From Methanotrichaceae archaeon (lineage in GTDB: Archaea; Halobacteriota; Methanosarcinia; Methanotrichales; Methanotrichaceae), in the NCBI GenBank assembly GCA_013178225.1, contig JABLXE010000002.1:1-64000 (forward strand): a stretch of DNA of 64,000 bases, written 5' to 3'. The notes under the pieces are model-generated. The model was not told the origin of the DNA and searched no databases. It saw nothing but the letters and a program-made list of their open reading frames with translations. Numbering within the stretch: position 1 is the stretch's first letter; each line of letters starts with the position of its first letter. Positions 1 to 64,000 of the stretch are shown piece by piece. A program made the translations under genes and the position numbers.

Positions 1-195
1 GACTTACCTTGCTTCGCATTAAGCCCCCTCAACATCCAGGTAGTAAAAGAATCCATAGTATAGAATAGTATTGTTAGTATATATAATTTTTCATAACAAG
101 GTCACGGGTGGGTTTATAGGAATTCTCTTCCGTCAGATTTATATTAGTGCATAAGTTTGGATAAGCTAATCGACTTGAGGATTGGAGGGCTAAAG

Positions 196-858
196 ATGAT
201 TCCTACAAGGATGGCTATAGCGATCTTCATACTGATTCTGGCATTCATCGCTCCAGCCCTTTCTGGCGGATATCATATCAAGCAAGATAGTGCGACACAT
301 TTTAATAAAATTGGCGATAAATCTATTACCTCGCAGTATTCCTACCGGGATTTCATATCTGGAGTTGACCCCGTTTCGGAAACCGTTATCCACTTTGATT
401 CTCAAATCGGCGATTGCACTCCGGCTATAACTACCTTTGAGTCGGGCATAGAGGCGGATAATGCCTATTATGCCCGCCTGTCTTCAGAAGTGTCGCAGGA
501 GCTCTCTCTAGTCGGGCAATCCACTGGTGTTAGTTCCGTGAACGTTGATTCTTATGTTATCATGCCCAAAAAATTCGATCTTATTCAGTCCCTATGGGTG
601 CAAATGGTTGAGGACGAAGAACCCCAGGCCGAATTAAGATATGTGTTTACGTATGATAACGCCGTTTACGAATTTTCCAGCATGCTAGATGCAGATGATC
701 AAGGCACGATGAGCCTGTTCTTGCAGCCATACTGTCCTCAATTTGAGGGTCTGGACCTGGACTATGTTAATACTTTTCGAGACTCCAAATCATGGGGCGG
801 GGTAAACTATGATGGCAGCCTGACGATGAAAGCCATAAAAACTGATAATGAGGCGTAA
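196..858 (+). CDS. Secreted or membrane-anchored hypothetical protein
   Basis: I do not recognise a family. The ATG at 196 is preferred over the in-frame ATG at 157 because GGAGG lies at 184-188 and because the protein then begins directly with a signal sequence (MIPTRMAIAIF followed by a hydrophobic run to about residue 22). The remaining ~200 residues are acidic, with few cysteines and no obvious enzyme motif, so an extracytoplasmic role is inferred. A possible TATA box (tatatataat) lies near 78-88. The stop codon abuts the ATG of the next gene, so the two are probably cotranscribed and translationally coupled. Confidence 0.75.
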   Translation: MIPTRMAIAIFILILAFIAPALSGGYHIKQDSATHFNKIGDKSITSQYSYRDFISGVDPVSETVIHFDSQIGDCTPAITTFESGIEADNAYYARLSSEVSQELSLVGQSTGVSSVNVDSYVIMPKKFDLIQSLWVQMVEDEEPQAELRYVFTYDNAVYEFSSMLDADDQGTMSLFLQPYCPQFEGLDLDYVNTFRDSKSWGGVNYDGSLTMKAIKTDNEA

Positions 859-1533
859 ATGAGCGGCAAGGTCAAATCTCAACGGCCAAATAGAATAACC
901 GGATTGGCCATCTGTTGTCTTTCAATTGTATATTTTTCTGCAATTATTGGATCTGCATCAGTAGCCCTTTATGGAAGTTTTTATAATAGCGAGGGAGCAT
1001 TGAGCCTGTCGGAAGTTGGAGAGAATGTGGATTTGTCAGGAAACATCATCTTGCTTCCATCTTCTGGTTTTTCCGAATACCCTTTTTCTCTCTATTCGAA
1101 GGGAAGCGGTCATCCGATAGGCGGCTCGACTGCAACGCGGTTCTCGTTTGAGCTGTCCGCTGAGGGTAACGAAAAAACCGTCTTCGCGGAGTCGATTGTC
1201 CGAGAGGACCCTTCGATTCGCTCTGTCGTTTCAACTGAGTGGGGCCATGAGCTGGTTCTAGGGGAGGTAGACACCGGAAAATACAGGCTGAATCAGTTTA
1301 CAAATATCGTCTCACATCCAGGATATCTGACCTTTCCTACCTCCGGTTTGATGGACACCGTTTCCGCAGGGATGACCTTCGAAGCCTTCAAGGATGGCGG
1401 AATGCAGCTCCTGGAAAAGCAGCGTGTTCCAAATCAAGATTATGGTGAATATCCAATTGTGTTGGGAGTGATGAAGGGTGCCTATGATAATGTCTACATG
1501 GAAAATAAGCTGGATATGTCAGCTGAATGGTAA
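859..1533 (+). CDS. Membrane-anchored hypothetical protein
   Basis: The 224-residue product has a basic N-terminus followed by one hydrophobic segment (roughly residues 15-38), then a soluble domain rich in Ser, Gly and Glu. That layout suggests a signal anchor with an extracellular domain. Its ATG follows the stop of the upstream gene with no spacer, which argues for a two-gene operon. No known domain was recognised. It converges on the minus-strand gene ending at 1653, leaving about 120 bases between the two stop codons. Confidence 0.7.
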   Translation: MSGKVKSQRPNRITGLAICCLSIVYFSAIIGSASVALYGSFYNSEGALSLSEVGENVDLSGNIILLPSSGFSEYPFSLYSKGSGHPIGGSTATRFSFELSAEGNEKTVFAESIVREDPSIRSVVSTEWGHELVLGEVDTGKYRLNQFTNIVSHPGYLTFPTSGLMDTVSAGMTFEAFKDGGMQLLEKQRVPNQDYGEYPIVLGVMKGAYDNVYMENKLDMSAEW

Positions 1534-1652
1534 ATGCCGGAGACAACCTTCACCATTTATTTTACTGGTGTATAACATAGCATTACAAGCCTTTGGTTAT
1601 CCAGAACTTGGGGAAAGAAGAGCCTGCCCTGTCAAGGATCCCAGATCTCGCT

Positions 1653-2654
1653 TCAAGGGGATGGCTCAGATACGTGGTTTTTCGATCTTTGCAAATTTGT
1701 GGGATAAAAAGCGCAATTAAAGATGCAATTCTCGTTTATTTCAGTGGAGGGGGCGTCCCAAATCCAGGAAGATATCCCGTGGGCGTCGGTGCAGCAAGGC
1801 AAATACTCATCGCTCTCCTGTGTTAGCGGTCCCGGCAAGAATGATCTGCCCCTGGTGATTTTTAGCTTCATTTCGACATGACCTTTATAATCTTGGGATA
1901 GGTGCAGCTCAGAATCCTCTGCTGGCCATTTATTCTCTTTGGATAGAGGCTTCTCCTTTGAGAATTCGATGTGCGACAGGCTGCCTATAGATTTATGCTC
2001 TAATAGGTAAATAGATGACTCATTTGAGCGATATTCTTCGAGTACTCCGCTCGGTGTCACTTTGGCTTCGACCTTGGTTCTATTGTTGAAGTAGCTATAC
2101 AAACTTTCTTTAGTGAGCATCCATGAATCGGTGTAAGTAGAAATGATTTCTTCGTTATTGTTATATCTTTCTAGGTTCTTAATTCCTCTTCCACGATAGG
2201 TAATCTTTTTGTAATTCGAAAAAAACGAGGGCCAAAATTCATCAATCATGATTTTCGCTGTGCCATTGCTTGATAGCCTTGAATATTCCGTCTCCGGGTT
2301 TTCTATTTCTCTCATGGAATCTTGCAGTGCATAGGTAATGTAGACCGGCCCCTCTATACAAATCAATTTTGAGGTCTGGTTGATAGTAGTAGTTCCACCA
2401 GAAACCGCGGATGATCTTTCCAGATATTTCATCCCAGAGTTTCCTTCTATGCGGTTGTATCTAGAGAAGTTTCCCGAACCGGCAATATTCTCAACTAAGT
2501 TCAGGCTCAAATTTTGAGTGTAGCGATCAATTATCCATGAGGTTCCGCCTGCCGAGGCTCCAATACTGTATCCGATTTTTCCATCGGATACAACAATGGA
2601 CAGAGCAAGTATCAATAGAACTGCTATCGATATGCATCTTCTCTGCCACCTCAT
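1653..2654 (-). CDS. Secreted protein with C-terminal CC...C motif
   Basis: The 333-residue product starts with a clear signal peptide (MRWQRRCISIAVLLILAL...). It has many N-x-S/T sequons (NLS, NFS, NQTS, NGT, NRT, NESS), as expected of a glycosylated archaeal surface protein. Near the C-terminus it has YLPCCTDAHG and then IFNCAF. The secreted protein at 57813-58739 has WLPCCFGGW and VFDCTC in the same relative place, and both have a G-x-G-x-F-x-x-x-Y pattern near the mature N-terminus, so I infer distant homology. Function is unknown. The cysteines could form disulfides or bind a metal. Confidence 0.75.
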   Translation of the reverse strand: MRWQRRCISIAVLLILALSIVVSDGKIGYSIGASAGGTSWIIDRYTQNLSLNLVENIAGSGNFSRYNRIEGNSGMKYLERSSAVSGGTTTINQTSKLICIEGPVYITYALQDSMREIENPETEYSRLSSNGTAKIMIDEFWPSFFSNYKKITYRGRGIKNLERYNNNEEIISTYTDSWMLTKESLYSYFNNRTKVEAKVTPSGVLEEYRSNESSIYLLEHKSIGSLSHIEFSKEKPLSKENKWPAEDSELHLSQDYKGHVEMKLKITRGRSFLPGPLTQESDEYLPCCTDAHGISSWIWDAPSTEINENCIFNCAFYPTNLQRSKNHVSEPSP

Positions 2655-2979
2655 AGCTTCTCTTTTCAGCTCCTTACATGTTCTCCTGATTTTAGATCAG
2701 AAGATAGTTATATATTAGTTTCGGTTGTTTTATTAATTTATTCTTCCAGGTTCTAATATTTCCTCCTTAAGTCAAGAACCAAACAAAAAATATTTTAATT
2801 AAGTTTAATTAACACGGCTAATCAAATAAATGTCTGTTCACCAATAATTTCTCTAATCTATCCGTTAAGGTAAACTCAACACTTAATAAAAAATAACTAC
2901 CAAAAAAAATTTATAGCTTTAAGTGAACTTAAGATTCGTCGTCAATTTAAAAAATTTGATGGCTATTTGGAGGAAGACT
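2655..2979. other. AT-rich intergenic region with divergent promoters
   Basis: This stretch separates the minus-strand secreted gene from the plus-strand small secreted genes. It is very AT-rich and holds the BRE/TATA element at 2899-2916 and the GGAGG (2969-2973) of the next gene. I see no further gene. Confidence 0.6.
2899..2916 (+). promoter_or_regulatory. BRE/TATA promoter element, copy 1
   Basis: ACCAAAAAAAATTTATAG has an A-rich BRE followed by TTTATA, the archaeal core promoter arrangement. The same string precedes the second tandem copy, and variants precede three other genes of this window. Confidence 0.8.
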
Positions 2980-3531
2980 ATGAAAATATTATTGCCCCTG
3001 ATGGCGTTAGCCATCGCACTAGTGGGAAGCGCTGCCGCACAGGGATATGCTCCAGTGTACTGGTCTGATTGGGCGGAATTCTCTTACGACAACCTGTATT
3101 ATGACTACACACCGGCATATGCAAGCGCTTGGACCGCCTCTTATGCCGAATCTGAAAATTATAATGGATATATATCCGATCCCTGGACCTTCACCTATAC
3201 ATCTGCTGTGATCGATCCGAACTCGGTGGCTGCCAACGTCCAGGCTGATCCTCTTGCTGCCATAGGTGCTACTGCTCAGTCCATTTCTGCCTTTGGAGAT
3301 AAGGACAGCGAGTGGGCCGGCACCAGTGTGATGTTCCCCACCCTGCAGCTGAATCCAGCCTTTGACAACGTTGCCGCAGCACAGACCTCTGGATTCGTTA
3401 CCTCCAGCGGTCTGTATCAGGCCTGGTCTGTCCTGCCCATGGAGACCTATACATTTACCGATTCGGATTATTCCGGGTCCTGTTCCTGGGCAGTCGGCAC
3501 CGCGATCGCCGACAGTGGATGGTACTGGTAA
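2980..3531 (+). CDS. Small secreted Trp/Tyr/Ser-rich protein, tandem paralog 1
   Basis: The 183-residue protein starts at the ATG at 2980, preceded by GGAGG, rather than at the longer in-frame start at 2923, because the signal peptide (MKILLPLMALAIALVGSAAAQ) then begins at residue 1. The mature part is rich in W, Y, S, A and D, with repeated Y/W-A-S-A-W-T segments and one Cys near the C-terminus. It is nearly identical to the next gene except around mature residues 35-50. No enzymatic motif is visible. An abundant surface or sheath-associated protein is a guess from the strong promoter and duplication. Confidence 0.85.
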   Translation: MKILLPLMALAIALVGSAAAQGYAPVYWSDWAEFSYDNLYYDYTPAYASAWTASYAESENYNGYISDPWTFTYTSAVIDPNSVAANVQADPLAAIGATAQSISAFGDKDSEWAGTSVMFPTLQLNPAFDNVAAAQTSGFVTSSGLYQAWSVLPMETYTFTDSDYSGSCSWAVGTAIADSGWYW

Positions 3532-3544
3532 ACCATGATTTGTG

Positions 3545-3584
3545 TCAGCTCAGGCCTTCCTGTAGCTGATATTCATCCTTTTTA
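3545..3584 (+). terminator. Hairpin plus T-run after paralog 1
   Basis: CAGCT-CAGG and CCTG-T-AGCTG (3546-3568) form a stem, followed by a T-rich stretch at 3577-3583. The same inverted repeat follows the second copy. Confidence 0.55.
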
Positions 3585-3790
3585 GGCAGCTTTCTGCTGG
3601 TTGGTATATTATATTTGCAAATCTTTCTCTATGAAAGTCTGCATTCCAGCGTTTTATTTTATGTTTCCCGGTTGTATATTCTCTCCTGAATTGAGCACGG
3701 CAAATTGATCCGCCTAAAATTATTCAAGCCGTCTTAAAATTTGTCAGATTTATCTCTAGGGTAATACTCAGCACATAATAAAAAATAACA
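3585..3790. other. Spacer within the tandem duplication
   Basis: Non-coding AT-rich sequence between the terminator of copy 1 and the promoter of copy 2. I see nothing recognisable in it. Confidence 0.5.
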
Positions 3791-3808
3791 ACCAAAAAAA
3801 ATTTATAG
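3791..3808 (+). promoter_or_regulatory. BRE/TATA promoter element, copy 2
   Basis: The same ACCAAAAAAAATTTATAG string as at 2899, 892 bases further on. The flanking bases (TAATAAAAAATAAC...) are conserved too, so the duplication included the promoter. Confidence 0.8.
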
Positions 3809-3872
3809 TTATAGGTAGGCATATGATCTACCCTCAATTAAAAAATTTTGAGGGTTTCTTTGGAGGAAGACT

Positions 3873-4424
3873 ATGAAAATACTATTGCCCCTGATGGCGT
3901 TAGCCATCGCATTAGTGGGAAGCGCTGCTGCACAGGGATATGCTCCAGTATCCTGGTCTTATTGGGCGGAGTTCTCCTACGACAACCTGTATTATGACTA
4001 CACACCGGCATATGCAAGCGCTTGGACTGCTGCTTGGTCCGAGGCTGATAATGATAATGAGTATATTTCCGATCCCTGGACCTTCACCTATACATCTACT
4101 GCGATCGATCCGAACTCGGTGGCTGCCAACGTCCAGGCTGATCCTCTCGCTGCCATAGGTGCTACCGCTCAATCCATTTCTGCCTTCGGAGATAAGGACA
4201 GCGAGTGGGCCGGCACCAGTGTGATGTTCCCCGCCCTGCAGCTGAATCCAGCCTTTGACAACGTCGCCGCAGCACAGACCTCCGGATTCGTTACCTCCAG
4301 CGGTCTGTATAAGGCCTGGTCTGTCCTGCCCATGGAGACCTATACATTTACCGATTCGGATTATTCCGAGTCCTGTTCCTGGGCAGTCGGCACTGCGATC
4401 GCCGATAGTGAATGGTACTGGTAA
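3873..4424 (+). CDS. Small secreted Trp/Tyr/Ser-rich protein, tandem paralog 2
   Basis: This 183-residue protein has the same length and signal peptide as the preceding gene. The differences are concentrated where paralog 1 reads YAESENYNGY and this copy reads WSEADNDNEY, with a handful of substitutions elsewhere. The TTTGGAGGAAGACT leader before the ATG is shared. The near-identity of CDS, promoter and 3' hairpin indicates a recent ~0.9 kb tandem duplication. Extracellular location is inferred from the signal peptide. Function is unknown. Confidence 0.85.
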   Translation: MKILLPLMALAIALVGSAAAQGYAPVSWSYWAEFSYDNLYYDYTPAYASAWTAAWSEADNDNEYISDPWTFTYTSTAIDPNSVAANVQADPLAAIGATAQSISAFGDKDSEWAGTSVMFPALQLNPAFDNVAAAQTSGFVTSSGLYKAWSVLPMETYTFTDSDYSESCSWAVGTAIADSEWYW

Positions 4425-4437
4425 ACCAAAATTTGTG

Positions 4438-4462
4438 TCAGCTCAGGGTATCCTGCAGCTGA
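4438..4462 (+). terminator. Hairpin after paralog 2
   Basis: CAGCT-CAGG...CCTG-C-AGCTG repeats the inverted repeat found after paralog 1, with a weaker T-run (CATTTAATT). Confidence 0.45.
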
Positions 4463-4701
4463 TACTCATTTAATTCTCGGGCATGAAAGGCTATTTGCCT
4501 GATAGTGCGTCTTTTAAAACTATTTCTTTTGCACATTGTCCAATTCAGCGCACATGCTAAACAAGTTACGAATAATTTGCGCATTGTCATCGCTTGTGGC
4601 TGGCGAATGCCATGCATGTGATACGAACTCCCGGGCCCTCACACAAATTCAGGATCGCATTCAAATCTTCTGCGAATCGTATTCTTAATAAAAGCTAACT
4701 T
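4463..4701. other. Intergenic region upstream of paralog 3
   Basis: About 240 bases without a supported gene. The sequence between the hairpin and the promoter at 4702 holds nothing I recognise. Confidence 0.5.
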
Positions 4702-4719
4702 ACCAAAAATAATTTATAT
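4702..4719 (+). promoter_or_regulatory. BRE/TATA promoter element, paralog 3
   Basis: ACCAAAAATAATTTATAT is a slightly diverged version of the element before paralogs 1 and 2, in the same position relative to the gene. Confidence 0.75.
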
Positions 4720-4780
4720 GACATGCTGCAAGAAGGATATTTAGTAGCTAAAAAATAAAGAATGTTTGTGAGGTCTAATA

Positions 4781-5368
4781 ATGAAACTGCAACTTGCCTT
4801 CCTGGCACTTAGCATAGCGTGCATTGGTTGTGCGTCTTCTCAAGGCAGCACACCTGTAGATTGGGATGAATGGGCATTTTTCTCCTGGGAACAGCTGAGG
4901 ATAATGACTCCTGTCTACGCAAGCGCATGGACCTATGCGTCCGCTGATGCCGTAAATGATAATTGCTACATCACCGATCCCTGGACTTTTACCTACACAT
5001 CTACTATTATTGATGACGTCTCTGAAGTGAAAAGCTCTCGGGAAGGTCCTGACGCCGTAATCGGTGCCTCGACACAGTCAATTTCAGCTTTTGGAGATAA
5101 GGATAGTGGATGGCTCAGCAGTGAGGTCATGTTCACTCCCGTCCCCTTGAATCCCGCTTTCGACAACGTTGCGGTGGCGCAGACAACCGGCTATCTGGAG
5201 GCCACCGGTGTTTGTCAAGCCTGGGCCGTTTTGCCCATGCAGTCCATGACCTGGGTAAACTCAGCTGAGTCCCATTCGGAGTCCTGGGCGGTCGGAGCCG
5301 CTAGATCTGATTTCGAGGACGACGGGTGCCATGGATGCTGCGGTTCATGCAATTACTGCGATTGCTGA
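4781..5368 (+). CDS. Small secreted protein, diverged paralog 3 with Cys-rich tail
   Basis: The 195-residue protein has a signal peptide (MKLQLAFLALSIACIGCASSQ). It shares with paralogs 1 and 2 the blocks PVxWxxWAxFS, YASAWT, DPWTFTYTST, IGAxxQSISAFGDKDS and NPAFDNVAxAQTxG, so all three are one family. It differs by a C-terminal tail with six cysteines in sixteen residues (CHGCCGSCNYCDC), absent from the tandem copies. The tail could be disulfide-bonded or bind metal. The 'GCAS' in the signal region resembles a lipobox, but a signal peptidase I site after ASSQ is equally possible. Function unknown. Confidence 0.82.
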   Translation: MKLQLAFLALSIACIGCASSQGSTPVDWDEWAFFSWEQLRIMTPVYASAWTYASADAVNDNCYITDPWTFTYTSTIIDDVSEVKSSREGPDAVIGASTQSISAFGDKDSGWLSSEVMFTPVPLNPAFDNVAVAQTTGYLEATGVCQAWAVLPMQSMTWVNSAESHSESWAVGAARSDFEDDGCHGCCGSCNYCDC

Positions 5369-5584
5369 ATCGGCTCTTATTTCGATTCCCAGAGAGGCCT
5401 GGCTCATAAGAGCGGATCCTCTTTCCCCTCTTTTTCTCGTTTCCAACGATTTAGGTGGTCTGGATGCAAATGGAGATTTAAGTGAGATGCCCCCCAGCAA
5501 ATCCGATCATCCTTTCGCAACTTTGAGCGCCGAGAAATGCCGGTCCTGAAAAATCTTAAATAATTCCGCTTCTCATTTTTCCTG

Positions 5585-6907
5585 ATGAAAATAGCCTTCA
5601 TACAGCCTAAAAGCGACACTCCATACACGGTTTGCCCGGAGGCTCCTCTAGGTCTCGCATATCTCGCATCATCTTTGCTGAATTACAATAATGATTTAGA
5701 CATTGAAATAATAGACGGCCTGATTCTCAGCGAAGATGATTACCGGAAAAGGATCATGAATCTGCATGCCGACGTGGTGGGGGTCACCTCAACCATGCCT
5801 CAGCTAAACGAAGCCATGAGGATTCCATCGCTGGCTGAAAATTCCGAAAGCCTGTTCGTAATCGGCGGTCCTGGGACCTCAAATCTTCCCAGCAGCCGCC
5901 TCTACCAGTCCGGGTATTCCATCATCTGCCATGGTGAAGGAGAGAGGACCATCGTCGAGCTGATGCAGGCGCAAGAGGGGAAAAAAGGTCTGTCGGAGGT
6001 CGATAGTATATCGTTTCTTGAGGGGGAAAAAGAGACCGTTACTCCTCCCAGAAGGCCGGTAGAAGATCTGGACCGCCTCCCCTTTCCAGCCAGAGATCTG
6101 CTGGACATGCAAAAATATATCGGAACCTGGAAGGAGAAGCTCGGCGTGGGCTTGACCCAGATGGTCTCTTCCAGGGGGTGTCCGTTTACCTGCAGATTCT
6201 GCGACAACAGCACCTTTGGCCGAAGAGTGCGCTTCATGTCCGCCGCTCGGGTGGTCGAGGAGATGCGGCTGCTGTACGATGAATACAGGGCAGAGATGGT
6301 TTTCTTCGAGGAGGACCTCTTCACCTTCAACAAGCGACGGGTGCTGGAGCTGTGTGACTCAATCGAGAGAGAGCTGCCCGGGAGGTCCTGGGGTGCGACC
6401 ACCAGGGTGGACACGGTTGATCAGGAGATGCTGACCCGGATGAAGCAGGCCGGGTGCACCGACATCACCATCGGCCTTGAGAGCGGGAGCCAGCGGATCA
6501 TAGACTTGCTGGGAAAGGGCTTTTCCGTCGAGCAGGGCAGGCGGGTCATGCAGTGGGCCGACAGCCTGGGGATAAGCGTGGGCATCTTTCTGATGATCGG
6601 CATTCCCGGAGAGACTCAGGAAGATATCGAGGCTACCAAGAAGCTGATCGAGGAAGGGCGTCCCAAGATGATCGATATCTCATATCTCGCACCTTTGCCT
6701 GGAACCGTGATCTACGAATCCACCAAGCACCTGATACGGGAGGATGTAGACTTCTGCAACTTCAACGATCTGGTGGAGAGCGTTTATCGAAAAGATGTCT
6801 TCGATGCCGACCTGCGGGAACGGATGCAGGAGATCATCGATTTCTTTATGGACCACTTTCAGGGAGGCGACCGCCCCAGGCTGTGCATGTACGACGTGCG
6901 GTCTTAA
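5585..6907 (+). CDS. B12-binding-type radical SAM protein
   Basis: This 440-residue protein has an N-terminal cobalamin-binding-like Rossmann domain (MKIAFIQPKSD..., GGPGTSNLP) and a radical SAM domain whose CPFTCRFC motif (Cys199, 203, 206) ligates the 4Fe-4S cluster. It belongs to the BchE/P-methylase-type class, whose members catalyse methylations, ring formations and other radical reactions; the substrate cannot be read from sequence. TATA-like cttaaataat at 5555-5564 lies about 25 bases before the ATG, so the mRNA is probably leaderless. The SRPBCC gene 28 bases downstream may share its transcript and its pathway. Confidence 0.88.
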   Translation: MKIAFIQPKSDTPYTVCPEAPLGLAYLASSLLNYNNDLDIEIIDGLILSEDDYRKRIMNLHADVVGVTSTMPQLNEAMRIPSLAENSESLFVIGGPGTSNLPSSRLYQSGYSIICHGEGERTIVELMQAQEGKKGLSEVDSISFLEGEKETVTPPRRPVEDLDRLPFPARDLLDMQKYIGTWKEKLGVGLTQMVSSRGCPFTCRFCDNSTFGRRVRFMSAARVVEEMRLLYDEYRAEMVFFEEDLFTFNKRRVLELCDSIERELPGRSWGATTRVDTVDQEMLTRMKQAGCTDITIGLESGSQRIIDLLGKGFSVEQGRRVMQWADSLGISVGIFLMIGIPGETQEDIEATKKLIEEGRPKMIDISYLAPLPGTVIYESTKHLIREDVDFCNFNDLVESVYRKDVFDADLRERMQEIIDFFMDHFQGGDRPRLCMYDVRS

Positions 6908-6935
6908 CGCTTTGAAAGCCAGGTGGTGGCGAAGT

Positions 6936-7379
6936 ATGAATATCGACAGCATGGCACCGGTAATTGCAGCGAGCGCAATCGAGATCGCCTCGGACCCTGA
7001 AACCGTCTGGGGGGTGATGGCTGAGATCGATCGCTGGCCTGACTGGAACCCGGATGTGAAGTGGGCCGCGCTTGAGGGGCCGCTGGCAGAGGGATCGCGG
7101 TTCCGCTGGAAAGCGGGGCCTGGGACCATCAGGTCAACGATTCGGCAGGTGGAGCCCCTTCGAACCCTGGCCTGGACCGGAAGCACCATGGGCATCGAGG
7201 CGGTTCATGTGTGGCATCTGGAGGAGAGCGGCGGAAGAACTGTGGTCCGGACTGAGGAGTCCTGGAATGGGATACTCGCCCGCATCTTCCGGGGATGGAT
7301 GCAGAAGACGCTGCAGAAGTCGATTGATTCGGGCCTCGGGTACCTGAAGGCGGAGGTCGAGAGGAGAATGGATGCCTGA
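6936..7379 (+). CDS. SRPBCC (polyketide cyclase/START-like) family protein
   Basis: The 147-residue protein matches the SRPBCC fold pattern: an N-terminal strand (IAASAIEIASDPETVWGVMAEIDRWPDWNPDV), mid-sequence strands and a long amphipathic C-terminal helix. The ATG at 6936 is chosen because AGGTGG lies at 6921-6926 and because the family motif starts there; the longer open frame back to 6795 runs through the upstream gene. These proteins bind hydrophobic ligands in a deep cavity. The close spacing behind a radical SAM gene suggests a shared process, but the ligand is unknown. Confidence 0.8.
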   Translation: MNIDSMAPVIAASAIEIASDPETVWGVMAEIDRWPDWNPDVKWAALEGPLAEGSRFRWKAGPGTIRSTIRQVEPLRTLAWTGSTMGIEAVHVWHLEESGGRTVVRTEESWNGILARIFRGWMQKTLQKSIDSGLGYLKAEVERRMDA

Positions 7380-7415
7380 GTTCATGGCCGTTTCTCTCAT
7401 TGTGCGGGCGCAAGC

Positions 7416-8039
7416 TCATTTGACATTGTCTACTATTTCTCCCTGGTCGGCAGTATCATTTCCTTCCACCCATTTGTAGCGGTACTGGATGCGATACCAG
7501 TCCTGATACAGATAGCACTCTACCAGTATGGCATAATCGCGGTCCAGGTCGTTTGGGCCGTAGGGATAGGGGCCGTAAACGGGCGATGTCTGTTCAAGAG
7601 CGCGATCAGCAGAGCCCAGGTGAACCTGCGGGCCGTCGATCACACTTTCCATATTTTTGATGTCCGAATCACTGACCGGATAGCCGGCGTAGATCATCAT
7701 ATCGCTGCCCACAGCCATGCAATCGTTGTTCTCTGTCTGCTCTTCCCTTATGGTTAGATTATATTGTTCTCCCGTTTTCATCGAGAGCGGCATTTCGCTC
7801 CAGGAAAAGGTCGTGGCCACGGTCTGGCTGCAGTCCATGCTGGCCCACTGCCAGGAGCTTCTGCCGGCGATTGAGGCCTCGGAGGTCTCTTCCCAGGTAG
7901 TTGATACGTCCTCCCTGCCGCCGTAGTCTCGGCTGACCTGGTCGAGAATCCAGTATCCTTCTGCGGCAGATGCGCTTTCTAGCGGCAGCGAGAATGCGAT
8001 CACCAGCAAAATCATGGCAGTGAAATCAAATCGGAACAT
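7416..8039 (-). CDS. Secreted hypothetical protein
   Basis: The 207-residue product starts with a signal peptide (MFRFDFTAMILLVIAFSLPLESASA). The mature part is rich in W, Y, S and acidic residues, with several segments typical of beta-rich extracellular proteins (WEETSEASIAGRSSWQWAS, YRIQYRYKWVEG). There is a cysteine in MDCSQT and others in NDCMAV and VECYLY. No family was recognised. It converges on the SRPBCC gene with about 36 bases between the stop codons and has no strong Shine-Dalgarno. Confidence 0.72.
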   Translation of the reverse strand: MFRFDFTAMILLVIAFSLPLESASAAEGYWILDQVSRDYGGREDVSTTWEETSEASIAGRSSWQWASMDCSQTVATTFSWSEMPLSMKTGEQYNLTIREEQTENNDCMAVGSDMMIYAGYPVSDSDIKNMESVIDGPQVHLGSADRALEQTSPVYGPYPYGPNDLDRDYAILVECYLYQDWYRIQYRYKWVEGNDTADQGEIVDNVK

Positions 8040-8200
8040 AGAATGAGGAATGCCTCTGGGCTATGATAAGGATTTTGAATATCGGCGTGGGCTCGCGTAG
8101 CCTCATGAGGAAAAAGCATGGGGGGTGCTAGATCATCATTTCTCAATTCGTCTCTATCGATCTGAATAATATTAATAGGCAGACAAGAGAATTAGTTTCT
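8040..8200. promoter_or_regulatory. Divergent promoter region (secreted gene / hicBA)
   Basis: The 161 bases hold the start regions of the minus-strand secreted gene and plus-strand hicB. An AT-rich stretch (aataatattaata) at 8166-8178 is a plausible TATA region for hicB. The assignment is tentative. Confidence 0.4.
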
Positions 8201-8407
8201 ATGAGACTGGTGATCATTTACCCTGGCGAGGATGGGTATTGGGTAGCGGAGGTTCCCAGTCTTCCAGGCTGCATCAGCCAGGGGGAAACAAAAGAAGAGG
8301 CAATCGCCAACATCCGGGCGGCTATTGAGGCGTATATAAATGCGTTGAAGGAAGATTGCATACCTGTTCCAGAAGATCACTTAGAGGCAATACTGGCGGT
8401 AGTATGA
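8201..8407 (+). CDS. hicB: HicB family antitoxin
   Basis: The 68-residue protein is a typical small HicB with the partially degraded RNase H-like fold: YPGEDGYWVAEVPSLPGCISQGETKEEAIANIRAAIEAYI is close to the family consensus (vPslPGC-x-t-G-T-x-eEAl-N). HicB proteins bind and neutralise the HicA mRNA interferase and may autoregulate. There is no C-terminal DNA-binding extension. The stop overlaps the hicA start by four bases (ATGA), the usual arrangement. Because its HicA is frameshifted, this antitoxin may now be without a functional partner. Confidence 0.9.
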   Translation: MRLVIIYPGEDGYWVAEVPSLPGCISQGETKEEAIANIRAAIEAYINALKEDCIPVPEDHLEAILAVV

Positions 8408-8626
8408 GTAAGTTGCCTGTAGTCTCAGGACATGGATGCATCAAAGCGCTTGAGAAGGCTGGATTCTATTTTAAAAGACAGGAAAGCAGCCACCTAGTTC
8501 TGAGACGCGATAATCCTTTTGCGCAGGTGGTCATTCCAAACCATAAAAAGCCTGGATCGAGGCACGCTTAGGGCGACAATAAGACAAACAGGATTACGCG
8601 TGGATGAATTCGTAGAATTGTTATGA
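8404..8626 (+). pseudogene. hicA: HicA family mRNA interferase, frameshifted
   Basis: The frame beginning at ATG 8404 encodes MSKLPVVSGHGCIKALEKAG..., a clear HicA with the conserved His in ESSHLVLRR, but it ends prematurely at TAG 8569-8571. The missing C-terminal part is encoded in the next frame from about 8561 to the TGA at 8624-8626: GTLRATIRQTGLRVDEFVELL, the usual end of HicA. One inserted base or two deleted bases near 8555-8562 would explain it. Either the toxin is inactivated, which would be tolerable with hicB intact, or the sequence has an error here. Confidence 0.85.
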
Positions 8627-8686
8627 CCAGGCGCTTCCTACGTTTTCAACTTAGGAATGGATCAGATAGACATTGTATCGTCTTTA

Positions 8687-8737
8687 GGCGGCGTCGCCTC
8701 GCATGCCCCGCCTGCTTGTGTAGCGGGGTGCGCCGCC
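8687..8737. terminator. Strong GC-rich stem-loop between convergent genes
   Basis: GGCGGCG (8687-8693) pairs with CGCCGCC (8731-8737). Inside it, GCCCCGC (8705-8711) pairs with GCGGGGT (8723-8729). It lies between the 3' ends of hicA and the minus-strand radical SAM gene, so a bidirectional terminator or a 3'-end stabilising structure fits. Confidence 0.5.
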
Positions 8738-8759
8738 GCAACGTTGACTGTGCCATTAT

Positions 8760-10214
8760 CTATACCACTCCCTTGCACAGCTCCCCGCTCTCCAGATCCT
8801 CCCGGAAGAAGTCCTTTGGCGTCCTCTTGCCCAGCGCCATGTCCAGTTTGCGCTTGGCGTAGAAGGGCGCTAGCCTCCGGATCTCGTTTGCAAACCACCG
8901 GGGATAGATCCGCTTCACCTTGTTGTACCGCATCCACTCCAGATCGTAGTAGCGGGCGTTCATCTCCCAGGTGATGTACTGCACCTCCTCAGCGCTCAAG
9001 TATTTGGTCCGGCAGTTGGCGTGCAGCCCGTCGTACTTGGTGAAGTCGTCGTTTACCACCATTCCCATCTCCTGCAGCTCGGTCCGGTTCTGGGTCTTGG
9101 GGTAGGGGGTGTTGATGTAGAAGATGGGGAAGTCCACCTTCAGCTTGCGCGCTAGATGGAAGTTGGCCCACAGGTCCTCAGCATCGTCCTCGGGATTGCC
9201 GCCTATGAGCCCGGTGGAGACGATGATGTTGTTGTCATGCAGGTACTCTACTGCCCTCTCGGCCTCGTCCGACATATTTCCCTTGCCCAGGAACTGCAGG
9301 TTGCGCTTGTTCACGCTCTCCACCCCCAGGAAGCAGCCGTCAAAGCCCGCCTTGCCCATCCTGTCCACCAGCCGCTTGCTGGAGGCGATCCCTGAGGACG
9401 AGGCCTGAGTCTTGTAGCGCAGGTGGGTGAGCCCGGCATCGATGATGGCCTGGCAGAGCCGCTCTAGGCGCTTCACGTCCAGGGTGATGTTGTCGTCGGG
9501 AAAGAATATCGATCCTGCGCCGTGCTCCTCAGCATCGTGAATGTCCTCGATTACCCGCTCGATTGAGAAGCGGCGGAAGCGGCGGCCGTACATGAGGTTA
9601 ATCGAGCAGAACTTGCAGCCCTGGGTGCATCCGCGGCTGGTCTCAACCGAATCTATAGGCACATCGAAGCTGACAAAGCCCCGGGTGAGCAGCCGGACCT
9701 CGCGAAGCGGCATCTTGATCTCTTCGACCTTCAGAAGCGGCCTTTGCGGGTTGTGCACCATTGTCTCGCCTCTATGGTAGGACAGTCCCAAAACGTCCTT
9801 CGGCTCCATGCCTTGCACCTTGGCCTGCATCAGCTCCCGGAAGGTGGCCTCACCCTCACCCCTGATGATGTAGTCAATCAGCTTCGCGTCATCTGACCTG
9901 CCGATCTCCTCATAGGCCAACGTGGGGTGATAGCCGCCAAAAAGTGTCTCGGCCCCCGCCTGTTTGGCTATTCTGGCCAGCTCCATCGCCTCCTGGTACT
10001 GAAAGCTCATGGCGGTGAGACCCACCAGGTCGTAGTCGTTGACTATCCGGCGGAGGTAATCGCGGTGGTCCTTCAGGCCGTGCAGGTCGGCCACGTGAAC
10101 CGTGCACAGGTCTGCGGCATGGGCGGCCAGGGATACCAGGCCCAGGTTGGGAATCCGGGCTATGCGGTCGAAGTCCTTCTGCACAATTGGGGAGGATAGC
10201 AGCAGTACTTTCAT
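8760..10214 (-). CDS. B12-binding radical SAM protein (BchE-like)
   Basis: The 484-residue protein begins MKVLLLSSPIVQKDF and has an N-terminal B12-binding domain (GLVSLAAHAADL, VGLTAMSFQYQEAMELARIA, GGYHPTLAYEE). A radical SAM core carries CTQGCKFC (Cys196, 200, 203), and a C-terminal helical region ends in many basic residues. The order of domains is that of BchE/HpnJ-type cobalamin-dependent radical SAM enzymes. It is followed (in transcription order preceded) by a similar gene 23 bases away, so the two are probably an operon. The substrate is not predictable. The cytoplasm is the likely location. Confidence 0.88.
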   Translation of the reverse strand: MKVLLLSSPIVQKDFDRIARIPNLGLVSLAAHAADLCTVHVADLHGLKDHRDYLRRIVNDYDLVGLTAMSFQYQEAMELARIAKQAGAETLFGGYHPTLAYEEIGRSDDAKLIDYIIRGEGEATFRELMQAKVQGMEPKDVLGLSYHRGETMVHNPQRPLLKVEEIKMPLREVRLLTRGFVSFDVPIDSVETSRGCTQGCKFCSINLMYGRRFRRFSIERVIEDIHDAEEHGAGSIFFPDDNITLDVKRLERLCQAIIDAGLTHLRYKTQASSSGIASSKRLVDRMGKAGFDGCFLGVESVNKRNLQFLGKGNMSDEAERAVEYLHDNNIIVSTGLIGGNPEDDAEDLWANFHLARKLKVDFPIFYINTPYPKTQNRTELQEMGMVVNDDFTKYDGLHANCRTKYLSAEEVQYITWEMNARYYDLEWMRYNKVKRIYPRWFANEIRRLAPFYAKRKLDMALGKRTPKDFFREDLESGELCKGVV

Positions 10215-10237
10215 GGTTCCGGCTCAGTATTCGTTTT

Positions 10238-11581
10238 TCAGCTCACCTTGAGCAACCTGGGTCCAGCGTTCCAGTCGAACTTGTTGGCCCGAGTTATGTA
10301 GGCAGCGACTTCTCTTACTCCGGACAGCCCGCCGTAGCGGTAGGCGTTGGCCCACACCCGTACTGATGTCCTCAGAGGCGTGGCCCAGGAATAGGTCTGT
10401 TTGAAGGACCAGTCCAGAATCTTCGGGAACTCCGCTGGAGGGATACGCGGGTGGTTCCAGACCATGTGCTTGCCGTCGTAGTTATGATAATCGTGATCCC
10501 AGATGCCGTACTTCTCCTCCAGCTCCTTCCACAAGGGCGTCTGCGGCAAGGGAGTGATCACGCAGATCTGGGTGATGTCCAGCTTGAGTGCCGCAAGCTT
10601 GGGAATGTCCACCTTCAGACTCTCTACAGTATCGTCCTCAAAGCCGATCATGTAATAGCCGACCGTACCCAGCCCGTGCTTCTGCAGCAGCCGGACCGTT
10701 TCCAGGATGTCCTCGGTGCCCTCCTTCTTCTTGATGTCGTCGAGCCGCTCCTGGTGCAGATTCTCAATGCCGATCGCCGCTCCACCGAAGCCAGCCACCT
10801 TGCGGCCGTTTATCTTGCGCATCTCCGCCCAATCTTCGATCTTCCTTCTCAGATAATCGGCGCGCGCCATGCATCCCCACACCATCTGGTACTTGTCCAG
10901 TAGCTCCACCACCTGGTCGGCGTGCCGGCGGTTGCAGCCAAAGTTCTCGTCCTCGATCAGCACCACATTGATGCCGTTCTCCTTGTAGTAGGCCAACACT
11001 CGATCGATGCTCTTTAACGGAATGATGTTGGGCTTGTTGCAGAACACCGGGGTCTGGCAGAACTTGCAGCCCACCGGGCATCCACGCGTCGTGAACAGCA
11101 CGCCGTAAATATTGAGCTTGATTCCCCAGGGGGAGTTCAGATACTCGATTAGCGGCGGGTGAATTATGTCCTTTATTTGTCGGTTGAAGTATGGTGCCAG
11201 CTGATGCTCGGCATAGCCCACGAAGACCTTGTCAAATTTGTCCTGGACAGCGGTCGTCAGCGCTCCGTAGTTCCCGGCCCAGACCTCACCAGCGCCAGCG
11301 GCGCGCGCGGCCTCGACCATCTCCACCGCCTCGTGAGTCTCTGAGAGGTAAAAGGAGAGGCCGACTACGTCCCATCCCTCTTCCAGCTTCTTCCGGTACG
11401 CATCCCAGGTGGGAAACTCCAGGATCTCCAGCTCGGGGATGTTCTGCTTCAAGAAGCGCAGGCCGAAGGACTGAATTCTGGGCCAGTAGAATCGAAACCA
11501 CGACCTGGTATTGGACCCAATGTAATCATATGGTTCGGGGCTATTTTTATAAACCGTGGTAAACAGTACCCTAGGGGGCAT
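10238..11581 (-). CDS. B12-binding-type radical SAM protein
   Basis: The product is about 447 residues if it starts at the ATG at 11581, which has GGAG nine bases upstream; ATG 11590 and TTG 11602 are alternatives. The N-terminal part (RVLFTTVYKN, DVVGLSFYLSETHEAVEMV, AGNYGALTT) resembles a B12-binding domain. CPVGCKFC (Cys168, 172, 175 from ATG 11581) is the cluster motif, followed by the glycine-rich SAM region GFGGAAIGIENL. It lacks an obvious DxHxxG cobalamin base-off motif, so cobalamin binding needs proof. It is transcribed ahead of the radical SAM gene at 8760-10214. Confidence 0.85.
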   Translation of the reverse strand: MPPRVLFTTVYKNSPEPYDYIGSNTRSWFRFYWPRIQSFGLRFLKQNIPELEILEFPTWDAYRKKLEEGWDVVGLSFYLSETHEAVEMVEAARAAGAGEVWAGNYGALTTAVQDKFDKVFVGYAEHQLAPYFNRQIKDIIHPPLIEYLNSPWGIKLNIYGVLFTTRGCPVGCKFCQTPVFCNKPNIIPLKSIDRVLAYYKENGINVVLIEDENFGCNRRHADQVVELLDKYQMVWGCMARADYLRRKIEDWAEMRKINGRKVAGFGGAAIGIENLHQERLDDIKKKEGTEDILETVRLLQKHGLGTVGYYMIGFEDDTVESLKVDIPKLAALKLDITQICVITPLPQTPLWKELEEKYGIWDHDYHNYDGKHMVWNHPRIPPAEFPKILDWSFKQTYSWATPLRTSVRVWANAYRYGGLSGVREVAAYITRANKFDWNAGPRLLKVS

Positions 11582-11673
11582 AGTAGCCATCTCCAGATCC
11601 AAAGAAGATTAAACTTACGATTATGGTCCCTGGATTATAATATTATTGGGCTGTGTTGCCGGGCTGCGACATC

Positions 11674-12147
11674 TCAGACGCCGGGTCCTTCCTCGGACCT
11701 CTTCAGCAGATTCTGGTAGGAATCTTCTGCCAGCGATTTTATGTCCAGGCCCATCTCCCTTCCGACCAGCAGCACCACTGCCTCCAGATCCACCAGCTTC
11801 TTGAGGTCGTCCTGCCTTTCGTTGGCCAAAGCTATCACCTCTTTTCTGCTCATGCCGGTCTGTGCGGTAATGTATCTGATGCCCTTTTCAAGTATGCTTT
11901 CCTCAGAGGAGGGCTTGAACCCCAGGGGGATTTCTACCTCTTTCTCCTCAAAGGTCGCAGAGACTGTTTCGCCATCTATCTTCACCATTCCTGCAGCCTC
12001 GGCTTCCCTGAGAAGTGCTCTTACCTTTTCCGGAGGGCCCCACTTCAGGTCCAGAGATAGGGCGAATATGAAATCGCTGATCTTGAGGCTCCTTTTGCCG
12101 CGCTTTTTAAAAGGTGTTGCAACCAAATAGGCCTTTTCGCGGTCCAA
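11674..12147 (-). CDS. DUF2240-like archaeal protein
   Basis: The core (YLVATPFKKRGKRSLKISDFIFALSLDLKWGPPEKVRALLREAEAAGMV) matches what I remember of the archaeal DUF2240 family, whose N-terminal half looks like a winged-helix domain. I prefer the TTG start at 12147 (157 residues), which follows GGTGAT, over the in-frame ATG at 12207, because the additional 20 residues do not look conserved and a TATA-like TTAATTAC sits inside that extension. The C-terminal half is helical and includes a GMSRKEVIALANERQ segment. A DNA-related role is only inferred. Confidence 0.65.
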   Translation of the reverse strand: MDREKAYLVATPFKKRGKRSLKISDFIFALSLDLKWGPPEKVRALLREAEAAGMVKIDGETVSATFEEKEVEIPLGFKPSSEESILEKGIRYITAQTGMSRKEVIALANERQDDLKKLVDLEAVVLLVGREMGLDIKSLAEDSYQNLLKRSEEGPGV

Positions 12148-12318
12148 CAGATCACCGGAGAATGGTCGGATCCTGCTTGTAATTAACCGTTGCCGTTGAA
12201 TTGGCAAGAGGGCGTACTGGCCAGGGCACTGAAAGGTCGAAGAGACGGGCCGAATTAGGACCTCTCCATCCTGGACTTATGGGGCTCTTCAAATTAAATC
12301 GGTTAAAAAGAGTGGGAC

Positions 12319-13008
12319 CTACCAAACGTAGATCCAGACCACGTTGCTCCATCCGGACTGGGTTCCCCACATGGCCAGCTGGTGCCATCCGCGGGCGTCG
12401 CCTATGAACCTGCCGTGAATGTAGCCAGGATAGCGGTAGCCCCAGTTCTGCCAGTACTGCTGGCCGTTAGGATACTTCTCCCAGGCCCAGATGGTCTGCG
12501 CCTGATCGTTGTTGGTCACCAGGCTGGTGCTCCCGTAGTAGTACACCGCTGCAGGGTCCATGGTCCAGGCTCCGTTATAGTAGACCAATAGCTGTAAGCC
12601 TGTTACCATGGCGTAGGCCATCACCTGGCCGCTGCCTGTAGCCTGCAGGCCGCGGCTGGATTCCATATTGCCGCTGGCCATCACTTCCTGCTGAGTAAGT
12701 GTCTCTCCCTGGCCAAAGCTCAGGGCTCCGGTGCTGGATGCGGACGGGGTGGAGGTTGGTTGATAGCTCTGCGGTCCACTGGTAGGATGGCTGCTACTGG
12801 TCCCACCCTGATTGGAATAGGCACTCTGCCCGGAATCGGGTCCGGGATAACCAGGCCCCAGGTAGTCTGTTCCTGGATACCCGGGCGGGTAGTTCTGTCC
12901 CGAATAGGGAGAATACGGTCCATCTGGAAGTGGTTGGGCGAAGGCATTAGCTGCAAACAAAAATGATACAGCCAAAAAAACCACAAACGTTGCCGACTTG
13001 ATTTGCAT
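12319..13008 (-). CDS. Secreted Pro/Gly/Tyr-rich protein with conserved C-terminal domain
   Basis: The start at ATG 13008 has AGGTGA five bases upstream; an upstream in-frame GTG at 13017 overlaps that site. The signal peptide (MQIKSATFVVFLAVSFLFAANAFAQ) is followed by a low-complexity P/G/Y/S/Q region to about residue 95, with repeated YPG/GYPGPD units. A Trp- and Tyr-rich C-terminal domain follows (VYYNGAWTMDPAAVYYYGS, GWSNVVWIYVW). It is likely displayed on the cell surface, with the low-complexity part as a stalk. No enzymatic motif was recognised. Confidence 0.75.
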   Translation of the reverse strand: MQIKSATFVVFLAVSFLFAANAFAQPLPDGPYSPYSGQNYPPGYPGTDYLGPGYPGPDSGQSAYSNQGGTSSSHPTSGPQSYQPTSTPSASSTGALSFGQGETLTQQEVMASGNMESSRGLQATGSGQVMAYAMVTGLQLLVYYNGAWTMDPAAVYYYGSTSLVTNNDQAQTIWAWEKYPNGQQYWQNWGYRYPGYIHGRFIGDARGWHQLAMWGTQSGWSNVVWIYVW

Positions 13009-13247
13009 CTTTCTCACCTGGCAGGTTGAATTTTATGCAATATCTCCTCTCCAACATTTATAAATATTCCGAAGAATTAAAATATTGATTAATTTAAAAA
13101 TTAAGTGATATGTAATCATATCACGTGTGTCGCGATGATCTGGTTAAATCTTCTTGGGAACTTCTGCCAATTTAGGAGCCATTAGGTTAAGCCTTTATAC
13201 TTAAAAACAATAAGGACTTGCAGAGCTCTTTCCGATGTGATACCGGC

Positions 13248-14846
13248 ATGAAGTTGATCAAGGCAATTCTGCTGCTCGCCGTGCTTGTTTCCACTGCAAG
13301 CGCGCAACTGGTTGTGGATAAGGAACGGATTGACATAGAGCTGCATCCTGGTGATGTTGAAACCAGGACTCTGACCTTTATCAATACCGGCAACGAACCG
13401 CTTTACGACATAACAATCACTCCCATTGGAGGGTCCGCCAAGGAGATCCTCTATATCCCTGAGAATCAGATCGATAAGATCAACACGGCTAACGGGGAGA
13501 AGGATAGCAATAAAGAGGAACTGCCGATAATTTGTTTGGTCCCTCCCGAGATGAAGCCCGGCGAGTATTTCGGCTATATTTACGTTTATGATGGCGGACT
13601 TCCCAATATACCTCTGGCCGTGCAGATAGATGTGCTGGTGAAGGAGCCTGAGAGCTACGACGTGAGCATGTTCGTAGACGATGCTCGATATGCGACGACT
13701 TATGCCAAGGCCGACGAGCCTGCAGTTTTTGATCTGGTGGTAAAAAACATGGGTCGGTTCAGAGATGTAATCTCCATCAATTCTCGAGGGGAGCCGCCGT
13801 CCTGGACCGTCAGCCTGGTCGATGAGCAGGATGAGTACGCTCTTCCCCATGATGTGACCCTGGCAGCAGGTGCCAGTCACAATTTCAAGCTGGTGGCGGA
13901 AACCTCCGAGCCCGGGGAGAAGGCAGAGTTTTCGCTGACTGCCACCTCTCTCGGCAACCAGACCAAGAACGCTTCCATAAAGGCAGAAGCGGATTTCGGC
14001 ATGGCGGTCAGAGGCTACAACGTTAAGATCGACGTGCCGGAGAGAATTACGACCAACCGGACATATCAGGGACGGTTCAGCATCTATCTGGATGTCGATG
14101 AAAAGGTGATGGTAGCATTGATTGCTCCTTCCGAGCTCATGACCATACCGCTGGCTCAGGTGTTAGACGTCTCTCCCGGAAAACCGGGCACGTTCAACTT
14201 CACAATGCTGGCCTCACAGCCCGGGCTCTATCCTCTGATCTTCAGCCTGAGGGATTCCAACGGGGTTCCGATGCCCGAGGAAGTGATCACAGTCGACGTT
14301 GCACCTCCTGAAGGCGTTGTGATTCTCACCGGAGATGATTTCCTCTCCAAGACCGTGGCCTCATTGTGCCGTCCGGAAAACCGGAGCGTTCCTGTGGTCC
14401 CGGTCGTGGACGGCAGGCTCACCCCAAAGGAGCGCGAGCAGATCCAGTCGTATTCCAGGGTGGTGATCCTGGGCAATGAATCACAGGTATCATCGCAGGC
14501 TGAAAACTCGCTGCAGGGAATTGATATTCAGAGGATCGCGGGCAACAATAGCTGCGAGCTTACCTGGCGCTTCACGGCCGAGATGTGGCAGAACGGCACC
14601 GAAAGGGTGGTAATATCGGGCCCTGGCGATGCAGACCTCTTCAGAGCTTACCAGCAGGCCAGAATACATGATCTGCCATTGATAGTATGCGACTTGACGT
14701 TAAACGATTCCATCAAATCCGTGATCAAAGAGCTTATGGCTCGGCCCACCAGGCTCACAAGAGCGACTGTAGTGGGCGATATCGGCAATGAAACGATGAA
14801 GTTCTTAACTGACATGAAAATAGCAGTAGACGAGGTGGGTCCTTGA
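13248..14846 (+). CDS. Secreted Ig-like protein with cell wall-binding-repeat-2-like C-terminus
   Basis: ATG 13248 starts the signal peptide MKLIKAILLLAVLVSTASAQ; the longer frame from 13218 is unlikely. Residues ~20-370 look like consecutive beta-sandwich (NEW3/Ig-like) domains, e.g. ETRTLTFINTGNEPLYDITITPIGG and VFDLVVKNMGRF. The last ~160 residues (VILTGDDFLSKTVASL, RVVILGNESQVSSQAENSL, RATVVGDIGNETMKFL) resemble cell wall-binding repeat 2 domains, found in bacterial and archaeal surface proteins. Its stop overlaps the next gene's TTG start (TTGA), so both are translated from one transcript as a surface-protein pair. Confidence 0.8.
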   Translation: MKLIKAILLLAVLVSTASAQLVVDKERIDIELHPGDVETRTLTFINTGNEPLYDITITPIGGSAKEILYIPENQIDKINTANGEKDSNKEELPIICLVPPEMKPGEYFGYIYVYDGGLPNIPLAVQIDVLVKEPESYDVSMFVDDARYATTYAKADEPAVFDLVVKNMGRFRDVISINSRGEPPSWTVSLVDEQDEYALPHDVTLAAGASHNFKLVAETSEPGEKAEFSLTATSLGNQTKNASIKAEADFGMAVRGYNVKIDVPERITTNRTYQGRFSIYLDVDEKVMVALIAPSELMTIPLAQVLDVSPGKPGTFNFTMLASQPGLYPLIFSLRDSNGVPMPEEVITVDVAPPEGVVILTGDDFLSKTVASLCRPENRSVPVVPVVDGRLTPKEREQIQSYSRVVILGNESQVSSQAENSLQGIDIQRIAGNNSCELTWRFTAEMWQNGTERVVISGPGDADLFRAYQQARIHDLPLIVCDLTLNDSIKSVIKELMARPTRLTRATVVGDIGNETMKFLTDMKIAVDEVGP

Positions 14847-17800
14847 GGCTGCTCATTCTTTTTCTGGCGATGCTGCTTCTCTTTTCCACGGCAGATGCAT
14901 CTTTGGAACGGGGAGTAAAAGGTGAAGTAGAAGACGTAATACTGGTCGACGCAGCTGATTGGCATAGCTCAATTGCGGCCACTCCACTGGCCGTCTGGTC
15001 CGAGGACAATCTGACCGTATCAAAGCCGCTCCTGATTCTTCCAAAGGACGTCAATGCCGGGCTTCGCATGGGCTGGGTCGAGCAGGCAGATATCAAGAGG
15101 TACGGCATCTCTCCCGTCCTTCATACCTTAAAACAGGCGAACGTATCGGCGGTTGTAATTCATGGCCAGGGCGATCTGGTCAAGTCTATGGTCGAGGCGG
15201 CTCACAAAGAGGGCCTGAAGGCCTACGTGACTGTAACTTTGGAGCCTCCGCAAACGCAGGAATCGGATTCCGGCGATCTGCAATCCCTGATCCTGGAAGG
15301 AAGCGGCGATGCTGCTTCAGCGCTGCAGAACACCTTCCTGCGCGAGATCGGCCTGGATCAGCTTGCCCTAGACGAGGATGAGATAGACCTGCAATGGCTG
15401 CAGGTAGCGAATCCCACGACGACCGGTAATGCTTCCTTGTTCTGCCCCGTCAATCCGGAGGTTCGAGAAGATCTTTACCGGCAGATCGAGGTCCTGATTG
15501 ATGAATACGAGGTCGACGGAGTCGTCCTCTACGATTTCGGCTTCGAGGACGAGAACTTCTGCTTCTGTGACGTGTGCAAGGAGCAGTTCTACAGGGACAC
15601 CGGGCTGGACATGACCAAGATCTATGCCAGCAGCTACAACCAGGAGCGTTGGAGGACGTGGCGTCAGGAAAAGGTCCTTGAAATCGTGAAAGAGGCCGGA
15701 AACATCACCTCCAATTTGGGGCCTGTGGAGCTGGGGGTAGCTATCGGCGATCCCTTTGACCGCAGCCGGGGATACAACTATGCAGACCTCTCCGGGGCCT
15801 CTGATTTCGTATTCATCTCTCCGATCTCTGCTTCCGATGCAAAGGTCGCAGTGGGAATGACCGATAAGCCGGTTTACGTTAGGCTCTCCGACGATTACGT
15901 GCAGTATATCCTCTCCATCCAGAATGTGGAAGGTGCAGTCAAGTCCATTGAAGACCTGATCGCTGCTGGAGTCGGCGGATTTGCCTTCGAGTACGATGTG
16001 GTTTATACGCCTCTGTGGTCCGAGCTGGAGCCGCCCTCCAAGGCAGCGCGCTGGCTGCTGGAGCAGCTTGGTGGAACCACTCTTGGAATCGGCAACGTTT
16101 CGTGGGATTGCGATCGCTGGATCAAGGACAACAACAGCTTCGAGACGGCAGAGACCATAAGCCGTCGCTGGAAGAGTTCTCCCGGAGCCGTGCTGGTCGG
16201 CGAAAACTACAGTGCCGCCCTCACTATGGCTCCGCTGGCCTCTTATCTCAACTGGCCCATACTCTTCACCGGAAAGACGCTGCCCAATGAGACCTCCAGC
16301 GCTTTGCTGCGCCTGAATGTGAGCCAGGTGATTGCAGCAGGCCAGCTATCAAATGAGGTCGTAACTTCTCTTCAAGAAAAGAATTTGACGGTAATCGATG
16401 GCAGTGATAAGCTTCTCCTGCAGGAGATGGCTGATCGGGGAGAGAGTCCGGAAATGGTCGTCCTGACCAATTCCCGGGACTTGTCGCTGCTCTCGCCAGT
16501 TGCCAAGACTGAGGTTGAGCGTGGCTTGTTCGGCGACCTGATGGTTCGTGTCGAAGCAGGCCCAAGCGAGATACCGGCTGAGGAGCCGGGGGAGATCGTC
16601 CGGCTCAACATCACCTTGACCAATACCTTAACCGATAAAAACTCCGATGCGATTCAGGACATACTGCTGCTGGATGTCTTCCCCCGTGGCAGGTTTGTCT
16701 CCTGGCCCCGTCCAACTCTGGGAACGGTCAACGTCACGGATCCCTATGGTGGCCAGCCGTCGGATGCGCTAAACTCTCTAGTCAATGGGTCTTTGCTGCG
16801 GTGGAAAGTAGACAAGCTTGGTCCCAGCGAATCCGCCAGCCTGGTGATGGAGGTGGAGCTGCTCTATCCCCTGGACATAGGCTGGAAGCAACCGCTGGAT
16901 GGCGGAGTTACAGTGGCCTATCGGGGCTTGAGCTACAATCAAACCCTGGCCAAGGAGGACGATTGGCCTGTGATCAACATCACCTACCCGGCAGAGATGC
17001 TGTCGGGGATCGCGAATATCTCCTGGAATGTGGACCGGCAGGCCAGCTTCACAACCCTCAACCTCTATACTCCAGACGGCTTGAACGGGAGTCTGCTGAT
17101 GAAGAACACGACCCCTGGCAAGCTCTATTCTGCCAAGGTGTCCATGCTGACCCCCGGCAAATGGAAGTTCAACATAGAGGCGGGCGACGGCTACTCCCAC
17201 AGAACCGAGAACTACACCATTGTGGTGGAGTCCGGCCTGGAGGCTGTGAACATCACCGCGTTTCCACATACCAAGGTTCCGAGGCTGTCACTGGTGTCAG
17301 CACCAGCAGCATCCGCCCGCAAGGCTCTGCTGATAGATGTTGCCAAAAATCCACAGGAGGTCGATTCCCCGGTCGAAGAAGAGTCTTTGAGCCGGAGGGT
17401 TGAAGACCTGAAGATTTATCCCGAATACCTCTTGGTGGTGGCCGATCCCGGCTCGCTGCCGTTCATCCCCACCGGATTAAAGCAAGAGGACATGCTTAAC
17501 GGTTTCTTCATCGAGTACGAGCTTTACCGGGATTATCAGTTGCAGATGGACGACGACAATTACACAGAGGTCGCTCAGGGGAGGCTTATGGGCCTCAGCG
17601 TATATGACGCCTCGCAGCTGCTGGCCAGAACGCTGGCCTACGACCGTCTCACTGGCAGCTGGAAGGATAACGCACTGGTCATATCCTCTCCGCCCTTATC
17701 CTACCCGCAGAGCCCGACCGCTTCCAGCATCAGCGGCTACCTGAAAGATGCCGGCCTAAACGTCAAAGAGCTGCGCAATGAAGTGGCCAGCTACCAGCAG

Positions 17801-19231
17801 GTCACTTCGCAGATGAATAACGGCCAGAACATCGTCCACTTCGACCATCACGGCGCGGAGTTCGCCTGGCAGCTATCGGACTGGTCGATGACGGATATCA
17901 TCCTGGACGACAGTGCAGTCAAGGAGCTGACGCTCTCTCCACAGACCACTACCGCTCAGGCGTGTCTTACCTCCAACCTGAGAGGATACACCCTGAACGT
18001 CAGCGGCACCAAGATGTACATCCCCCTGAGGCTGGAGGACTCCATAGCTCTATCCTTCATCAGGGCTGGTGCGGTCAATTACGTGGGCTCCAATGCCTTC
18101 TCCTGGATCTTCATATCCGAAGATTACTTCAAGAGATTCTATCAGGCCCTGGTCTTTGAGAATGCGACCATTGGAGAGTCGCTGGCCAAATCGGACAACC
18201 TCTTCCGCATGAAGGTTGAGGGTGCAGGCAACGTGAAAGACATCTCGATCTATGACGACTTTCTTCCAATCTGGGACGTCTCGATTTCGGAGATGCTCAA
18301 CCAAACCGCAGGCATGAATGTGATACTGGGCGATCCGAGCTTCCGCCCGGCTCTGCCGGGAACTCCTTCTCTCCCGTATGAGATAACGACTCAGGCCCTC
18401 AATGAGACCGCTGGAAATGTGAGCGCCCTGCTGGTATCAGTCATTCCAGAGAATGAGACCGCTACTGACTGGATCTACTGGATAGATACCGAGTCCAGCG
18501 ACGGTCTTCTTAAGCTAAACGCACCACCGGCAATCATCGCCGAGGTCGGTCTGCCCAAGGATGCGGATGAGATTGTGGTCAAGGAGAACGGGCTAGTGGT
18601 CTGGCACAGCGAAGACGTAATGGGCGAGGAGAAGATAGTTTCGTGGCCCATTGTTCGGCCCCGTCTGGGTGAAGAGAGAAGCTTCCAGGTAGAGTACTTG
18701 GTGATACCGGGAGAGGTTCAGGTATTGAACGTGACTGCCGGATGGAACGCGTTATCGATATATGTTTTGCCCAAGGACCCCTCGACTTCAAAGTACCTCA
18801 AGAACAAGCCCTATCGGAGCCTCTTCACCGTCTCCGGCGGAGACTGGGAGATGGCATTGAAGGATTCCGGGGCGGCCAATGTGACCACTTTTTCACCGGG
18901 AGCGGGCTATCTATTAGATAGTGCAGAGAACTTCACCATCGAGCTGGATGGAAAGCCTGCTGAACTGCCCTACCGCTTGAAGCTCAATCAGGGGTGGAAT
19001 CTCATCGGGGTTCCCTTCAATCACTCAATGGCCGCCGACAATCTGACGGTAAATGCCGAGCATAAGAGGTATTCGTATCAGGATGCGGTGAATCGAGGAA
19101 TTATCTCAGCCTTCATCTGGAGCTATGATGGAAATGACTGGACCCGTCTTGGGTCAAATAGCAGCCTTGAGCCGGGAATCGCCTACATGATCGAGGCCAT
19201 GGACGAGTGCAGGCTGGAGTTCCGGGAATAG
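14843..19231 (+). CDS. Giant secreted multidomain protein, glycosidase-like N-terminus and caspase/gingipain-like domain
   Basis: The 1462-residue product starts at TTG 14843, with GAGGTGG upstream and a TTGA overlap with the preceding stop. A signal peptide is followed by a TIM-barrel-like region (residues ~40-400: VDGVVLYDFGFEDENFCFCDVCKEQF, typical of DUF187-like glycoside hydrolase relatives). Next come a cell wall-binding-2-like region (~410-560), DUF11/Ig-like domains (~570-780), and a region ~880-1190 resembling peptidase C25/caspase folds, with HFDHHGAEFAW (His1003) and TTTAQACLT (Cys1041) as a candidate dyad. Ig-like domains close the protein. Many N-x-S/T sites suggest glycosylation. 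Protease activity is a prediction, not shown. Confidence 0.78.
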   Translation: MRLLILFLAMLLLFSTADASLERGVKGEVEDVILVDAADWHSSIAATPLAVWSEDNLTVSKPLLILPKDVNAGLRMGWVEQADIKRYGISPVLHTLKQANVSAVVIHGQGDLVKSMVEAAHKEGLKAYVTVTLEPPQTQESDSGDLQSLILEGSGDAASALQNTFLREIGLDQLALDEDEIDLQWLQVANPTTTGNASLFCPVNPEVREDLYRQIEVLIDEYEVDGVVLYDFGFEDENFCFCDVCKEQFYRDTGLDMTKIYASSYNQERWRTWRQEKVLEIVKEAGNITSNLGPVELGVAIGDPFDRSRGYNYADLSGASDFVFISPISASDAKVAVGMTDKPVYVRLSDDYVQYILSIQNVEGAVKSIEDLIAAGVGGFAFEYDVVYTPLWSELEPPSKAARWLLEQLGGTTLGIGNVSWDCDRWIKDNNSFETAETISRRWKSSPGAVLVGENYSAALTMAPLASYLNWPILFTGKTLPNETSSALLRLNVSQVIAAGQLSNEVVTSLQEKNLTVIDGSDKLLLQEMADRGESPEMVVLTNSRDLSLLSPVAKTEVERGLFGDLMVRVEAGPSEIPAEEPGEIVRLNITLTNTLTDKNSDAIQDILLLDVFPRGRFVSWPRPTLGTVNVTDPYGGQPSDALNSLVNGSLLRWKVDKLGPSESASLVMEVELLYPLDIGWKQPLDGGVTVAYRGLSYNQTLAKEDDWPVINITYPAEMLSGIANISWNVDRQASFTTLNLYTPDGLNGSLLMKNTTPGKLYSAKVSMLTPGKWKFNIEAGDGYSHRTENYTIVVESGLEAVNITAFPHTKVPRLSLVSAPAASARKALLIDVAKNPQEVDSPVEEESLSRRVEDLKIYPEYLLVVADPGSLPFIPTGLKQEDMLNGFFIEYELYRDYQLQMDDDNYTEVAQGRLMGLSVYDASQLLARTLAYDRLTGSWKDNALVISSPPLSYPQSPTASSISGYLKDAGLNVKELRNEVASYQQVTSQMNNGQNIVHFDHHGAEFAWQLSDWSMTDIILDDSAVKELTLSPQTTTAQACLTSNLRGYTLNVSGTKMYIPLRLEDSIALSFIRAGAVNYVGSNAFSWIFISEDYFKRFYQALVFENATIGESLAKSDNLFRMKVEGAGNVKDISIYDDFLPIWDVSISEMLNQTAGMNVILGDPSFRPALPGTPSLPYEITTQALNETAGNVSALLVSVIPENETATDWIYWIDTESSDGLLKLNAPPAIIAEVGLPKDADEIVVKENGLVVWHSEDVMGEEKIVSWPIVRPRLGEERSFQVEYLVIPGEVQVLNVTAGWNALSIYVLPKDPSTSKYLKNKPYRSLFTVSGGDWEMALKDSGAANVTTFSPGAGYLLDSAENFTIELDGKPAELPYRLKLNQGWNLIGVPFNHSMAADNLTVNAEHKRYSYQDAVNRGIISAFIWSYDGNDWTRLGSNSSLEPGIAYMIEAMDECRLEFRE

Positions 19232-19713
19232 AAGAGCTGAGGCTTCGTCCTTTCCCCATCTGGCAGAAAGTTGGCCGGAAAAAAGATCGAGATGGCGGTG
19301 CTGGCATTGGTCCCGCATCCGCTATCGCCTCTATTTCTATTTTTGGGTAGTGATTCTCTAACGGGTTTGAGTTTTATGAAATGGATGGGTCAGTAGCTTT
19401 TTGCATACACCAGACATGATCGATAACCCTGCTTGTTTTGCAGGAGAATTGAACCCCGGTCCTCCCGTTCTCAACTTCCTATAAACGGGCACCAGAAGGG
19501 CATTCGATTTAGAGGATTGGTGGCCCAGGGTTTTCTGAGAAGCTGAGGGCAAAGTAGCACCCTGGGCCGCTGTAGAGGAAGTCCCTACTATGATATAAGA
19601 AACCCCTCATGATATTTAACTTTATCTATATTCTAATTATGTCTCCAGTTTCCTTATATCGACAATGAATTATGTATTTTAATCTAATACTTGAGCAATG
19701 ATAGGTAATATTC
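19232..19713. other. Intergenic region, no supported gene
   Basis: About 480 bases between two convergent genes. Open frames are short and lack ribosome sites. The stretch at 19440-19500 has a weak tRNA T-arm-like pattern on the minus strand, but no full tRNA can be folded. I see nothing I can name. Confidence 0.5.
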
Positions 19714-20412
19714 TCAATCGTAGCCCGGGAAGTATTCCGTTCGTATCTGACTTGTTGGAACTTTCAGCTCCTTTAGCAGTGCTAACATCGAATCGACCAT
19801 TTTTCTGGGGCCGCAGGTATATATAATCCGTTCATTGTAATCCGGAATGTACTTCTGTATCAGCTCAGCATCGATCCTTCCTCGTAATCCTGTCCACGAA
19901 GGCTCCGGCCTGGTGGCTGTATTCACAATTTTAATATTGGCGTTTTGTCTTTGCATCGTTTTAAATTCTTCATTGAATGCAATATCTTCCTCGCTCCGGT
20001 TGGAATTGAGCAGGATTATGTCGGTATCCAGCCCCTTATCAAATGAATACTTAATCATGCTGCGCAGAGGAGCAATTCCAACCCCTCCTGAAATCATTCC
20101 AACTTTTTTGTGTTCTCCCGCCAAAGTAAATTTTCCGAAAGGCCCATTAAGCAATACCGTGTCACCTTCTGCGAGAGCATTCAGGGCATTTGAGAAGGGG
20201 TGGCCGGTTAATCGCTTGGTGATTTCGAGAAAATCTTCTGTCGGGCTGCTGGAGATTGAGAAATGCTTCGTCATTTCGGATTCTTCATCCTTCAGAGTGA
20301 TAAAAATGAACTGTCCTGGCAGATAGCTAAAATCGTTGGATCTGGTGAACCTGATGGACTTCATATGAGGTGTCCTTTGGATCAGCTCTACTACCTCAGC
20401 TTCAAACTTCAT
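19714..20412 (-). CDS. Ferredoxin/flavodoxin-NADP reductase-like FAD oxidoreductase
   Basis: ATG 20412 is chosen because GGAGG lies directly upstream; the frame extends nine codons further to 20439. The 232-residue protein has the FAD-binding motif region PGQFIFITLKD...KHFSISSSPTE (RxYS-like, with F-S-I-S), then GPFGKFTL and the NAD(P) domain GMISGGVGIAPLRSMI and YTCGPRKMVDSML. It ends in YFPGYD, consistent with the aromatic C-terminus of FNR-family proteins. No 2Fe-2S domain is present. The electron partner is unknown. The gene stands alone. Confidence 0.85.
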   Translation of the reverse strand: MKFEAEVVELIQRTPHMKSIRFTRSNDFSYLPGQFIFITLKDEESEMTKHFSISSSPTEDFLEITKRLTGHPFSNALNALAEGDTVLLNGPFGKFTLAGEHKKVGMISGGVGIAPLRSMIKYSFDKGLDTDIILLNSNRSEEDIAFNEEFKTMQRQNANIKIVNTATRPEPSWTGLRGRIDAELIQKYIPDYNERIIYTCGPRKMVDSMLALLKELKVPTSQIRTEYFPGYD

Positions 20413-20763
20413 ATTCTGCCTCCGAGTCGTTCTTAACATATCAATTTACTAAGCCTGCCCGGCAAGTGGAATGGCCCATCACTTGCATGGCCTCTCCATT
20501 TCTTCATCGTTTGGCCGGACCAGGATTAGCAGACATCTACTATCTGAATGATCTGCATGTATGTGATGCCATTTTCCATTATTTATGATTGTAATATTGA
20601 TAACAGTTATAGGTATTGGTTTTGGGTTTTGGCAGGTATCGAAAAATGTTAGCTCAAAAACTCTTGGGTCCTGCGTCCGCTTCCTCTGCCAGACGGTCTA
20701 TAGTTATGAATACGCAATACTGATGTTGTAAAAAGATTTAATGTGGAAAGGCCTCTTTTCCAT
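20413..20763. other. Intergenic region upstream of the FNR-like gene
   Basis: About 350 bases without a supported gene. It includes the promoter region of the FNR-like gene and the 3' flank of the Cys-rich secreted gene. No repeat or RNA fold was recognised. Confidence 0.45.
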
Positions 20764-21204
20764 CTATTGCTGATTGGATACTATCTTGACATCATTGGTG
20801 GCGGTAGCAAAGTTGAATGCTCTTGCAGTTCTATCGCCTATTTTGATATCCTCCGCATTCATCTGCAGGCAGCAATCCTGGCATGGACACTCAGCGTTAA
20901 GTGACTGGCAGCATGCACAATCTCCAGTATCCTGATTGTTCTTGATCTCTAAGTCGTTGGCGGCATTTGCCGGAACCCCTTTGGACCTCATGCTCCAGGG
21001 CCATGCGGCTGCAAATGCATCATCATCCCCTATCTCGACGGACTTGTAACTAACATCAACCCAGCTTGGGAACTGGAAAAGATTTCCATCGGCCTCGAAT
21101 ATGCCGTCCCTTAAGACATCCACCCCTTCGGTGCCTGTATATTGTGCCATGGCTGGAATAATCGATATGGCTGCCAGCAATGCCATTAATAATACCCTCT
21201 TCAT
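20764..21204 (-). CDS. Small secreted Cys-rich protein
   Basis: The 146-residue protein has a signal peptide (MKRVLLMALLAAISIIPAMAQ) and a central cluster of seven cysteines (CACCQSLNAECPCQDCC). The spacing resembles a metal site or a set of disulfides. GGGTGAG precedes the ATG. Its promoter (21252-21270) shares the ACCAAAAAT-TATA signature with the small secreted paralogs at 2.9-5.4 kb. Blocks such as AWPWSMRSKG and AFNFATATND suggest a beta-rich extracellular protein. No function is recognised. It is cotranscribable with nothing else nearby. Confidence 0.8.
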   Translation of the reverse strand: MKRVLLMALLAAISIIPAMAQYTGTEGVDVLRDGIFEADGNLFQFPSWVDVSYKSVEIGDDDAFAAAWPWSMRSKGVPANAANDLEIKNNQDTGDCACCQSLNAECPCQDCCLQMNAEDIKIGDRTARAFNFATATNDVKIVSNQQ

Positions 21205-21251
21205 AGTCTCACCCTTTTCATCCTTTGATTTCTGAAACTGTTCTCATTATC

Positions 21252-21270
21252 TTATTTATAATTTTTGGTA
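21252..21270 (-). promoter_or_regulatory. BRE/TATA promoter of the Cys-rich secreted gene
   Basis: Read on the minus strand, TACCAAAAATTATAAATAA carries the same ACCAAAAA BRE followed by an AT-rich TATA box that precedes the secreted paralogs near 2.9, 3.8 and 4.7 kb. Confidence 0.7.
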
Positions 21271-21415
21271 AGACATAATATGATCTTCTGAGGGTTGCTC
21301 CGATGCAACGCTTCGCTGCACCCTGAGCAGCCGTTTCAATAGCAATTTTGCAGGGCCGGACTCAAACAATTAAATTCGCAGACTATGAATAAAAATAGAA
21401 AAGTGTCTGGACCGG

Positions 21416-22243
21416 CTATTTCTCGATCTGCTCGAGATCTTCCCGGAGGTCCTGAGTAAGGTCGACGCCTATGAAGTCTCCACTGCTCGGCAATGCCATA
21501 TTGAAAGCCGAAGTTACATCAAGCCAAATATCAGAATTATTTAATGTAAGTTCGAGAATATGCCCGCCGGCCTTTCTATCATCCGTGATCAGGTGGAGGT
21601 GGTATCCTGGCACATTGAGCCCCTCGGCATAATCCGGGGTATAAAATCCGACAATTGTTCCTGTTACGTTCTCGAATTCGAAGACCGATTGATTTGCGGC
21701 GGCATCTTTCAAGAGGGGATAGGGCTTCTGCTGCTTGGGAATGCTTCTGGTCTTGACGTATGGGAATTTCCCATCAATACGTATGGCGTAGAAGAGATTC
21801 TGGGACGGGATTTGCGCGTCCAAGACGCGGCACAGCTCGGTAAAGTTCCTGGCTGATACACTGATGACGAGATCCTTATCGAAGTAGGTGACCGTAGAGA
21901 AGGGTGTGGTCATAGAGTCGCTTACGGGATAGGCGACGCCATCAGATTTTACCTGATAATAATCTCCATCCAGGGCGACCATCTCCCCGTCTATTCCCTC
22001 AAAGCAGCCGATTCCGAAATCGCCTTGGGGCTCAAGCTCTCCAAAATTCATCACTCCATCGTAGACGCCTTGCATCAGGGCATCGATAGTTGATACCTGG
22101 AAGAGCACATCTCGATCAACACTTCCATCCATATCTTGATCGATTCCATAAACTCCCGGAACGCCGAATGATAGGGCTAATAGCAAGATGCCAAATGAGC
22201 CTATCCATGACCTGCGATATTTGCCGCCTCCATTAGATCGCAT
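21416..22243 (-). CDS. budA: Exported alpha-acetolactate decarboxylase
   Basis: The 275-residue protein matches acetolactate decarboxylase, which converts 2-acetolactate to acetoin: LFQVSTIDALMQGVYDGVMNFGEL, GDFGIGCFEGIDGEMVALDG, VKSDGVAYPV and the zinc-site block GYHLHLITDDRKAGGH with its three histidines. An N-terminal signal sequence (SWIGSFGILLLALSFGVPGVYG) precedes the domain, so the enzyme is probably exported, as reported for some bacterial homologs. AAGAGG precedes the ATG. Its physiological role in a methanogen is unclear: acetolactate is a branched-chain amino acid intermediate made inside the cell. Family assignment is strong, role open. Confidence 0.9.
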   Translation of the reverse strand: MRSNGGGKYRRSWIGSFGILLLALSFGVPGVYGIDQDMDGSVDRDVLFQVSTIDALMQGVYDGVMNFGELEPQGDFGIGCFEGIDGEMVALDGDYYQVKSDGVAYPVSDSMTTPFSTVTYFDKDLVISVSARNFTELCRVLDAQIPSQNLFYAIRIDGKFPYVKTRSIPKQQKPYPLLKDAAANQSVFEFENVTGTIVGFYTPDYAEGLNVPGYHLHLITDDRKAGGHILELTLNNSDIWLDVTSAFNMALPSSGDFIGVDLTQDLREDLEQIEK

Positions 22244-22540
22244 TGTGAAACCTCTTGGAATACATGATTTGGAATTTAGGATATAGGATAAATTAATCCT
22301 TCCTGTTTCTCATGTCCGAAAAGTCCGAAAAAAAATCCAAGCCGATCCAAAGCCCGAGAGGTGTAGATCTTTCGAGTGTTCATGGGGGTTCGTGTCCCTC
22401 GAACTGAATCTGAAGCCCGGGCGAGGACGATGGCGCGCGATTTCTTCAGGACCTGGGCGACTATATCGAGCAAGTTCTCCCGGTGAGTTCCGGCTGCCCG
22501 TAATTGCGGCCAATGCCCAATCATAAGAAATATATATCTA
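22244..22540 (-). ncRNA. Possible non-coding RNA region (uncertain)
   Basis: Between the decarboxylase gene and the SRP RNA lies a GC-rich island (about 22330-22510) in AT-rich flanks. On the minus strand it is preceded by an ATATATAT box at 22530-22540 and followed by a T-run (ATTTTTTTTCGG, about 22325-22338). It contains a GTTCG...CGAAC hairpin (22388-22405). The only open frames lack a convincing start. TATA, GC-rich body and T-run together suggest an RNA gene, but I cannot match it to a family. Confidence 0.3.
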
Positions 22541-22673
22541 AAGTGTATAGTATGGTAGTGGCAAGGGGCATTTGTATCGTTGTAAGCCTGGATCCCTTTT
22601 TGCCCCTTTCCCTATACACGAAGCATCAGGGCACAAATATTCCACGCGCACAAAAACATATAAAGAGTCAAAT

Positions 22674-22987
22674 GGCGGGCACGCCAGCGGTTGCCAGCAG
22701 CGACCCATGCCAGTTGATCCAGGAGCTTTCTCCTCCCCTTGATCCCTGCAAGCGACTGTTACCCGCAGTAGGTCTGCTCCCTTCCGGGCCTGAACCGTTG
22801 CCTACAATTATGGTACACCAGCCTTCCCTCAGGAAGGCCAATGGACCGGTGCAATCCCTACAGGACGGAGAATCATAGTCCGCGGCTGGACTGAGCACAG
22901 AGCGCCTAAAGTCTTCCGTCAGCTTCGCCCCCCGCTTATCGACGATTTCGGGTTACAGGTGACGCCGAACCACCCGGACTGCCCGCC
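22674..22987 (-). ncRNA. Signal recognition particle RNA (7S RNA)
   Basis: On the minus strand the 314-nt RNA begins GGCGGGCA and ends TGCCCGCC, which pair exactly as the closing helix of archaeal SRP RNA. Near the 3' half it has the helix 8 signature TCAGGCCCGGAAGGGAGCAG (22774-22793), containing the GGAA tetraloop and the symmetric/asymmetric loops that bind SRP54. The length matches archaeal 7S RNA (~300-320 nt). A TTTATT-type box lies about 30 bases upstream (near 23015), and T-rich sequence follows the 3' end. It scaffolds SRP19 and SRP54 for co-translational targeting, fitting the many secreted proteins here. Confidence 0.93.
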
Positions 22988-23043
22988 ACTTTTAACATCG
23001 AGTTCGATAGCAATAAAGCTAACGGAAAAAATGAGGAAATTTC

Positions 23044-23298
23044 ATGGAAGAAGATCTGGCAAGCAACATGGGCTTCATCTCCGGAAACCGGCAGAGGGAG
23101 CGGGTTGTGCAGGTGCTGGGCTCTAAAGGGTCTCTCCCCGCAGAGAAGGTGGCCAAGTTCGAGCGCATACCGCTTCCCGCGGTGAAGAAGATCCTGGAGG
23201 AGATGGGGGACCGGGGAATCGTGGCCGAGAACGACGGCAGCTGGGGCCTGACCAAGGCCGGGCAGGATCTGGAAAAGGAGCTGAAGAAGCGGTCTTGA
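23044..23298 (+). CDS. Small winged-helix-type protein
   Basis: The 84-residue protein (NRQRERVVQVLGSKGSLPAEKVAKFERIPLPAVKKILEEMGDRGIVAENDGSWGLTKAGQDLEKEL) has the helix-turn-helix then wing layout of archaeal winged-helix proteins. TGAGG lies 8-12 bases before the ATG. It is divergent from the SRP RNA, with about 56 bases between. A DNA-binding regulator is the natural reading, target unknown. Such short wHTH proteins are common in methanogens. Confidence 0.78.
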   Translation: MEEDLASNMGFISGNRQRERVVQVLGSKGSLPAEKVAKFERIPLPAVKKILEEMGDRGIVAENDGSWGLTKAGQDLEKELKKRS

Positions 23299-23337
23299 GG
23301 GCGGCCGGGGCCCTGGCGCCCGGATGGTGATCCCTGA

Positions 23338-23402
23338 TCAACCGACCACTGGACCCACGGACCACTACCCACGGACCATTGGATCCAGGGACCATTGAAC
23401 TG
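23338..23402. repeat. Short degenerate repeats GGACCAYTG
   Basis: The unit CCGACCACTGG / CGGACCACTAC / CGGACCATTGG / GGGACCATTGA recurs four times in about 60 bases, spaced by 12-20 bases. It is non-coding and of unknown meaning. It sits just after the winged-helix gene. Confidence 0.6.
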
Positions 23403-23480
23403 AAATAATGTTGAAGTTGAAACCGAAAACCAGCCATCGAAGCTGATGCCATGGGATTGGTGCCAGCCATACGGGGCTAA

Positions 23481-23755
23481 AGAAGCATCCGCAGCTTCTC
23501 CGACCGCCCGGCAGAAGATGGGCCCCTAAACGCCGTCCTGGAGGCGGGACGCCTCGCGCCCTCGGCCAGGAACATGCAGGACTGGAGGTTCATTGTGGTG
23601 AGGGACCCCGCCCTTGGCCGCAGCCTGTCCGAGGTCGCGCGCGGCCCAGTCCAGCGTGGGCCGGGCACCGGTGGGTGGTCATCGCGGGCTGCGGCACCCC
23701 GCTGCCTGGCCCCGGAAAGAGCCTGTCCGGGATCGTCTCCTACGACGGCTGGTGA
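23481..23755 (+). pseudogene. Nitroreductase family remnant
   Basis: The frame from 23481 reads RSIRSFSDRPAED...LNAVLEAGRLAPSARNMQDWRFIVVRD, the unmistakable N-terminal FMN-binding segment of nitroreductases. At about 23645 the frame shifts (QSSVGRAPV in the next frame). At about 23680 it shifts again (VVIAGCGTP), then ends at TGA 23753. No start codon or ribosome site is present, and the C-terminal half of the family (~90 residues) is missing. Two frameshifts plus truncation make it a decayed gene, unless several sequencing errors fall here. Confidence 0.82.
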
Positions 23756-23887
23756 AGTTCCCGGAGCCGGATGAATGCCGGGCGAATTATAGACGGGATA
23801 AGGATAGATATGGGTAGAGGAAGGGCCAGATGGCCCTGGCCCCTGGCGCTTTCTCTTTTAGAATTGAAGGCCGCAACTATTTGAGGA

Positions 23888-24868
23888 TCAACGCAGGAGG
23901 TACTCCAGCTTCTCGACGCACCTCCAGGTCAGAATCAGCTGCGCCACGCCGATTGCGTTTACGTGGCTCTGGCTGCGATCGCTGATGGCTGCATAAGTGC
24001 CCAGGGTCCGGCCCAGCTTTTTCTCCAGGTCGTCGATCATGCTCTGATGAATCTCGCCGTCGATGGTCATGACCCCCACCTTCTTGCCGTAATAGTCGTC
24101 TCGCTGGAACCCTATGGAGAACTCGTGCTCTGAGGTGGCCAAAATCTTGCTCAGATCTATGGTCAGGTCCACCTCCGGCACCGGATGCTCCATCATCTGC
24201 TGTATCAGGCGCACCGAATACCAGTCCGGCCGGGGGCCGGTCAGCGGCGGAGCAAACCGGGACTCCTGGATCTTGACCACCACTTCGGCATAGATCTTCT
24301 GGATATCGATGTACAGCTTGTAGTCCGGCTCGCGCTGCAAAATCTCGGCCATCACCTGCTGCGGATCGTATCCTCTGTCTCCCACATCCCGCCGAACCTT
24401 CCACAGGCGCTTCACCTGCCGGGATGGATCGATGAAGATCTTGAAGTCGATCAGGCTCCTGAGCCTGTCGGTGTAAAAAGGATGCAGCCCCTCCATGATG
24501 ATTACCGGAGCCGGACCAAAAGGAACCGTGCCGGCGATCTCCCCGCAGCTGTGGTCGTAAACCGGCTTGTCGATCTCCTCACCTCGTTTGAGGGCCTGCA
24601 GGTGCTCAGCCAGCAGATCCAGATAGTTGGCTCCCGGATTCAAAGGAGTGATCCCCAGCTCTTTGCGGGCTTTCCGGTCCAGGCTGTGGTAGTCGTCCAG
24701 CGAAAAGGAGGCCACCATATCCTCGCCCAAGATCCGCTTAATGCCTACGGAGAGCGTGGTCTTTCCCGAGCCGCTATCCCCGGCCACTCCAAAGACGAAA
24801 ACCCGTCCGGAATCCTTTATCCTTTGCATGAGGGACTTCATTTGTGACTGATCTCCTACAGCCCACAT
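23888..24868 (-). CDS. prk: Phosphoribulokinase
   Basis: The 326-residue protein has a P-loop (FGVAGDSGSGKTTLS, residues ~26-40), the SLDDYHSLDR segment, DHSCGEIAGTVPFGPAPVIIMEGLHPFYTDRLR and KRLWKVRRDVGDRGYDPQQV, all typical of PRK, which phosphorylates ribulose 5-phosphate. In methanogens PRK serves, with type III Rubisco, the reductive hexulose-phosphate pathway shown in Methanospirillum. Two starts are possible: ATG 24868 (GAGGGG five bases upstream) and ATG 24841 (AGGAGAT upstream). An XRE-type regulator gene lies just upstream on the same strand. Confidence 0.88.
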   Translation of the reverse strand: MWAVGDQSQMKSLMQRIKDSGRVFVFGVAGDSGSGKTTLSVGIKRILGEDMVASFSLDDYHSLDRKARKELGITPLNPGANYLDLLAEHLQALKRGEEIDKPVYDHSCGEIAGTVPFGPAPVIIMEGLHPFYTDRLRSLIDFKIFIDPSRQVKRLWKVRRDVGDRGYDPQQVMAEILQREPDYKLYIDIQKIYAEVVVKIQESRFAPPLTGPRPDWYSVRLIQQMMEHPVPEVDLTIDLSKILATSEHEFSIGFQRDDYYGKKVGVMTIDGEIHQSMIDDLEKKLGRTLGTYAAISDRSQSHVNAIGVAQLILTWRCVEKLEYLLR

Positions 24869-24921
24869 ATTCGCCCCTCTGTAGATTAAGTGCTTGTGGC
24901 CGCCATCCCGGCAATCGCGAC

Positions 24922-25854
24922 TTACTTGAAGTTCTGCTTTTCCAGAACCAGATCTTCAAACTCGCCGGGAGCGTCTAAGGACTCCAGCTCCCGCTTTTCA
25001 ATTAGGGCCGTCCCTTCGATCCGCTCCACTTTGCACTCTCCATCTACAATTACCGCAGAATGAGTTTTAACCACCGCAGAGAGGCTGCTCATCAGCCGCG
25101 CCTTCTTGAGCATCCCCTGTGAGTACTTGGAGACGCCGGTTAGAACCACCATGTCCTCATCGCGGGTAACGGCGTTGAAGGGTGCTTGGGCCGTAGGAAA
25201 GACGTCCAGGCCGATCTTCAGCAGAAGCTGCAGGACGCTGTCCTTTACCTCCTCCGGAGCCTCTGCAAACGGCCGGCTGTTGAAGGGATCAATCGGCAGG
25301 ATAAGTTCTCGCTCGAAGATCTCTTCCAGCCGCAAAGCCACATCCACCGAGGTGTCCATATCTTCCGTCTCGTATTTGGAGATGGTCCGGCGGGATACCC
25401 CCAGTTCGGAGGCCAGAGCGCCCAGCGATATTCCTCTTTCCAGCCGCATCGCTCTCATTCGGATGCCGTCAATTCTCACGTACAGGCCGCCGTGAGCGGC
25501 ATAAACCAGCGGCAGCTCTTCGTGCAGCAGCAGATCGGCGAGGGTGGACAGGCTCAAGGTAGGAATTCCATAGCGGAAGTAAACTGCCCCTTGCTCCAAG
25601 AACAGGTCACGGGTCTTCTCTCCGATAAGCAGGGGCGATCCTGAAAGATAGCCTGCCAGGCGGCGGACCTCTACCGCTGTTCTTTCGTTGAATCCGTCAA
25701 TGTTGGAGAGGACCTTGATCAGCAGCAGCAGATCATCTCTTCTGGCGGCAAGGTCGAAGCTCCTGGGACGGAGGTAGCAGCGGGCAGAGATGGTGAACCC
25801 GGCCTGGCTGAGAACCTCTTCCACTCGCTCGGCAAGAAGTTCCTTATCCATCAT
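24922..25854 (-). CDS. XRE-family transcriptional regulator, archaeal COG1395 type
   Basis: The 310-residue protein has an N-terminal nuclease-like/effector domain (residues 1-120: FDLAARRDDLLLLIKVLSNIDGF) and a helix-turn-helix (~130-190: MRLERGISLGALASELGVSRRTISKYETEDMDTSVDVALRLEEIF). A C-terminal region (VLTGVSKYSQGMLKKARLMSSLS) resembles restriction endonuclease-like/KaiC-associated sequences. It matches the conserved archaeal 'putative HTH-type transcriptional regulatory protein' family. It is transcribed toward prk, 53 bases apart, and divergently from tiaS, 36 bases apart, so it could control either; that is inference. Confidence 0.85.
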   Translation of the reverse strand: MMDKELLAERVEEVLSQAGFTISARCYLRPRSFDLAARRDDLLLLIKVLSNIDGFNERTAVEVRRLAGYLSGSPLLIGEKTRDLFLEQGAVYFRYGIPTLSLSTLADLLLHEELPLVYAAHGGLYVRIDGIRMRAMRLERGISLGALASELGVSRRTISKYETEDMDTSVDVALRLEEIFERELILPIDPFNSRPFAEAPEEVKDSVLQLLLKIGLDVFPTAQAPFNAVTRDEDMVVLTGVSKYSQGMLKKARLMSSLSAVVKTHSAVIVDGECKVERIEGTALIEKRELESLDAPGEFEDLVLEKQNFK

Positions 25855-25890
25855 TATATATCTCCGTTTGACCGCTATTTAAGGCTGACC
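25855..25890. promoter_or_regulatory. Compact divergent promoter (regulator / tiaS)
   Basis: Only 36 bases separate the two start codons. TATTTAAGG (25877-25885) could serve tiaS. CGGAGAT just before the minus-strand ATG is a ribosome site. Promoter elements must overlap the neighbouring coding sequences. Confidence 0.5.
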
Positions 25891-27138
25891 ATGATCATAG
25901 GAATAGACGATACCGATTCTGAACGAGGGCTCTGCACCACCTATCTGGCCGCGGTGCTGATGGAGAGGCTGCAGCCGCTGGGAAAACTCCAGGACCTTCC
26001 GCGGCTGGTGCGCCTCAACCCCTGCGCTCCCTTCAAGACCCGCGGAAATGCAGCCATTGCCCTGGAGCTTGACACCTCCCGGCCGCAGGAGGTCAGGGAA
26101 GTGGCCTTGAGGACAGTGACTGAGCTGTCAGACCTGTCCGGGAAGAACACCAATCCCGGTCTGGTGGCCGTAGATTGCGTCTCGGACGATATGAGGCGTT
26201 TTTACCGCCGGGCGGTGACCGAGATCTTGGAGATCGAAGAGGCCCGGGAGCTGCTGGATTCGGAAGGTGCCTGGCACCGGAGCTTCAAGAAGGGCCGCGG
26301 CCTGATCGGTGCCCTGGCGGCCGTGGGGGCAGAGCTTCCGGACTTCACCTATGAGCTGATCGCCTATAGAGAGCGCTCGCGTTGGGGAAGCCCTCGCGAG
26401 ATCGAGGCGAAGAGCGTGTGGGAGGCCGACCGCCTCACCTATCCCCTCACCTGGGACACAGTCGATCATGCCAACCAGAGGGTGGTCTTTGCTCCCCATT
26501 CCGCGGATCCCATTCTCTTCGGCATCAGAGGCGATGATCCGTCAGCTCTGGAGCAGGCATTCTCCTGCATAGTCTCCGAGCCCTGGGAGAGAAGGGTTCT
26601 CTACCGCACCAATCAGGGGACGGATGCCCACATTCTGGCTGCAGATATCGGCCAGGCAAAGAACTTTCAGAGCTATCGCTTGCATGGTAAGGTATCAGAA
26701 GCCCCTCATGCAATCGCCGGCGGACATGTCTTCTTTTCCCTGCAAAACGAAAGCGCCTCCATCACCTGTGCTGCCTTTGAGCCCACCAAAAACTTCCGCA
26801 CTATAATAAAAAAGCTTCATCCAGGCGACGAGCTGGAGGTCTGCGGAGCAGTGCGGGACGGGACGATGAACCTGGAGAAGATCAACGTTCTGGACCTGGC
26901 TGACAGAGACATGCCAATCTCTCCCGTCTGTCCGCAATGCGGAAGGCGCATGGAATCCGCTGGAAAAGGCCAGGGCTATAGATGCCGGCGCTGCAAGACC
27001 AGGGCCGATGCTCGAACGCGTGTGATCTTGCCAAGGGATCTGGAAACCGGCTTTTATGAGGTGCCTCCCTCGGCCCGCAGACATCTGGCTAGGCCACTGG
27101 TTCGCGAAAGCCGCCAGAACGCGCACCCCAGCAGATGA
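25891..27138 (+). CDS. tiaS: tRNA(Ile2) 2-agmatinylcytidine synthetase
   Basis: The 415-residue protein starts MIIGIDDTDSERGLCTTYLAAVL, the hallmark of TiaS. This enzyme attaches agmatine to C34 of the tRNA-Ile CAU anticodon so it reads AUA. It has the expected order: the kinase-like domain with GIDDTDS, the central domain, an OB-fold (VSEAPHAIAGGHVFFSLQNESASITCAAFEPTKNFR) and a C-terminal zinc ribbon (CPQCGRRM...CRRCKTR). Full length for the family. TiaS is essential in archaea. Confidence 0.92.
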   Translation: MIIGIDDTDSERGLCTTYLAAVLMERLQPLGKLQDLPRLVRLNPCAPFKTRGNAAIALELDTSRPQEVREVALRTVTELSDLSGKNTNPGLVAVDCVSDDMRRFYRRAVTEILEIEEARELLDSEGAWHRSFKKGRGLIGALAAVGAELPDFTYELIAYRERSRWGSPREIEAKSVWEADRLTYPLTWDTVDHANQRVVFAPHSADPILFGIRGDDPSALEQAFSCIVSEPWERRVLYRTNQGTDAHILAADIGQAKNFQSYRLHGKVSEAPHAIAGGHVFFSLQNESASITCAAFEPTKNFRTIIKKLHPGDELEVCGAVRDGTMNLEKINVLDLADRDMPISPVCPQCGRRMESAGKGQGYRCRRCKTRADARTRVILPRDLETGFYEVPPSARRHLARPLVRESRQNAHPSR

Positions 27139-27387
27139 TGGGCGCTTGTGTCACATAAGCTGCATCTGGGGTCTGCTCCGGGCGCGGCTTTCCCGGTCTG
27201 AAGGCTGCTTCATAAATACTACAGAAAATTTCATAAATTATAGCTTTTATAATAGATTTGGTGATACCCACTCCTCAGCCTGACCGGCCTGCCCCTAATA
27301 CCGCCATGGTCCTCCTGCATTACTAAGTTCTGAGACGCGGGGGCTGAGGGAGCGAGGCATCAACCATCGGCAGAACGGTGAATTTGA

Positions 27388-27759
27388 ATGAACCATCCCG
27401 AGCGCGCATTCTCCTTTGCGGAGATTGAAAGGAGAGAAGACCTGCTTGATGCCATGTTCAACCACAGATGGCCTCTCTGTTACAGCTTTTATCACGATAA
27501 GCTGCTCTACTTAAACGATGGCGAAAGCGAGGACCTGCCCGAATACGCTGTCGTGTCCGTCGATAAAACGGAAGGGCGCTTCGGCGTTCACGGTCGCGAG
27601 ATTGGAAGGATCAACCCCTCACGCCTGCAAAAGGCAGATGCGATGAAACTCGTCCAGGAGATGAAAACCGGGAGCTGCGCAGGTGAAAGTTCTGTCCGGC
27701 TGGTAGCGGAGCCGAAATGGCACCATCGCTGCAGGCTCTGCGATCTGGATGAAGAATAA
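27388..27759 (+). CDS. Hypothetical protein with C-terminal HH/CxxC motif
   Basis: The 123-residue protein has GGTGA seven bases before its ATG. It begins MNHPERAFSFAEIERREDLLDAMFNHRWPLCYSFYHDKLLYLNDGESEDLPEYAVV and ends with WHHRCRLCDLDEE, where the two histidines and CxxC could bind a metal. No family was recognised. It is acidic and soluble. The neighbours are unrelated. Confidence 0.65.
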   Translation: MNHPERAFSFAEIERREDLLDAMFNHRWPLCYSFYHDKLLYLNDGESEDLPEYAVVSVDKTEGRFGVHGREIGRINPSRLQKADAMKLVQEMKTGSCAGESSVRLVAEPKWHHRCRLCDLDEE

Positions 27760-28052
27760 CAAGCTCTGTTGGGCGGCCGCGAAAGGAATCTCGGAATTTT
27801 TTTCTGATCTTTTCTGAGCCCCGGCCTCTGGCCGCAGGTACTCTATGTGTGCATTTCTAGCTGTTTACCGGAAATTATAATCGGTAGGAATTATAATTCC
27901 GGTGCGAAGATTTCAGCACACTGTCAATAGCAGCAGCTGAACGGTTGTCCTGCCCAACCTTGAGTCTCTTCTTTCCGGAAGCTGTATCCACAACTGTCCG
28001 AAAAAGAAAGAACTATACTTTAAATTACCTGTAATCGATTTAAAACTCCGGT
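27760..28052. other. Intergenic region with inverted repeat
   Basis: No gene is supported here. It contains the hairpin at 27868-27902 and is otherwise featureless. Confidence 0.5.
27868..27902. repeat. Long AT-rich inverted repeat
   Basis: CCGGAAATTATAAT and ATTATAATTCCGG are inverted copies (one extra A on the left) separated by eight bases. There is no T-run after it, so an operator or RNA structure is as likely as a terminator. Confidence 0.6.
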
Positions 28053-28166
28053 TCAGAAGCGTCTCAAGCTCTTAGCCCCTGCCACCTTCTTCTTTTTTAG
28101 CAGGTAGACCGCTATCATGGCTGCCGATATGACGCCCAGCATTACCAATCCTTTCTTGATTCCCAT
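28053..28166 (-). CDS. 37-residue single-span membrane protein
   Basis: The short frame reads MGIKKGLVMLGVISAAMIAVYLLKKKKVAGAKSLRRF (given here in pieces: MGIKKGLVML, GVISAAMIAV, YLLKKKKVAG, AKSLRRF). It is one hydrophobic span of ~18 residues flanked by lysines, positive-inside at the C-terminus. GAAGTGA precedes the ATG. On the same strand TTTTTATAC (28200-28208) is a good TATA box ~40 bases upstream, with an A/C-rich BRE (CCAAAT). Size, hydropathy and promoter together support a real gene. Function unknown. Confidence 0.68.
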   Translation of the reverse strand: MGIKKGLVMLGVISAAMIAVYLLKKKKVAGAKSLRRF

Positions 28167-28562
28167 GAATATTCACTTCAAATTTATTCGATAGCTGAAC
28201 GTATAAAAATATTTGGTTGATGAAATTCCTCTTCTCTAGATGACGATATCAAATACTCAGGAAGGCCTGTCTGGCCTTTCCTCGCGGCTCAGACTCGAAG
28301 TTTCCCTTAGGGCAATTGTTAAATCATAATGTCTAAATATGATGACCTCTATAAATTTTCTGAATTGAAGGCGTCTCTGTGATGCAATTCTGATCGTTCG
28401 GTGATTAATTGTTATGGTAATTGTTTCAGAATTAGAAGTGATCAGGCTGCAAGGCATAAAGAAATTATAGTGAATCGCAGAAGCTGCATTTCATCCAGAC
28501 GTCCTCATACGGCAGGAAAACGATTGTAGAAAATCGGTTTTCGGTTAAGAGGTGAAATCTCT
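28167..28562. other. Promoter region for the small membrane protein and the MscS-like gene
   Basis: AT-rich, about 400 bases. It holds the TATA box of the minus-strand small gene and GAGGTGA (28550-28556) before the plus-strand membrane protein. Short open frames here lack ribosome sites. Confidence 0.5.
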
Positions 28563-30059
28563 ATGGCTTATCTTGATCAGATCAGTCGATCCTTCGGCCC
28601 AACGGGGCCCAATATCGTCTGGGCTTTAATCGTCCTGGTTATCGGATGGATTTTAGCCCTGATAATATCATCGTTTGTAGGCAGAGCCTTGAAACGCACC
28701 GGCTGGGATGAAAGAATTGCCCGCCGGGTTTACGGAGGTGAAAAAGCCAAGACCGTTGAGGCGGGCAGCTGGATCTCCAGAATTGTGTACTATCTGATAC
28801 TGCTGTTCACTCTGGTGGCCTTCTTCGAGGTCCTGGGCCTGACGATAGTCGTTGAGCCTCTCAATCAGCTATTGACAGAGATCATGGCTTACCTTCCTCG
28901 CATTCTCGCCGCGGCTGTGCTGGTGCTGATTGCCTGGTTTATCGCCTATGCGCTGAAGCGAATAGTCCTGGTGGCACTCAAGGCCGCCAGGGTGGATGAG
29001 CGCAGCGGCGAAGAATCTGGGACGGAGATGAAGAAGGTTCCCGTCAGCCAGACTGTGGCCGAAGCCGTCTACTGGCTGGTGTGGCTTTTATTCTTGCCCC
29101 TAATCCTGGATGCCCTGAACCTGGGTGGACTGCTGGCTCCCGTGCAGCTGTTGATCTCCGAGATCCTCGGATTTCTGCCCAACCTGCTGGCAGCTGCGAT
29201 CATAGTGGTGGTCGGCTGGTTCCTGGCTCGCGTTCTGCAAAGGGTCGTCACCAATCTATTGCTGGCCCTGGGAAGCGAGAGGTTTGCTGAACGGCTCGGA
29301 CTGGCCAAAACCCTGGGCACGCAGGGGTTGTCCGGGTTAATCGGACTGATAGTCTTTATCCTGATACTTATCCCTGTTCTGCTCGCAGCTCTGCAGGCAC
29401 TGTCCTTGGAGGCGATCACACAGCCTGTCTCCGGCATGCTATCGCAGATTCTGAGCGCCCTTCCTGCTCTATTCGGAGCGGCCCTGATTCTGGCGGTGGC
29501 CTACATCATCGGCAAGGTCGTCGCCGAGCTGATCACCAACCTGCTGACCTCTCTGGGTTTCAACTCAATACTGGTCCATCTTGGCATCGGAACCGAGCCC
29601 CAGGAGGGTCAGAGGACGCCATCGGCAGTTGTGGGCTACCTGGTGCTGGTGGGCATAATGCTCTTTGCAATCATCGAAGCCGCTCAGATCTTGAACTTCG
29701 CCCTGGTGGCCGATATCGTGACCATGTTCACGGTCTTTGCCGGGCATGTGGTGCTGGGCCTGATCATATTTGGAATCGGGATCTATCTGGCGAATCTGGC
29801 CTTTCGATCGGTCCTTGCCAGCGGCATATCGCAGGCCAGGTTGCTGGCCCGGGCTTCTCAGGCTGCCATACTGGTATTTGCCGCTGCGGTGGGCCTTCGC
29901 CAGATGGGGCTGGCCAACGAGATAATCAACCTGGCCTTCGGGCTGCTGCTGGGCGCTATCGCCGTGGCTGTCGCTCTGGCCTTTGGACTGGGTGGACGAG
30001 AGATTGCCGGTCGAGAGCTTGAAAAATGGGTCGAGTCCATGAAATCCGAAAAGCGTTGA
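28563..30059 (+). CDS. Multispan membrane protein, MscS-related conserved TM-helix repeats
   Basis: The 498-residue protein has about ten hydrophobic segments, arranged as repeats in which a long TM helix is followed by a basic loop (GWILALIISSFVGRALKRTGWDERIARRVYGG; AWFIAYALKRIVLVALKAARVDE; GWFLARVLQRVVTNLLLALGSERFAERLGL). This is the 'conserved TM helix' repeat family related to mechanosensitive channels (CmpX-like). The classical MscS beta domain is not visible, so channel activity is uncertain. GAGGTGA precedes the ATG. It is probably in the cytoplasmic membrane. Confidence 0.82.
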   Translation: MAYLDQISRSFGPTGPNIVWALIVLVIGWILALIISSFVGRALKRTGWDERIARRVYGGEKAKTVEAGSWISRIVYYLILLFTLVAFFEVLGLTIVVEPLNQLLTEIMAYLPRILAAAVLVLIAWFIAYALKRIVLVALKAARVDERSGEESGTEMKKVPVSQTVAEAVYWLVWLLFLPLILDALNLGGLLAPVQLLISEILGFLPNLLAAAIIVVVGWFLARVLQRVVTNLLLALGSERFAERLGLAKTLGTQGLSGLIGLIVFILILIPVLLAALQALSLEAITQPVSGMLSQILSALPALFGAALILAVAYIIGKVVAELITNLLTSLGFNSILVHLGIGTEPQEGQRTPSAVVGYLVLVGIMLFAIIEAAQILNFALVADIVTMFTVFAGHVVLGLIIFGIGIYLANLAFRSVLASGISQARLLARASQAAILVFAAAVGLRQMGLANEIINLAFGLLLGAIAVAVALAFGLGGREIAGRELEKWVESMKSEKR

Positions 30060-30164
30060 GCTCTTAATTGGGTCCGGGCCTCGCACGATGTTCTGAGCGC
30101 CCGCCCCAAAATTTATTCATCCGTACTTTGCCCGTGTTTCTCCGGGGGTTTGATTCTCATCGAT

Positions 30165-31109
30165 TCAGAGCCGATAAAAATCAATCCCTTTGTCTAGGAG
30201 CGGAAGCTCCTTCTTGGGGACGTCTTTCTCTATGGGTTGCATCAGCTTCTCTTTATATTCCTGGGAAAACAGCTCTTCGAAGTTCAATGCTTCAACACAG
30301 CCCGATTCTCCTTGATCCCACCTATGAACCAATTCCGAGACCAGGCAAGCTGCCATGCGATCTATGGGAACGAGCATCTTGTCGTTGATGACCAGGACAT
30401 CGCCGGGAGTCTCTCCGTTCTTGAGCCGAACATTTATGGGTGGTGATTGCCCGACGACGGGCCCTGCATCTACTTCTTCCGTGACCCTGTGAACTGTGAC
30501 CTTGGAAAACTCAGCCTTCCGGGCTATCAGATCTTCATAAGGCCTGGGCCCCGCCCCATGATGAGAGACCAGATCAGCAGGATGAAAGTTGTATATGCCG
30601 AAAGCCGGATAGTCGATCACCGGCCGGTCCAAGATCTGTCCGAAAACGCATACCAGTACTGCCTGCGGATCCCATTGAGCCAGGAGTTCTCGAAAGGATT
30701 CCGTCTTCACCTGGCCGGTGAAACAGGGAATGCCAGAGGACAGTGCTGCTTCCACCATCACCTTCTCAAGCTCTACTCTTTTCTCTTGGCCATAGAACCG
30801 CCATATCCTCTTCTCTGCCGATATCCTGGCCTTGAGATTGGCGGGATCGTCGGTGACCAGTCCCACGATATTGAGCTTTCCCGGATTTTTTTCCTCCAGC
30901 TCTTTCAGAGTCTCCAAAAGGAGATAACCGAGGAGGAAGCTGGCGAAGACCAATATCCTAAAGCCCTCCTTTGCCTTCCCGGAGCTTTCGTCCGGGGCCG
31001 GCAGTATCAATTCGCCCCAGCTTGAATCCTTGAGGGACATCAACTTCCGGTCAGGGTCATCGTGAAGAAGCTCCCGATTGATCGCCTTCTCATCATCCAG
31101 ATCCGTCAT
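30165..31109 (-). CDS. Formyltransferase family protein
   Basis: ATG 31109 follows GGTGA by six bases and is preferred to the TTG at 31133. The product (~314 residues) contains the formyltransferase signature IYNFHPADLVSHHGAGPRPYEDLI and the later VTVHRVTEEVDAGPVV. The Asn-x-His pair and Asp correspond to the catalytic N/H/D of methionyl-tRNA or GAR formyltransferases. It lacks an obvious tRNA-binding domain, and archaea do not formylate initiator tRNA, so a sugar-nucleotide or other amine acceptor is more likely. The N-terminal ~60 residues are unlike the family. Confidence 0.78.
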   Translation of the reverse strand: MTDLDDEKAINRELLHDDPDRKLMSLKDSSWGELILPAPDESSGKAKEGFRILVFASFLLGYLLLETLKELEEKNPGKLNIVGLVTDDPANLKARISAEKRIWRFYGQEKRVELEKVMVEAALSSGIPCFTGQVKTESFRELLAQWDPQAVLVCVFGQILDRPVIDYPAFGIYNFHPADLVSHHGAGPRPYEDLIARKAEFSKVTVHRVTEEVDAGPVVGQSPPINVRLKNGETPGDVLVINDKMLVPIDRMAACLVSELVHRWDQGESGCVEALNFEELFSQEYKEKLMQPIEKDVPKKELPLLDKGIDFYRL

Positions 31110-31372
31110 TTCAATCACCGCCTGTTCCCTCAACGTATATCAGATTGTTGAGCAAGAATTCTAACAAAATTCGTTTCACTAATCTTCGAGCACCCATTCT
31201 GAACGACCCATTCTGGACGCGGAACTCCATCAGGAACCTCCGGCAAAAATCGCACACTGCTCATCGGCTAGGTCGATCCCGTATCTGAATGGATAATCAC
31301 TGGCAGTTTTCTGTCTGATTTAATCCGCACTTAATCGGTCTCAAAAGCAAAAAATAATTGAAAAGAGAAATA

Positions 31373-32086
31373 TTAATTCTCGGGAAAGCTCTCCAGCTCC
31401 TCAAGGGCCTTTTCCACGCCTTTGACTCCCATCTCGAAGAACATTTCCCCCTTGTCAAGCGAGGCCCGGCTGGGGTCGCCCATGATGCCGTTTCCCATCA
31501 GGTGCCTAACGTCCCTCATGACCAGGAATCTGGGCCTGATTGGAAAATGGCGCTCCGGCCTTCCTTTGACCAGGTCGGCTCTGATCTTCATCATCAGGGA
31601 GGTCTCGATCTCCCCGGCATGGCCGTCACCGGGTGCCTCGACTGCCGCCGGGTCGATCAGGTCGAAGAGCGAGACCAGGCTCACCCGAAAGTCCTTCTCC
31701 TCTGCAGCCATCTGGCAGGCCTCCTCCAGCGCTGCCATATGCTGTCCCCCGGCATGGCCGGTGAGAATTAGGACCTTTTCAAAACCGCTCTCGTGAAAGG
31801 ATAGCAGGATATCGCGTATGTAAGACCTCAGGCCGTCGTGGCTGACGGTGATCGTCCCGGGAAAGCGTCTGGTGCTGCGGCAAACCCCGTAGTGAACGGG
31901 CGGAGCCAGGAATATGTCCCGGCGCCGCGCCACTTCGTTTGCTACCTCTATGGCCTGTATGGTATCTGTATAGATCGGGAGATGTGGTCCATGCTCCTCG
32001 GTAGCCCCTATGGGCAGGATCACGGTTCTGGTGTCCTTCAATCCCTCCTGAATCTCGGGCCAGCTCATCTCTGCCAGGAGCTTCAT
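31373..32086 (-). CDS. arfB: Creatininase-family FAPy deformylase (F420/riboflavin pathway)
   Basis: The 237-residue protein has the creatininase metal motifs: PIGATEEHGPHLPIYTDT (Glu, His, Asp), LTGHAGGQ and GHAGEIETSLMM. In methanogens this family includes ArfB, which removes formate from the FAPy nucleotide in the archaeal riboflavin and F420 pathway (characterised as MJ0116). Its ATG overlaps the aglB stop by four bases, so it is translated from the aglB transcript. Other creatininase homologs exist (MftE, creatinine amidohydrolase), so the exact substrate is family-based. Confidence 0.78.
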   Translation of the reverse strand: MKLLAEMSWPEIQEGLKDTRTVILPIGATEEHGPHLPIYTDTIQAIEVANEVARRRDIFLAPPVHYGVCRSTRRFPGTITVSHDGLRSYIRDILLSFHESGFEKVLILTGHAGGQHMAALEEACQMAAEEKDFRVSLVSLFDLIDPAAVEAPGDGHAGEIETSLMMKIRADLVKGRPERHFPIRPRFLVMRDVRHLMGNGIMGDPSRASLDKGEMFFEMGVKGVEKALEELESFPEN

Positions 32087-34842
32087 ACCTGTATTACCCC
32101 GCCCTGCAGAACGTACTCCTCAGGAACCCTGATTTCGTATCCCGAATTGTCTACTGCCAGCTGATAGGGCCCCATGGGTGCAGTATCGAAGTTAGTGCCT
32201 TCTGCTATCGGCCCCTCGGTGGAGTAGGGGACGACCAGGGTGAACTCGCCGCTGGCATCGGTCACATTGGACTGCCGGTAGACGAAGGTCCGGTCCTGAT
32301 TGGTCTTGACCGGCAGCACTATCACCACCTCGGTTCCAGGCGCGGCGTTTCCTTTTATGACCGCTCCCGGCACGTGCTCAAAGGTCTTGACGAACTTCTG
32401 GCCGTCGTAGGTCACAGTGGACTCAGACTCATGTACCAGCCGGTAGTGCTGCAAAGCCTCCAGGGGCACTGATGTGGCGATGGAGGTTGGCTTTACGCTG
32501 GCAACGACCTCCGATAGGTAGCCACTGTTCCGGCTCTCGTTGACATAGTCCAGAAGCTCGTTGTAGTCGGACGAGATCTTGGGTGCCTCGATTATGACCG
32601 GAAGGGTCATTCCGTTCTGCTCGACCAGCTGGTAAGCTATGGCGTAGGCATCGGTCACGGGCACTTCACTTCCGTCGAAGAAGAACAGCCTGGCGGTCAT
32701 GGTCTGGAAGAACGGGTCCCTGTAGACCTGTACCGGCACCAGCTGGTCACCCTGGATCTGGTAGAATATGCCGTAGTACTTGGTTATGGGTATCACACTC
32801 CAGGCGGTCATGGCGTAAAACTTGCCGGTGGCCATATCCCAATCGATCATCACGTACTTGGTATTATTATACAGAGATCTATCGCTGTCTATGGCGGCCA
32901 GGACGTCCTCCGCTTCTTGCTCAGTCTGGGACAGGAAGAACGGAGAGGACCCCGGCGTTCCCGCCGATGCATTGCCTATTCCCTGCTGGAAGGGATTGGC
33001 ATTGGGCATGCGGTGGCCGATGGTCTCAATGAGATGGCCGAAGTCCCACCAGGACATGATGCCATAGGCCTCATCCGGGTAATCGAATCTCCCGTTAGCC
33101 GGCCGCTCGTAGATCTTGTAAAGCTCCAATCCCGGCGAAGGAGTGTTGTTCTCCAGCCAGGCGGTTGAGGTCAGCCAGTCCGAATCCGGACCGCTGACGT
33201 AGTTGCCCAGGATCACGCTGGTGGAAAGGCCGGGGTAAATCAGGATCAAGAATATCAATACTGCTGCGGCCAGGACCTTGAGGTTGGAGAGCAGGAATTT
33301 GCCCGGCTCTTTGGCGTTCTGCAGGCCTGACTCCATATCCCCAAATCCGGCCTTCTGCAGCACCCAGTAGGCCAGAAGCCCGCATAAAATGGCCACGTTT
33401 ACCCCGTAGTAATAGGCAAACCGGTTCTGTGCTACGGTTAAAAGCAGCATGATCACCGACCAGATCACGACCAGCAGGTCAGAGGCCTCCATTTTTCTGG
33501 CGTAACGGTAAAGCAGCAGCGCCAGTCCTATTATCGACAGGAAGAATGGAGACAGTATTACCATTATTCCAGGGAAGTTGGACTGGACGCTGGAAAGGGT
33601 GAACTCTCCCTGGTAAAAGAGCAGCGGTGAGGCTTCACCGACCGTGGCCGCCCCTCCGCTTTTGGGCTGGAATATGTTCAGCCCGGCAAAGAGCGGATTG
33701 AAGAATTGAGGAAGCGCCACCGCCAGGATAATCAGACCTGCCACGACTACCGCGGCCAGTGCTCCTGGATAGTAATAGCTTGAAAGTCCCTTCTCCCTGA
33801 TCGTTTTGGAGAGGATAACCATGAACAAGGCTGCCACTACGCCCAGCAGCAGGATGGTGGGGTGGAAGAAGGAGTAGAAGTAGTTGCTGAAGCCGTTGTA
33901 GGATTTAACGAAGGGCAGCACCAGAAGCATGGCCACAAAGAAGGCTATGGAGCTTGATATGCCCAGGTACTCCACGCTCCTGCCCTTAAGGTGGTCAACC
34001 ACGCTCTGAATCAGGACGAAGGCCAGAATTATGCCCTCGAAGAGGAAGCCTGAGGACCAGGCATCGATGTACAGGCCCAGAAAGATTCCGGCTAAAGCGG
34101 AGTAGGCGAGGGGAATCTTGTAGTCGGACCAGCTTTTCTGCAGTGCTGCAAAGGTCATGGTTCTGCCGGTGCGCAAAGCCAGCAGCATGAACAAGATGAA
34201 AACGGTGCTTAAGAGAATCTCCGCTGCATGGTGGTCAGTGAAGCCCAGGGTGGTCCGGCTGAAGAGCTGTCCTGGAATTACCGCCACAATCAGCGCGGAT
34301 ATGAGGCCGCAGCTCTTGCCTCCCAGTTCTCTTCCGATGAAATAGACGGGGAAGACCAGAAGCGCTCCCAGGACCGCTGGAAGCAGGGCCCCTACCACCT
34401 CGACGGTGTGCATGCTTGGGCTTCCCAGACCGGCGATGTAAGATGGGATGGTGATGGCCCAGCTAACGAAAGGTCCGAAGTGAGTCGGAGTGCCATTGGG
34501 AAAGTAAGTCATGGGATCGAACCACAGGCGCTGGAGGTTGAGGACCGTTCCCTTGGCAAGCATCATGTGATACCAGGCGTCGGTTTCGCTGCTGAAGATC
34601 ACGCGGTCGCCGACGAAGACCCGGTTCCACGGTATAATGGCTCTCAGGTAGAAGGAGAAGAGCGCTGCCAGCACCACTCCCGCATACCAGTAAATATCAC
34701 TGTTCTCTATCCAGGCACTGGAGCCTGTACTGCTAGCCGCTTGTTGAGGTGTGGCTGGTGAAGCTGCCGCCTTGGCTGGCTGAGGAGGCTTTTCACCGGC
34801 CTTATTGTCATTATCCCTCTTATTCGCAGATCTCTTAGACAT
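32083..34842 (-). CDS. aglB: Oligosaccharyltransferase, STT3/AglB
   Basis: The 919-residue protein has a short Ser/Pro/Ala-rich cytoplasmic N-terminus (~45 residues), about 13 membrane spans and a C-terminal extracellular domain with the WWDFG motif (residues ~598-602). The first external loop has SETDAWYHMML (D-x-D-like metal/substrate motif). The family transfers glycan from dolichol phosphate to Asn of N-x-S/T sequons. The many sequon-rich secreted proteins in this window are plausible substrates. A beta-sandwich-like tail (ASGEFTLVVPYSTEG) follows. It is cotranscribed with arfB. Confidence 0.93.
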   Translation of the reverse strand: MSKRSANKRDNDNKAGEKPPQPAKAAASPATPQQAASSTGSSAWIENSDIYWYAGVVLAALFSFYLRAIIPWNRVFVGDRVIFSSETDAWYHMMLAKGTVLNLQRLWFDPMTYFPNGTPTHFGPFVSWAITIPSYIAGLGSPSMHTVEVVGALLPAVLGALLVFPVYFIGRELGGKSCGLISALIVAVIPGQLFSRTTLGFTDHHAAEILLSTVFILFMLLALRTGRTMTFAALQKSWSDYKIPLAYSALAGIFLGLYIDAWSSGFLFEGIILAFVLIQSVVDHLKGRSVEYLGISSSIAFFVAMLLVLPFVKSYNGFSNYFYSFFHPTILLLGVVAALFMVILSKTIREKGLSSYYYPGALAAVVVAGLIILAVALPQFFNPLFAGLNIFQPKSGGAATVGEASPLLFYQGEFTLSSVQSNFPGIMVILSPFFLSIIGLALLLYRYARKMEASDLLVVIWSVIMLLLTVAQNRFAYYYGVNVAILCGLLAYWVLQKAGFGDMESGLQNAKEPGKFLLSNLKVLAAAVLIFLILIYPGLSTSVILGNYVSGPDSDWLTSTAWLENNTPSPGLELYKIYERPANGRFDYPDEAYGIMSWWDFGHLIETIGHRMPNANPFQQGIGNASAGTPGSSPFFLSQTEQEAEDVLAAIDSDRSLYNNTKYVMIDWDMATGKFYAMTAWSVIPITKYYGIFYQIQGDQLVPVQVYRDPFFQTMTARLFFFDGSEVPVTDAYAIAYQLVEQNGMTLPVIIEAPKISSDYNELLDYVNESRNSGYLSEVVASVKPTSIATSVPLEALQHYRLVHESESTVTYDGQKFVKTFEHVPGAVIKGNAAPGTEVVIVLPVKTNQDRTFVYRQSNVTDASGEFTLVVPYSTEGPIAEGTNFDTAPMGPYQLAVDNSGYEIRVPEEYVLQGGVIQV

Positions 34843-34899
34843 CTGACGAGGAAAGTGAAGTTCTATCCTCTTAAACGTTTTGAACCCAGCTGATTGGCA

Positions 34900-36291
34900 T
34901 CAACTCAGGTCCGACTTCCGGCTGCTCAGAGCCACGGCCATTCCTCTTCCTGCCAGGATGCCGGTGGCAGCAGCGGTCACAATGCCGCGGGACAGACCTG
35001 CTCCGTCTCCCGCCGCATAAAGTCCGGGGATGTTGGTTTGAAGGTCTTTTCCAACCAGTATCTCCCGCGCGTAAAATTTGATCTCAGGGGCGTAAAGCAG
35101 CGTGGCATCGGCATTTACTCCCGGTATGATCTGGTTTAAGATCTCCAGCCCTTCGATTACGTCCATCAGCACTCTATGGGGAAGGGCCATGGATATGTCT
35201 CCCGGCGTCACATCCTGCAGGGTATTTCGAACCGGATTTCTGGCGATCCTCTCCCTGGTCGATCTTCTGCCGCGGTGAAGGTCGCCCAGCCTCTGCAGCA
35301 CCGGCTTTCTTCCTCCAATGGTTGTGACCAGCTTGGCGATGGACATGCCGTAGGCGGTGGTGTTCTCTACCGGCTCGGTGAGTTCCAGGCGGACCAGGAA
35401 TGCGAAGTTGGTGTTCTCCGTCTTTTGGGTCAGAAGCGAATGGCCGTTGGTGGCGATGAAGTCCGGGTACTCTTCTTTGACCACGAATCCGCCAGGGTTG
35501 GTGCAGAAGGTGCGCACGAAATCGTCGTAGCGACGGGTGATGATGTGGAATTTCGGGTCCCTGTTGATGCGGGTTACCGGATCGGCGATCACCGAGGGAA
35601 CTTCCACCCGGACGCCCACGTCCAGAGGTCCGAAGCGTGCCCTTATGCCGTAGCGGTCGATCAGCTGGCTAATCCACGAAGCTCCCACTCTTCCAGGGGA
35701 TAAAAGCGTCACGTCCGCCCCAACGACCCGTCCGTCAGAAAGCCTCGCACCAACGCAGCGTGATCCTTCCATCGCCAGGTCTTCTGCCCGGGCCCCCAGC
35801 AGAAAATTCACGCCCTTCCCTTTCAGGTCCCTCTTGAAGGCCTCGATGATCTCTGGCGTCAGGTCCGACCCCATGTGCCGCTGCTTAATGGCGATGAAAC
35901 GCGCTCCGGCTGCCGCAGCCCGGCGTCGCAGGCATTCGGCGTCCTCAGGGCTGGCTTCAATCGTCTCCGTCGGCGCGCCGTATCGCAAGAAGGCGGCATC
36001 TACCTCCTCTACCAGCTTCCAGGCATCCGGCCCTGCCAGCGCCTCCAGATCTCCGCCTATCCCGGGATGCAGGTTCAGAAGTCCGTCGGAGTAGGTTCCG
36101 GCTCCGCCCACGCCGCACATAATGTGGCAGGGCTCGCAGTGCAGGCAGTGGCCCTTTTTCTTCATGGGACAGATTCTCTCCCCGATGTCCTGGCCCTGGT
36201 CGATCACTACGATTTGGGCCTGGGATCTGCACAGCTCGAGGGCGGCGAATAGGCCTGCCGGTCCTGAACCGATGATTGCCGCTCGCACCAT
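34900..36291 (-). CDS. FAD-dependent oxidoreductase (COG2509-like)
   Basis: ATG 36291 starts MVRAAIIGSGPAGLFAALELCRS, a Rossmann GxGxxG fold; the six residues upstream (from 36309) look unneeded. The 463-residue product has a Cys cluster (ERICPMKKKGHCLHCEPCHIMCGVGGAGTYSDG, five Cys in ~25 residues), NAD(P)/FAD segments and IPGLYAAGDGAGLSRGIVTAAATGI near the end, the usual FAD-binding motif. This matches the uncharacterised FAD-dependent dehydrogenase family. The cysteines could hold a cluster. A bidirectional promoter lies between it and the next gene. Confidence 0.82.
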   Translation of the reverse strand: MVRAAIIGSGPAGLFAALELCRSQAQIVVIDQGQDIGERICPMKKKGHCLHCEPCHIMCGVGGAGTYSDGLLNLHPGIGGDLEALAGPDAWKLVEEVDAAFLRYGAPTETIEASPEDAECLRRRAAAAGARFIAIKQRHMGSDLTPEIIEAFKRDLKGKGVNFLLGARAEDLAMEGSRCVGARLSDGRVVGADVTLLSPGRVGASWISQLIDRYGIRARFGPLDVGVRVEVPSVIADPVTRINRDPKFHIITRRYDDFVRTFCTNPGGFVVKEEYPDFIATNGHSLLTQKTENTNFAFLVRLELTEPVENTTAYGMSIAKLVTTIGGRKPVLQRLGDLHRGRRSTRERIARNPVRNTLQDVTPGDISMALPHRVLMDVIEGLEILNQIIPGVNADATLLYAPEIKFYAREILVGKDLQTNIPGLYAAGDGAGLSRGIVTAAATGILAGRGMAVALSSRKSDLS

Positions 36292-36389
36292 ACAATTATT
36301 ATTTTGCAACTAATGCTATTTATCTGACATGGGGGGCGTACAGGGTCAAAGCATAAAAACCATCAATGCATCATTTAACTCTGATTTCT

Positions 36390-36842
36390 ATGGAGAAAGT
36401 AACCGACGTCAAAGGCCTGGGCGGGATGCTGAACGGCTTTCGGGACCTGGTAAAGGACGACCAAAAGATCGTATTCGTGGGCTCTCCGGGATTTTGCACT
36501 CCCTTTGCCCTGTTCCTGGGCTATCCGGTTCGCGAGAAAGAGCTGGCCTTCGTGCCCGGGCTCAAGAAGGACCAGGCACGAAAGATAGTCTCAACCGATT
36601 TCGGCCTGGAGCTGGGCGATCCCACCAGCCCTGATGCAGATGTGCTGGTGGTCCTGGGAGGCATGGCCATGCCCAAGATCGGAGTCACCATCCAGGAGAT
36701 GAATGAATTCCTGGCCCAGATGCGCTATAAGAAGCTGATCGGAGTCTGTTTCATGGGCATCTTCGAGAAATCGGGCTGGTGCCAGGCCCTGGACTACGAT
36801 TACGTCATGAACGTGATCGTTGACGGAGATATATCCAAATAA
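36390..36842 (+). CDS. DUF2124 family protein
   Basis: The protein (150 residues from ATG 36390, 158 from ATG 36366) contains DQKIVFVGSPGFCTPFALFLGYPVREKELAFVPGL, SPDADVLVVLGGMAMPKIGV and LIGVCFMGIFEKSGW, typical of the methanogen-restricted DUF2124 family. ATAAAAA at 36350-36357 would place transcription initiation close to the ATG at 36390, giving a nearly leaderless mRNA, which favours that start. No reaction is known. The Rossmann-like alternating beta/alpha pattern suggests a nucleotide or cofactor partner. Confidence 0.75.
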   Translation: MEKVTDVKGLGGMLNGFRDLVKDDQKIVFVGSPGFCTPFALFLGYPVREKELAFVPGLKKDQARKIVSTDFGLELGDPTSPDADVLVVLGGMAMPKIGVTIQEMNEFLAQMRYKKLIGVCFMGIFEKSGWCQALDYDYVMNVIVDGDISK

Positions 36843-36996
36843 GCAGATGATCAACGGGCCATCTCTTTTTTTCAGCTCTTCAATCAGTTTTTGCTGAGTT
36901 TCACAAATCACTGGGCTCACAAGGGACTTAGGTTCTCATTCATGCTAGTAGGGAAACTCAAATGCGAGATTTTTCGATAAAAGGGGAGTTAAGGAA

Positions 36997-37073
36997 TGGT
37001 GGGCCCGACGCGATTTGAACGCGTGACCTCACGGTTATCAGCCGTGCGCTCAACCTGGCTAAGCTACGGGCCC
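36997..37073 (-). tRNA. tRNA-Ile (GAT), CCA encoded
   Basis: On the minus strand the acceptor GGGCCCG pairs with CGGGCCC and the discriminator A is followed by CCA (36997-36999). The anticodon loop CTGATAA carries GAT. The T-loop TTCAAAT is canonical and no intron is present. TTATAAAT at 37100-37107 is the likely TATA box, about 30 bases upstream. Confidence 0.96.
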
Positions 37074-37257
37074 GGCCCGCACTCTGGATTGATGATCCCA
37101 TTTATAACATTTTCCCTTCCCCTTGGCAGGGGCGGATCGCGAATCGCCGTGGTGGTCGTAGGCCTCATGAATCTTCGCTCCTTTCCGGCTGGCGCGATGG
37201 CCCATTTTTCGATAGCCTTAAATCTCATCAGCAATGAGCCTCCTGGTGGTTATTTCT

Positions 37258-37644
37258 ATGGATGCTCCCGAAAAAGAAAGCAAAGAAGATCTGGAGGGCC
37301 TCTACGACCTGGCCGTTCCCCTCAGCATGCCCGTCTCGGTAATCCGCGAGATGGTGGAGAACTTCGACTTGGACCTGGTGAAGCGCAAGGGCAAGATGGA
37401 CATGACTGGCGAGACCATGGAGCGGGAGATTCTGGTCTTCCGGGGTGATCTGGAGACCATTATGGCCGCCCGGGAATACATGTTCAAGGCCCTGGACCGA
37501 AAGATAGAGGAGTGGGACAGAAAGGATAGAACTGAGAAGTACCGGAAGTATTACGAAGATCAGGTCCAGGAGAGGATGAAAGAGCAAAAGGAGAAGCCCA
37601 AGGACGAATCCGAACCCTGGAAACGGGCGCAAGAACTGGTTTAA
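37258..37644 (+). CDS. Small methanogen protein, function unknown
   Basis: The 128-residue protein starts at ATG 37258 (MDAPEKESKEDLEGLYDLAVPLSMPVSVIREMVENFDLDLVKRKGKMDMTGE), with GGTGG eight bases upstream; the longer frame from 37234 overlaps that ribosome site. The C-terminal ~50 residues are charged and probably coiled coil (EWDRKDRTEKYRKYYEDQVQERMKEQ). I recall similar short proteins in methanogens but no function. It converges on queD. Confidence 0.7.
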   Translation: MDAPEKESKEDLEGLYDLAVPLSMPVSVIREMVENFDLDLVKRKGKMDMTGETMEREILVFRGDLETIMAAREYMFKALDRKIEEWDRKDRTEKYRKYYEDQVQERMKEQKEKPKDESEPWKRAQELV

Positions 37645-37711
37645 TATCTTTCGCCATGCCATCCTAAAATCTCTCTTTTAGGCCTCTCAGCGGGAGCGGT
37701 CCCTGAACCCT

Positions 37712-38059
37712 TTAGTCGGCCATCACCCATTTGTTTCTTCCCTCCCACAGCTTGAGAGAGACCACCTTGATGGGTTTGTCCGTCAACTCCTTTTCCAGGC
37801 GGGCGCGTATCAAGAGGGCTATCTTCTCTGCAGTGGGGTTGGGGATAATCTGGTTCAGGCATCCATGGTCAAGATCGGACAGGGCGGCTTTCAGTAGCTC
37901 TTTTAACCTGTAGAAGTCCAGCACCATGCCGTCCTCGCTCACCTGGCCTTCGATCACCACTTCAACCTTGTAGGTATGTCCATGAAGGTTGGCGCACTTG
38001 CCCTGATAGCCGGGCAGGAAATGCGCGGCGTCGAACTCATCGATTAACCCCAACTTCAA
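37712..38059 (-). CDS. queD: 6-pyruvoyltetrahydropterin synthase / QueD family
   Basis: The 115-residue protein from TTG 38059 has the pterin synthase motifs: zinc ligands His13 (DAAHFLPG), His26 and His28 (CANLHGHTY), catalytic Cys22, and LDHGCLNQ. The TTG is chosen because GGGAGGA lies eight bases upstream and because it overlaps the previous gene's stop as TTGA; no ATG exists nearby. The length is normal for archaeal QueD, which makes 6-carboxy-tetrahydropterin for archaeosine/queuosine. A pterin role for methanopterin is an alternative. Confidence 0.85.
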   Translation of the reverse strand: MKLGLIDEFDAAHFLPGYQGKCANLHGHTYKVEVVIEGQVSEDGMVLDFYRLKELLKAALSDLDHGCLNQIIPNPTAEKIALLIRARLEKELTDKPIKVVSLKLWEGRNKWVMAD

Positions 38060-38226
38060 TCTGAGATCCTCCCTCGTCGTCTGTCGATCTCGTCCAGCTG
38101 GTCCAGCATTTTTCGCAGAGCCGTTCTGACTGCATCGGAGAAGGTGACGAACTTGCACCCGTCACCGACGTGAGCGTTCACATCATCGATGATGTGTTGT
38201 GGTATCTCCACCGTTACTTTGGGCAT
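38056..38226 (-). CDS. Ribbon-helix-helix domain protein
   Basis: The 56-residue protein starts at ATG 38226, with GGAGG a few bases upstream. MPKVTVEIPQHIIDDVNAH is the RHH strand-plus-helix, and FVTFSDAVRTALRKMLDQLDEI is helix 2. These proteins dimerise and bind operators. The gene sits between dphB and queD on the same strand and overlaps queD (TTGA), so it may regulate this small operon. The target is not known. Confidence 0.78.
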   Translation of the reverse strand: MPKVTVEIPQHIIDDVNAHVGDGCKFVTFSDAVRTALRKMLDQLDEIDRRRGRISD

Positions 38227-38282
38227 GTATTCCTCCAGCATGGCGGAGGGAATACTGCTTATAAAAGGGTTGTGCTGTAGAT

Positions 38283-39080
38283 TCAATCAACAGCATCGGC
38301 CACGATCTCGGCCGGCGCTCCGGCCAGGGCCACCAGGGCCCGGGCCTCCATGAAATGCAGCTTTGCCGGCACCACCATGATGTGCAGAGGGCTGCCGAAG
38401 TTCCAATCCTTTAGCCGGGGCAGCAGATCGGCCCTGACACAAGCATCGATCGAGCCGGCCCGGGCTATGCCCACCGCGATCTGCCGATCGAGAATATCCT
38501 CTCCTGCACATTGTGCCATCTCGAGTAACAGCTCAGATCCTTCGTTCACGGTCATGTATCTCTGGTTCTGAATGTCCAGAAAGAGCATGGTGTGCAGGTT
38601 TCGCTCCATGTTCTGCTTCAAGACCAGGTAGGGGGTCTCTGGAATTATTCGCTTGCCGCGAGCGGTGTAGGGAAAGGGGATGGTGGTGGACCTTCCAAAG
38701 CGATAGTTCTGAAGGCCGGTCAGTCCTGAGACGGCGGTGACTATGGAGGCGGAGTGAATCACCCGGGTCTGAATCCCAATCTCGCATGCCCTCAGCCGGA
38801 GGTCCAGGTGGGTGGTGGAGACCATGGGATCGCCTCCCACCAGAAAGGCCACGTCCTTGGAGCGGGCCTCCTCCAGCCAGGCGGGGTCAACCTCCACCTC
38901 TTCCCGGTGCAGAACGCGTATCTTCCGGCCGTAGAACTCCTCCAGCTTGGCCTGATCTGCTCCCATCAGCCGCGAGGTGTAGAACTCGGCACAGATCACG
39001 TCTGCGTCTTTTATCGCCTGCAGTCCCTTGACGGAGACGTCTCGCTCGTCGTAGAGGCCCAGGCCGATGAATATCAGCAT
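38283..39080 (-). CDS. dphB: Diphthine synthase
   Basis: The 265-residue protein begins [20 protein letters not shown] and contains [22 protein letters not shown] and [22 protein letters not shown], the SAM-binding and catalytic blocks of DphB/Dph5. The enzyme trimethylates the modified His of elongation factor 2 in diphthamide synthesis. Length and order agree with the archaeal family. It is followed at 56 bases by the ribbon-helix-helix gene and is divergent from mcrC. Confidence 0.92.
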
Positions 39081-39155
39081 ACCATGACCGCACTACTTTC
39101 TCCGGCTTTAAGTCTGCTCCTTTCGGCAGGTCTATATTCCCTGCCGGAGAAAGTT

Positions 39156-39830
39156 ATGATCATGATCGGCAGGCAGACACAGGTCGTGGATTGCCGGGAG
39201 AGCATGGGCCTGGCCAAGGGCGGTGGCCTCGCGCAGAGGGGAACGCTGTCCGAAGCGGCACAGCCGGACGTAATCGCCATCGCCATGTCTCCGGGAAGAA
39301 GGCACATCACCAAGCCCGTATGTGAGATCACCTATGGCCTGCGAAGGGAAGGTATACAGACCAGCGTCCTGGTTCTCGAGGCCGGAAGCGGCCTTCCGGA
39401 GAGCTTTCCCCAGGCCTCTCGCGGCTACGGCCCCACCTTCGGACTCTCCGAGAAGGAGGTCGAGCAGATAGCCCGCCACAAGCTGGCGGTCATTCATCTG
39501 GGAAACGTTCGCTCGCATGTGGTCCACAAGACAAAGGAGGTGCTGGCGCAAGTCGACATACCGGCGGTAGTGGTGTGCCAGTGTCCGGTGGACTTCGAGG
39601 ACTTCGCGAAGGAGGGCGTCAAGACCAGGCTGGTGCAGCCGGCTCGCAAGAACCTCCAGACCAAAGGCGAGGTCGTCGATATCGTGACCGGTGTTACCCG
39701 GGGGGCCACCTGCACCAGGGTATCGCTCAACACTCTGGCCAAGACCCTGAACAAGCATCTGGCGGAGATCAGGGCTCGCGAGGCCAAAGAGGCGGAAGAC
39801 CAGGCCCGTTCCAAGAAGAAAAAGAGATGA
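39156..39830 (+). CDS. mcrC: McrC-like protein (methyl-CoM reductase activation component)
   Basis: The 224-residue protein has the McrC family's GRQTQVVDCRESMGLAKGGGLAQRGTLSE, MSPGRRHITKPVCEITYGLRREGI and CPVDFEDFAKEGVKTRLV. The ATG at 39156 has GGAGA six bases upstream; the open frame back to 38754 runs antisense to dphB and is spurious. McrC is part of the ATP-dependent complex that activates the nickel cofactor F430 of methyl-coenzyme M reductase. Here it stands away from any mcr operon, next to apgM. The C-terminus is a lysine/glutamate-rich helix ending SKKKKR. Confidence 0.88.
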   Translation: MIMIGRQTQVVDCRESMGLAKGGGLAQRGTLSEAAQPDVIAIAMSPGRRHITKPVCEITYGLRREGIQTSVLVLEAGSGLPESFPQASRGYGPTFGLSEKEVEQIARHKLAVIHLGNVRSHVVHKTKEVLAQVDIPAVVVCQCPVDFEDFAKEGVKTRLVQPARKNLQTKGEVVDIVTGVTRGATCTRVSLNTLAKTLNKHLAEIRAREAKEAEDQARSKKKKR

Positions 39831-39870
39831 CCCCTGTACCCATCAATTACGGCATCAGAAGGATAACCAC

Positions 39871-41049
39871 ATGAAGTTCATTGTGCTGGTCGGCGACGGA
39901 ATGGCTGATGAGCCGCTGCCCTCTCTTGGAGGAAGGACTCCCCTTCAGGCGGCAGAGACTCCGGACATGGACCGGATTGCCGCAGAGGGCAGATCCGGCC
40001 TGGCCCGGACGGTTCCGGCGGGAATGCCGCCGGGAAGCGACGTGGCCAATCTGTCTGTCGCGGGATACGAGCCCTCCAGGTACTACAGCGGCAGAGCGCC
40101 ACTGGAAGCGGCTGCCATGGGCGTCTCTCTCGGCAAGGGCGACATCGCTTTTCGCTGCAATTTTGTGACCGTGAAGGACGGACGGATGGATGATTACAGC
40201 GCGGGGCACATAAGCAGCGAGGAGGGGCGCGAACTCGTTTCAGCCTTAAAGCCGCTGGTGCCGGGAGAGAGGCTTTATGCCGGCGTCAGCTACCGCAACC
40301 TGCTGGTGCTGGACGCCGGAGGCGAGGCGGTCTGCACTCCGCCTCACGACATCCTGGACCAGCCGATCGCCGGATATCTGCCTCAGGGAGAGGGTAGCGA
40401 ACTGCTGATCGCTCTGATGGAGGCCTCGCGGACGGTGCTGTCTGAGCATCCCGTAAACGCCAGACGGATCGCAGAAGGAAAACGCCCGGCCAATATGATC
40501 TGGCTGTGGGGGCAGGGACCGGCTCCGTCCATGCCCACGCTGCTGGAGAAGTCGGGACTTCGCGGGGCGATGATCTCGGCTGTTGATCTTCTCAAGGGAA
40601 TCGGGGTTTATGCCGGGATGGAGGTGATCGATGTTCCGGGAGCTACCGGGACCATCGATACCAACTATGAGGGGAAAGTGGAGGCTGCTCTCTCGGCTCT
40701 TGAGCGCGTGGATCTGGTCTATCTGCACGTCGAGGCTCCGGACGAGGCTGCTCACGAGGGCGATCTCGAGCTGAAGATTCGGGCCATCGAAGCCTTTGAC
40801 CGGCGGGTGGTGGGACCCCTTTTGCAGAAGCTTCAAGAATCAAAAAGATATGAGTGGCGGATATTGCTGCTGCCTGACCACCCGACACCCATCTCCATAA
40901 GAACGCACACCGATCGGCCGGTGCCGTTTTCCATAATGGGTGCGGGCGTTGCGCCAGATGAAGTCAGGACTTTCGACGAGGAGGCTGCAGCGAGGGGAGG
41001 ATTCGGGCTGCTGGATGCAAGCAAATTGATCGAGCTTGTCTCGAATTAG
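39871..41049 (+). CDS. apgM: Cofactor-independent phosphoglycerate mutase, archaeal type
   Basis: The 392-residue protein starts MKFIVLVGDGMADEPLPSLGG and has PPGSDVANLSVAGYEPSRYYSGRAPLEAA (nucleophile Ser in SDVAN). The late block LPDHPTPISIRTHTDRPVPFSIMG has the metal-binding Asp/His residues of the alkaline phosphatase superfamily. ApgM interconverts 3- and 2-phosphoglycerate in gluconeogenesis/glycolysis. The ATG follows a weak ribosome site 40 bases after mcrC, so the two may be cotranscribed. Confidence 0.93.
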   Translation: MKFIVLVGDGMADEPLPSLGGRTPLQAAETPDMDRIAAEGRSGLARTVPAGMPPGSDVANLSVAGYEPSRYYSGRAPLEAAAMGVSLGKGDIAFRCNFVTVKDGRMDDYSAGHISSEEGRELVSALKPLVPGERLYAGVSYRNLLVLDAGGEAVCTPPHDILDQPIAGYLPQGEGSELLIALMEASRTVLSEHPVNARRIAEGKRPANMIWLWGQGPAPSMPTLLEKSGLRGAMISAVDLLKGIGVYAGMEVIDVPGATGTIDTNYEGKVEAALSALERVDLVYLHVEAPDEAAHEGDLELKIRAIEAFDRRVVGPLLQKLQESKRYEWRILLLPDHPTPISIRTHTDRPVPFSIMGAGVAPDEVRTFDEEAAARGGFGLLDASKLIELVSN

Positions 41050-41103
41050 GCTATTTTGCATCCCCCGGGCTCAATCGAAAGCCCCTTTTCATCTTTTCTA
41101 GAT

Positions 41104-41232
41104 TTATTGTTCCAGGTTCATCTGCTTTAAAATGAGGTCTACCCTCTCCGCAGGGAGTCCGCCTTTGGCCTGGATCTCGCACAAGAGCCGCAGTATCTCG
41201 TCATGTTTCATTTTTAAATGGGCATCTTTCAA
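41104..41232 (-). CDS. 42-residue acidic/helical protein (TTG start)
   Basis: A short frame opens with TTG after GGAGGTGG. The peptide reads MKDAHLKMKH, DEILRLLCEI, QAKGGLPAER, VDLILKQMNL, EQ, an amphipathic helical protein with one Cys. The near-perfect ribosome site, coherent composition and stop before the next gene support a real gene. Function is unknown; its size and helicity suit a binding partner or a DNA/RNA-associated peptide. Confidence 0.62.
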   Translation of the reverse strand: MKDAHLKMKHDEILRLLCEIQAKGGLPAERVDLILKQMNLEQ

Positions 41233-41405
41233 TAAACCACCTCCTGTATTTTATCATCCAAGAAACCTAATTAATTTTGCCAGAACATTCATCCCTTAGT
41301 TCCAGTAATAGGTTCGGCATCTATATATATTCGACGGTAGACGTAATCTCCAGCAAATAAAATTCGACGCCTTGCCCGGTGGACGGGGACGTCGGGAGAG
41401 ATGAA

Positions 41406-41627
41406 ATGCAAGAACTCGATGAGAGAACGGCTTTGATGGAATGCCAACCGCCGGCAAGCAGCACAAAAATGCCCTGGGGGCGCATAGTTTTATCCCATCA
41501 GCTGATGGGCGCGGCTCCGGCAAGCTACGATTACTACCAGGACTGCAAAGACCATAATGCCCGCTTAAAAAAGCTGAGCGGCAAGGTTGAGATCTCGCTT
41601 TATACCTGTGTCTGGCTGACTGGATAG
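41406..41627 (+). CDS. Doubtful small ORF
   Basis: From ATG 41406 the frame encodes 73 residues (MQELDERTALMECQPPASSTKMPWGRIV...). GGAGAG is upstream, and a TATATATATT box (41323-41332) lies ~75 bases before it. Composition is plausible for a protein but no family is recognised, and the region could instead be leader sequence. It may be a real small gene, but I would not rely on it. Confidence 0.35.
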   Translation: MQELDERTALMECQPPASSTKMPWGRIVLSHQLMGAAPASYDYYQDCKDHNARLKKLSGKVEISLYTCVWLTG

Positions 41628-41724
41628 CTCCGGACTTTTTGCAGAGCGGCCGGCCTTTGCCCTGGCCATCTTCCACAATTTTCTTTCTGGGATCGTCCTT
41701 TCGATTCGATTCGCAAAATGTTCG

Positions 41725-43830
41725 ATGTCCTGGAAAGGGCGGGACTTTTGGGGCTTTTTCAGTCTACTCCGGTTTTCCTGTCTCCACTTTCCCTGCAGCG
41801 TCCGCGAAAAACCATCTTCGGAGCACCATCTTCTATATAGTCAAAATGTAATAACAAATACCGGCGGTGAATGGAGCATTAGACCTCTCATTTACGGAAA
41901 TGGCCGGATGCTGATCTGTGAGGACGAGCGCGGGATCATCCGCGATATTTACTTTCCATTTGTGGGGTTGGAGAACCACTGTAACCTGATACGCGCTGGA
42001 ATCTACGATCTGGATTCAGGCGAGTTCAGCTGGCTGGACGGCTGGCGGATTGAACAGAGCTACAAATCAAGGTTCCCGGAGTCGTTCTTCGATGATCTGG
42101 ATGAGCATTCAGGAACGCCGGAATCAGGCGAGGCCTACAGCGGCTCGCGAACCTGTTCCAACATCGGCGAAACCGCGTTTCGTGAAGCCCGGCTGGGCCT
42201 GAAGGTCGTGGTGAGGGAAGCCATCCATCCCTCGCTGAACTATCTCCTGAGAGTATTTGAGGTAGAGAACCAGTCCGTCCACCCTCGCAACTTGCGGCTC
42301 TTTTCCACGCACAACTACAGCATTCTGGAGAACAAGATTGGGGAGACGGCGGTCGTAGATGGCGACGTCCTCATCCACTACAAGAGGGACCGCTACTTTC
42401 TGCACGGAAGCTCCCCCGCATTTGACCAGTTCGCGGTGGGAGTTGCAGAGTGGAAAGGCCTGGAGGGAACCTGGAGGGATCTGGAGGAGGACGGACGGCT
42501 GAGCGGAAACGTGGTCAGCCACGGGTCCATAGACTCAACTCTGGCCTGGACCGTTGAAGGGCTCAAGCCCGGCCATTTCGCCCGGATATTTTTCTGGATG
42601 GCGGTTGGAAAGAGCTACCGAAGTGTGATCCGGCACCACCGCAACATCGCGGGAGCCTACCCCTCCCGGCTCTTTCGCCAGAGCTTCAACTTCTGGAACT
42701 CTTTCATCGTGAGGATGGCCACTCTTCCAGAATGTCGACATCTGAAAGAGCTTCCTTCGAGTGTCCGGGATATTTTTTACAGAAGCCTGCTGGCCACTGT
42801 CGCCCACATGGATGTCGGCGGATCAGCGATTGCCTCCTGCGACTCCGATATAAAACAGTTCGGAGCCGACCTGTACACTTATTGCTGGCCCAGGGATGCG
42901 GCCTGGGCCTGTCTGGCCCTGGACAAGGCACGCTACCACCACCTGAGCGCCCAGGCCTTCGAGTTCCTCTCCCGGGCGGTGACCGGCAAGGGATGCCTGC
43001 TGCACAAATACACCCCCGCCGGCGATTTCGGCAGCACCTGGCATCCATTTCCCATGATCCAGATCGACGAGACCGCTCTCCCCCTCTATGCTCTCTATCA
43101 TAACTGGCTGGTCTCTAAAGATGTCTGGATCGCGGGCCGCTACTTCTCCTCACTGGTACTTCCGGCGGGAAACTACCTGGTTCGATCAATTGACGAGGCC
43201 TCCGGCCTGCCCGTCTCCAGCTTTGACCTGTGGGAGGAGCGAAAGGGTGTGCACCTCTACAGCGCCTGCACGGTCTATGCGGGTCTCATGGGTGCCTCGG
43301 AGCTGGCGCGGGTTCTGGGCGACTACGATCGGCGCGAGCTGTGGGAACGGGCCGCTCAAACGGTCAGGAAGGCTGTATCCGGGCTGTACAACGATCAGCT
43401 GGGCCGCTTTCAGCGATCGCTATCCGATCCGGCTCTGGACGCATCACTATTTGCGGTTTGGTACTTCGGAGTCCTGCCTGCAGACGATCCGAGAGTCAGA
43501 GACACCATGTCTGCAGTGGAACGGGAGCTGACCCGCCCCTCCGGGGGTTTATGCCGCTACTCGCAGGACTGTTACCAGGGGCTGATGAATGCCTGGATCA
43601 TATGCACCCTCTGGCTGGCGCAGTGGCACATCTCGCTCGGTCGCCTGGACCGGGCACTGGCCCTCATCAGCTGGTGTGCCGGGCATGCTCATCCGACCGG
43701 GCTTTTGCCCGAGCAGGTCGCCGATGACGGCAGCTTCCGCTCAGTCCTTCCGCTGATGTGGTCTCATGCCGCCTTCGTGCTGGCAGTCCTCGAGTACCTT
43801 CAGGCCCTGGAGCGGCAGCAGCAGGCTTAA
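41725..43830 (+). CDS. GH15 glucoamylase-like glycoside hydrolase
   Basis: The 701-residue frame has an N-terminal beta domain (IYGNGRMLICEDERGIIRDIYFPFVGLENH) and an (alpha/alpha)6 domain with TYCWPRDAAWACLAL, SSFDLWEERKGVHLYSACTVYAGL and GLLPEQV near the end, matching archaeal/bacterial GH15 enzymes that remove glucose from starch or glycogen. The two family acids are plausibly Glu in LWEERKG and Glu in LPEQV. The start is unresolved: ATG 41725 lies before a TATA box (41833-41839), while ATG 41908 falls inside the conserved region. Confidence 0.85.
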   Translation: MSWKGRDFWGFFSLLRFSCLHFPCSVREKPSSEHHLLYSQNVITNTGGEWSIRPLIYGNGRMLICEDERGIIRDIYFPFVGLENHCNLIRAGIYDLDSGEFSWLDGWRIEQSYKSRFPESFFDDLDEHSGTPESGEAYSGSRTCSNIGETAFREARLGLKVVVREAIHPSLNYLLRVFEVENQSVHPRNLRLFSTHNYSILENKIGETAVVDGDVLIHYKRDRYFLHGSSPAFDQFAVGVAEWKGLEGTWRDLEEDGRLSGNVVSHGSIDSTLAWTVEGLKPGHFARIFFWMAVGKSYRSVIRHHRNIAGAYPSRLFRQSFNFWNSFIVRMATLPECRHLKELPSSVRDIFYRSLLATVAHMDVGGSAIASCDSDIKQFGADLYTYCWPRDAAWACLALDKARYHHLSAQAFEFLSRAVTGKGCLLHKYTPAGDFGSTWHPFPMIQIDETALPLYALYHNWLVSKDVWIAGRYFSSLVLPAGNYLVRSIDEASGLPVSSFDLWEERKGVHLYSACTVYAGLMGASELARVLGDYDRRELWERAAQTVRKAVSGLYNDQLGRFQRSLSDPALDASLFAVWYFGVLPADDPRVRDTMSAVERELTRPSGGLCRYSQDCYQGLMNAWIICTLWLAQWHISLGRLDRALALISWCAGHAHPTGLLPEQVADDGSFRSVLPLMWSHAAFVLAVLEYLQALERQQQA

Positions 43831-43885
43831 TCTCTCATCTTCCCACTTCGAAACCCTCATAAGCAGTCCGTTCAAAGGTTCGGAC

Positions 43886-44920
43886 ATGGCCAATGCTGCT
43901 TCGCATGACTATCTGATCTTCGGCACCGGAGCCATGGGGTCTGTTCTGGCCGGGTTCCTGCAGGATACGGGCTGCCGGGTGACCATGATCGGCAGGGGAA
44001 ATCACTTTTCGGCTCTGCTGGCCGGGGGATTGAGGGTCACAGGCATCTGGGGAGATCGATTCATCCCTGCCGAGAGGGTGAGGGGATTCGCAGATCCCCG
44101 GAAGGCAAAAGGGCGATTTCCGGTAATACTGCTGTGCGTCAAGTCCAAAGACACGGCTGCTGCGGCTCTGGATGCCTCCCGGCTCTTAGCGGAGGACGGC
44201 ATCATGGTCTCCATCCAAAACGGCCTCGACAACTGGGATATCATCTCCTCGATCGTCGGCCCCTCACGAACCGTGGGCGCACGGGTGATCTTCGGAGCAG
44301 AGATATCCGAGCCGGGAACGGCAAGGGTGACCGTTAATGCCGACGATGTCCTGCTAGGCGAGCCCTTTTCGGCCGTCAACCGCGGGCTGCTGGCATCTCT
44401 GGAGGATGATCTGAGGCGGTCGGGAATTCCCGTGAGATCCGTGTCCTCGGCCGAGATCTGGTCGGCCATCTGGGGAAAGGTCCTCTACAACAGCTCATTG
44501 AACCCTCTGGGTGCGCTCCTGGAGGTGCCCTACGGCAAGCTGGGCGAGAACCGGGAGACGAGAGACGTAATCCGCCATATCATCGAGGAGATCTTTTTGG
44601 TGATGTCGGCCAGGGGCGTGAAAGTGCCTTACGCTGATGCTGATGACTACTATCATCATCTTCTAAAGTGCCAGCTTCCTCCGACCTACGACCACCGCGC
44701 CAGCATGCTGCAGGATATACTGCTTGGACGGAGGACCGAGATCGATGCCCTCAACGGAGCCATATCTCGCTACGGGAGGGAGCTGGGAATAGCCACTCCC
44801 TATAACGACCTCTTGACTGCGCTAATCAAGTTCAAGGAGAAGCCGGAGAACAGAACAATATCAAGAACGGCTGCGACCTCAGAGGCTGGAAAAATTGAGA
44901 AAGCTTTTTCATCAGCCTAA
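43886..44920 (+). CDS. panE: 2-dehydropantoate 2-reductase (ketopantoate reductase)
   Basis: ATG 43886 begins MANAASHDYLIFGTGAMGSVLAGFLQDTGCRVTMIGRG, the NADPH-binding GxGAxG motif. Later GLDNWDIISSIVGPSRTVGARVIFGAE and EIWSAIWGKVLYNSSLNPLGALLEVPYG contain the catalytic Lys of PanE. Archaea usually make pantoate by this enzyme for CoA. The 344-residue length is normal. The longer open frame upstream (from 43766) is antisense/overlap to GH15 and not expected to be used. Confidence 0.87.
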   Translation: MANAASHDYLIFGTGAMGSVLAGFLQDTGCRVTMIGRGNHFSALLAGGLRVTGIWGDRFIPAERVRGFADPRKAKGRFPVILLCVKSKDTAAAALDASRLLAEDGIMVSIQNGLDNWDIISSIVGPSRTVGARVIFGAEISEPGTARVTVNADDVLLGEPFSAVNRGLLASLEDDLRRSGIPVRSVSSAEIWSAIWGKVLYNSSLNPLGALLEVPYGKLGENRETRDVIRHIIEEIFLVMSARGVKVPYADADDYYHHLLKCQLPPTYDHRASMLQDILLGRRTEIDALNGAISRYGRELGIATPYNDLLTALIKFKEKPENRTISRTAATSEAGKIEKAFSSA

Positions 44921-44947
44921 TGCCTAAGATAGTACTGGAGCCAAACT

Positions 44948-45316
44948 ATGGATACCGTGGCTGAGATAATCAAGACCATCACCGCTGAGATGCAGAAATC
45001 CCTGTCTGCAAAGACGGTGGTGGGAGACCCTGTGACCATTGAGGGAAAGACCATTGTGCCTCTGGTGAGCCTGGGAATGGGCTTTGGGGCAGGAGCCGGC
45101 TCGGGAAAGGACGCTCCAGGAGGCGGGGGCGGCGGAGGCGGCATGGGAATCAAGCCTGTAGCCGTGATTGTGATCGATGATCGCGGGGCCAGAGTGGAGA
45201 CGCTCAAGCAACCCAAGCCCACGCTGGTGGAGCAGCTGGCGGAAGTGGTGCCCAGGATCGCGGAGAGCATGCCCACCAAGAAGGAGCGACAGGTGGAGGT
45301 AGAGGAGACGGGATGA
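44948..45316 (+). CDS. GerW/YtfJ family protein
   Basis: The 122-residue protein (IIKTITAEMQKSLSAKTVVGDPVTIEGKTIVPLVSLGMGFGAGAGSG...GGGGGGGGMGIKPVAVIVIDD) matches the GerW (YtfJ) sporulation family, including the glycine-rich loop. In Bacillus it functions in spore germination; in archaea its role is unknown. Its stop overlaps the next gene's start as ATGA, so the two are an operon. It has no signal peptide. Confidence 0.85.
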   Translation: MDTVAEIIKTITAEMQKSLSAKTVVGDPVTIEGKTIVPLVSLGMGFGAGAGSGKDAPGGGGGGGGMGIKPVAVIVIDDRGARVETLKQPKPTLVEQLAEVVPRIAESMPTKKERQVEVEETG

Positions 45317-46122
45317 CCGGAGCGAGCCAAGAGCCCGGATGGGACCCGGCCTGCTACGAGCGGAGCTCCTCAGCTCAATACGGCTGGGCTATGGACCTCA
45401 TATCCGGGCTGAGGCTCGAAGGTTGCGAGAGGGTGCTGGACATAGGGTGCGGCGACGGCAAGGTCACGGCCCGGCTGGCGAGCCTGGTGCCGGACGGAGA
45501 GGCCGTGGGAATAGATCTCTCCCGGGACATGATTGCCCACGCCCGGGAGAGGCACTCTCGCGAAAACCATTCCAATCTTCTCTTTGAGGTACGGGATGCC
45601 CTGCAGCTGGACTACCAGGAGGAGTTCGATCTCGTCGTCTCCTTTGCCTGTCTGCACTGGATCAGGGACCATTCAACCGTCCTGAAGGGGATCCTGCGCG
45701 CTCTGAAGCCCGGGGGCCTGCTACTATGTCAGTGCGGGGGACGGGGAAACGCCGAAGAGATTCTGGCCGCAACCGACGATCTGACCCGCAGCGATGAATG
45801 GTCCTGCTACTTTCAGGGATTTTCTTCTCCCTACAACTTCTACGGCCCGGAGGAGTACCGCACCTGGCTGTCTGAAGCCGGCCTCGAGGCGAGACAGGTT
45901 GGGCTGATCCCGAAGGATATGGTCCATCCCGGCCGTGAGGGGCTGATCGGATTTCTCTCTGCCACCTGGCTTCCTTACACCGATAGGCTGCCGCCGAACT
46001 TGCGGTCTGAATTCATCGGGGAGGTGGCCGGAAGGTATCTGGAGCTTCATCCGCTGGACTCCAACGGCCGCTCTCATGTGAAGATGGTGCGCCTGCAGGT
46101 CGAAGCGGGACGCCCAGGCTAG
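45313..46122 (+). CDS. Class I SAM-dependent methyltransferase
   Basis: The 269-residue protein has VLDIGCGDGKVTARLA (motif I), GIDLSRDMIAHARER (motif II), FDLVVSFACLHWIRD (motif IV-like) and LKPGGLLLCQCGG, the pattern of class I methyltransferases. The trans-aconitate/malonyl-ACP-type methyltransferases are the nearest relatives I know, but the substrate is not evident. It is translationally coupled to the GerW-like gene. Confidence 0.82.
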   Translation: MTGASQEPGWDPACYERSSSAQYGWAMDLISGLRLEGCERVLDIGCGDGKVTARLASLVPDGEAVGIDLSRDMIAHARERHSRENHSNLLFEVRDALQLDYQEEFDLVVSFACLHWIRDHSTVLKGILRALKPGGLLLCQCGGRGNAEEILAATDDLTRSDEWSCYFQGFSSPYNFYGPEEYRTWLSEAGLEARQVGLIPKDMVHPGREGLIGFLSATWLPYTDRLPPNLRSEFIGEVAGRYLELHPLDSNGRSHVKMVRLQVEAGRPG

Positions 46123-46300
46123 AGGTCAGAGCAGCCCCAGAGTTCCGGGATCGGCGCGATTCTGTACCCAGTTCCTGCCGTCTCAACCATAGCATTTCTG
46201 AGATCCTTGTTCTGCTTTTAAATCTTCCAGCTTTGCCTTATTGCGTAAAGCGGCAGCTTTATATCTCTAACTATCTACAAATATATATGGTGTATTAAAA

Positions 46301-49300
46301 ATGATGCGTCTATGGCAAGCCATTCTCTTGGTTGGTGTTGCATTTCTATCCATCTCATCTACAATTTCAGCTGAAGGGGCAGATAATGCTCTTGCGGGCA
46401 TGAATCTATCTATTAGCGGGGCCTCGTACCTGGACCTGAACGCCAACGGCTTCAGAGATGAGGGCGAGCCGGGACTATCGGGGCGTACCGTGAGGCTATC
46501 CTGCGGTTCGGTGACTGCAAACCTCACCACCGATGAGTCGGGAAACTTCGTTTTCGGCAACCTCTCGCCTGATAGCTACCGCCTGTCACAGGACCCGGTC
46601 TCGGGATGGAATCAGACCAGCCCCGGTGCGGGCTATCACCTAGTAACCCTGACCGATAGGTCCGCTGGCGGCCTGGACTTCGGAAGCATTTCGTCGAAAC
46701 GGCTGCAAAACATCACCCTGTCCCCCCCAGACCGCGAATACCCCATCATGCGGCCTACGCCCGAGCAGGTCACCTCCTGGATCGAAGAATACCGGTCTGC
46801 GCCAACGGCTTACCTGAGCCCCGCGATTGAGGCTCAGCTGGCCGTGTCCCCGGGAATCGAGTACAGCCTCCTGTCTCAAATAGACTACGTGCCCTCGGAG
46901 CGAAACCAGGGGTCTTGCGGCAACTGCTGGGCCTGGACCGGAACCGGAGCCATGGAGATTGCACACTCCCGGCAGGACAACATCCGCGAGCGGCTCTCCA
47001 TCCAGTACTTAAACTCCAATTTTGCGGGCGGAAGCGGCAGCGGATGGGCCTGCTGCGGAGGCTGGCTCTCAGATGTGGCCTCGTTCTACCAGGATACCGG
47101 AATGGCAGTGCCGTGGTCCAACGCCAACGCCCAGTGGCAGGATGCAGGCCGGTCATGTGCGCAGGGGTCCACTACCGTTCCTGCTAGCACCATATCCATC
47201 AATCCCAACTATCAGGTGACCTCCATAGTCTCCGAAACCATACCCACTTATGGCGTCGGCCGGGAAAAGGCAATTTCAAACATCAAGAACGTCCTTGCCC
47301 AGGGAAGAGGGGTGTTCTTCGGCTTCTTCCTTCCCACCGATTCGGCATGGCGCGATTTATTCAACTTCTGGGACTATCAGTCTGAGGATTCCATATGGCA
47401 GCCCGATGGCGCGTGTGGAATGCAGTACAACTACAATCAGGGCGGCGGGCACGCCGTGCTGTGTGTGGGCTACGACGATACCGATCCCAACAACCGATAC
47501 TGGATCATGCTCAACAGCTGGGGCTCCTCCAGCCGGCGTCCCAACGGGCTTTTTCGAGTGAGCATGGACATGAACTACGACTGCAGCTACCGGGGATTAG
47601 GCGATGCGTTTTACTGGATGGCACTGAATATGGAATACGCTGATGTCGAGAACAATCCGCCGGATACTCCCAACATGCCTGACGGTCCTGCGGAGGGCCT
47701 GGCCAATCATCAGATCAGCTTCACCACGTCTGCCACAGACCCCGACGGCGACCGGATAAGGTACGTCTTCGACTGGGGAGACGGCACTTCATCCGCCACC
47801 GACTACGAGAGCTCCGGAATATGCGTCAGTGCGGTCCATTCCTGGTGCGAGGGAGACGATTACGAGGTGCGGGTCCGGGCAGAGGATGAGGATGGCGCTC
47901 AATCGGACCAGTCTCTTCCCGCCTCAATCAGCATAACCAGCTCGACCACACCGCCTGATAAACCACAAATGCCATCCGGTCCCGCGTCGGGATTCGCCGG
48001 AAGCCTTTACAGCTACTCGGCATCGGCCACAGACCCCGACGGGGATTTAGTGAAATACATCTTCGACTGGGGCGATAAATCCTCCTCCGAGACTGAACTC
48101 GTCTCCTCCGGGACTAGCGCCTCGGCCTCTCATACCTGGAGCACTCCAGGGGACTACAAGGTCAGCGCTAAGGCGGTGGACAGCCAGGGATACGAATCGG
48201 AGTGGTCAGACCAGCTTTCGGTACAGATCAGCCAGAACGATGCGCCGGGCGTGCCCTCCGAGCCCTCCGGACCTGAAAGCGGCGACGCCGGGGTGTCGTA
48301 TACCTATTCCACCAAGGCCTCCGATCCAAACGGCGATCAGGTCAAATACACCTTCGACTGGGGCGATGAATCGACAACCGAGACTGAGCTTGTGCCTTCA
48401 GACACTGGGGCTGAAGCGTCTCACGCCTGGGCATCAGGAGGCATCTACCTGGTGACGGCCACGGCCACGGACGATAAAGGCCTCTCCTCCGTTCCCTCTT
48501 CGGCCTTGAGCGTGAGCATGGCTGCCCCCAACAGGGCGCCGGAAACGCCTGCCGTTCCGAGCGGAAAGACCTCGATTTATACCGGGAGCCCGAGCAGTTA
48601 TTCGACTTCTGCCTCTGATCCTGATGGCGATTCCCTGATCTACACCTTTGACTGGGGCGACGGGAGCACAGGAGAGGCCGATCTTGTGCCCTCCGGAAAG
48701 ACGCAGAGCCTCTCTCACATCTGGACTGCCGCAGGCACCTATTATCTCCGGGCGAAGGCCACAGACGATGCCGGCTCAGATTCCGACTGGTCCGGAGCTC
48801 TTTCAGTCAGGGTGAGCCTCAACAACCTGCCCCTCACCCCTGCTGCGCCAAGCGGGTCCATATCGGGCTTTTCCGGAACTTCCTACAGCTATTCAGCGGT
48901 GACCACTGATTCCGATCGTGACCGGCTCACCTACACCTTTGACTGGGGCGACGGCACGACCACAGAGACGGCCCAGGTCAGATCCGGCCTGCGAACCAGC
49001 GCCAGTCATGCCTGGGATACTACAGGAAGCTATGAGGTGACCGTCCGGGCCACGGACAGCAAAGGGGGTACTTCCGGCACCTCAAGTCCGCTAATAGTTG
49101 CCATCACCTCCAACTCGCCACCTCTATCTCCGGCCCTGCCATCCGGCCCGGATAGCGGAAGGACGCGGGTGTACTACAGCTATTCTGCTTCCACAACCGA
49201 TCCCGATGATGATCAGCTTAAATTCACTTTCGATTGGGGGGATGGCACGACTTCACAGAGCAGCCTGATCTCATCGGGATCAGCAGCCAGCTTGTCTCAC

Positions 49301-49699
49301 CGCTGGAGCAGGACCGGGACTTTTTCAGTTAGAGCGATGGCCACCGACAGCAAGGGGGCCTCTTCGGAGTGGTCGCCTTCGCTCACGGTGACCATATCCT
49401 ACACCCTGAACAGCCCGCCTGAGCAGCCTCTTCCGCCCCGCGGTGCCGATAAAGGATTCCAGCGAAGAAGCTACTACTATTCAGCAACCGCCTCCGACCC
49501 GGACGGCGATTCGGTGAAATACGTCTTCGACTGGGGCGACGGGACACAGACCGAGTCCTGGGCGGTTAGGACCGGCACCACGGCCAGCGCCCGCCACCTA
49601 TGGAATAAGGCAGGCACCTATCAGGTCCGGGTAGAGGCCGTGGACCTCAAGGGGGCCTCTTCCGGCTGGTCTGATGCCAGAACCGTGCAGATCTCGTAA
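46301..49699 (+). CDS. Papain-like (C1A) protease with SdrD-B-like and seven PKD domains
   Basis: The 1132-residue protein has a signal peptide and then an SdrD B-like domain (YLDLNANGFRDEGEPGLSGRTV, ~40-130). A peptidase C1A domain follows (~180-450), with Cys209 in QGSCGNCWAW, His384 in GGGHAVLCVGY and Asn405 in MLNSWGSS. The rest is seven PKD-type repeats, each with FDWGD and ending in a W/H-x-W strand. The C-terminus has no sorting tail that I see. It is probably extracellular, possibly surface-bound through PKD domains. TTTATATC (46258-46265) is the TATA box, and ATG 46301 follows it by ~36 bases. Confidence 0.9.
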   Translation: MMRLWQAILLVGVAFLSISSTISAEGADNALAGMNLSISGASYLDLNANGFRDEGEPGLSGRTVRLSCGSVTANLTTDESGNFVFGNLSPDSYRLSQDPVSGWNQTSPGAGYHLVTLTDRSAGGLDFGSISSKRLQNITLSPPDREYPIMRPTPEQVTSWIEEYRSAPTAYLSPAIEAQLAVSPGIEYSLLSQIDYVPSERNQGSCGNCWAWTGTGAMEIAHSRQDNIRERLSIQYLNSNFAGGSGSGWACCGGWLSDVASFYQDTGMAVPWSNANAQWQDAGRSCAQGSTTVPASTISINPNYQVTSIVSETIPTYGVGREKAISNIKNVLAQGRGVFFGFFLPTDSAWRDLFNFWDYQSEDSIWQPDGACGMQYNYNQGGGHAVLCVGYDDTDPNNRYWIMLNSWGSSSRRPNGLFRVSMDMNYDCSYRGLGDAFYWMALNMEYADVENNPPDTPNMPDGPAEGLANHQISFTTSATDPDGDRIRYVFDWGDGTSSATDYESSGICVSAVHSWCEGDDYEVRVRAEDEDGAQSDQSLPASISITSSTTPPDKPQMPSGPASGFAGSLYSYSASATDPDGDLVKYIFDWGDKSSSETELVSSGTSASASHTWSTPGDYKVSAKAVDSQGYESEWSDQLSVQISQNDAPGVPSEPSGPESGDAGVSYTYSTKASDPNGDQVKYTFDWGDESTTETELVPSDTGAEASHAWASGGIYLVTATATDDKGLSSVPSSALSVSMAAPNRAPETPAVPSGKTSIYTGSPSSYSTSASDPDGDSLIYTFDWGDGSTGEADLVPSGKTQSLSHIWTAAGTYYLRAKATDDAGSDSDWSGALSVRVSLNNLPLTPAAPSGSISGFSGTSYSYSAVTTDSDRDRLTYTFDWGDGTTTETAQVRSGLRTSASHAWDTTGSYEVTVRATDSKGGTSGTSSPLIVAITSNSPPLSPALPSGPDSGRTRVYYSYSASTTDPDDDQLKFTFDWGDGTTSQSSLISSGSAASLSHRWSRTGTFSVRAMATDSKGASSEWSPSLTVTISYTLNSPPEQPLPPRGADKGFQRRSYYYSATASDPDGDSVKYVFDWGDGTQTESWAVRTGTTASARHLWNKAGTYQVRVEAVDLKGASSGWSDARTVQIS

Positions 49700-49708
49700 A
49701 AAAAATAC

Positions 49709-50953
49709 CTAGCGACAGGAGCAGGTTGATCCTGACATCTGCTCCAGAAGGGCTTCCGTCTCCTGCCTCACAATGGATGGGTCCCGAGGCAGGCGGGCGA
49801 CGCCGGAATCGATTGCTGCCCTGGCCACGGCCTCCGCTACGGCCGGAACTGTCCGCCGGTCCAGCGGCGAGGGAATGATGCGCTCTTCGCTGGCCGGGTC
49901 CACCAGGCCGGCGATGGCCCTGGCTGCTGCCATCTTCATCTCTTCGTTGATGTCGCTGGCCCTCACGTCCAGAGCGCCCCGGAAGATTCCCGGAAAGCCC
50001 AGCACGTTGTTGACCTGGTTGGGAAAGTCCGATCGGCCGGTGGCAACCACTCTGGCTCCAGCGGCTTTGGCCAGGTCGGGCATGATCTCCGGCACGGGGT
50101 TGGCCATGGCCATCACAATTGCGTCTTCGGCCATGCTTTTCACCATCTCCGGGCTGACGATGCCGGCAACGGACAGGCCGATGAACACGTCTGCGCCCCT
50201 GATGGCATCGGAGAGCGATCCCTTGACGTGTCGCGGATTGGTAATGCTTGCGATCTCCCGCTTGGATGAATTGAGGTCGCTCCTCTCCTCCTGGATAACT
50301 CCGCGGCTGTCACATAGGACGACATCTCTGGCCCCAAAGCTTTGCAGGAACTTGGTGACGGCGATTCCAGCTGCTCCGGCACCGCTGACTGCCACCCTGA
50401 TCTCGGTGAAGTCCTTTCCCACCACCTTCAGGGCGTTGATCAGCGCGGCCAGGGCAACCACTGCCGTCCCGTGCTGGTCGTCGTGAAACACCGGGATCTT
50501 GAGCCTTTTCTTCAGCTGCTCCTCGATCTCGAAACAGCGGGGGGCGCTTATGTCTTCTAAGTTAACTCCGCCGAAGACGGGCTCGATCCGGGCCACGGTG
50601 TCTGCGATCACGCCTGGATCTTTGGAGGTGACGGCTATGGGAAAGGCGTCGATCCCGGCGAAGTTCTTGAAGAGAATGGCCTTTCCTTCCATCACCGGGA
50701 TGGAGGCCTCAGGGCCGATGTCTCCCAGGCCCAGGACCGCGGTGCCGTCAGTTACCACTGCCACCAGGTTGCCTTTGGAGGTGTACTGGTAAAGGTCGTC
50801 GGGATTCTTCTCAATCTCGCGACAGGGCTCGGCCACTCCGGGAGTGTAGGCCAGGCTCAGGTCGGTCTGTGTGCAGCATGGGACCTTGCTGTGAATGGCG
50901 ATCTTGCCTTTGGCAACTCTATGAAATTGAAGGGCTTCTTCTCGCAGCGACAT
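49709..50953 (-). CDS. NAD(P)-dependent malic enzyme
   Basis: ATG 50953 follows GGTGAAGA; the upstream extension to 50989 is unlikely. The 414-residue protein has LAYTPGVAEPCREIEKN, GTAVLGLGDIGPEASIPVMEGKAILFKNFAGIDAFPI, VFHDDQHGTAVVALAALINAL and VAVSGAGAAGIAVTKFL, the ordered motifs of malic enzyme. It links malate and pyruvate through oxidative decarboxylation. The phosphotransacetylase-like extension of some bacterial MaeB forms is absent. The C-terminus has CSC (STCSCR). It converges on the papain-PKD gene with only 9 bases between. Confidence 0.92.
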   Translation of the reverse strand: MSLREEALQFHRVAKGKIAIHSKVPCCTQTDLSLAYTPGVAEPCREIEKNPDDLYQYTSKGNLVAVVTDGTAVLGLGDIGPEASIPVMEGKAILFKNFAGIDAFPIAVTSKDPGVIADTVARIEPVFGGVNLEDISAPRCFEIEEQLKKRLKIPVFHDDQHGTAVVALAALINALKVVGKDFTEIRVAVSGAGAAGIAVTKFLQSFGARDVVLCDSRGVIQEERSDLNSSKREIASITNPRHVKGSLSDAIRGADVFIGLSVAGIVSPEMVKSMAEDAIVMAMANPVPEIMPDLAKAAGARVVATGRSDFPNQVNNVLGFPGIFRGALDVRASDINEEMKMAAARAIAGLVDPASEERIIPSPLDRRTVPAVAEAVARAAIDSGVARLPRDPSIVRQETEALLEQMSGSTCSCR

Positions 50954-51055
50954 TTCTTCACCTGAATTTTGCTTAGATCGGACCCTCAAGGGAGCAACAG
51001 ATATAAAGCATGGCTTCTAGTTAGAAGGGCTGGGCCGGGGTGGCAGAGCGGACAA

Positions 51056-51102
51056 ATTCTCTCGCTAGGGGCCGTAAACAGCCAACTGCGCGAGGAGTTC
51101 AA
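51056..51102 (+). other. tRNA-Ser intron 1 (D-loop)
   Basis: The 47-nt insert is bounded by identical AAA bulges (51054-51056 and 51101-51103). The 4-bp central helix is GGAC (51050-51053) with GTTC (51097-51100). The internal helix is TTCTC-T-CGC with GCG-C-GAGGA. A small GGC/GCC hairpin lies in the loop. The exact cut within AAA is ambiguous, but the product is the same. Confidence 0.8.
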
Positions 51103-51153
51103 ACGCGGCAGGCTCGAGACCTGTTGTCCCTTCCAGGGACGCTTGGGTTCAAA

Positions 51154-51184
51154 ATGGTAGGCCGCCAGAGACCTTCCAGGAAAA
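51154..51184 (+). other. tRNA-Ser intron 2 (T-loop)
   Basis: The 31-nt insert sits between T-loop bases: 5' side TTCA-AAA-TGG, 3' side CCA-GGAA-AAT. TTC pairs GAA plus an A/G mismatch as central helix, flanked by 3-nt bulges. The helix TGG-x-AGG with CCT-x-CCA closes the intron. Confidence 0.8.
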
Positions 51185-51255
51185 TCCCAACCCCGGCGCT
51201 ATTTATCTCCCATAAGCTTGATATGGTCGCAGATAACTGAATCGAGTTGATACTA

Positions 51256-51405
51256 ATGGCCAGATTTCCTGAAGCTGAAAAGAGAACCCTGAACATCAAG
51301 ATCTGCATGAATTGCAATGCCCGAAATCCATTGCGAGCAACCAGATGCCGCAAATGTCACTACCGCGGCCTGAGAATGAAGTCCAAGGAGAGCAAGTCCG
51401 CATAG
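51256..51405 (+). CDS. rpl40e: 50S ribosomal protein L40e
   Basis: The 49-residue protein [39 protein letters not shown] matches archaeal L40e, with the zinc-binding CxxC pairs (ICMNCNAR and CRKCHYR) and the basic C-terminus. CTATTTATC (51199-51207), just after the tRNA, is a likely TATA box. The stop lies three bases before the GGGP synthase start. It is smaller than most gene finders' cut-off. Confidence 0.93.
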
Positions 51406-51408
51406 AGC

Positions 51409-52182
51409 ATGATGCATGCCAACGGATGGGTCGAAAGGCAGCTCCTGGCGGCAGTAGAGAAGTTCGGAACGGCTCACCTCACCCTGATAGACCCCGATTC
51501 TCAGAGCCCGGCTAAGGCCGGGGAGATAGCTGAGGCTGCAGATCAGGGCCAGACGGATGCCATCATGGTCGGGGGATCGGTTGGTGCGTCAGGCACGGTG
51601 CTTCACCAGACCGTAGCCGAGATCAAGAATAAGACCGATCTTCCGGTCATACTTTTCCCGGCCGGCGTAGCCGGGCTTTGCGACAATGCCGATGCCGTTT
51701 TCTTCATGAGCCTTCTCAACTCTCGCACTTCCTCCTATCTAATCGATAACCAGGCTCTGGGCGCACCGCTGGTGAGAGCCTTCGGCCTTGAGCCCCTTCC
51801 CATGGCCTACATAATCGTAGAGCCCGGAGGCACTGTGGGCTGGGTGGGAGATGCGCGCATGATTCCGCGAAAAAAGCCGGAGCTTGCTGCAGCCTATGCC
51901 CTGGCCGGAAAGTTTCTGGGCATGAGGCTGGTCTATCTGGAAGCCGGGTCGGGGGCCGATTCACCGGTTCCGGCTAAAATGATCGCCATCGTCAAGAAAG
52001 CGCTGGGCGATGCGCTGCTGGTTGTTGGCGGCGGCATCAGGAGTGCGGAGGCTGCGGCCGATGCTGCCAAGGCGGGCGCAGATCTGATCGTCACCGGAAC
52101 GGCGGTAGAGAGATGCGAGGACGTGAGCAGGTTCGTCTCGGATGTGACGGCTGCAGTTCACAGGCCTCGGCCATTCCCATGA
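51409..52182 (+). CDS. Geranylgeranylglyceryl phosphate synthase
   Basis: The 257-residue protein has the TIM-barrel motifs of the family: HLTLIDPDSQSP, DAIMVGGSVGASG, VILFPAGVAGLCDNADAVFFMSLLNS, YIIVEPGGTVGWVGDAR, VYLEAGSGADSPVP and VVGGGIRSAEAA. It forms the first ether bond of archaeal lipids from sn-glycerol-1-phosphate and GGPP. Full length. The start is three bases after L40e, and it overlaps the next gene's ATG (ATGA), so L40e, GGGPS and the peptidases are one operon. Confidence 0.93.
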   Translation: MMHANGWVERQLLAAVEKFGTAHLTLIDPDSQSPAKAGEIAEAADQGQTDAIMVGGSVGASGTVLHQTVAEIKNKTDLPVILFPAGVAGLCDNADAVFFMSLLNSRTSSYLIDNQALGAPLVRAFGLEPLPMAYIIVEPGGTVGWVGDARMIPRKKPELAAAYALAGKFLGMRLVYLEAGSGADSPVPAKMIAIVKKALGDALLVVGGGIRSAEAAADAAKAGADLIVTGTAVERCEDVSRFVSDVTAAVHRPRPFP

Positions 52183-53324
52183 TCCGGAAAATTCGGGCTT
52201 TTCTGGATGAACAGAAGCTTGACGGCCTTCTGTTCATCGGCGACAGCATTTGCGACTCGGATATGTACTATCTCAGCCGCTTTTTGAGCGGGGATCGCTT
52301 CACTCTGTTGGCCGCTGATAGCATCCATCTGCTGGTCTCCAGCATGGAGCTGGGGCGGGCCCGTAAGGAGAGCTGTTCTGGCCAGGTGGTCAGCACCTCA
52401 GACTACCACATCATGGACAAGCTCAAGGCTTCCGGCAAGCCCGACGAAGCCTACCTGGAGGTGCTCTGCGAGTTCCTGGACGACCGCGGGGTCAGGCGTC
52501 TGGGCGTTCCCTACCGTTTCCCGGCCGGGATATTCCGGCGGCTCTACGGCAGATATCAGATGACGGTGGTGGACAGCCCGGTATCGCTCTGCCGGGCGGT
52601 GAAGACCCCCCAGGAGATCGAGGCCATCAAAACGGTGCAGAAGGCCTGCGAAAGAGCGATGGATCGGGCGGTGAAGATAATTGCCCGGTCCGAGCCCCGC
52701 GGCGACCATCTCTTCTTTGAGGGGGAGCCTCTGACTTCAGAGGGACTGCGGGCCGCCATTGAGATCTCGCTCCTGGAGAGGGGCTGTGATGCAGTTGACA
52801 CAATCGTTGCCGGTGGACTGGAGGCCGCCGATCCTCACGCCCGGGGAAGGGGGCCCCTTCCGGCCAACGCTCCCATCGTGCTGGACATATTCCCGCGAGG
52901 GCGGGACAGCCGGTACTTTGCCGACATGACCCGGACCGTGCTGAGGGGAGAGGCCTCCATCGAGGTGCAGGAGATCTACGACGCGGTCCTCGCAGCTCAA
53001 AACACGGGCCTGTCAGCTGTCCGGGCTGGAGTATCCGGAAAAGAGGTGCATCTGCGGGTATGCCGGGAATTTGCCGATCGCGGCTATCCGGAGAGGGACC
53101 TTCAGGGATTTACTCACTCCACAGGACACGGCGTGGGATTAAACGTTCATGAGCGACCTTCTCTGTCTGAGGCAGGCGAAGTTTTGCAGGAGAACAACGT
53201 GGTCACCGTGGAGCCGGGCCTCTATTACCCCAAGATCGGCGGAGTGCGGCTGGAAGATCTGGTGGTGGTGACGGACCGCGGCTGCCTCAACCTGACGAAA
53301 TATCCGCGGCAACTTGTGGTTTAG
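52179..53324 (+). CDS. M24 family aminopeptidase (Xaa-Pro type)
   Basis: ATG 52179 begins MIRKIRAFLDEQKLDGLLFIGDS and overlaps the GGGPS stop as ATGA; the longer frame from 52113 is not needed. The 381-residue protein has an N-terminal domain like PepQ/creatinase and the M24 domain with GGLEAADPHARGRGPL, IVLDIFPRGRDSRYFADMTRT, FTHSTGHGVGLNVHERP and NVVTVEPGLYYP. The metal ligands Asp, Asp, His, Glu, Glu are recognisable. Substrate probably X-Pro peptides, or an orphan role. Confidence 0.88.
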   Translation: MIRKIRAFLDEQKLDGLLFIGDSICDSDMYYLSRFLSGDRFTLLAADSIHLLVSSMELGRARKESCSGQVVSTSDYHIMDKLKASGKPDEAYLEVLCEFLDDRGVRRLGVPYRFPAGIFRRLYGRYQMTVVDSPVSLCRAVKTPQEIEAIKTVQKACERAMDRAVKIIARSEPRGDHLFFEGEPLTSEGLRAAIEISLLERGCDAVDTIVAGGLEAADPHARGRGPLPANAPIVLDIFPRGRDSRYFADMTRTVLRGEASIEVQEIYDAVLAAQNTGLSAVRAGVSGKEVHLRVCREFADRGYPERDLQGFTHSTGHGVGLNVHERPSLSEAGEVLQENNVVTVEPGLYYPKIGGVRLEDLVVVTDRGCLNLTKYPRQLVV

Positions 53325-53333
53325 GTGGAAACA

Positions 53334-54224
53334 ATGGATTCTCTAATTCTGGAAAATTACCGCAAAGCAGGAACGATTTTGGCCTCGGTGCTGGCCGAGA
53401 TGGCCCCAAAGATCGAAGTGGGTGCCTCTCTGCTGGAAGTGGCGGAGGCCGCTGAGGAGGCCATACGTGCCAGAGGCGGAGAGCCTGCCTTTCCCTGTAA
53501 CATCTCGCTGGATCGCGCCGCTGCCCACTACACCCCCGGCCCGGAAGATCCGAGCATCTTCGGAGAGAACATGGTCAAGCTGGACATCGGAGTGCACGTG
53601 GACGGCTACATCGCCGATGCCGCCGTAACCGTGGACTTAAGCGGCCATCCGGAGATGGTGGAAGCCAGTCGAGAGGCCCTGGATGCCGCTATCGAGCTGG
53701 TGCGCCCCGGGACAAACACCTCTGATTTGGGTGCCGCTATCGAGCGGGCCATTACCGGCTACGGATTCCGGCCGGTTTACAACTTGACCGGCCACGGGCT
53801 GGAGAGATACCAGGCCCACGCTGAGCCTTCCATACCCAATCGCGCCATGGAAAAGGGCGTAGTGCTGAAGGCGGGAGACGTATTTGCAATTGAGCCCTTC
53901 GCCACCAACGGTCAGGGCCGCATCTCCGAGGCCCCAATAACCGAGATCTTCGGCTTTTCCGGCCGCCGGCCGGTGAGAAATCCTGCGGCCAGAGCGCTTT
54001 TAAAAGAGGTCTCCGAACTCTACAAAACTCTGCCCTTCGCGCGCCGCTGGCTGAAAGGGGAGCGAGTGGACTTTGCCCTCAACCAGCTGCTGAGAAGCGG
54101 GGCCATTCACAGGTATCCTGTGCTCTGGGAGGGCGAGGGAATGCTTGTATCCCAGGCTGAACACACCGTAATTGTGACAGAAGACGGATGCGAAGTGACC
54201 ACCAGGCCGAGAGATCAGGCCTGA
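53334..54224 (+). CDS. map: Methionine aminopeptidase, type II
   Basis: ATG 53334 has AGGTGG upstream; the in-frame GTG at 53325 overlaps that site. The 296-residue protein has FPCNISLDRAAAHYTPGP, VKLDIGVHVDGYIADAAVTVDL, YNLTGHGLERYQAHAEPSIPN and VFAIEPFATNGQG, the motifs of archaeal/eukaryotic type II MAP with its inserted helical subdomain. It removes the N-terminal Met. Following an M24 relative in the same operon, it is most likely the housekeeping enzyme. Confidence 0.92.
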   Translation: MDSLILENYRKAGTILASVLAEMAPKIEVGASLLEVAEAAEEAIRARGGEPAFPCNISLDRAAAHYTPGPEDPSIFGENMVKLDIGVHVDGYIADAAVTVDLSGHPEMVEASREALDAAIELVRPGTNTSDLGAAIERAITGYGFRPVYNLTGHGLERYQAHAEPSIPNRAMEKGVVLKAGDVFAIEPFATNGQGRISEAPITEIFGFSGRRPVRNPAARALLKEVSELYKTLPFARRWLKGERVDFALNQLLRSGAIHRYPVLWEGEGMLVSQAEHTVIVTEDGCEVTTRPRDQA

Positions 54225-54232
54225 GTGCCGCT

Positions 54233-54835
54233 TCAGATCTCCTCTTCGCTGCCGTCGTCGGTTCCGTCGTCTTCCTTGTAGCTGTCGTCTCCCATTTGAG
54301 CCGCGGAGATCGCATCGATACCATCCAGCAGTTCGGCCGTCATGCTGTACGGAAGCTCTCCAAGATCGGGCAGGCTCTCGCCGGCTACGACCCGTGCGCC
54401 CACCTGGGAGAGCAGATTGAAGGTCTCGTCCAGGTTCTCCTCTTTTTCCACTTCCACGGCTCTGCCTACCAGCTCTGAGAGCGGCGTCTCGCGGTCAAAG
54501 TCTCCTGCTATGTACCGCTGGCTGGAGACGAACACTGCTGCCAGAGAGGTCTTGAGAGATTCGATCATCAGGTCGGCATCTTCTCCCAGGGACTCATGAT
54601 CCTGGAACACTACGTCTCTGATCTTGCTTAGCTCATCAAGCGCTTCTTCAGGGCCGATCACCCCTCGCTCGCATCTAGCGATGACCTTCAGGCAAGCCAG
54701 GACCACATCATCCATAATATAGACGAAGACTGCCCCTGCGTTCTTCTCCTCCGACTCGGTGAGCTTAAAGTTGCTCTCCTTGACTTTGGTCATCCAGTTC
54801 AGCCATCGCTTCTGAGTATAGAACTCTTCTTTCAT
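54233..54835 (-). CDS. DUF2150-like archaeal protein
   Basis: The 200-residue protein (FYTQKRWLNWMTKVKESNFKLTESEEKNAGAVFVYIMDDVVLACLKVI...) resembles the archaeal DUF2150 family as I remember it; assignment from memory. It is helical and acidic, with a highly acidic C-terminus (DSYKEDDGTDDGSEEEI). It starts nine bases after the cgi121 stop on the same strand, so it is probably cotranscribed with it. Function is unknown. Confidence 0.72.
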   Translation of the reverse strand: MKEEFYTQKRWLNWMTKVKESNFKLTESEEKNAGAVFVYIMDDVVLACLKVIARCERGVIGPEEALDELSKIRDVVFQDHESLGEDADLMIESLKTSLAAVFVSSQRYIAGDFDRETPLSELVGRAVEVEKEENLDETFNLLSQVGARVVAGESLPDLGELPYSMTAELLDGIDAISAAQMGDDSYKEDDGTDDGSEEEI

Positions 54836-54844
54836 GTTTAACTC

Positions 54845-55351
54845 TCACCGGTATGTGTCCACCAGGGCGACCCTCTCTAGAACCAGATCGGGAATGCGGC
54901 CCTCGCCCACAGCCGCTATCTCGTCATCAGTTATGTGAAAGGCTTCTCTTACCAGAACCGGATCAAAGGAGACATCGAGGCCGTCAGGCTCAATTGCGGC
55001 CACCAGCTCGTTCACATCAGGAAACGGGGTCGTGCTCGAATCGATCTCTTTTCCGCCGACCATCACCAGAGCGATCCTCCGCGTGGTCGGTGAGACGCCC
55101 ATTGCCAGCGCTCTTCCGATCTGTCGCTCTCCTGATGCATAGCGCAGAATCTCAAGCCCCTGGTTCTTGGCTATGTTCCTTCCCTCGCCAAAGGCTGCTA
55201 AAGCCTTTTTGGCAGCAAAGATGAGGTGTTCACGGCTTACCACGAAATCGGCGTCTATGGCCTGAATTGCACAGCCATGTTTGGCCTCCAGCTCGCGGAG
55301 GTACAATAGCATTCGATCTCTGCTGCCGATGACGGGCTTTCCGAAGAGCAT
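54845..55351 (-). CDS. cgi121: KEOPS complex subunit Cgi121
   Basis: The 168-residue protein starts MLFGKPVIGSRDRMLLYLREL and contains AIDADFVVSREHLIFAAKKALAAFGEGRNIAKNQGLEILRYASGERQIGRALAMGVSP, the Cgi121 core. This subunit helps KEOPS recognise the tRNA 3' end for t6A synthesis. ATG 55351 is preferred over TTG 55369; GGTGA precedes it. A candidate palindromic operator lies just upstream at 55369-55381. Its probable operon partner is the DUF2150-like gene. Confidence 0.87.
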   Translation of the reverse strand: MLFGKPVIGSRDRMLLYLRELEAKHGCAIQAIDADFVVSREHLIFAAKKALAAFGEGRNIAKNQGLEILRYASGERQIGRALAMGVSPTTRRIALVMVGGKEIDSSTTPFPDVNELVAAIEPDGLDVSFDPVLVREAFHITDDEIAAVGEGRIPDLVLERVALVDTYR

Positions 55352-55368
55352 ACGAATCTCTTTCACCA

Positions 55369-55381
55369 ATCAGAATCTGAT
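55369..55381. promoter_or_regulatory. Candidate operator, ATCAGAATCTGAT
   Basis: ATCAGA-A-TCTGAT is a 13-base palindrome. It lies between a TATA-like TTTTAAA (55388-55394, minus strand) and the cgi121 start, a position where a repressor would block transcription. Variants recur upstream of the metallohydrolase gene at 56149-56197. Confidence 0.5.
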
Positions 55382-55448
55382 AACGGTGTTTAAAATCTTG
55401 CGGTCTCGAGGATGGGATCACCTTTCCATCTGCCTGCAAGACGGAAAA

Positions 55449-56126
55449 TCACAGCTCAACGGTCTCGCCTGCTTCCATCACCAGCACTTCGGTGTCGCAG
55501 AGGGTCTCGACCAGCGCCTGGAAGTCAGCCGGGTCCTGGACAATCGGTTCCCGGGTGTCATAGTGCATGGGTATCGCGATTTCGGGTCGAAGCCAGCTGA
55601 CGGCTATGGCTGCCTCCCTGGGACCCATGGTGTACCGGCCGCCGATAGGCAGTAGCGCTAGCTGGGGGCGGTAAAGATCTCCAATCAGCTTCATGTCCGA
55701 GAACAGTCCGGTATCTCCGGCGTGATATACCCGAAATCCGTCATCGATTACGTAGCCTGCAGCATGGTCGGCAAGCCGGCCCGAAATCGGGTCTTTGGTG
55801 GCCGAGGAGTGCTGGGCATAGGTCATATGAAAATTGCATTTGCCTATGGCATAGCTTCCGCCGATATTCAAGCTCTCGGCCCTTGCTCCCTGACGGTCCA
55901 GGTAGTCGGCCACCTCCGGCGTGCTCAGGACCAGACAGCCTGTGCGCCTGGCGATCTCTGCCCCATATGACAGGTGGTTGGAGTGACCGTGGGTTATGGC
56001 GATTACATCGGGATAAAGTTCGAGATCTCGGGCTGCATATGTTTCTTTGCCGAGGTACGGATCGATGAGAACGCTCAGCGATTCAACCAGCTCAAAGCAG
56101 GAGTGGGCCAGCCAGGTGATCTTCAT
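55449..56126 (-). CDS. UPF0173-like metal-dependent hydrolase (metallo-beta-lactamase fold)
   Basis: The 225-residue protein starts MKITWLAHSCFEL and has ITHGHSNHLSYGAEIARR, FHMTYAQHSS, YHAGDTGLFSDMKLIG and IPMHYDT, the layout of UPF0173. The usual HxHxDH metal motif reads HGHSNH here, with Asn replacing the Asp that normally binds the second metal. GGAGGTAG precedes the ATG. Whether the enzyme is active with one metal is open. Three ATYAGAATCTRAT sites occur in its leader. Confidence 0.82.
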   Translation of the reverse strand: MKITWLAHSCFELVESLSVLIDPYLGKETYAARDLELYPDVIAITHGHSNHLSYGAEIARRTGCLVLSTPEVADYLDRQGARAESLNIGGSYAIGKCNFHMTYAQHSSATKDPISGRLADHAAGYVIDDGFRVYHAGDTGLFSDMKLIGDLYRPQLALLPIGGRYTMGPREAAIAVSWLRPEIAIPMHYDTREPIVQDPADFQALVETLCDTEVLVMEAGETVEL

Positions 56127-56148
56127 GTGCTACCTCCAGCACGAATTT

Positions 56149-56197
56149 ATCAGAATCTAATATTAGAATCTGATGGAAAATTAGAATCTGATGGAAA
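56149..56197. repeat. Repeated operator-like motifs
   Basis: ATCAGAATCTAAT (56149-56161) and ATTAGAATCTGAT (56162-56174) are near-inverted copies. The 18-base unit ATTAGAATCTGATGGAAA is then directly repeated (56162-56179 and 56180-56197). All lie just before the metallohydrolase start. Together with 55369-55381 this gives four copies. Confidence 0.65.
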
Positions 56198-56283
56198 CCT
56201 GAGCAAAGCTATGCCCCGCATCCTGCATAGCTACTAAAATCTAAGAGGGGGGCAGCCTGCTATCTGCCCTTATTTCTCTATAA

Positions 56284-57144
56284 TCACACCAGGCCAGCAC
56301 GCTGGAGCCTAAGCAGATCGGCTGTATCCAGCTTCTCGCCCTGCCTGAAGTGGGTAAGGATTTCTTCTGCCTCGCGCTTGGCAACCTCTTTGGCGCGATC
56401 CTCTTTAGCGTCCCGGTTCTTCTTCTTGAGGCCGACGATGACCTTCTCGAAGTCGCGGATCTCCCGCTGAGTCCTGATGAACTCCTTGTGCTGTTCATCA
56501 GCCGCCTCCTGGGCTTTTACGAACTCCTTGTGAGCGGCGTCTGCCTCAGCGCGGGTCTGATCGGCTTCCTTGAAGGTGGCGATCATCTTATCGTGATAAT
56601 CCTGCGCCAGCTCCGCAAATTTGGTGACCTGCTCGTGATGCTCAGAAGCCTGGTCCCTCATGGCCTGGGCCTCTTCCAGGAGCTTCTTCAGCTCATCGTT
56701 CTTCTCTAGCTGCTCTTTTCGGCTCTTGAACTCTGCATGCAGAGAAGCGATCTTGTCCACAAGCTGTTTCTCTTTGTCGGGGCTGAGCACCTCGGTCTGC
56801 TGCCGGAATTCAAGGTGATCTATCTCCCTTCGCAGGTCTTTGATGGACCTCTCGCCGGTCAAATTGTACTTCTTGCGGATCTCGTCGATCTTGGCGTAGA
56901 ATTCGTTGGTCTTCTCGTTATACTCATCCCGCAGCTTCTTGGCCTCGGCCACGTTCTTATTGTTCTCGTCCCGAAGCTTCTTGAGCTCCTGGGCCTGCTC
57001 TATGAGCTCTTTGGTGGCCTTGTTAAGCTCATTTCTCTTGGCGGCCCACTTACTGGCCTCAGCGTTCAGTTGGCTGCGGTGGTCCTTGAATGACAGGGAC
57101 TCGCTCCTCAATTTTGCTCTCTTCTCTTCCAGTTCTGCCAGCAT
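56284..57144 (-). CDS. Long coiled-coil protein (COG1340-like)
   Basis: ATG 57144 follows GGAGG by about 11 bases. The 286-residue protein is almost entirely charged heptad sequence (KRAKLRSESLSFKDHRSQLNAEASKWAAKRNELNKATKELIEQ...). It carries the family hallmark RSIKDLRREIDHLEFRQQTEVLSPDKEKQLVDKIASL in the middle and a short C-terminal FRQGEKLDTADLLRLQRAGLV. This archaeal coiled-coil family is conserved across euryarchaea with no settled function; a scaffold or DNA/ribosome-linked role has been suggested. Confidence 0.85.
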   Translation of the reverse strand: MLAELEEKRAKLRSESLSFKDHRSQLNAEASKWAAKRNELNKATKELIEQAQELKKLRDENNKNVAEAKKLRDEYNEKTNEFYAKIDEIRKKYNLTGERSIKDLRREIDHLEFRQQTEVLSPDKEKQLVDKIASLHAEFKSRKEQLEKNDELKKLLEEAQAMRDQASEHHEQVTKFAELAQDYHDKMIATFKEADQTRAEADAAHKEFVKAQEAADEQHKEFIRTQREIRDFEKVIVGLKKKNRDAKEDRAKEVAKREAEEILTHFRQGEKLDTADLLRLQRAGLV

Positions 57145-57812
57145 CCCCCGTTTTTCCTCCTGTTCCAGCAATCCTTGCTGGGTTTGGTCCCTTTAGAGAC
57201 CTCTTCGCAGTTGAGCGAAGAAATCCTCGAAGGCACTGTACATATTGGGGCTACCATGCAAGTCGGCCCGTCGGTCATCCGATTGTGGCTTTTATAACAG
57301 ATATCCATGCATAAGGGTATTACCCCTCGGTAAGATATGGCAATTGTTACGAAAAGACGACAATTTCATAAGACCGGCAGAGACTGGCATGCTGAGACAT
57401 ATCCAGATTCCCTTAGTGTATTAACCTTTTGGTTATAGATTTGCGTTTGATAAATTTATTTATTATGTTTTAGGGGCAGCGGCTCGACAAAGTTGCATGT
57501 ATTCCATTATAATAAATCTATGTCTATGATATTTCGAACGGGCTTCGGTAGCGAGAATATATCTCCGGCTCAGTACTCATGGCCGGGTGCCGGTGAAAGA
57601 GGCTTCTTGCTAGGCAGCCAAAACCACTGGCAGATGAATGCCGGATTCATGATCTTTCACCTTTACCTGGTGCTTCCGGACGAGCTGCAGCTATCACATT
57701 CTTGCCCCCTCAGGTCGATCGCGATCAACAGATTAAAATAGGTGAGTTGCATTAAAGAAGACAGGATCATCAAAGATAATATTCGTTATTAGCTTTAGAT
57801 GGAGGGATTGAT
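57145..57812. other. Intergenic region upstream of the secreted gene
   Basis: About 670 bases of low-GC sequence containing AT-rich boxes (e.g. near 57450-57467) and GGAGG (57801-57805) for the next gene. An 82-codon frame at 57493-57741 has no ribosome site and no homology I can see, so I leave it out. No RNA gene was recognised. Confidence 0.5.
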
Positions 57813-58739
57813 CTGAAGAAGGTTATGCTTGCAGCGTTGGTTCTAGTTGCTTTTATGGGCTTATCAGGCTTATCCGGAGCAGCTACTTATGAAAAAGTAG
57901 AGACCAACACCACTTTCAACTTCGAGCAGAGCGTGCAGGGCAACGGCTTTTTCATGACTTACATGTATGCCAAGGCCGGAAACCTTGCCATGAAGAACTA
58001 CGCTCACGGCAGCGGATCCATAGACAACGAGATGATTCTGGTCACCCAAGAACTCAACAGGACCACTCATCCCTATGACGCAGACTGGAACGACTTCGAC
58101 CAGAACTGCATACAGTTCAAGGAGGACGTCTCCATGGTCTACGCTCCCATGAGAATTGCAGTCGGAACCGGCTACTATGCCGCCAACCCCGTGGACTACA
58201 GCTCGCTTCTCAAGGAGAAGACCTGGGTGAAGAACTACCGAGCCGCGACCTCCATGCACCATGAGGTGGAGTACGCTCACGCCCTGGATAAGGAACTGGA
58301 GCTTGTAGCCAAGGACAAGTTCAATTACACCTACGACCCGGTATGGGAAGGCATAGGCTACACTCAGATGAAGATCGTGGAAGATGTGACCGACGGCAAG
58401 GCCCACATTGGCGTCCTGCAGGGCGACTTCAGCAATTCGCAGGACAATACCGGAAGTGACCTGATGGACTGGAAGCCCTCTCACACTGCCTGGAAGAATC
58501 CGGCAATTGAGATCGACGAGGACTACTGGGGAACTTACCACATAGAGAAGAACATGACTCTCGAGGTGCCCTACAAGAAGATCATCAAGGGCGAGGACTG
58601 GTTGCCCTGCTGCTTCGGCGGCTGGAATGATATGCGGTACTACGACCAGAAGGGCTTCGGAGCCAGCACCAAGGGCGTCTTCGACTGCACCTGCTACAAG
58701 GTGCCCGTCACGGCCCAGTTTCCGAGAGTTTACGTCTAA
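57813..58739 (+). CDS. Secreted protein with C-terminal CC...C motif, second copy of family
   Basis: If CTG 57813 is used, the 308-residue protein starts MKKVMLAALVLVAFMGLSGLSGA, a proper signal peptide, with GGAGG eight bases upstream. The first ATG (57825) would lose the lysines and has no spaced ribosome site. The mature part has NTTFNFEQ, VQGNGFFMTYMYAKAG, many N-x-T sites and the WLPCCFGGWNDM...VFDCTCYK region. It resembles the protein at 1653-2654 in the cysteine motifs and in the G-x-G-F pattern. Function unknown. Surface location is likely. Confidence 0.75.
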   Translation: MKKVMLAALVLVAFMGLSGLSGAATYEKVETNTTFNFEQSVQGNGFFMTYMYAKAGNLAMKNYAHGSGSIDNEMILVTQELNRTTHPYDADWNDFDQNCIQFKEDVSMVYAPMRIAVGTGYYAANPVDYSSLLKEKTWVKNYRAATSMHHEVEYAHALDKELELVAKDKFNYTYDPVWEGIGYTQMKIVEDVTDGKAHIGVLQGDFSNSQDNTGSDLMDWKPSHTAWKNPAIEIDEDYWGTYHIEKNMTLEVPYKKIIKGEDWLPCCFGGWNDMRYYDQKGFGASTKGVFDCTCYKVPVTAQFPRVYV

Positions 58740-58827
58740 ACTGGGGAAGTAATTTCCCCATTATTTTATATTTTTATTATATTCAATCGCTGCTTTTATG
58801 AACTTCTCTCACACATAGAAAACCCGC

Positions 58828-59454
58828 ATGGACTTCGATTCCTGGGAACCTCTGTATGTGCAGATTCTGGAGGACTTCGGCTTCTCTCGCCAGAGGGATG
58901 AAGAGGCTGCAAGGCTTCTGTCCGGGCTTATGGCGAAAAGGGAGGACCATCTCTTCAAGGCTCAAATCCTGGTTGAGGGCCGCGCGGTCGTGGTCTGCGG
59001 AAATGCGCCCACTCTTTCCCGGGATTTAGATGATCTGGGGAAAGGCCGTAAGATCTTCATAGCCGCAGATGGAGCGACCGCGGTCCTGCTTTCAAGGGGG
59101 GTCGTCCCGGAGATCGTTGTAACCGATCTGGACGGCCCCTTTCCGGCCATCCTGGAAGCGAGCAGGAGGGGCTCGATAATCGTGGTTCATGCACATGGCG
59201 ACAACCTGGACCAGGTCCGGAGCTGCGTTCCCCAGCTCGGCCAGGTTATCGGGTCCGTCCAGTGCCGTCCGTTTGATCTGGTTTATAATTTCGGCGGCTT
59301 CACCGATGGCGATAGGTGCGTATTCCTGGCCCGGCATCTGGGTGCAGGGAGAATCGATCTGACAGGCTTTGACTTCGGAGACGAGAGCGTCACTCCGCGA
59401 AAGAGAAAGAAGCTGATGTGGGCTAAGAGGCTGATCGATATCGCATTAGCTTGA
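58828..59454 (+). CDS. mptE: 6-hydroxymethyl-7,8-dihydropterin pyrophosphokinase, archaeal MptE type
   Basis: The 208-residue protein has VVVCGNAPTLSRDLDDL, IAADGATAVLLSRGVVPEIVVTDLDGPF, VVHAHGDN and NFGGFTDGDRCVFLARHLGA, the DUF115-type pattern of MptE (MJ1634). It transfers pyrophosphate to 6-hydroxymethyl-dihydropterin in tetrahydromethanopterin synthesis. The 3' end overlaps the convergent tmk gene by nine bases. A weak promoter (AT-rich 58762-58785) lies upstream. Confidence 0.85.
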   Translation: MDFDSWEPLYVQILEDFGFSRQRDEEAARLLSGLMAKREDHLFKAQILVEGRAVVVCGNAPTLSRDLDDLGKGRKIFIAADGATAVLLSRGVVPEIVVTDLDGPFPAILEASRRGSIIVVHAHGDNLDQVRSCVPQLGQVIGSVQCRPFDLVYNFGGFTDGDRCVFLARHLGAGRIDLTGFDFGDESVTPRKRKKLMWAKRLIDIALA

Positions 59455-60093
59455 ATCTTCAATCAGGTTGGCGATCCGCTCCAGGGCCCGGTTCTCCACC
59501 TGCTCTGCCGGCCTGCTGGCATCCAGCAGCACGAAGCGGTCGGGCTCCAGTTCTTTCAGGCGGCGGAAGTTCTGATCCACCTCTTTCAAAAAATCCAGCC
59601 TCTCGAACCTCTCTTTTCCCGGGCGGGCCTCAAGCCGCTCCAGAGCCAGTTCCGGCGGCAGAATGAAGAGCAGGGTTAGGTCCGGTTTCACGTTCCAGGG
59701 TTCTGAGACCTCCCGAATCCACATCAGCGGGTCGGGAACGATCTCTTTCAGCGTCACTCCCTGGTAGGCGGCTGTGGAGTCCGAATAACGGTCTGAGATT
59801 ACGATTTCCCCTCTGGCCATTGAGGGCGCGACTCTTTCTGCCAGATGCCGGGCGTGATCGGCCAGGAATAAAAATAGCTCCTCCATTTTCATTGCGCGAG
59901 CAGCGTCGCCTTCTCCATAGCCTTGGGTCAGGTGGGCGCGGAGGATTCGGCCCTCGTCGCTCTCGGTAGGCTCGGCAGTAAAGATGAAGCTCTTTTCCGG
60001 CAGGCACCGCGGCAGCTCTCTCCGGAGTGCTGCGGCCACGCTGCTCTTTCCCGAGCCATCTATTCCTTCCAGGGTCACCAGAAGTCCTGTCAC
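59446..60093 (-). CDS. tmk: Thymidylate kinase
   Basis: The 215-residue protein has the P-loop LEGIDGSGKSSVAAALRREL, the TAEPTESDEGRILR dTMP-binding block, and the DRY motif in VISDRYSDSTAAYQG, all typical of Tmk. The LID region (EARPGKERFERLDFLKEV) is present. It phosphorylates dTMP. The C-terminal end overlaps the convergent mptE by nine bases. Confidence 0.9.
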   Translation of the reverse strand: MTGLLVTLEGIDGSGKSSVAAALRRELPRCLPEKSFIFTAEPTESDEGRILRAHLTQGYGEGDAARAMKMEELFLFLADHARHLAERVAPSMARGEIVISDRYSDSTAAYQGVTLKEIVPDPLMWIREVSEPWNVKPDLTLLFILPPELALERLEARPGKERFERLDFLKEVDQNFRRLKELEPDRFVLLDASRPAEQVENRALERIANLIEDSS

Positions 60094-60513
60094 CGAAAGG
60101 CTGTATCTTTCTAAAATGAAGATTAAGCTGTCGCTTCGTCAGGAAGAATTGAAAGCTGTCGCCCGATACTAACTCCGAGACGTCATCCTCTGGTATTTCC
60201 GCAGTCGGCTCGGTAACCCTCGCAGCGGGCGTCTGTACCGCATTTGGGTTGTCTTATGGTCATCGGCAGACTGTAGTCAATATCCTACCACAAGGACCTA
60301 TCAACACGGCTTGTAGTCCTTTTCTTGCACCGGCATTCACCGCAGAACAACTTCTATGCTTGTGCCAGCCCTCAAAAAAGGACGTCTTATATTTGAGCCC
60401 ATGCTTTAAAAACTTTTCGTGCATGACATATTAGTTTTTAAAATGCTGTCAAGAAATTTACCTTAGTAAGCTTTAAGTCAAAGTTCTACATTATCAATGC
60501 TGAGGTGCTTGAT
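60094..60513. other. Intergenic region, no gene recognised
   Basis: About 420 bases between divergently transcribed tmk and the pyrophosphatase gene. A short frame at 60249-60434 has no ribosome site. The stretch CAGGAAGAATTGAAAG (60139-60154) resembles part of a CRISPR repeat but occurs only once. TTTAAAAAC (60405-60413) and TTTTTAAAATG (60434-60444) are candidate TATA boxes for the pyrophosphatase. Confidence 0.45.
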
Positions 60514-61449
60514 TTGACCGACAAGATCTATGTCGTTGGGCACAAGAGCCCGGATACCGATTCTGTGACCTCTGCTATAACCTATGCCAACCTGAAGAAC
60601 GCCCTCGGCATGAAGGAGGCCGTTCCCGCTGCGGCTGGCGACCTGAACAACGAGACCCGGTTCCTGCTGGATTACTTCAAGGTTCCGTATCCAGAGAAGC
60701 TGACCGATGCAACCGACAAGAAAGTGATTCTGGTCGACCACAACGAGATGGCCCAGGCAGTTGACAAGCTCAGCATGGAGAACATCGTTGAGGTCGTGGA
60801 CCACCACAAGATCGGAGGTCTCGCTACCGGAAAGCCCATCTTCTTCCTAAATGAGCCGGTGGGAGCCACAGGCGGAATTATCGCGAACCTCTATGAGCAG
60901 AACAACGTCGCCATAAGCCGGGAGATGGCCGGGCTCATGATGTCTGCCATTCTCTCCGATACCGTGCTCTTCAAGTCCCCCACCTGCACCCCGCGTGACA
61001 AGGCCGCGGTCGAGAAGCTGGCCAAGATCGCAGGTGTAGATCCCATGAAGTTCGGCATGGATCTTCTCAAGGCCAAGAGCGACATCTCCGCCAAGTCGGC
61101 CAAGGACATACTCCTGGGCGACTTCAAGAAGTTCGACTTCTCCGGCACCAAGGCGGGAGTAGGCCAGATAGAGGTCATGGACCTGGCTGACCTTGAGCCC
61201 AAGAGGGCTGCAATCCTGGATGAGATGAACAAGATGAAAGAGGCCGAGAAGCTGGACATGATCGTGCTGATGCTGACCGACGTCATGAAAGAGTCCAGCG
61301 ACCTGTTGTTCGTGGGCAACGACAAGGCGGCATCAGGATTTGAGAAGGCCTTTGGCGGAAAGCTGGCCAACAACTCCATCTACAAGGAGAAGTGCCTGTC
61401 CCGAAAGAAGCAGGTTATCCCTCCGCTGGAATCCGCTTTCAAGAGCTGA
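60514..61449 (+). CDS. ppaC: Manganese-dependent inorganic pyrophosphatase (DHH family)
   Basis: TTG 60514 has GAGGTG six bases upstream and is preferred over the GTG 60505 in the same frame. The 311-residue protein has GHKSPDTDSVTSAI, VILVDHNEMAQAV and VEVVDHHKIGG, the metal-binding motifs of type II pyrophosphatases, and the C-terminal SRKKQVIPPL phosphate-binding block. It hydrolyses PPi. An acetate-activating AMP-forming acetyl-CoA synthetase releases PPi in Methanothrix, so this enzyme would pull that reaction; that link is inference. Confidence 0.93.
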   Translation: MTDKIYVVGHKSPDTDSVTSAITYANLKNALGMKEAVPAAAGDLNNETRFLLDYFKVPYPEKLTDATDKKVILVDHNEMAQAVDKLSMENIVEVVDHHKIGGLATGKPIFFLNEPVGATGGIIANLYEQNNVAISREMAGLMMSAILSDTVLFKSPTCTPRDKAAVEKLAKIAGVDPMKFGMDLLKAKSDISAKSAKDILLGDFKKFDFSGTKAGVGQIEVMDLADLEPKRAAILDEMNKMKEAEKLDMIVLMLTDVMKESSDLLFVGNDKAASGFEKAFGGKLANNSIYKEKCLSRKKQVIPPLESAFKS

Positions 61450-61549
61450 GTTGAACAATTAGCGAATCGAAGGGGTTTTAATTTGCACCCCTCTCATCTT
61501 ATTTTAGTTAGGCAAGCCTTTTTTGCACCCTGTCACGCCCGGCATGAGT

Positions 61550-61849
61550 TTATCGGTTAGAGTAAGGCCATAGTGAATAAGCCCCTCCCGGAAGAGGCGT
61601 TGATATTTCATTATAGCTGGCCTCTGAATTCGCACCGTCTTCTGCATAAGCCAAACATATGCCTGCTTCTATAGCCTTTATAGTCGAAGCATTCCAGCGA
61701 TAAAGGCGCGCATCGTAGTACAGGCTCAACAGCGCACCTTCTTTTGTGCCTGGCTGGGCAACCGCATTCAGGAAGTATTCGACATCCTTTCTGTTCGCTC
61801 CGGGACGCGATGCAAACTCTTCGATCTCAATAGCCGACAACGTATGCAC
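61550..61849 (-). CDS. Small hypothetical protein
   Basis: The 99-residue protein uses GTG 61849 as start, with GGAGGTG five bases upstream. It begins MHTLSAIEIEEFASRPGANRKDVEYFLNAVAQPG and has SLYYDARLYRWNASTIKAIEAGICLAYAED. No family is recognised. The promoter at 61955-61971 has the same CCAAAAAAA-TTTATA signature as several secreted genes. It is not obviously secreted. Confidence 0.65.
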   Translation of the reverse strand: MHTLSAIEIEEFASRPGANRKDVEYFLNAVAQPGTKEGALLSLYYDARLYRWNASTIKAIEAGICLAYAEDGANSEASYNEISTPLPGGAYSLWPYSNR

Positions 61850-61859
61850 TAAGGCACCT

Positions 61860-62177
61860 CCTGTGGATAGTCTCGCTCAGAAATGGGTAGATCGATCACC
61901 GAAAATAACCTGAGTCCCATGAGGGCAGACTATAGTCCTAATCAGGGATTAAAGTATAAATTTTTTTGGATGATCGAGAGTTGAGGGCTTGGATGCTACC
62001 AGTATCGCTTTTGTGAAAACGTTTTGTGCGCTTTCCGCATAACGGTCTTGGAGACTCTCAGAGAAATCATGATATTGGCAGGCCTGTGTCTCAAATCTCT
62101 AAGCCGTTCTTGCTTATGGAATGATAATGGCTGCAAAATATTTTTACTCACTTAAAACCATATTTGCTGTGAATATA
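61860..62177. other. Promoter region of small gene and spacer to tRNAs
   Basis: About 320 bases with the minus-strand TATA element at 61955-61971, and otherwise nothing recognisable. Confidence 0.5.
61955..61971 (-). promoter_or_regulatory. BRE/TATA promoter element
   Basis: On the minus strand CCAAAAAAATTTATA repeats the signature found before the small secreted genes near 2.9, 3.8 and 4.7 kb. Confidence 0.65.
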
Positions 62178-62250
<73 letters not shown>

Positions 62251-62252
62251 GC

Positions 62253-62329
62253 TGGTGGGCTCGACGCGATTCGAACGCATGACCTCCGCCATGTCAAGGC
62301 GACGTCATAACCGACTAGACCACGAGCCC
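62253..62329 (-). tRNA. tRNA-Val (GAC), CCA encoded
   Basis: Acceptor GGGCTCG pairs with CGAGCCC, discriminator A, then encoded CCA (62253-62255). The anticodon loop TTGACAT carries GAC. The T-loop TTCGAAT is canonical. A CTTTATC box (62360-62366) on the minus strand could be its TATA element. Confidence 0.95.
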
Positions 62330-62415
62330 GCAGGCACCTTTCTTGTCTCCTACTCCCTGATAAAGGCTTCGGTCTGGCCCGAAAAAAGTGTCCGGCCAGA
62401 CTCGATCAATCCCGG

Positions 62416-64000
62416 TTAATACGTTACTTCCCGGTGGTACTCATCCAGGGCCTTGATGGTGATCATGTCCTTCCCGGCCCGGATGATGGCATCGGCCGCC
62501 GCCTGGGCAGCCTGGACGGTCGTGATGTAGGGCACGTGGTAGTCCACGGCGCTCCTCCTGATCTGGTTTCCGTCCTTCACCGACTGCTTGGTGGTAGGGG
62601 TGTTGATGATCAGCTTGACCTCGCCCCGCCTCATGTAGTCGAGCACATTAGGACTGCCGTTGTAGATCTTCTTGACCTGCTCTACAGGTATTCCCGACTT
62701 CCTGAGGTACTCGGCCGTCCCGTCGGTGGCGATGATCTTCAGCCCCAGGTCAGACAGCTTCTTGGCTGCTGCAGCCGTTGCGGCCTTGTCGTCGTCCCTC
62801 ACCGAGATGAAGACCAATCCTTCCAGCGGCAGGCAGTTGTCTGCAGACAGCTCGGCCTTGAAGAAGGCCAGGCCGGGATTGTAGTCGATGCCCATGACCT
62901 CTCCGGTCGAGCGCATCTCCGGGCCCAGCATGACGTCGGCTCCAGGCAGCTTGTCGAAGGGCAGCAGAACCTCTTTCACCGACACGTAGGGCGTCTTGGG
63001 CTCTTCAGTTGTTCCCTGCTCCTTCAGGGTCTTTCCGACCATGACGTTGGCCGCGATCTTGGCCAGCGGGAGGCCCACCGCCTTGGAGACGAAGGGTATG
63101 GTCCGGCTGGATCTGGGATTGGCCTCCAGTATGTAGACCGTGCCGTCCTTGTAGGCCATCTGCAGGTTCACGATGCCGACCACGCCCAGAGCCAGGGCGA
63201 TCCTGCGCACGTAATCCCGCACCACTTCCAGAACGGTGGCCGGCAGGTTCTGGGGCGGGATCATGCAGGCGCTGTCTCCGGAGTGAATCCCGGCCTCCTC
63301 GATGTGCTCCATGATGGCCCCAATCAGGACGTCGGTCCCGTCGCAGACCGCATCCACGTCGATCTCCACCGCGTTTTGCAGGAAATCGTCGATTAGCACC
63401 GGGTGCTCACGCGAGACCCTGACCGCCTCACGCATGTAGGTCTCCAGCCCCGACTCGTCGTAGACGATCTCCATGGCCCGTCCGCCCAGGACGTAGGAAG
63501 GCCGGACCAGCACCGGATAGCCGATGCGAGATGCCACTTTTCGGGCCTCCTGGGGAGAGAAAGCGATTCCTGCGTCGGGCTGAGGAATGTGAAGGTCTCT
63601 CATGAGCTTGTTGAAGCGGTCGCGGTCCTCGGCCATATCGATGCTGTCCGGGCTGGTGCCGAGGATGCGGGTGGATAGGCCCCTTCTGGCGATCTCCTTT
63701 TCCAGCGGCACCGCCAGGTTCACCGCGGTCTGGCCTCCGAACTGTATCATGACCCCGTAAGGCCTCTCCTTCTCGATGATGTTCATCACGTCTTCCAGGG
63801 TCACCGGCTCAAAGAACAGCTTGTCAGAGGTGTCGTAGTCGGTTGAGACCGTCTCAGGGTTGTTGTTGATGATGTGGGCCTCAATTCCCTGCTCCCGCAG
63901 AGCCATTACGGCGTGTACCGTGCTGTAGTCGAACTCGATTCCCTGGCCGATCCGGATCGGGCCCGAGCCCAAGATCAGCACCTTCTTTCTGTCCGTCGGC
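62416..64000 (-). CDS. carB: Carbamoyl-phosphate synthase large subunit, C-terminal part (truncated by window)
   Basis: The visible ~528 residues begin at the second synthetase unit (KKVLILGSGPIRIGQGIEFDYSTVHAVMALREQGIEAH), continue through the second ATP-grasp domain (VRPSYVLGGRAMEIVYDE, ILEANPRSSRTIPFVSKAVG) and end with the MGS-like allosteric domain. The reading frame continues past the window edge, so the first half lies outside. The enzyme makes carbamoyl phosphate for pyrimidines and arginine. tRNA-Val lies upstream of its stop (downstream in transcription). Confidence 0.95.
   Translation of the reverse strand, partial: PTDRKKVLILGSGPIRIGQGIEFDYSTVHAVMALREQGIEAHIINNNPETVSTDYDTSDKLFFEPVTLEDVMNIIEKERPYGVMIQFGGQTAVNLAVPLEKEIARRGLSTRILGTSPDSIDMAEDRDRFNKLMRDLHIPQPDAGIAFSPQEARKVASRIGYPVLVRPSYVLGGRAMEIVYDESGLETYMREAVRVSREHPVLIDDFLQNAVEIDVDAVCDGTDVLIGAIMEHIEEAGIHSGDSACMIPPQNLPATVLEVVRDYVRRIALALGVVGIVNLQMAYKDGTVYILEANPRSSRTIPFVSKAVGLPLAKIAANVMVGKTLKEQGTTEEPKTPYVSVKEVLLPFDKLPGADVMLGPEMRSTGEVMGIDYNPGLAFFKAELSADNCLPLEGLVFISVRDDDKAATAAAAKKLSDLGLKIIATDGTAEYLRKSGIPVEQVKKIYNGSPNVLDYMRRGEVKLIINTPTTKQSVKDGNQIRRSAVDYHVPYITTVQAAQAAADAIIRAGKDMITIKALDEYHREVTY

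Follow-up and report, generated by a model that had tools for sequence, protein, structure and literature searches.

The 64,000-nucleotide stretch of archaeal DNA analysed here (the window) very probably carries a functional, single-copy tRNA-Ser(CGA) gene with two introns of the EndA type, at position 21/22 in the D-loop and at 59/60 in the T-loop, which would be spliced by an alpha2 EndA and a ligase. The gene occupies positions 51034-51198 of the + strand and comprises the acceptor strand GCCGGGG, D-arm, anticodon arm, long variable arm, T-arm and CCCCGGC-G, with one insert in each of the two loops. The predicted spliced tRNA-Ser(CGA) is 87 nt long with the T-loop UUCAAAU. A preliminary description of this DNA had proposed a tRNA-Ser(CGA) with two introns outside the anticodon loop, with insert lengths of 47 and 31 nt, the bulges listed below and this T-loop after removal. 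These details are borne out as claimed, and the identification itself by the ARAGORN call after double removal, by covariation and by intron-free alleles. The parts of the locus are as follows.

51000-51009, + strand: putative promoter element, TATA-box-like (GATATAAAGC), which lies 25-34 nt ahead of the 5' end of the mature tRNA
51034-51055, + strand: exon 1, with the acceptor 5' strand GCCGGGG, UG, D-stem GCA and D-loop GAGCGGAC followed by AA
51050-51053, + strand: GGAC, 5' strand of the central helix of the D-intron; its partner is GUUC at 51097-51100
51056-51102, + strand: D-loop intron, 47 nt, at about tRNA position 21/22; bulge-helix-bulge (BHB) register AA/A ... AA/A
51103-51153, + strand: exon 2, with A, D-stem 3' strand CGC and anticodon arm GCAGG-CUCGAGA-CCUGU (CGA), as called by ARAGORN on the spliced molecule
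within 51103-51153, + strand: rest of exon 2, with the long variable arm, T-stem UUGGG and UUCAAA
51154-51184, + strand: T-loop intron, 31 nt, at position 59/60; T-stem as outer helix, UUC/GAA as centre, bulges AAA and AAU
51163-51170, + strand: tip of the T-intron hairpin, CG-N(3-6)-AG (CGCCAGAG), conserved among relatives
51185-51198, + strand: exon 3, with U60, T-stem CCCAA, acceptor CCCCGGC and discriminator G73, read from the sequence
51257-51406, + strand: ribosomal protein L40e gene, a neighbour outside the tRNA; start codon assigned by visual inspection of the L40e-like translation

Intron borders were set by one rule, which places the cut between bases two and three of every 3-nt bulge. 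The rule also fits the ordinary introns of the genome at 37/38, for example that of tRNA-Lys(UUU) with bulges UAA and AUA, where cut placement follows the standard reading. In tRNA-Ser(CGA) the anticodon loop CUCGAGA is intact and neither insert lies at the canonical 37/38 position; an anticodon-loop intron was dropped as a candidate for this gene, the loop being uninterrupted.

On the raw window, ARAGORN returned Ile, Phe and Val tRNAs only and missed the Ser(CGA) gene. With edited versions of the locus, tRNA-Ser(cga) was called only when both inserts were taken out, and no call was obtained with zero or one removed. Removal of the two inserts restores a standard tRNA, as judged both by ARAGORN and by intron-free alleles. 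As this case shows, genes of this kind can escape common tRNA finders; tRNAscan-SE 2.0 includes an intron model trained on Crenarchaeota and Euryarchaeota. A whole-genome search with RF00005 gave 44 places, and tRNA-Ser(GCU) and tRNA-Ser(GGA) were among those read by eye. Using the gene of a relative as query, tRNA-Ser(UGA) was retrieved from the same genome and has an anticodon-loop insert. A second intact Ser(CGA) gene, which, with this locus silent, would by the preliminary description have spoken against its proposal, was found neither among the RF00005 matches nor by BLAST of the locus, which gave one significant place. Permuted and split versions were considered as well and not found by the same two means. 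An upstream SNORD58 match from an Rfam cmscan of the locus was below threshold and is taken as chance. We also observed a second, shortened copy of tRNA-Leu(GAG) in which part of the acceptor stem is missing (L093, G000:C23:231858-231935).

We compared the gene across its family, as the preliminary description had suggested. In the 42 family genomes with a parsed gene (that of the window and 41 others), the inserts always interrupt the tRNA at the same two positions; the T-intron is a fixed trait of the whole family. Positions 51034-51053 are identical in 42/42, and a single exon-1 sequence stands against 30 distinct D inserts and 38 distinct T inserts, with lengths of 31-47 nt (D) and 30-44 nt (T). 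The T-arm and 3' part of the acceptor have one sequence in 40/42, and in one other genome the stem changes are matched. An L40e-like ORF follows the gene in all 42 genomes, and an element resembling GATATAAAGC occupies the same upstream place in most of these aligned genes, the DNA between element and gene not being conserved. Element and synteny both support a putative working gene. The T-intron was recovered in 44 of the 50 family genomes, 43 by pattern search plus G033, whose gene is split over two contigs.

These data bear on the possibility that the locus is no longer a working gene but a decayed or silenced copy carrying two random insertions, with UCG read by Ser(UGA). Reading of UCG by U34 of Ser(UGA), which the genome does encode, is possible in principle, and a Ser(CGA) gene need then not be essential; a decayed copy would also fit the failure of ARAGORN to see the gene and the six family genomes that show no copy. 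Such an origin is nevertheless very unlikely, given exons that are nearly invariant, introns that diverge but keep their structure, and a promoter-like element and synteny maintained in 42 genomes. The six copy-less genomes are all drafts with no trace of the gene, and no intron-free Ser(CGA) allele was seen among the 50 family genomes.

The T-intron appeared in 38 contigs of a collection scan of named records, nearly all labelled Methanothrix, Methanosaeta, Methanotrichaceae or Methanosarcinales. One contig labelled Candidatus Micrarchaeota (L211) has the T-loop intron pattern of the family; it probably belongs to a mislabelled or mixed MAG. A gapped-pattern search for T-loop introns in the other tRNAs of the family gave three unrelated-looking matches besides Ser(CGA) (G002, G004, G012).

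The wider distribution was established with 60 relatives and 238 genomes of the class, from which 76 genes were parsed (one more failed to parse); families are numbered f1 (that of the window), f2, f3 and so on. Both introns are present in 42/42 parsed f1 genes, and the D-intron occurs without the T-intron in f3 (19 parsed genes), f4 (4) and f5 (4). Neither is present in f6 (3 genes) and f7 (2), which read GGAC-UAA-CGC straight through the predicted D junction; the two f2 genes (L074, L075) also lack both, have UAA-UGC and carry a short anticodon-loop insert instead. The T-loop is an uninterrupted UUCRAAU in f3-f7. Outside the class, reading of sampled genomes of the phylum by eye gave a D-intron in f8 and f33 and none in f12, f18, f21 and f31. 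Four families of the class, and a further two elsewhere in the phylum, thus have the D-intron, and the T-intron was found only in the family of the window; the D-intron is not peculiar to this organism or genus. The earlier suggestion that such introns are unusual for methanogens fits the older literature but not the genomes, where the D-intron is present in the majority of the families sampled in the class and also in some beyond it. The D-intron is old and widely shared, more so than the preliminary description supposed, and the T-intron marks one family. In five genomes of genera g18 and g19 (G052, G055, G059, G060, G216), BLAST gave no homologous tRNA-Ser(CGA); the sole match in each was a short T-arm match, and at the three of these loci that were read it belonged to a tRNA-Lys. 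These genomes may have lost the gene or may carry a strongly diverged form of it. In f8, which belongs to another class of the phylum, Ser(CGA) has a D-loop intron of about 17 nt and an apparent second BHB intron in the variable arm, not in the T-loop as in the window (L244-L248); the predicted fold of G238 likewise has a BHB-like variable-arm insert.

The same comparison bears on whether the inserts are removed at all. Both could be real but persist in the mature RNA, which would then have enlarged D- and T-loops, and RNAfold does favour compact hairpins in both. Retention is extremely unlikely: insert lengths vary, the positions of bulges and central helices are conserved, and the relatives without inserts lack them at exactly the predicted junctions. 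Removal leaves the A12-C23 mismatch of the D-stem, noted in the preliminary description, which is real. It is found in the spliced f1, f3 and f4 tRNAs and in those of the intron-free f6 and f7 (f5 and f2 have U23), and its presence in intron-free relatives means that it is not a sign of a wrong splice site. A12-C23 is native to this tRNA in several families, whether or not the gene has introns, and may be edited or form a protonated A-C pair.

The analysis demonstrates the anatomy of the gene, its conservation and covariation, the existence of intron-free alleles and the type of enzyme; we infer transcription, cutting, joining and the order of intron removal. In the proposed pathway, the precursor would form a BHB at each site: at the D-site, GGAC/GUYY with 3-nt bulges and an intron helix, and at the T-site, UUC(A)/(K)GAA atop the T-stem, again with 3-nt bulges and an intron helix. 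The alpha2 endonuclease would cut after the second base of each bulge, and the ligase would join the three exons into an 87-nt tRNA with the D-loop GGACAAA and the T-loop UUCAAAU. The junction sequences predicted for the spliced Ser(CGA) are GGACAAA(or UAA)CGC and UUCAAAUCCC. Because introns interrupt the two loops that build the tRNA elbow, measuring of the body would be unavailable before splicing; it is therefore probably the BHB motifs that direct the cutting, rather than a measurement from the mature body.

Thermodynamic folding alone was indecisive, and we therefore relied on conservation and on the costs of forced folds. At the D-site, where bulges and centre read GGAC-AAA / GUUC-AAA, all four central pairs GGAC/GU(C,U)(C,U) are kept in 40/40 distinct rows (G-C or G-U, A-U, C-G). 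The two 3-nt bulges are separated by a 4-bp helix, and this was the best relaxed BHB in an unbiased scan of the window's precursor. The intron helix beyond the bulges has two-sided changes at all five pairs. The outer helix of the strict hBHBh' form is absent, with C-C/C-U and G-G opposed in every row. The missing outer helix speaks against the model, and so does RNAfold, which gives the D central helix a probability near 0 in the window's own precursor and prefers other pairings there and in many members, often with a GCG/YGC outer helix; an alternative register with this outer helix and a 3-bp centre is possible. The D-loop motif is of the relaxed kind (HBh'/BHL-like), its regular outer helix missing.

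At the T-site, bulges and centre read UUCA-AAA / GGAA-AAU, and the T-stem and UUC/GAA are kept in all 28 distinct rows. The fourth central position is A-G in 22/28 distinct rows, A-U in five and G-G in one; it is not formed in the window, and the central helix always has 3 pairs. The A-G mismatch likewise counts against the model. Outer helix, two 3-nt bulges and intron helix are all present, the latter with two-sided changes at all five pairs. This motif is close to the strict BHB form. Of the BHB-like folds proposed for both inserts, the 3-nt bulges thus stand at both sites, with a relaxed D-site lacking the outer helix and a near-strict T-site.

The whole D motif has 34 two-sided cells, compared with a shuffle value of 12.0, and a covariation of 0.383, compared with 0.226; the T-site has 24 such cells (8.3 in shuffles) and a covariation of 0.175 (0.084). 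These values come from alignments that join the two intron ends at fixed offsets, with no fitting by a structure program. At both sites all 500 shuffles fell short of the observed values for paired cells, two-sided cells and covariation score, the rows being related and the shuffles ignoring kinship. Registers slid by 1 to 3 columns gave far lower scores at both sites. Forcing the motif in the window's precursor costs 4.9 kcal/mol (D) and 2.9 kcal/mol (T) over the free fold, compared with 0-5.7 kcal/mol for six of the genome's ordinary introns, in which the bulge pair UAA/AUA recurs often, in a scan somewhat generous to both sites (no D-site outer helix required, one T-site mismatch allowed). 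A seventh ordinary intron, in Arg(GCG), gave no strict motif.

The two introns could also leave by different routes, for example the D-intron by EndA and the T hairpin by another RNase followed by joining. Motif strictness does differ between the sites, and the hairpin tip CG-N(3-6)-AG is conserved beyond the need of splicing: it occurs in 36/38 distinct T-introns against 16 expected from shuffles, on stems that diverge. Separate routes remain very improbable in view of the 3-nt bulges that both sites have and of the cut geometry that both share with the ordinary introns of the genome.

The preliminary description had guessed a homodimeric endonuclease, and the sole EndA found in the genome, an ORF of 352 aa with two tRNA_int_endo domains, is of the ordinary fused alpha2 type. 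It aligns over most of its length to the alpha2 enzyme of A. fulgidus. In 60/61 genomes PF01974 matched two domains, both within a single ORF whose listed lengths are 348-413 aa. Neither the second subunit gene nor the lysine loop of the broad-specificity enzymes, (alpha-beta)2 with CSL or epsilon2 with ASL, was found. In all family sequences where the motif is readable, the loop at the CSL site has the length seen in A. fulgidus alpha2; chain 3p1y of the same enzyme has an insert there, an extra stretch that we interpret as the crenarchaeal loop described in the review literature.

Enzymes of the alpha2 and alpha4 types are associated with single strict BHB introns at 37/38, and those of the (alpha-beta)2 and epsilon2 types with relaxed and multiple introns (PMC4090602, PMC4033280, PMC6379350). 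That alpha2 enzymes reportedly cut relaxed motifs poorly (PMC6379350) counts against our model; a BHL intron located at 37/38 in a full-length pre-tRNA is nonetheless noted there as a substrate that A. fulgidus EndA removes (PMC6379350). The present introns resemble canonical 37/38 BHB introns, of which the same genome has at least six with similar bulges, in their 3-nt bulges, central helix of about 4 bp, intron helix and cut after the second bulge base, but differ in their location in the D- and T-loops, in the lack of an outer helix at the D-site and in the 3-bp centre plus mismatch at the T-site. Like the Thermoproteales (Pyrobaculum and relatives), where 59/60 is a listed intron site (PMC4090602), the family has a single tRNA whose two introns both lie outside the anticodon loop. 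Thermoproteales have numerous introns of this kind and an (alpha-beta)2 EndA that bears a lineage-specific loop, whereas here the enzyme is alpha2 and loopless, and one such gene was found per genome. More than one intron in a tRNA is also listed for two euryarchaeal methanogens, Methanopyrus kandleri and Methanothermobacter thermautotrophicus (PMC4033280 Table 1), but the M. kandleri enzyme is (alpha-beta)2 and the family of the window is absent from that table; three thermophilic euryarchaeal methanogens with noncanonical introns are mentioned elsewhere (PMC3218864). The element is of a known kind, in a setting where reviews exclude it, and these introns may have been catalogued earlier.

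We lean towards the view that an alpha2 EndA without a specificity loop routinely removes both introns, that the rule of strict, single, anticodon-loop introns is wrong in a large part of the methanogen tree, and that the enzyme type did not change when relaxed introns arose. The genes provide natural assay substrates, a relaxed D-site and a near-strict T-site, with intron-free sister alleles as controls. They also form an evolutionary series, with D-introns from 17 to 47 nt, a T-intron gained in one family and possibly a variable-arm intron gained in another. Across dozens of genomes, the gene family would be a natural counterexample to the alpha2 half of the enzyme-intron rule.
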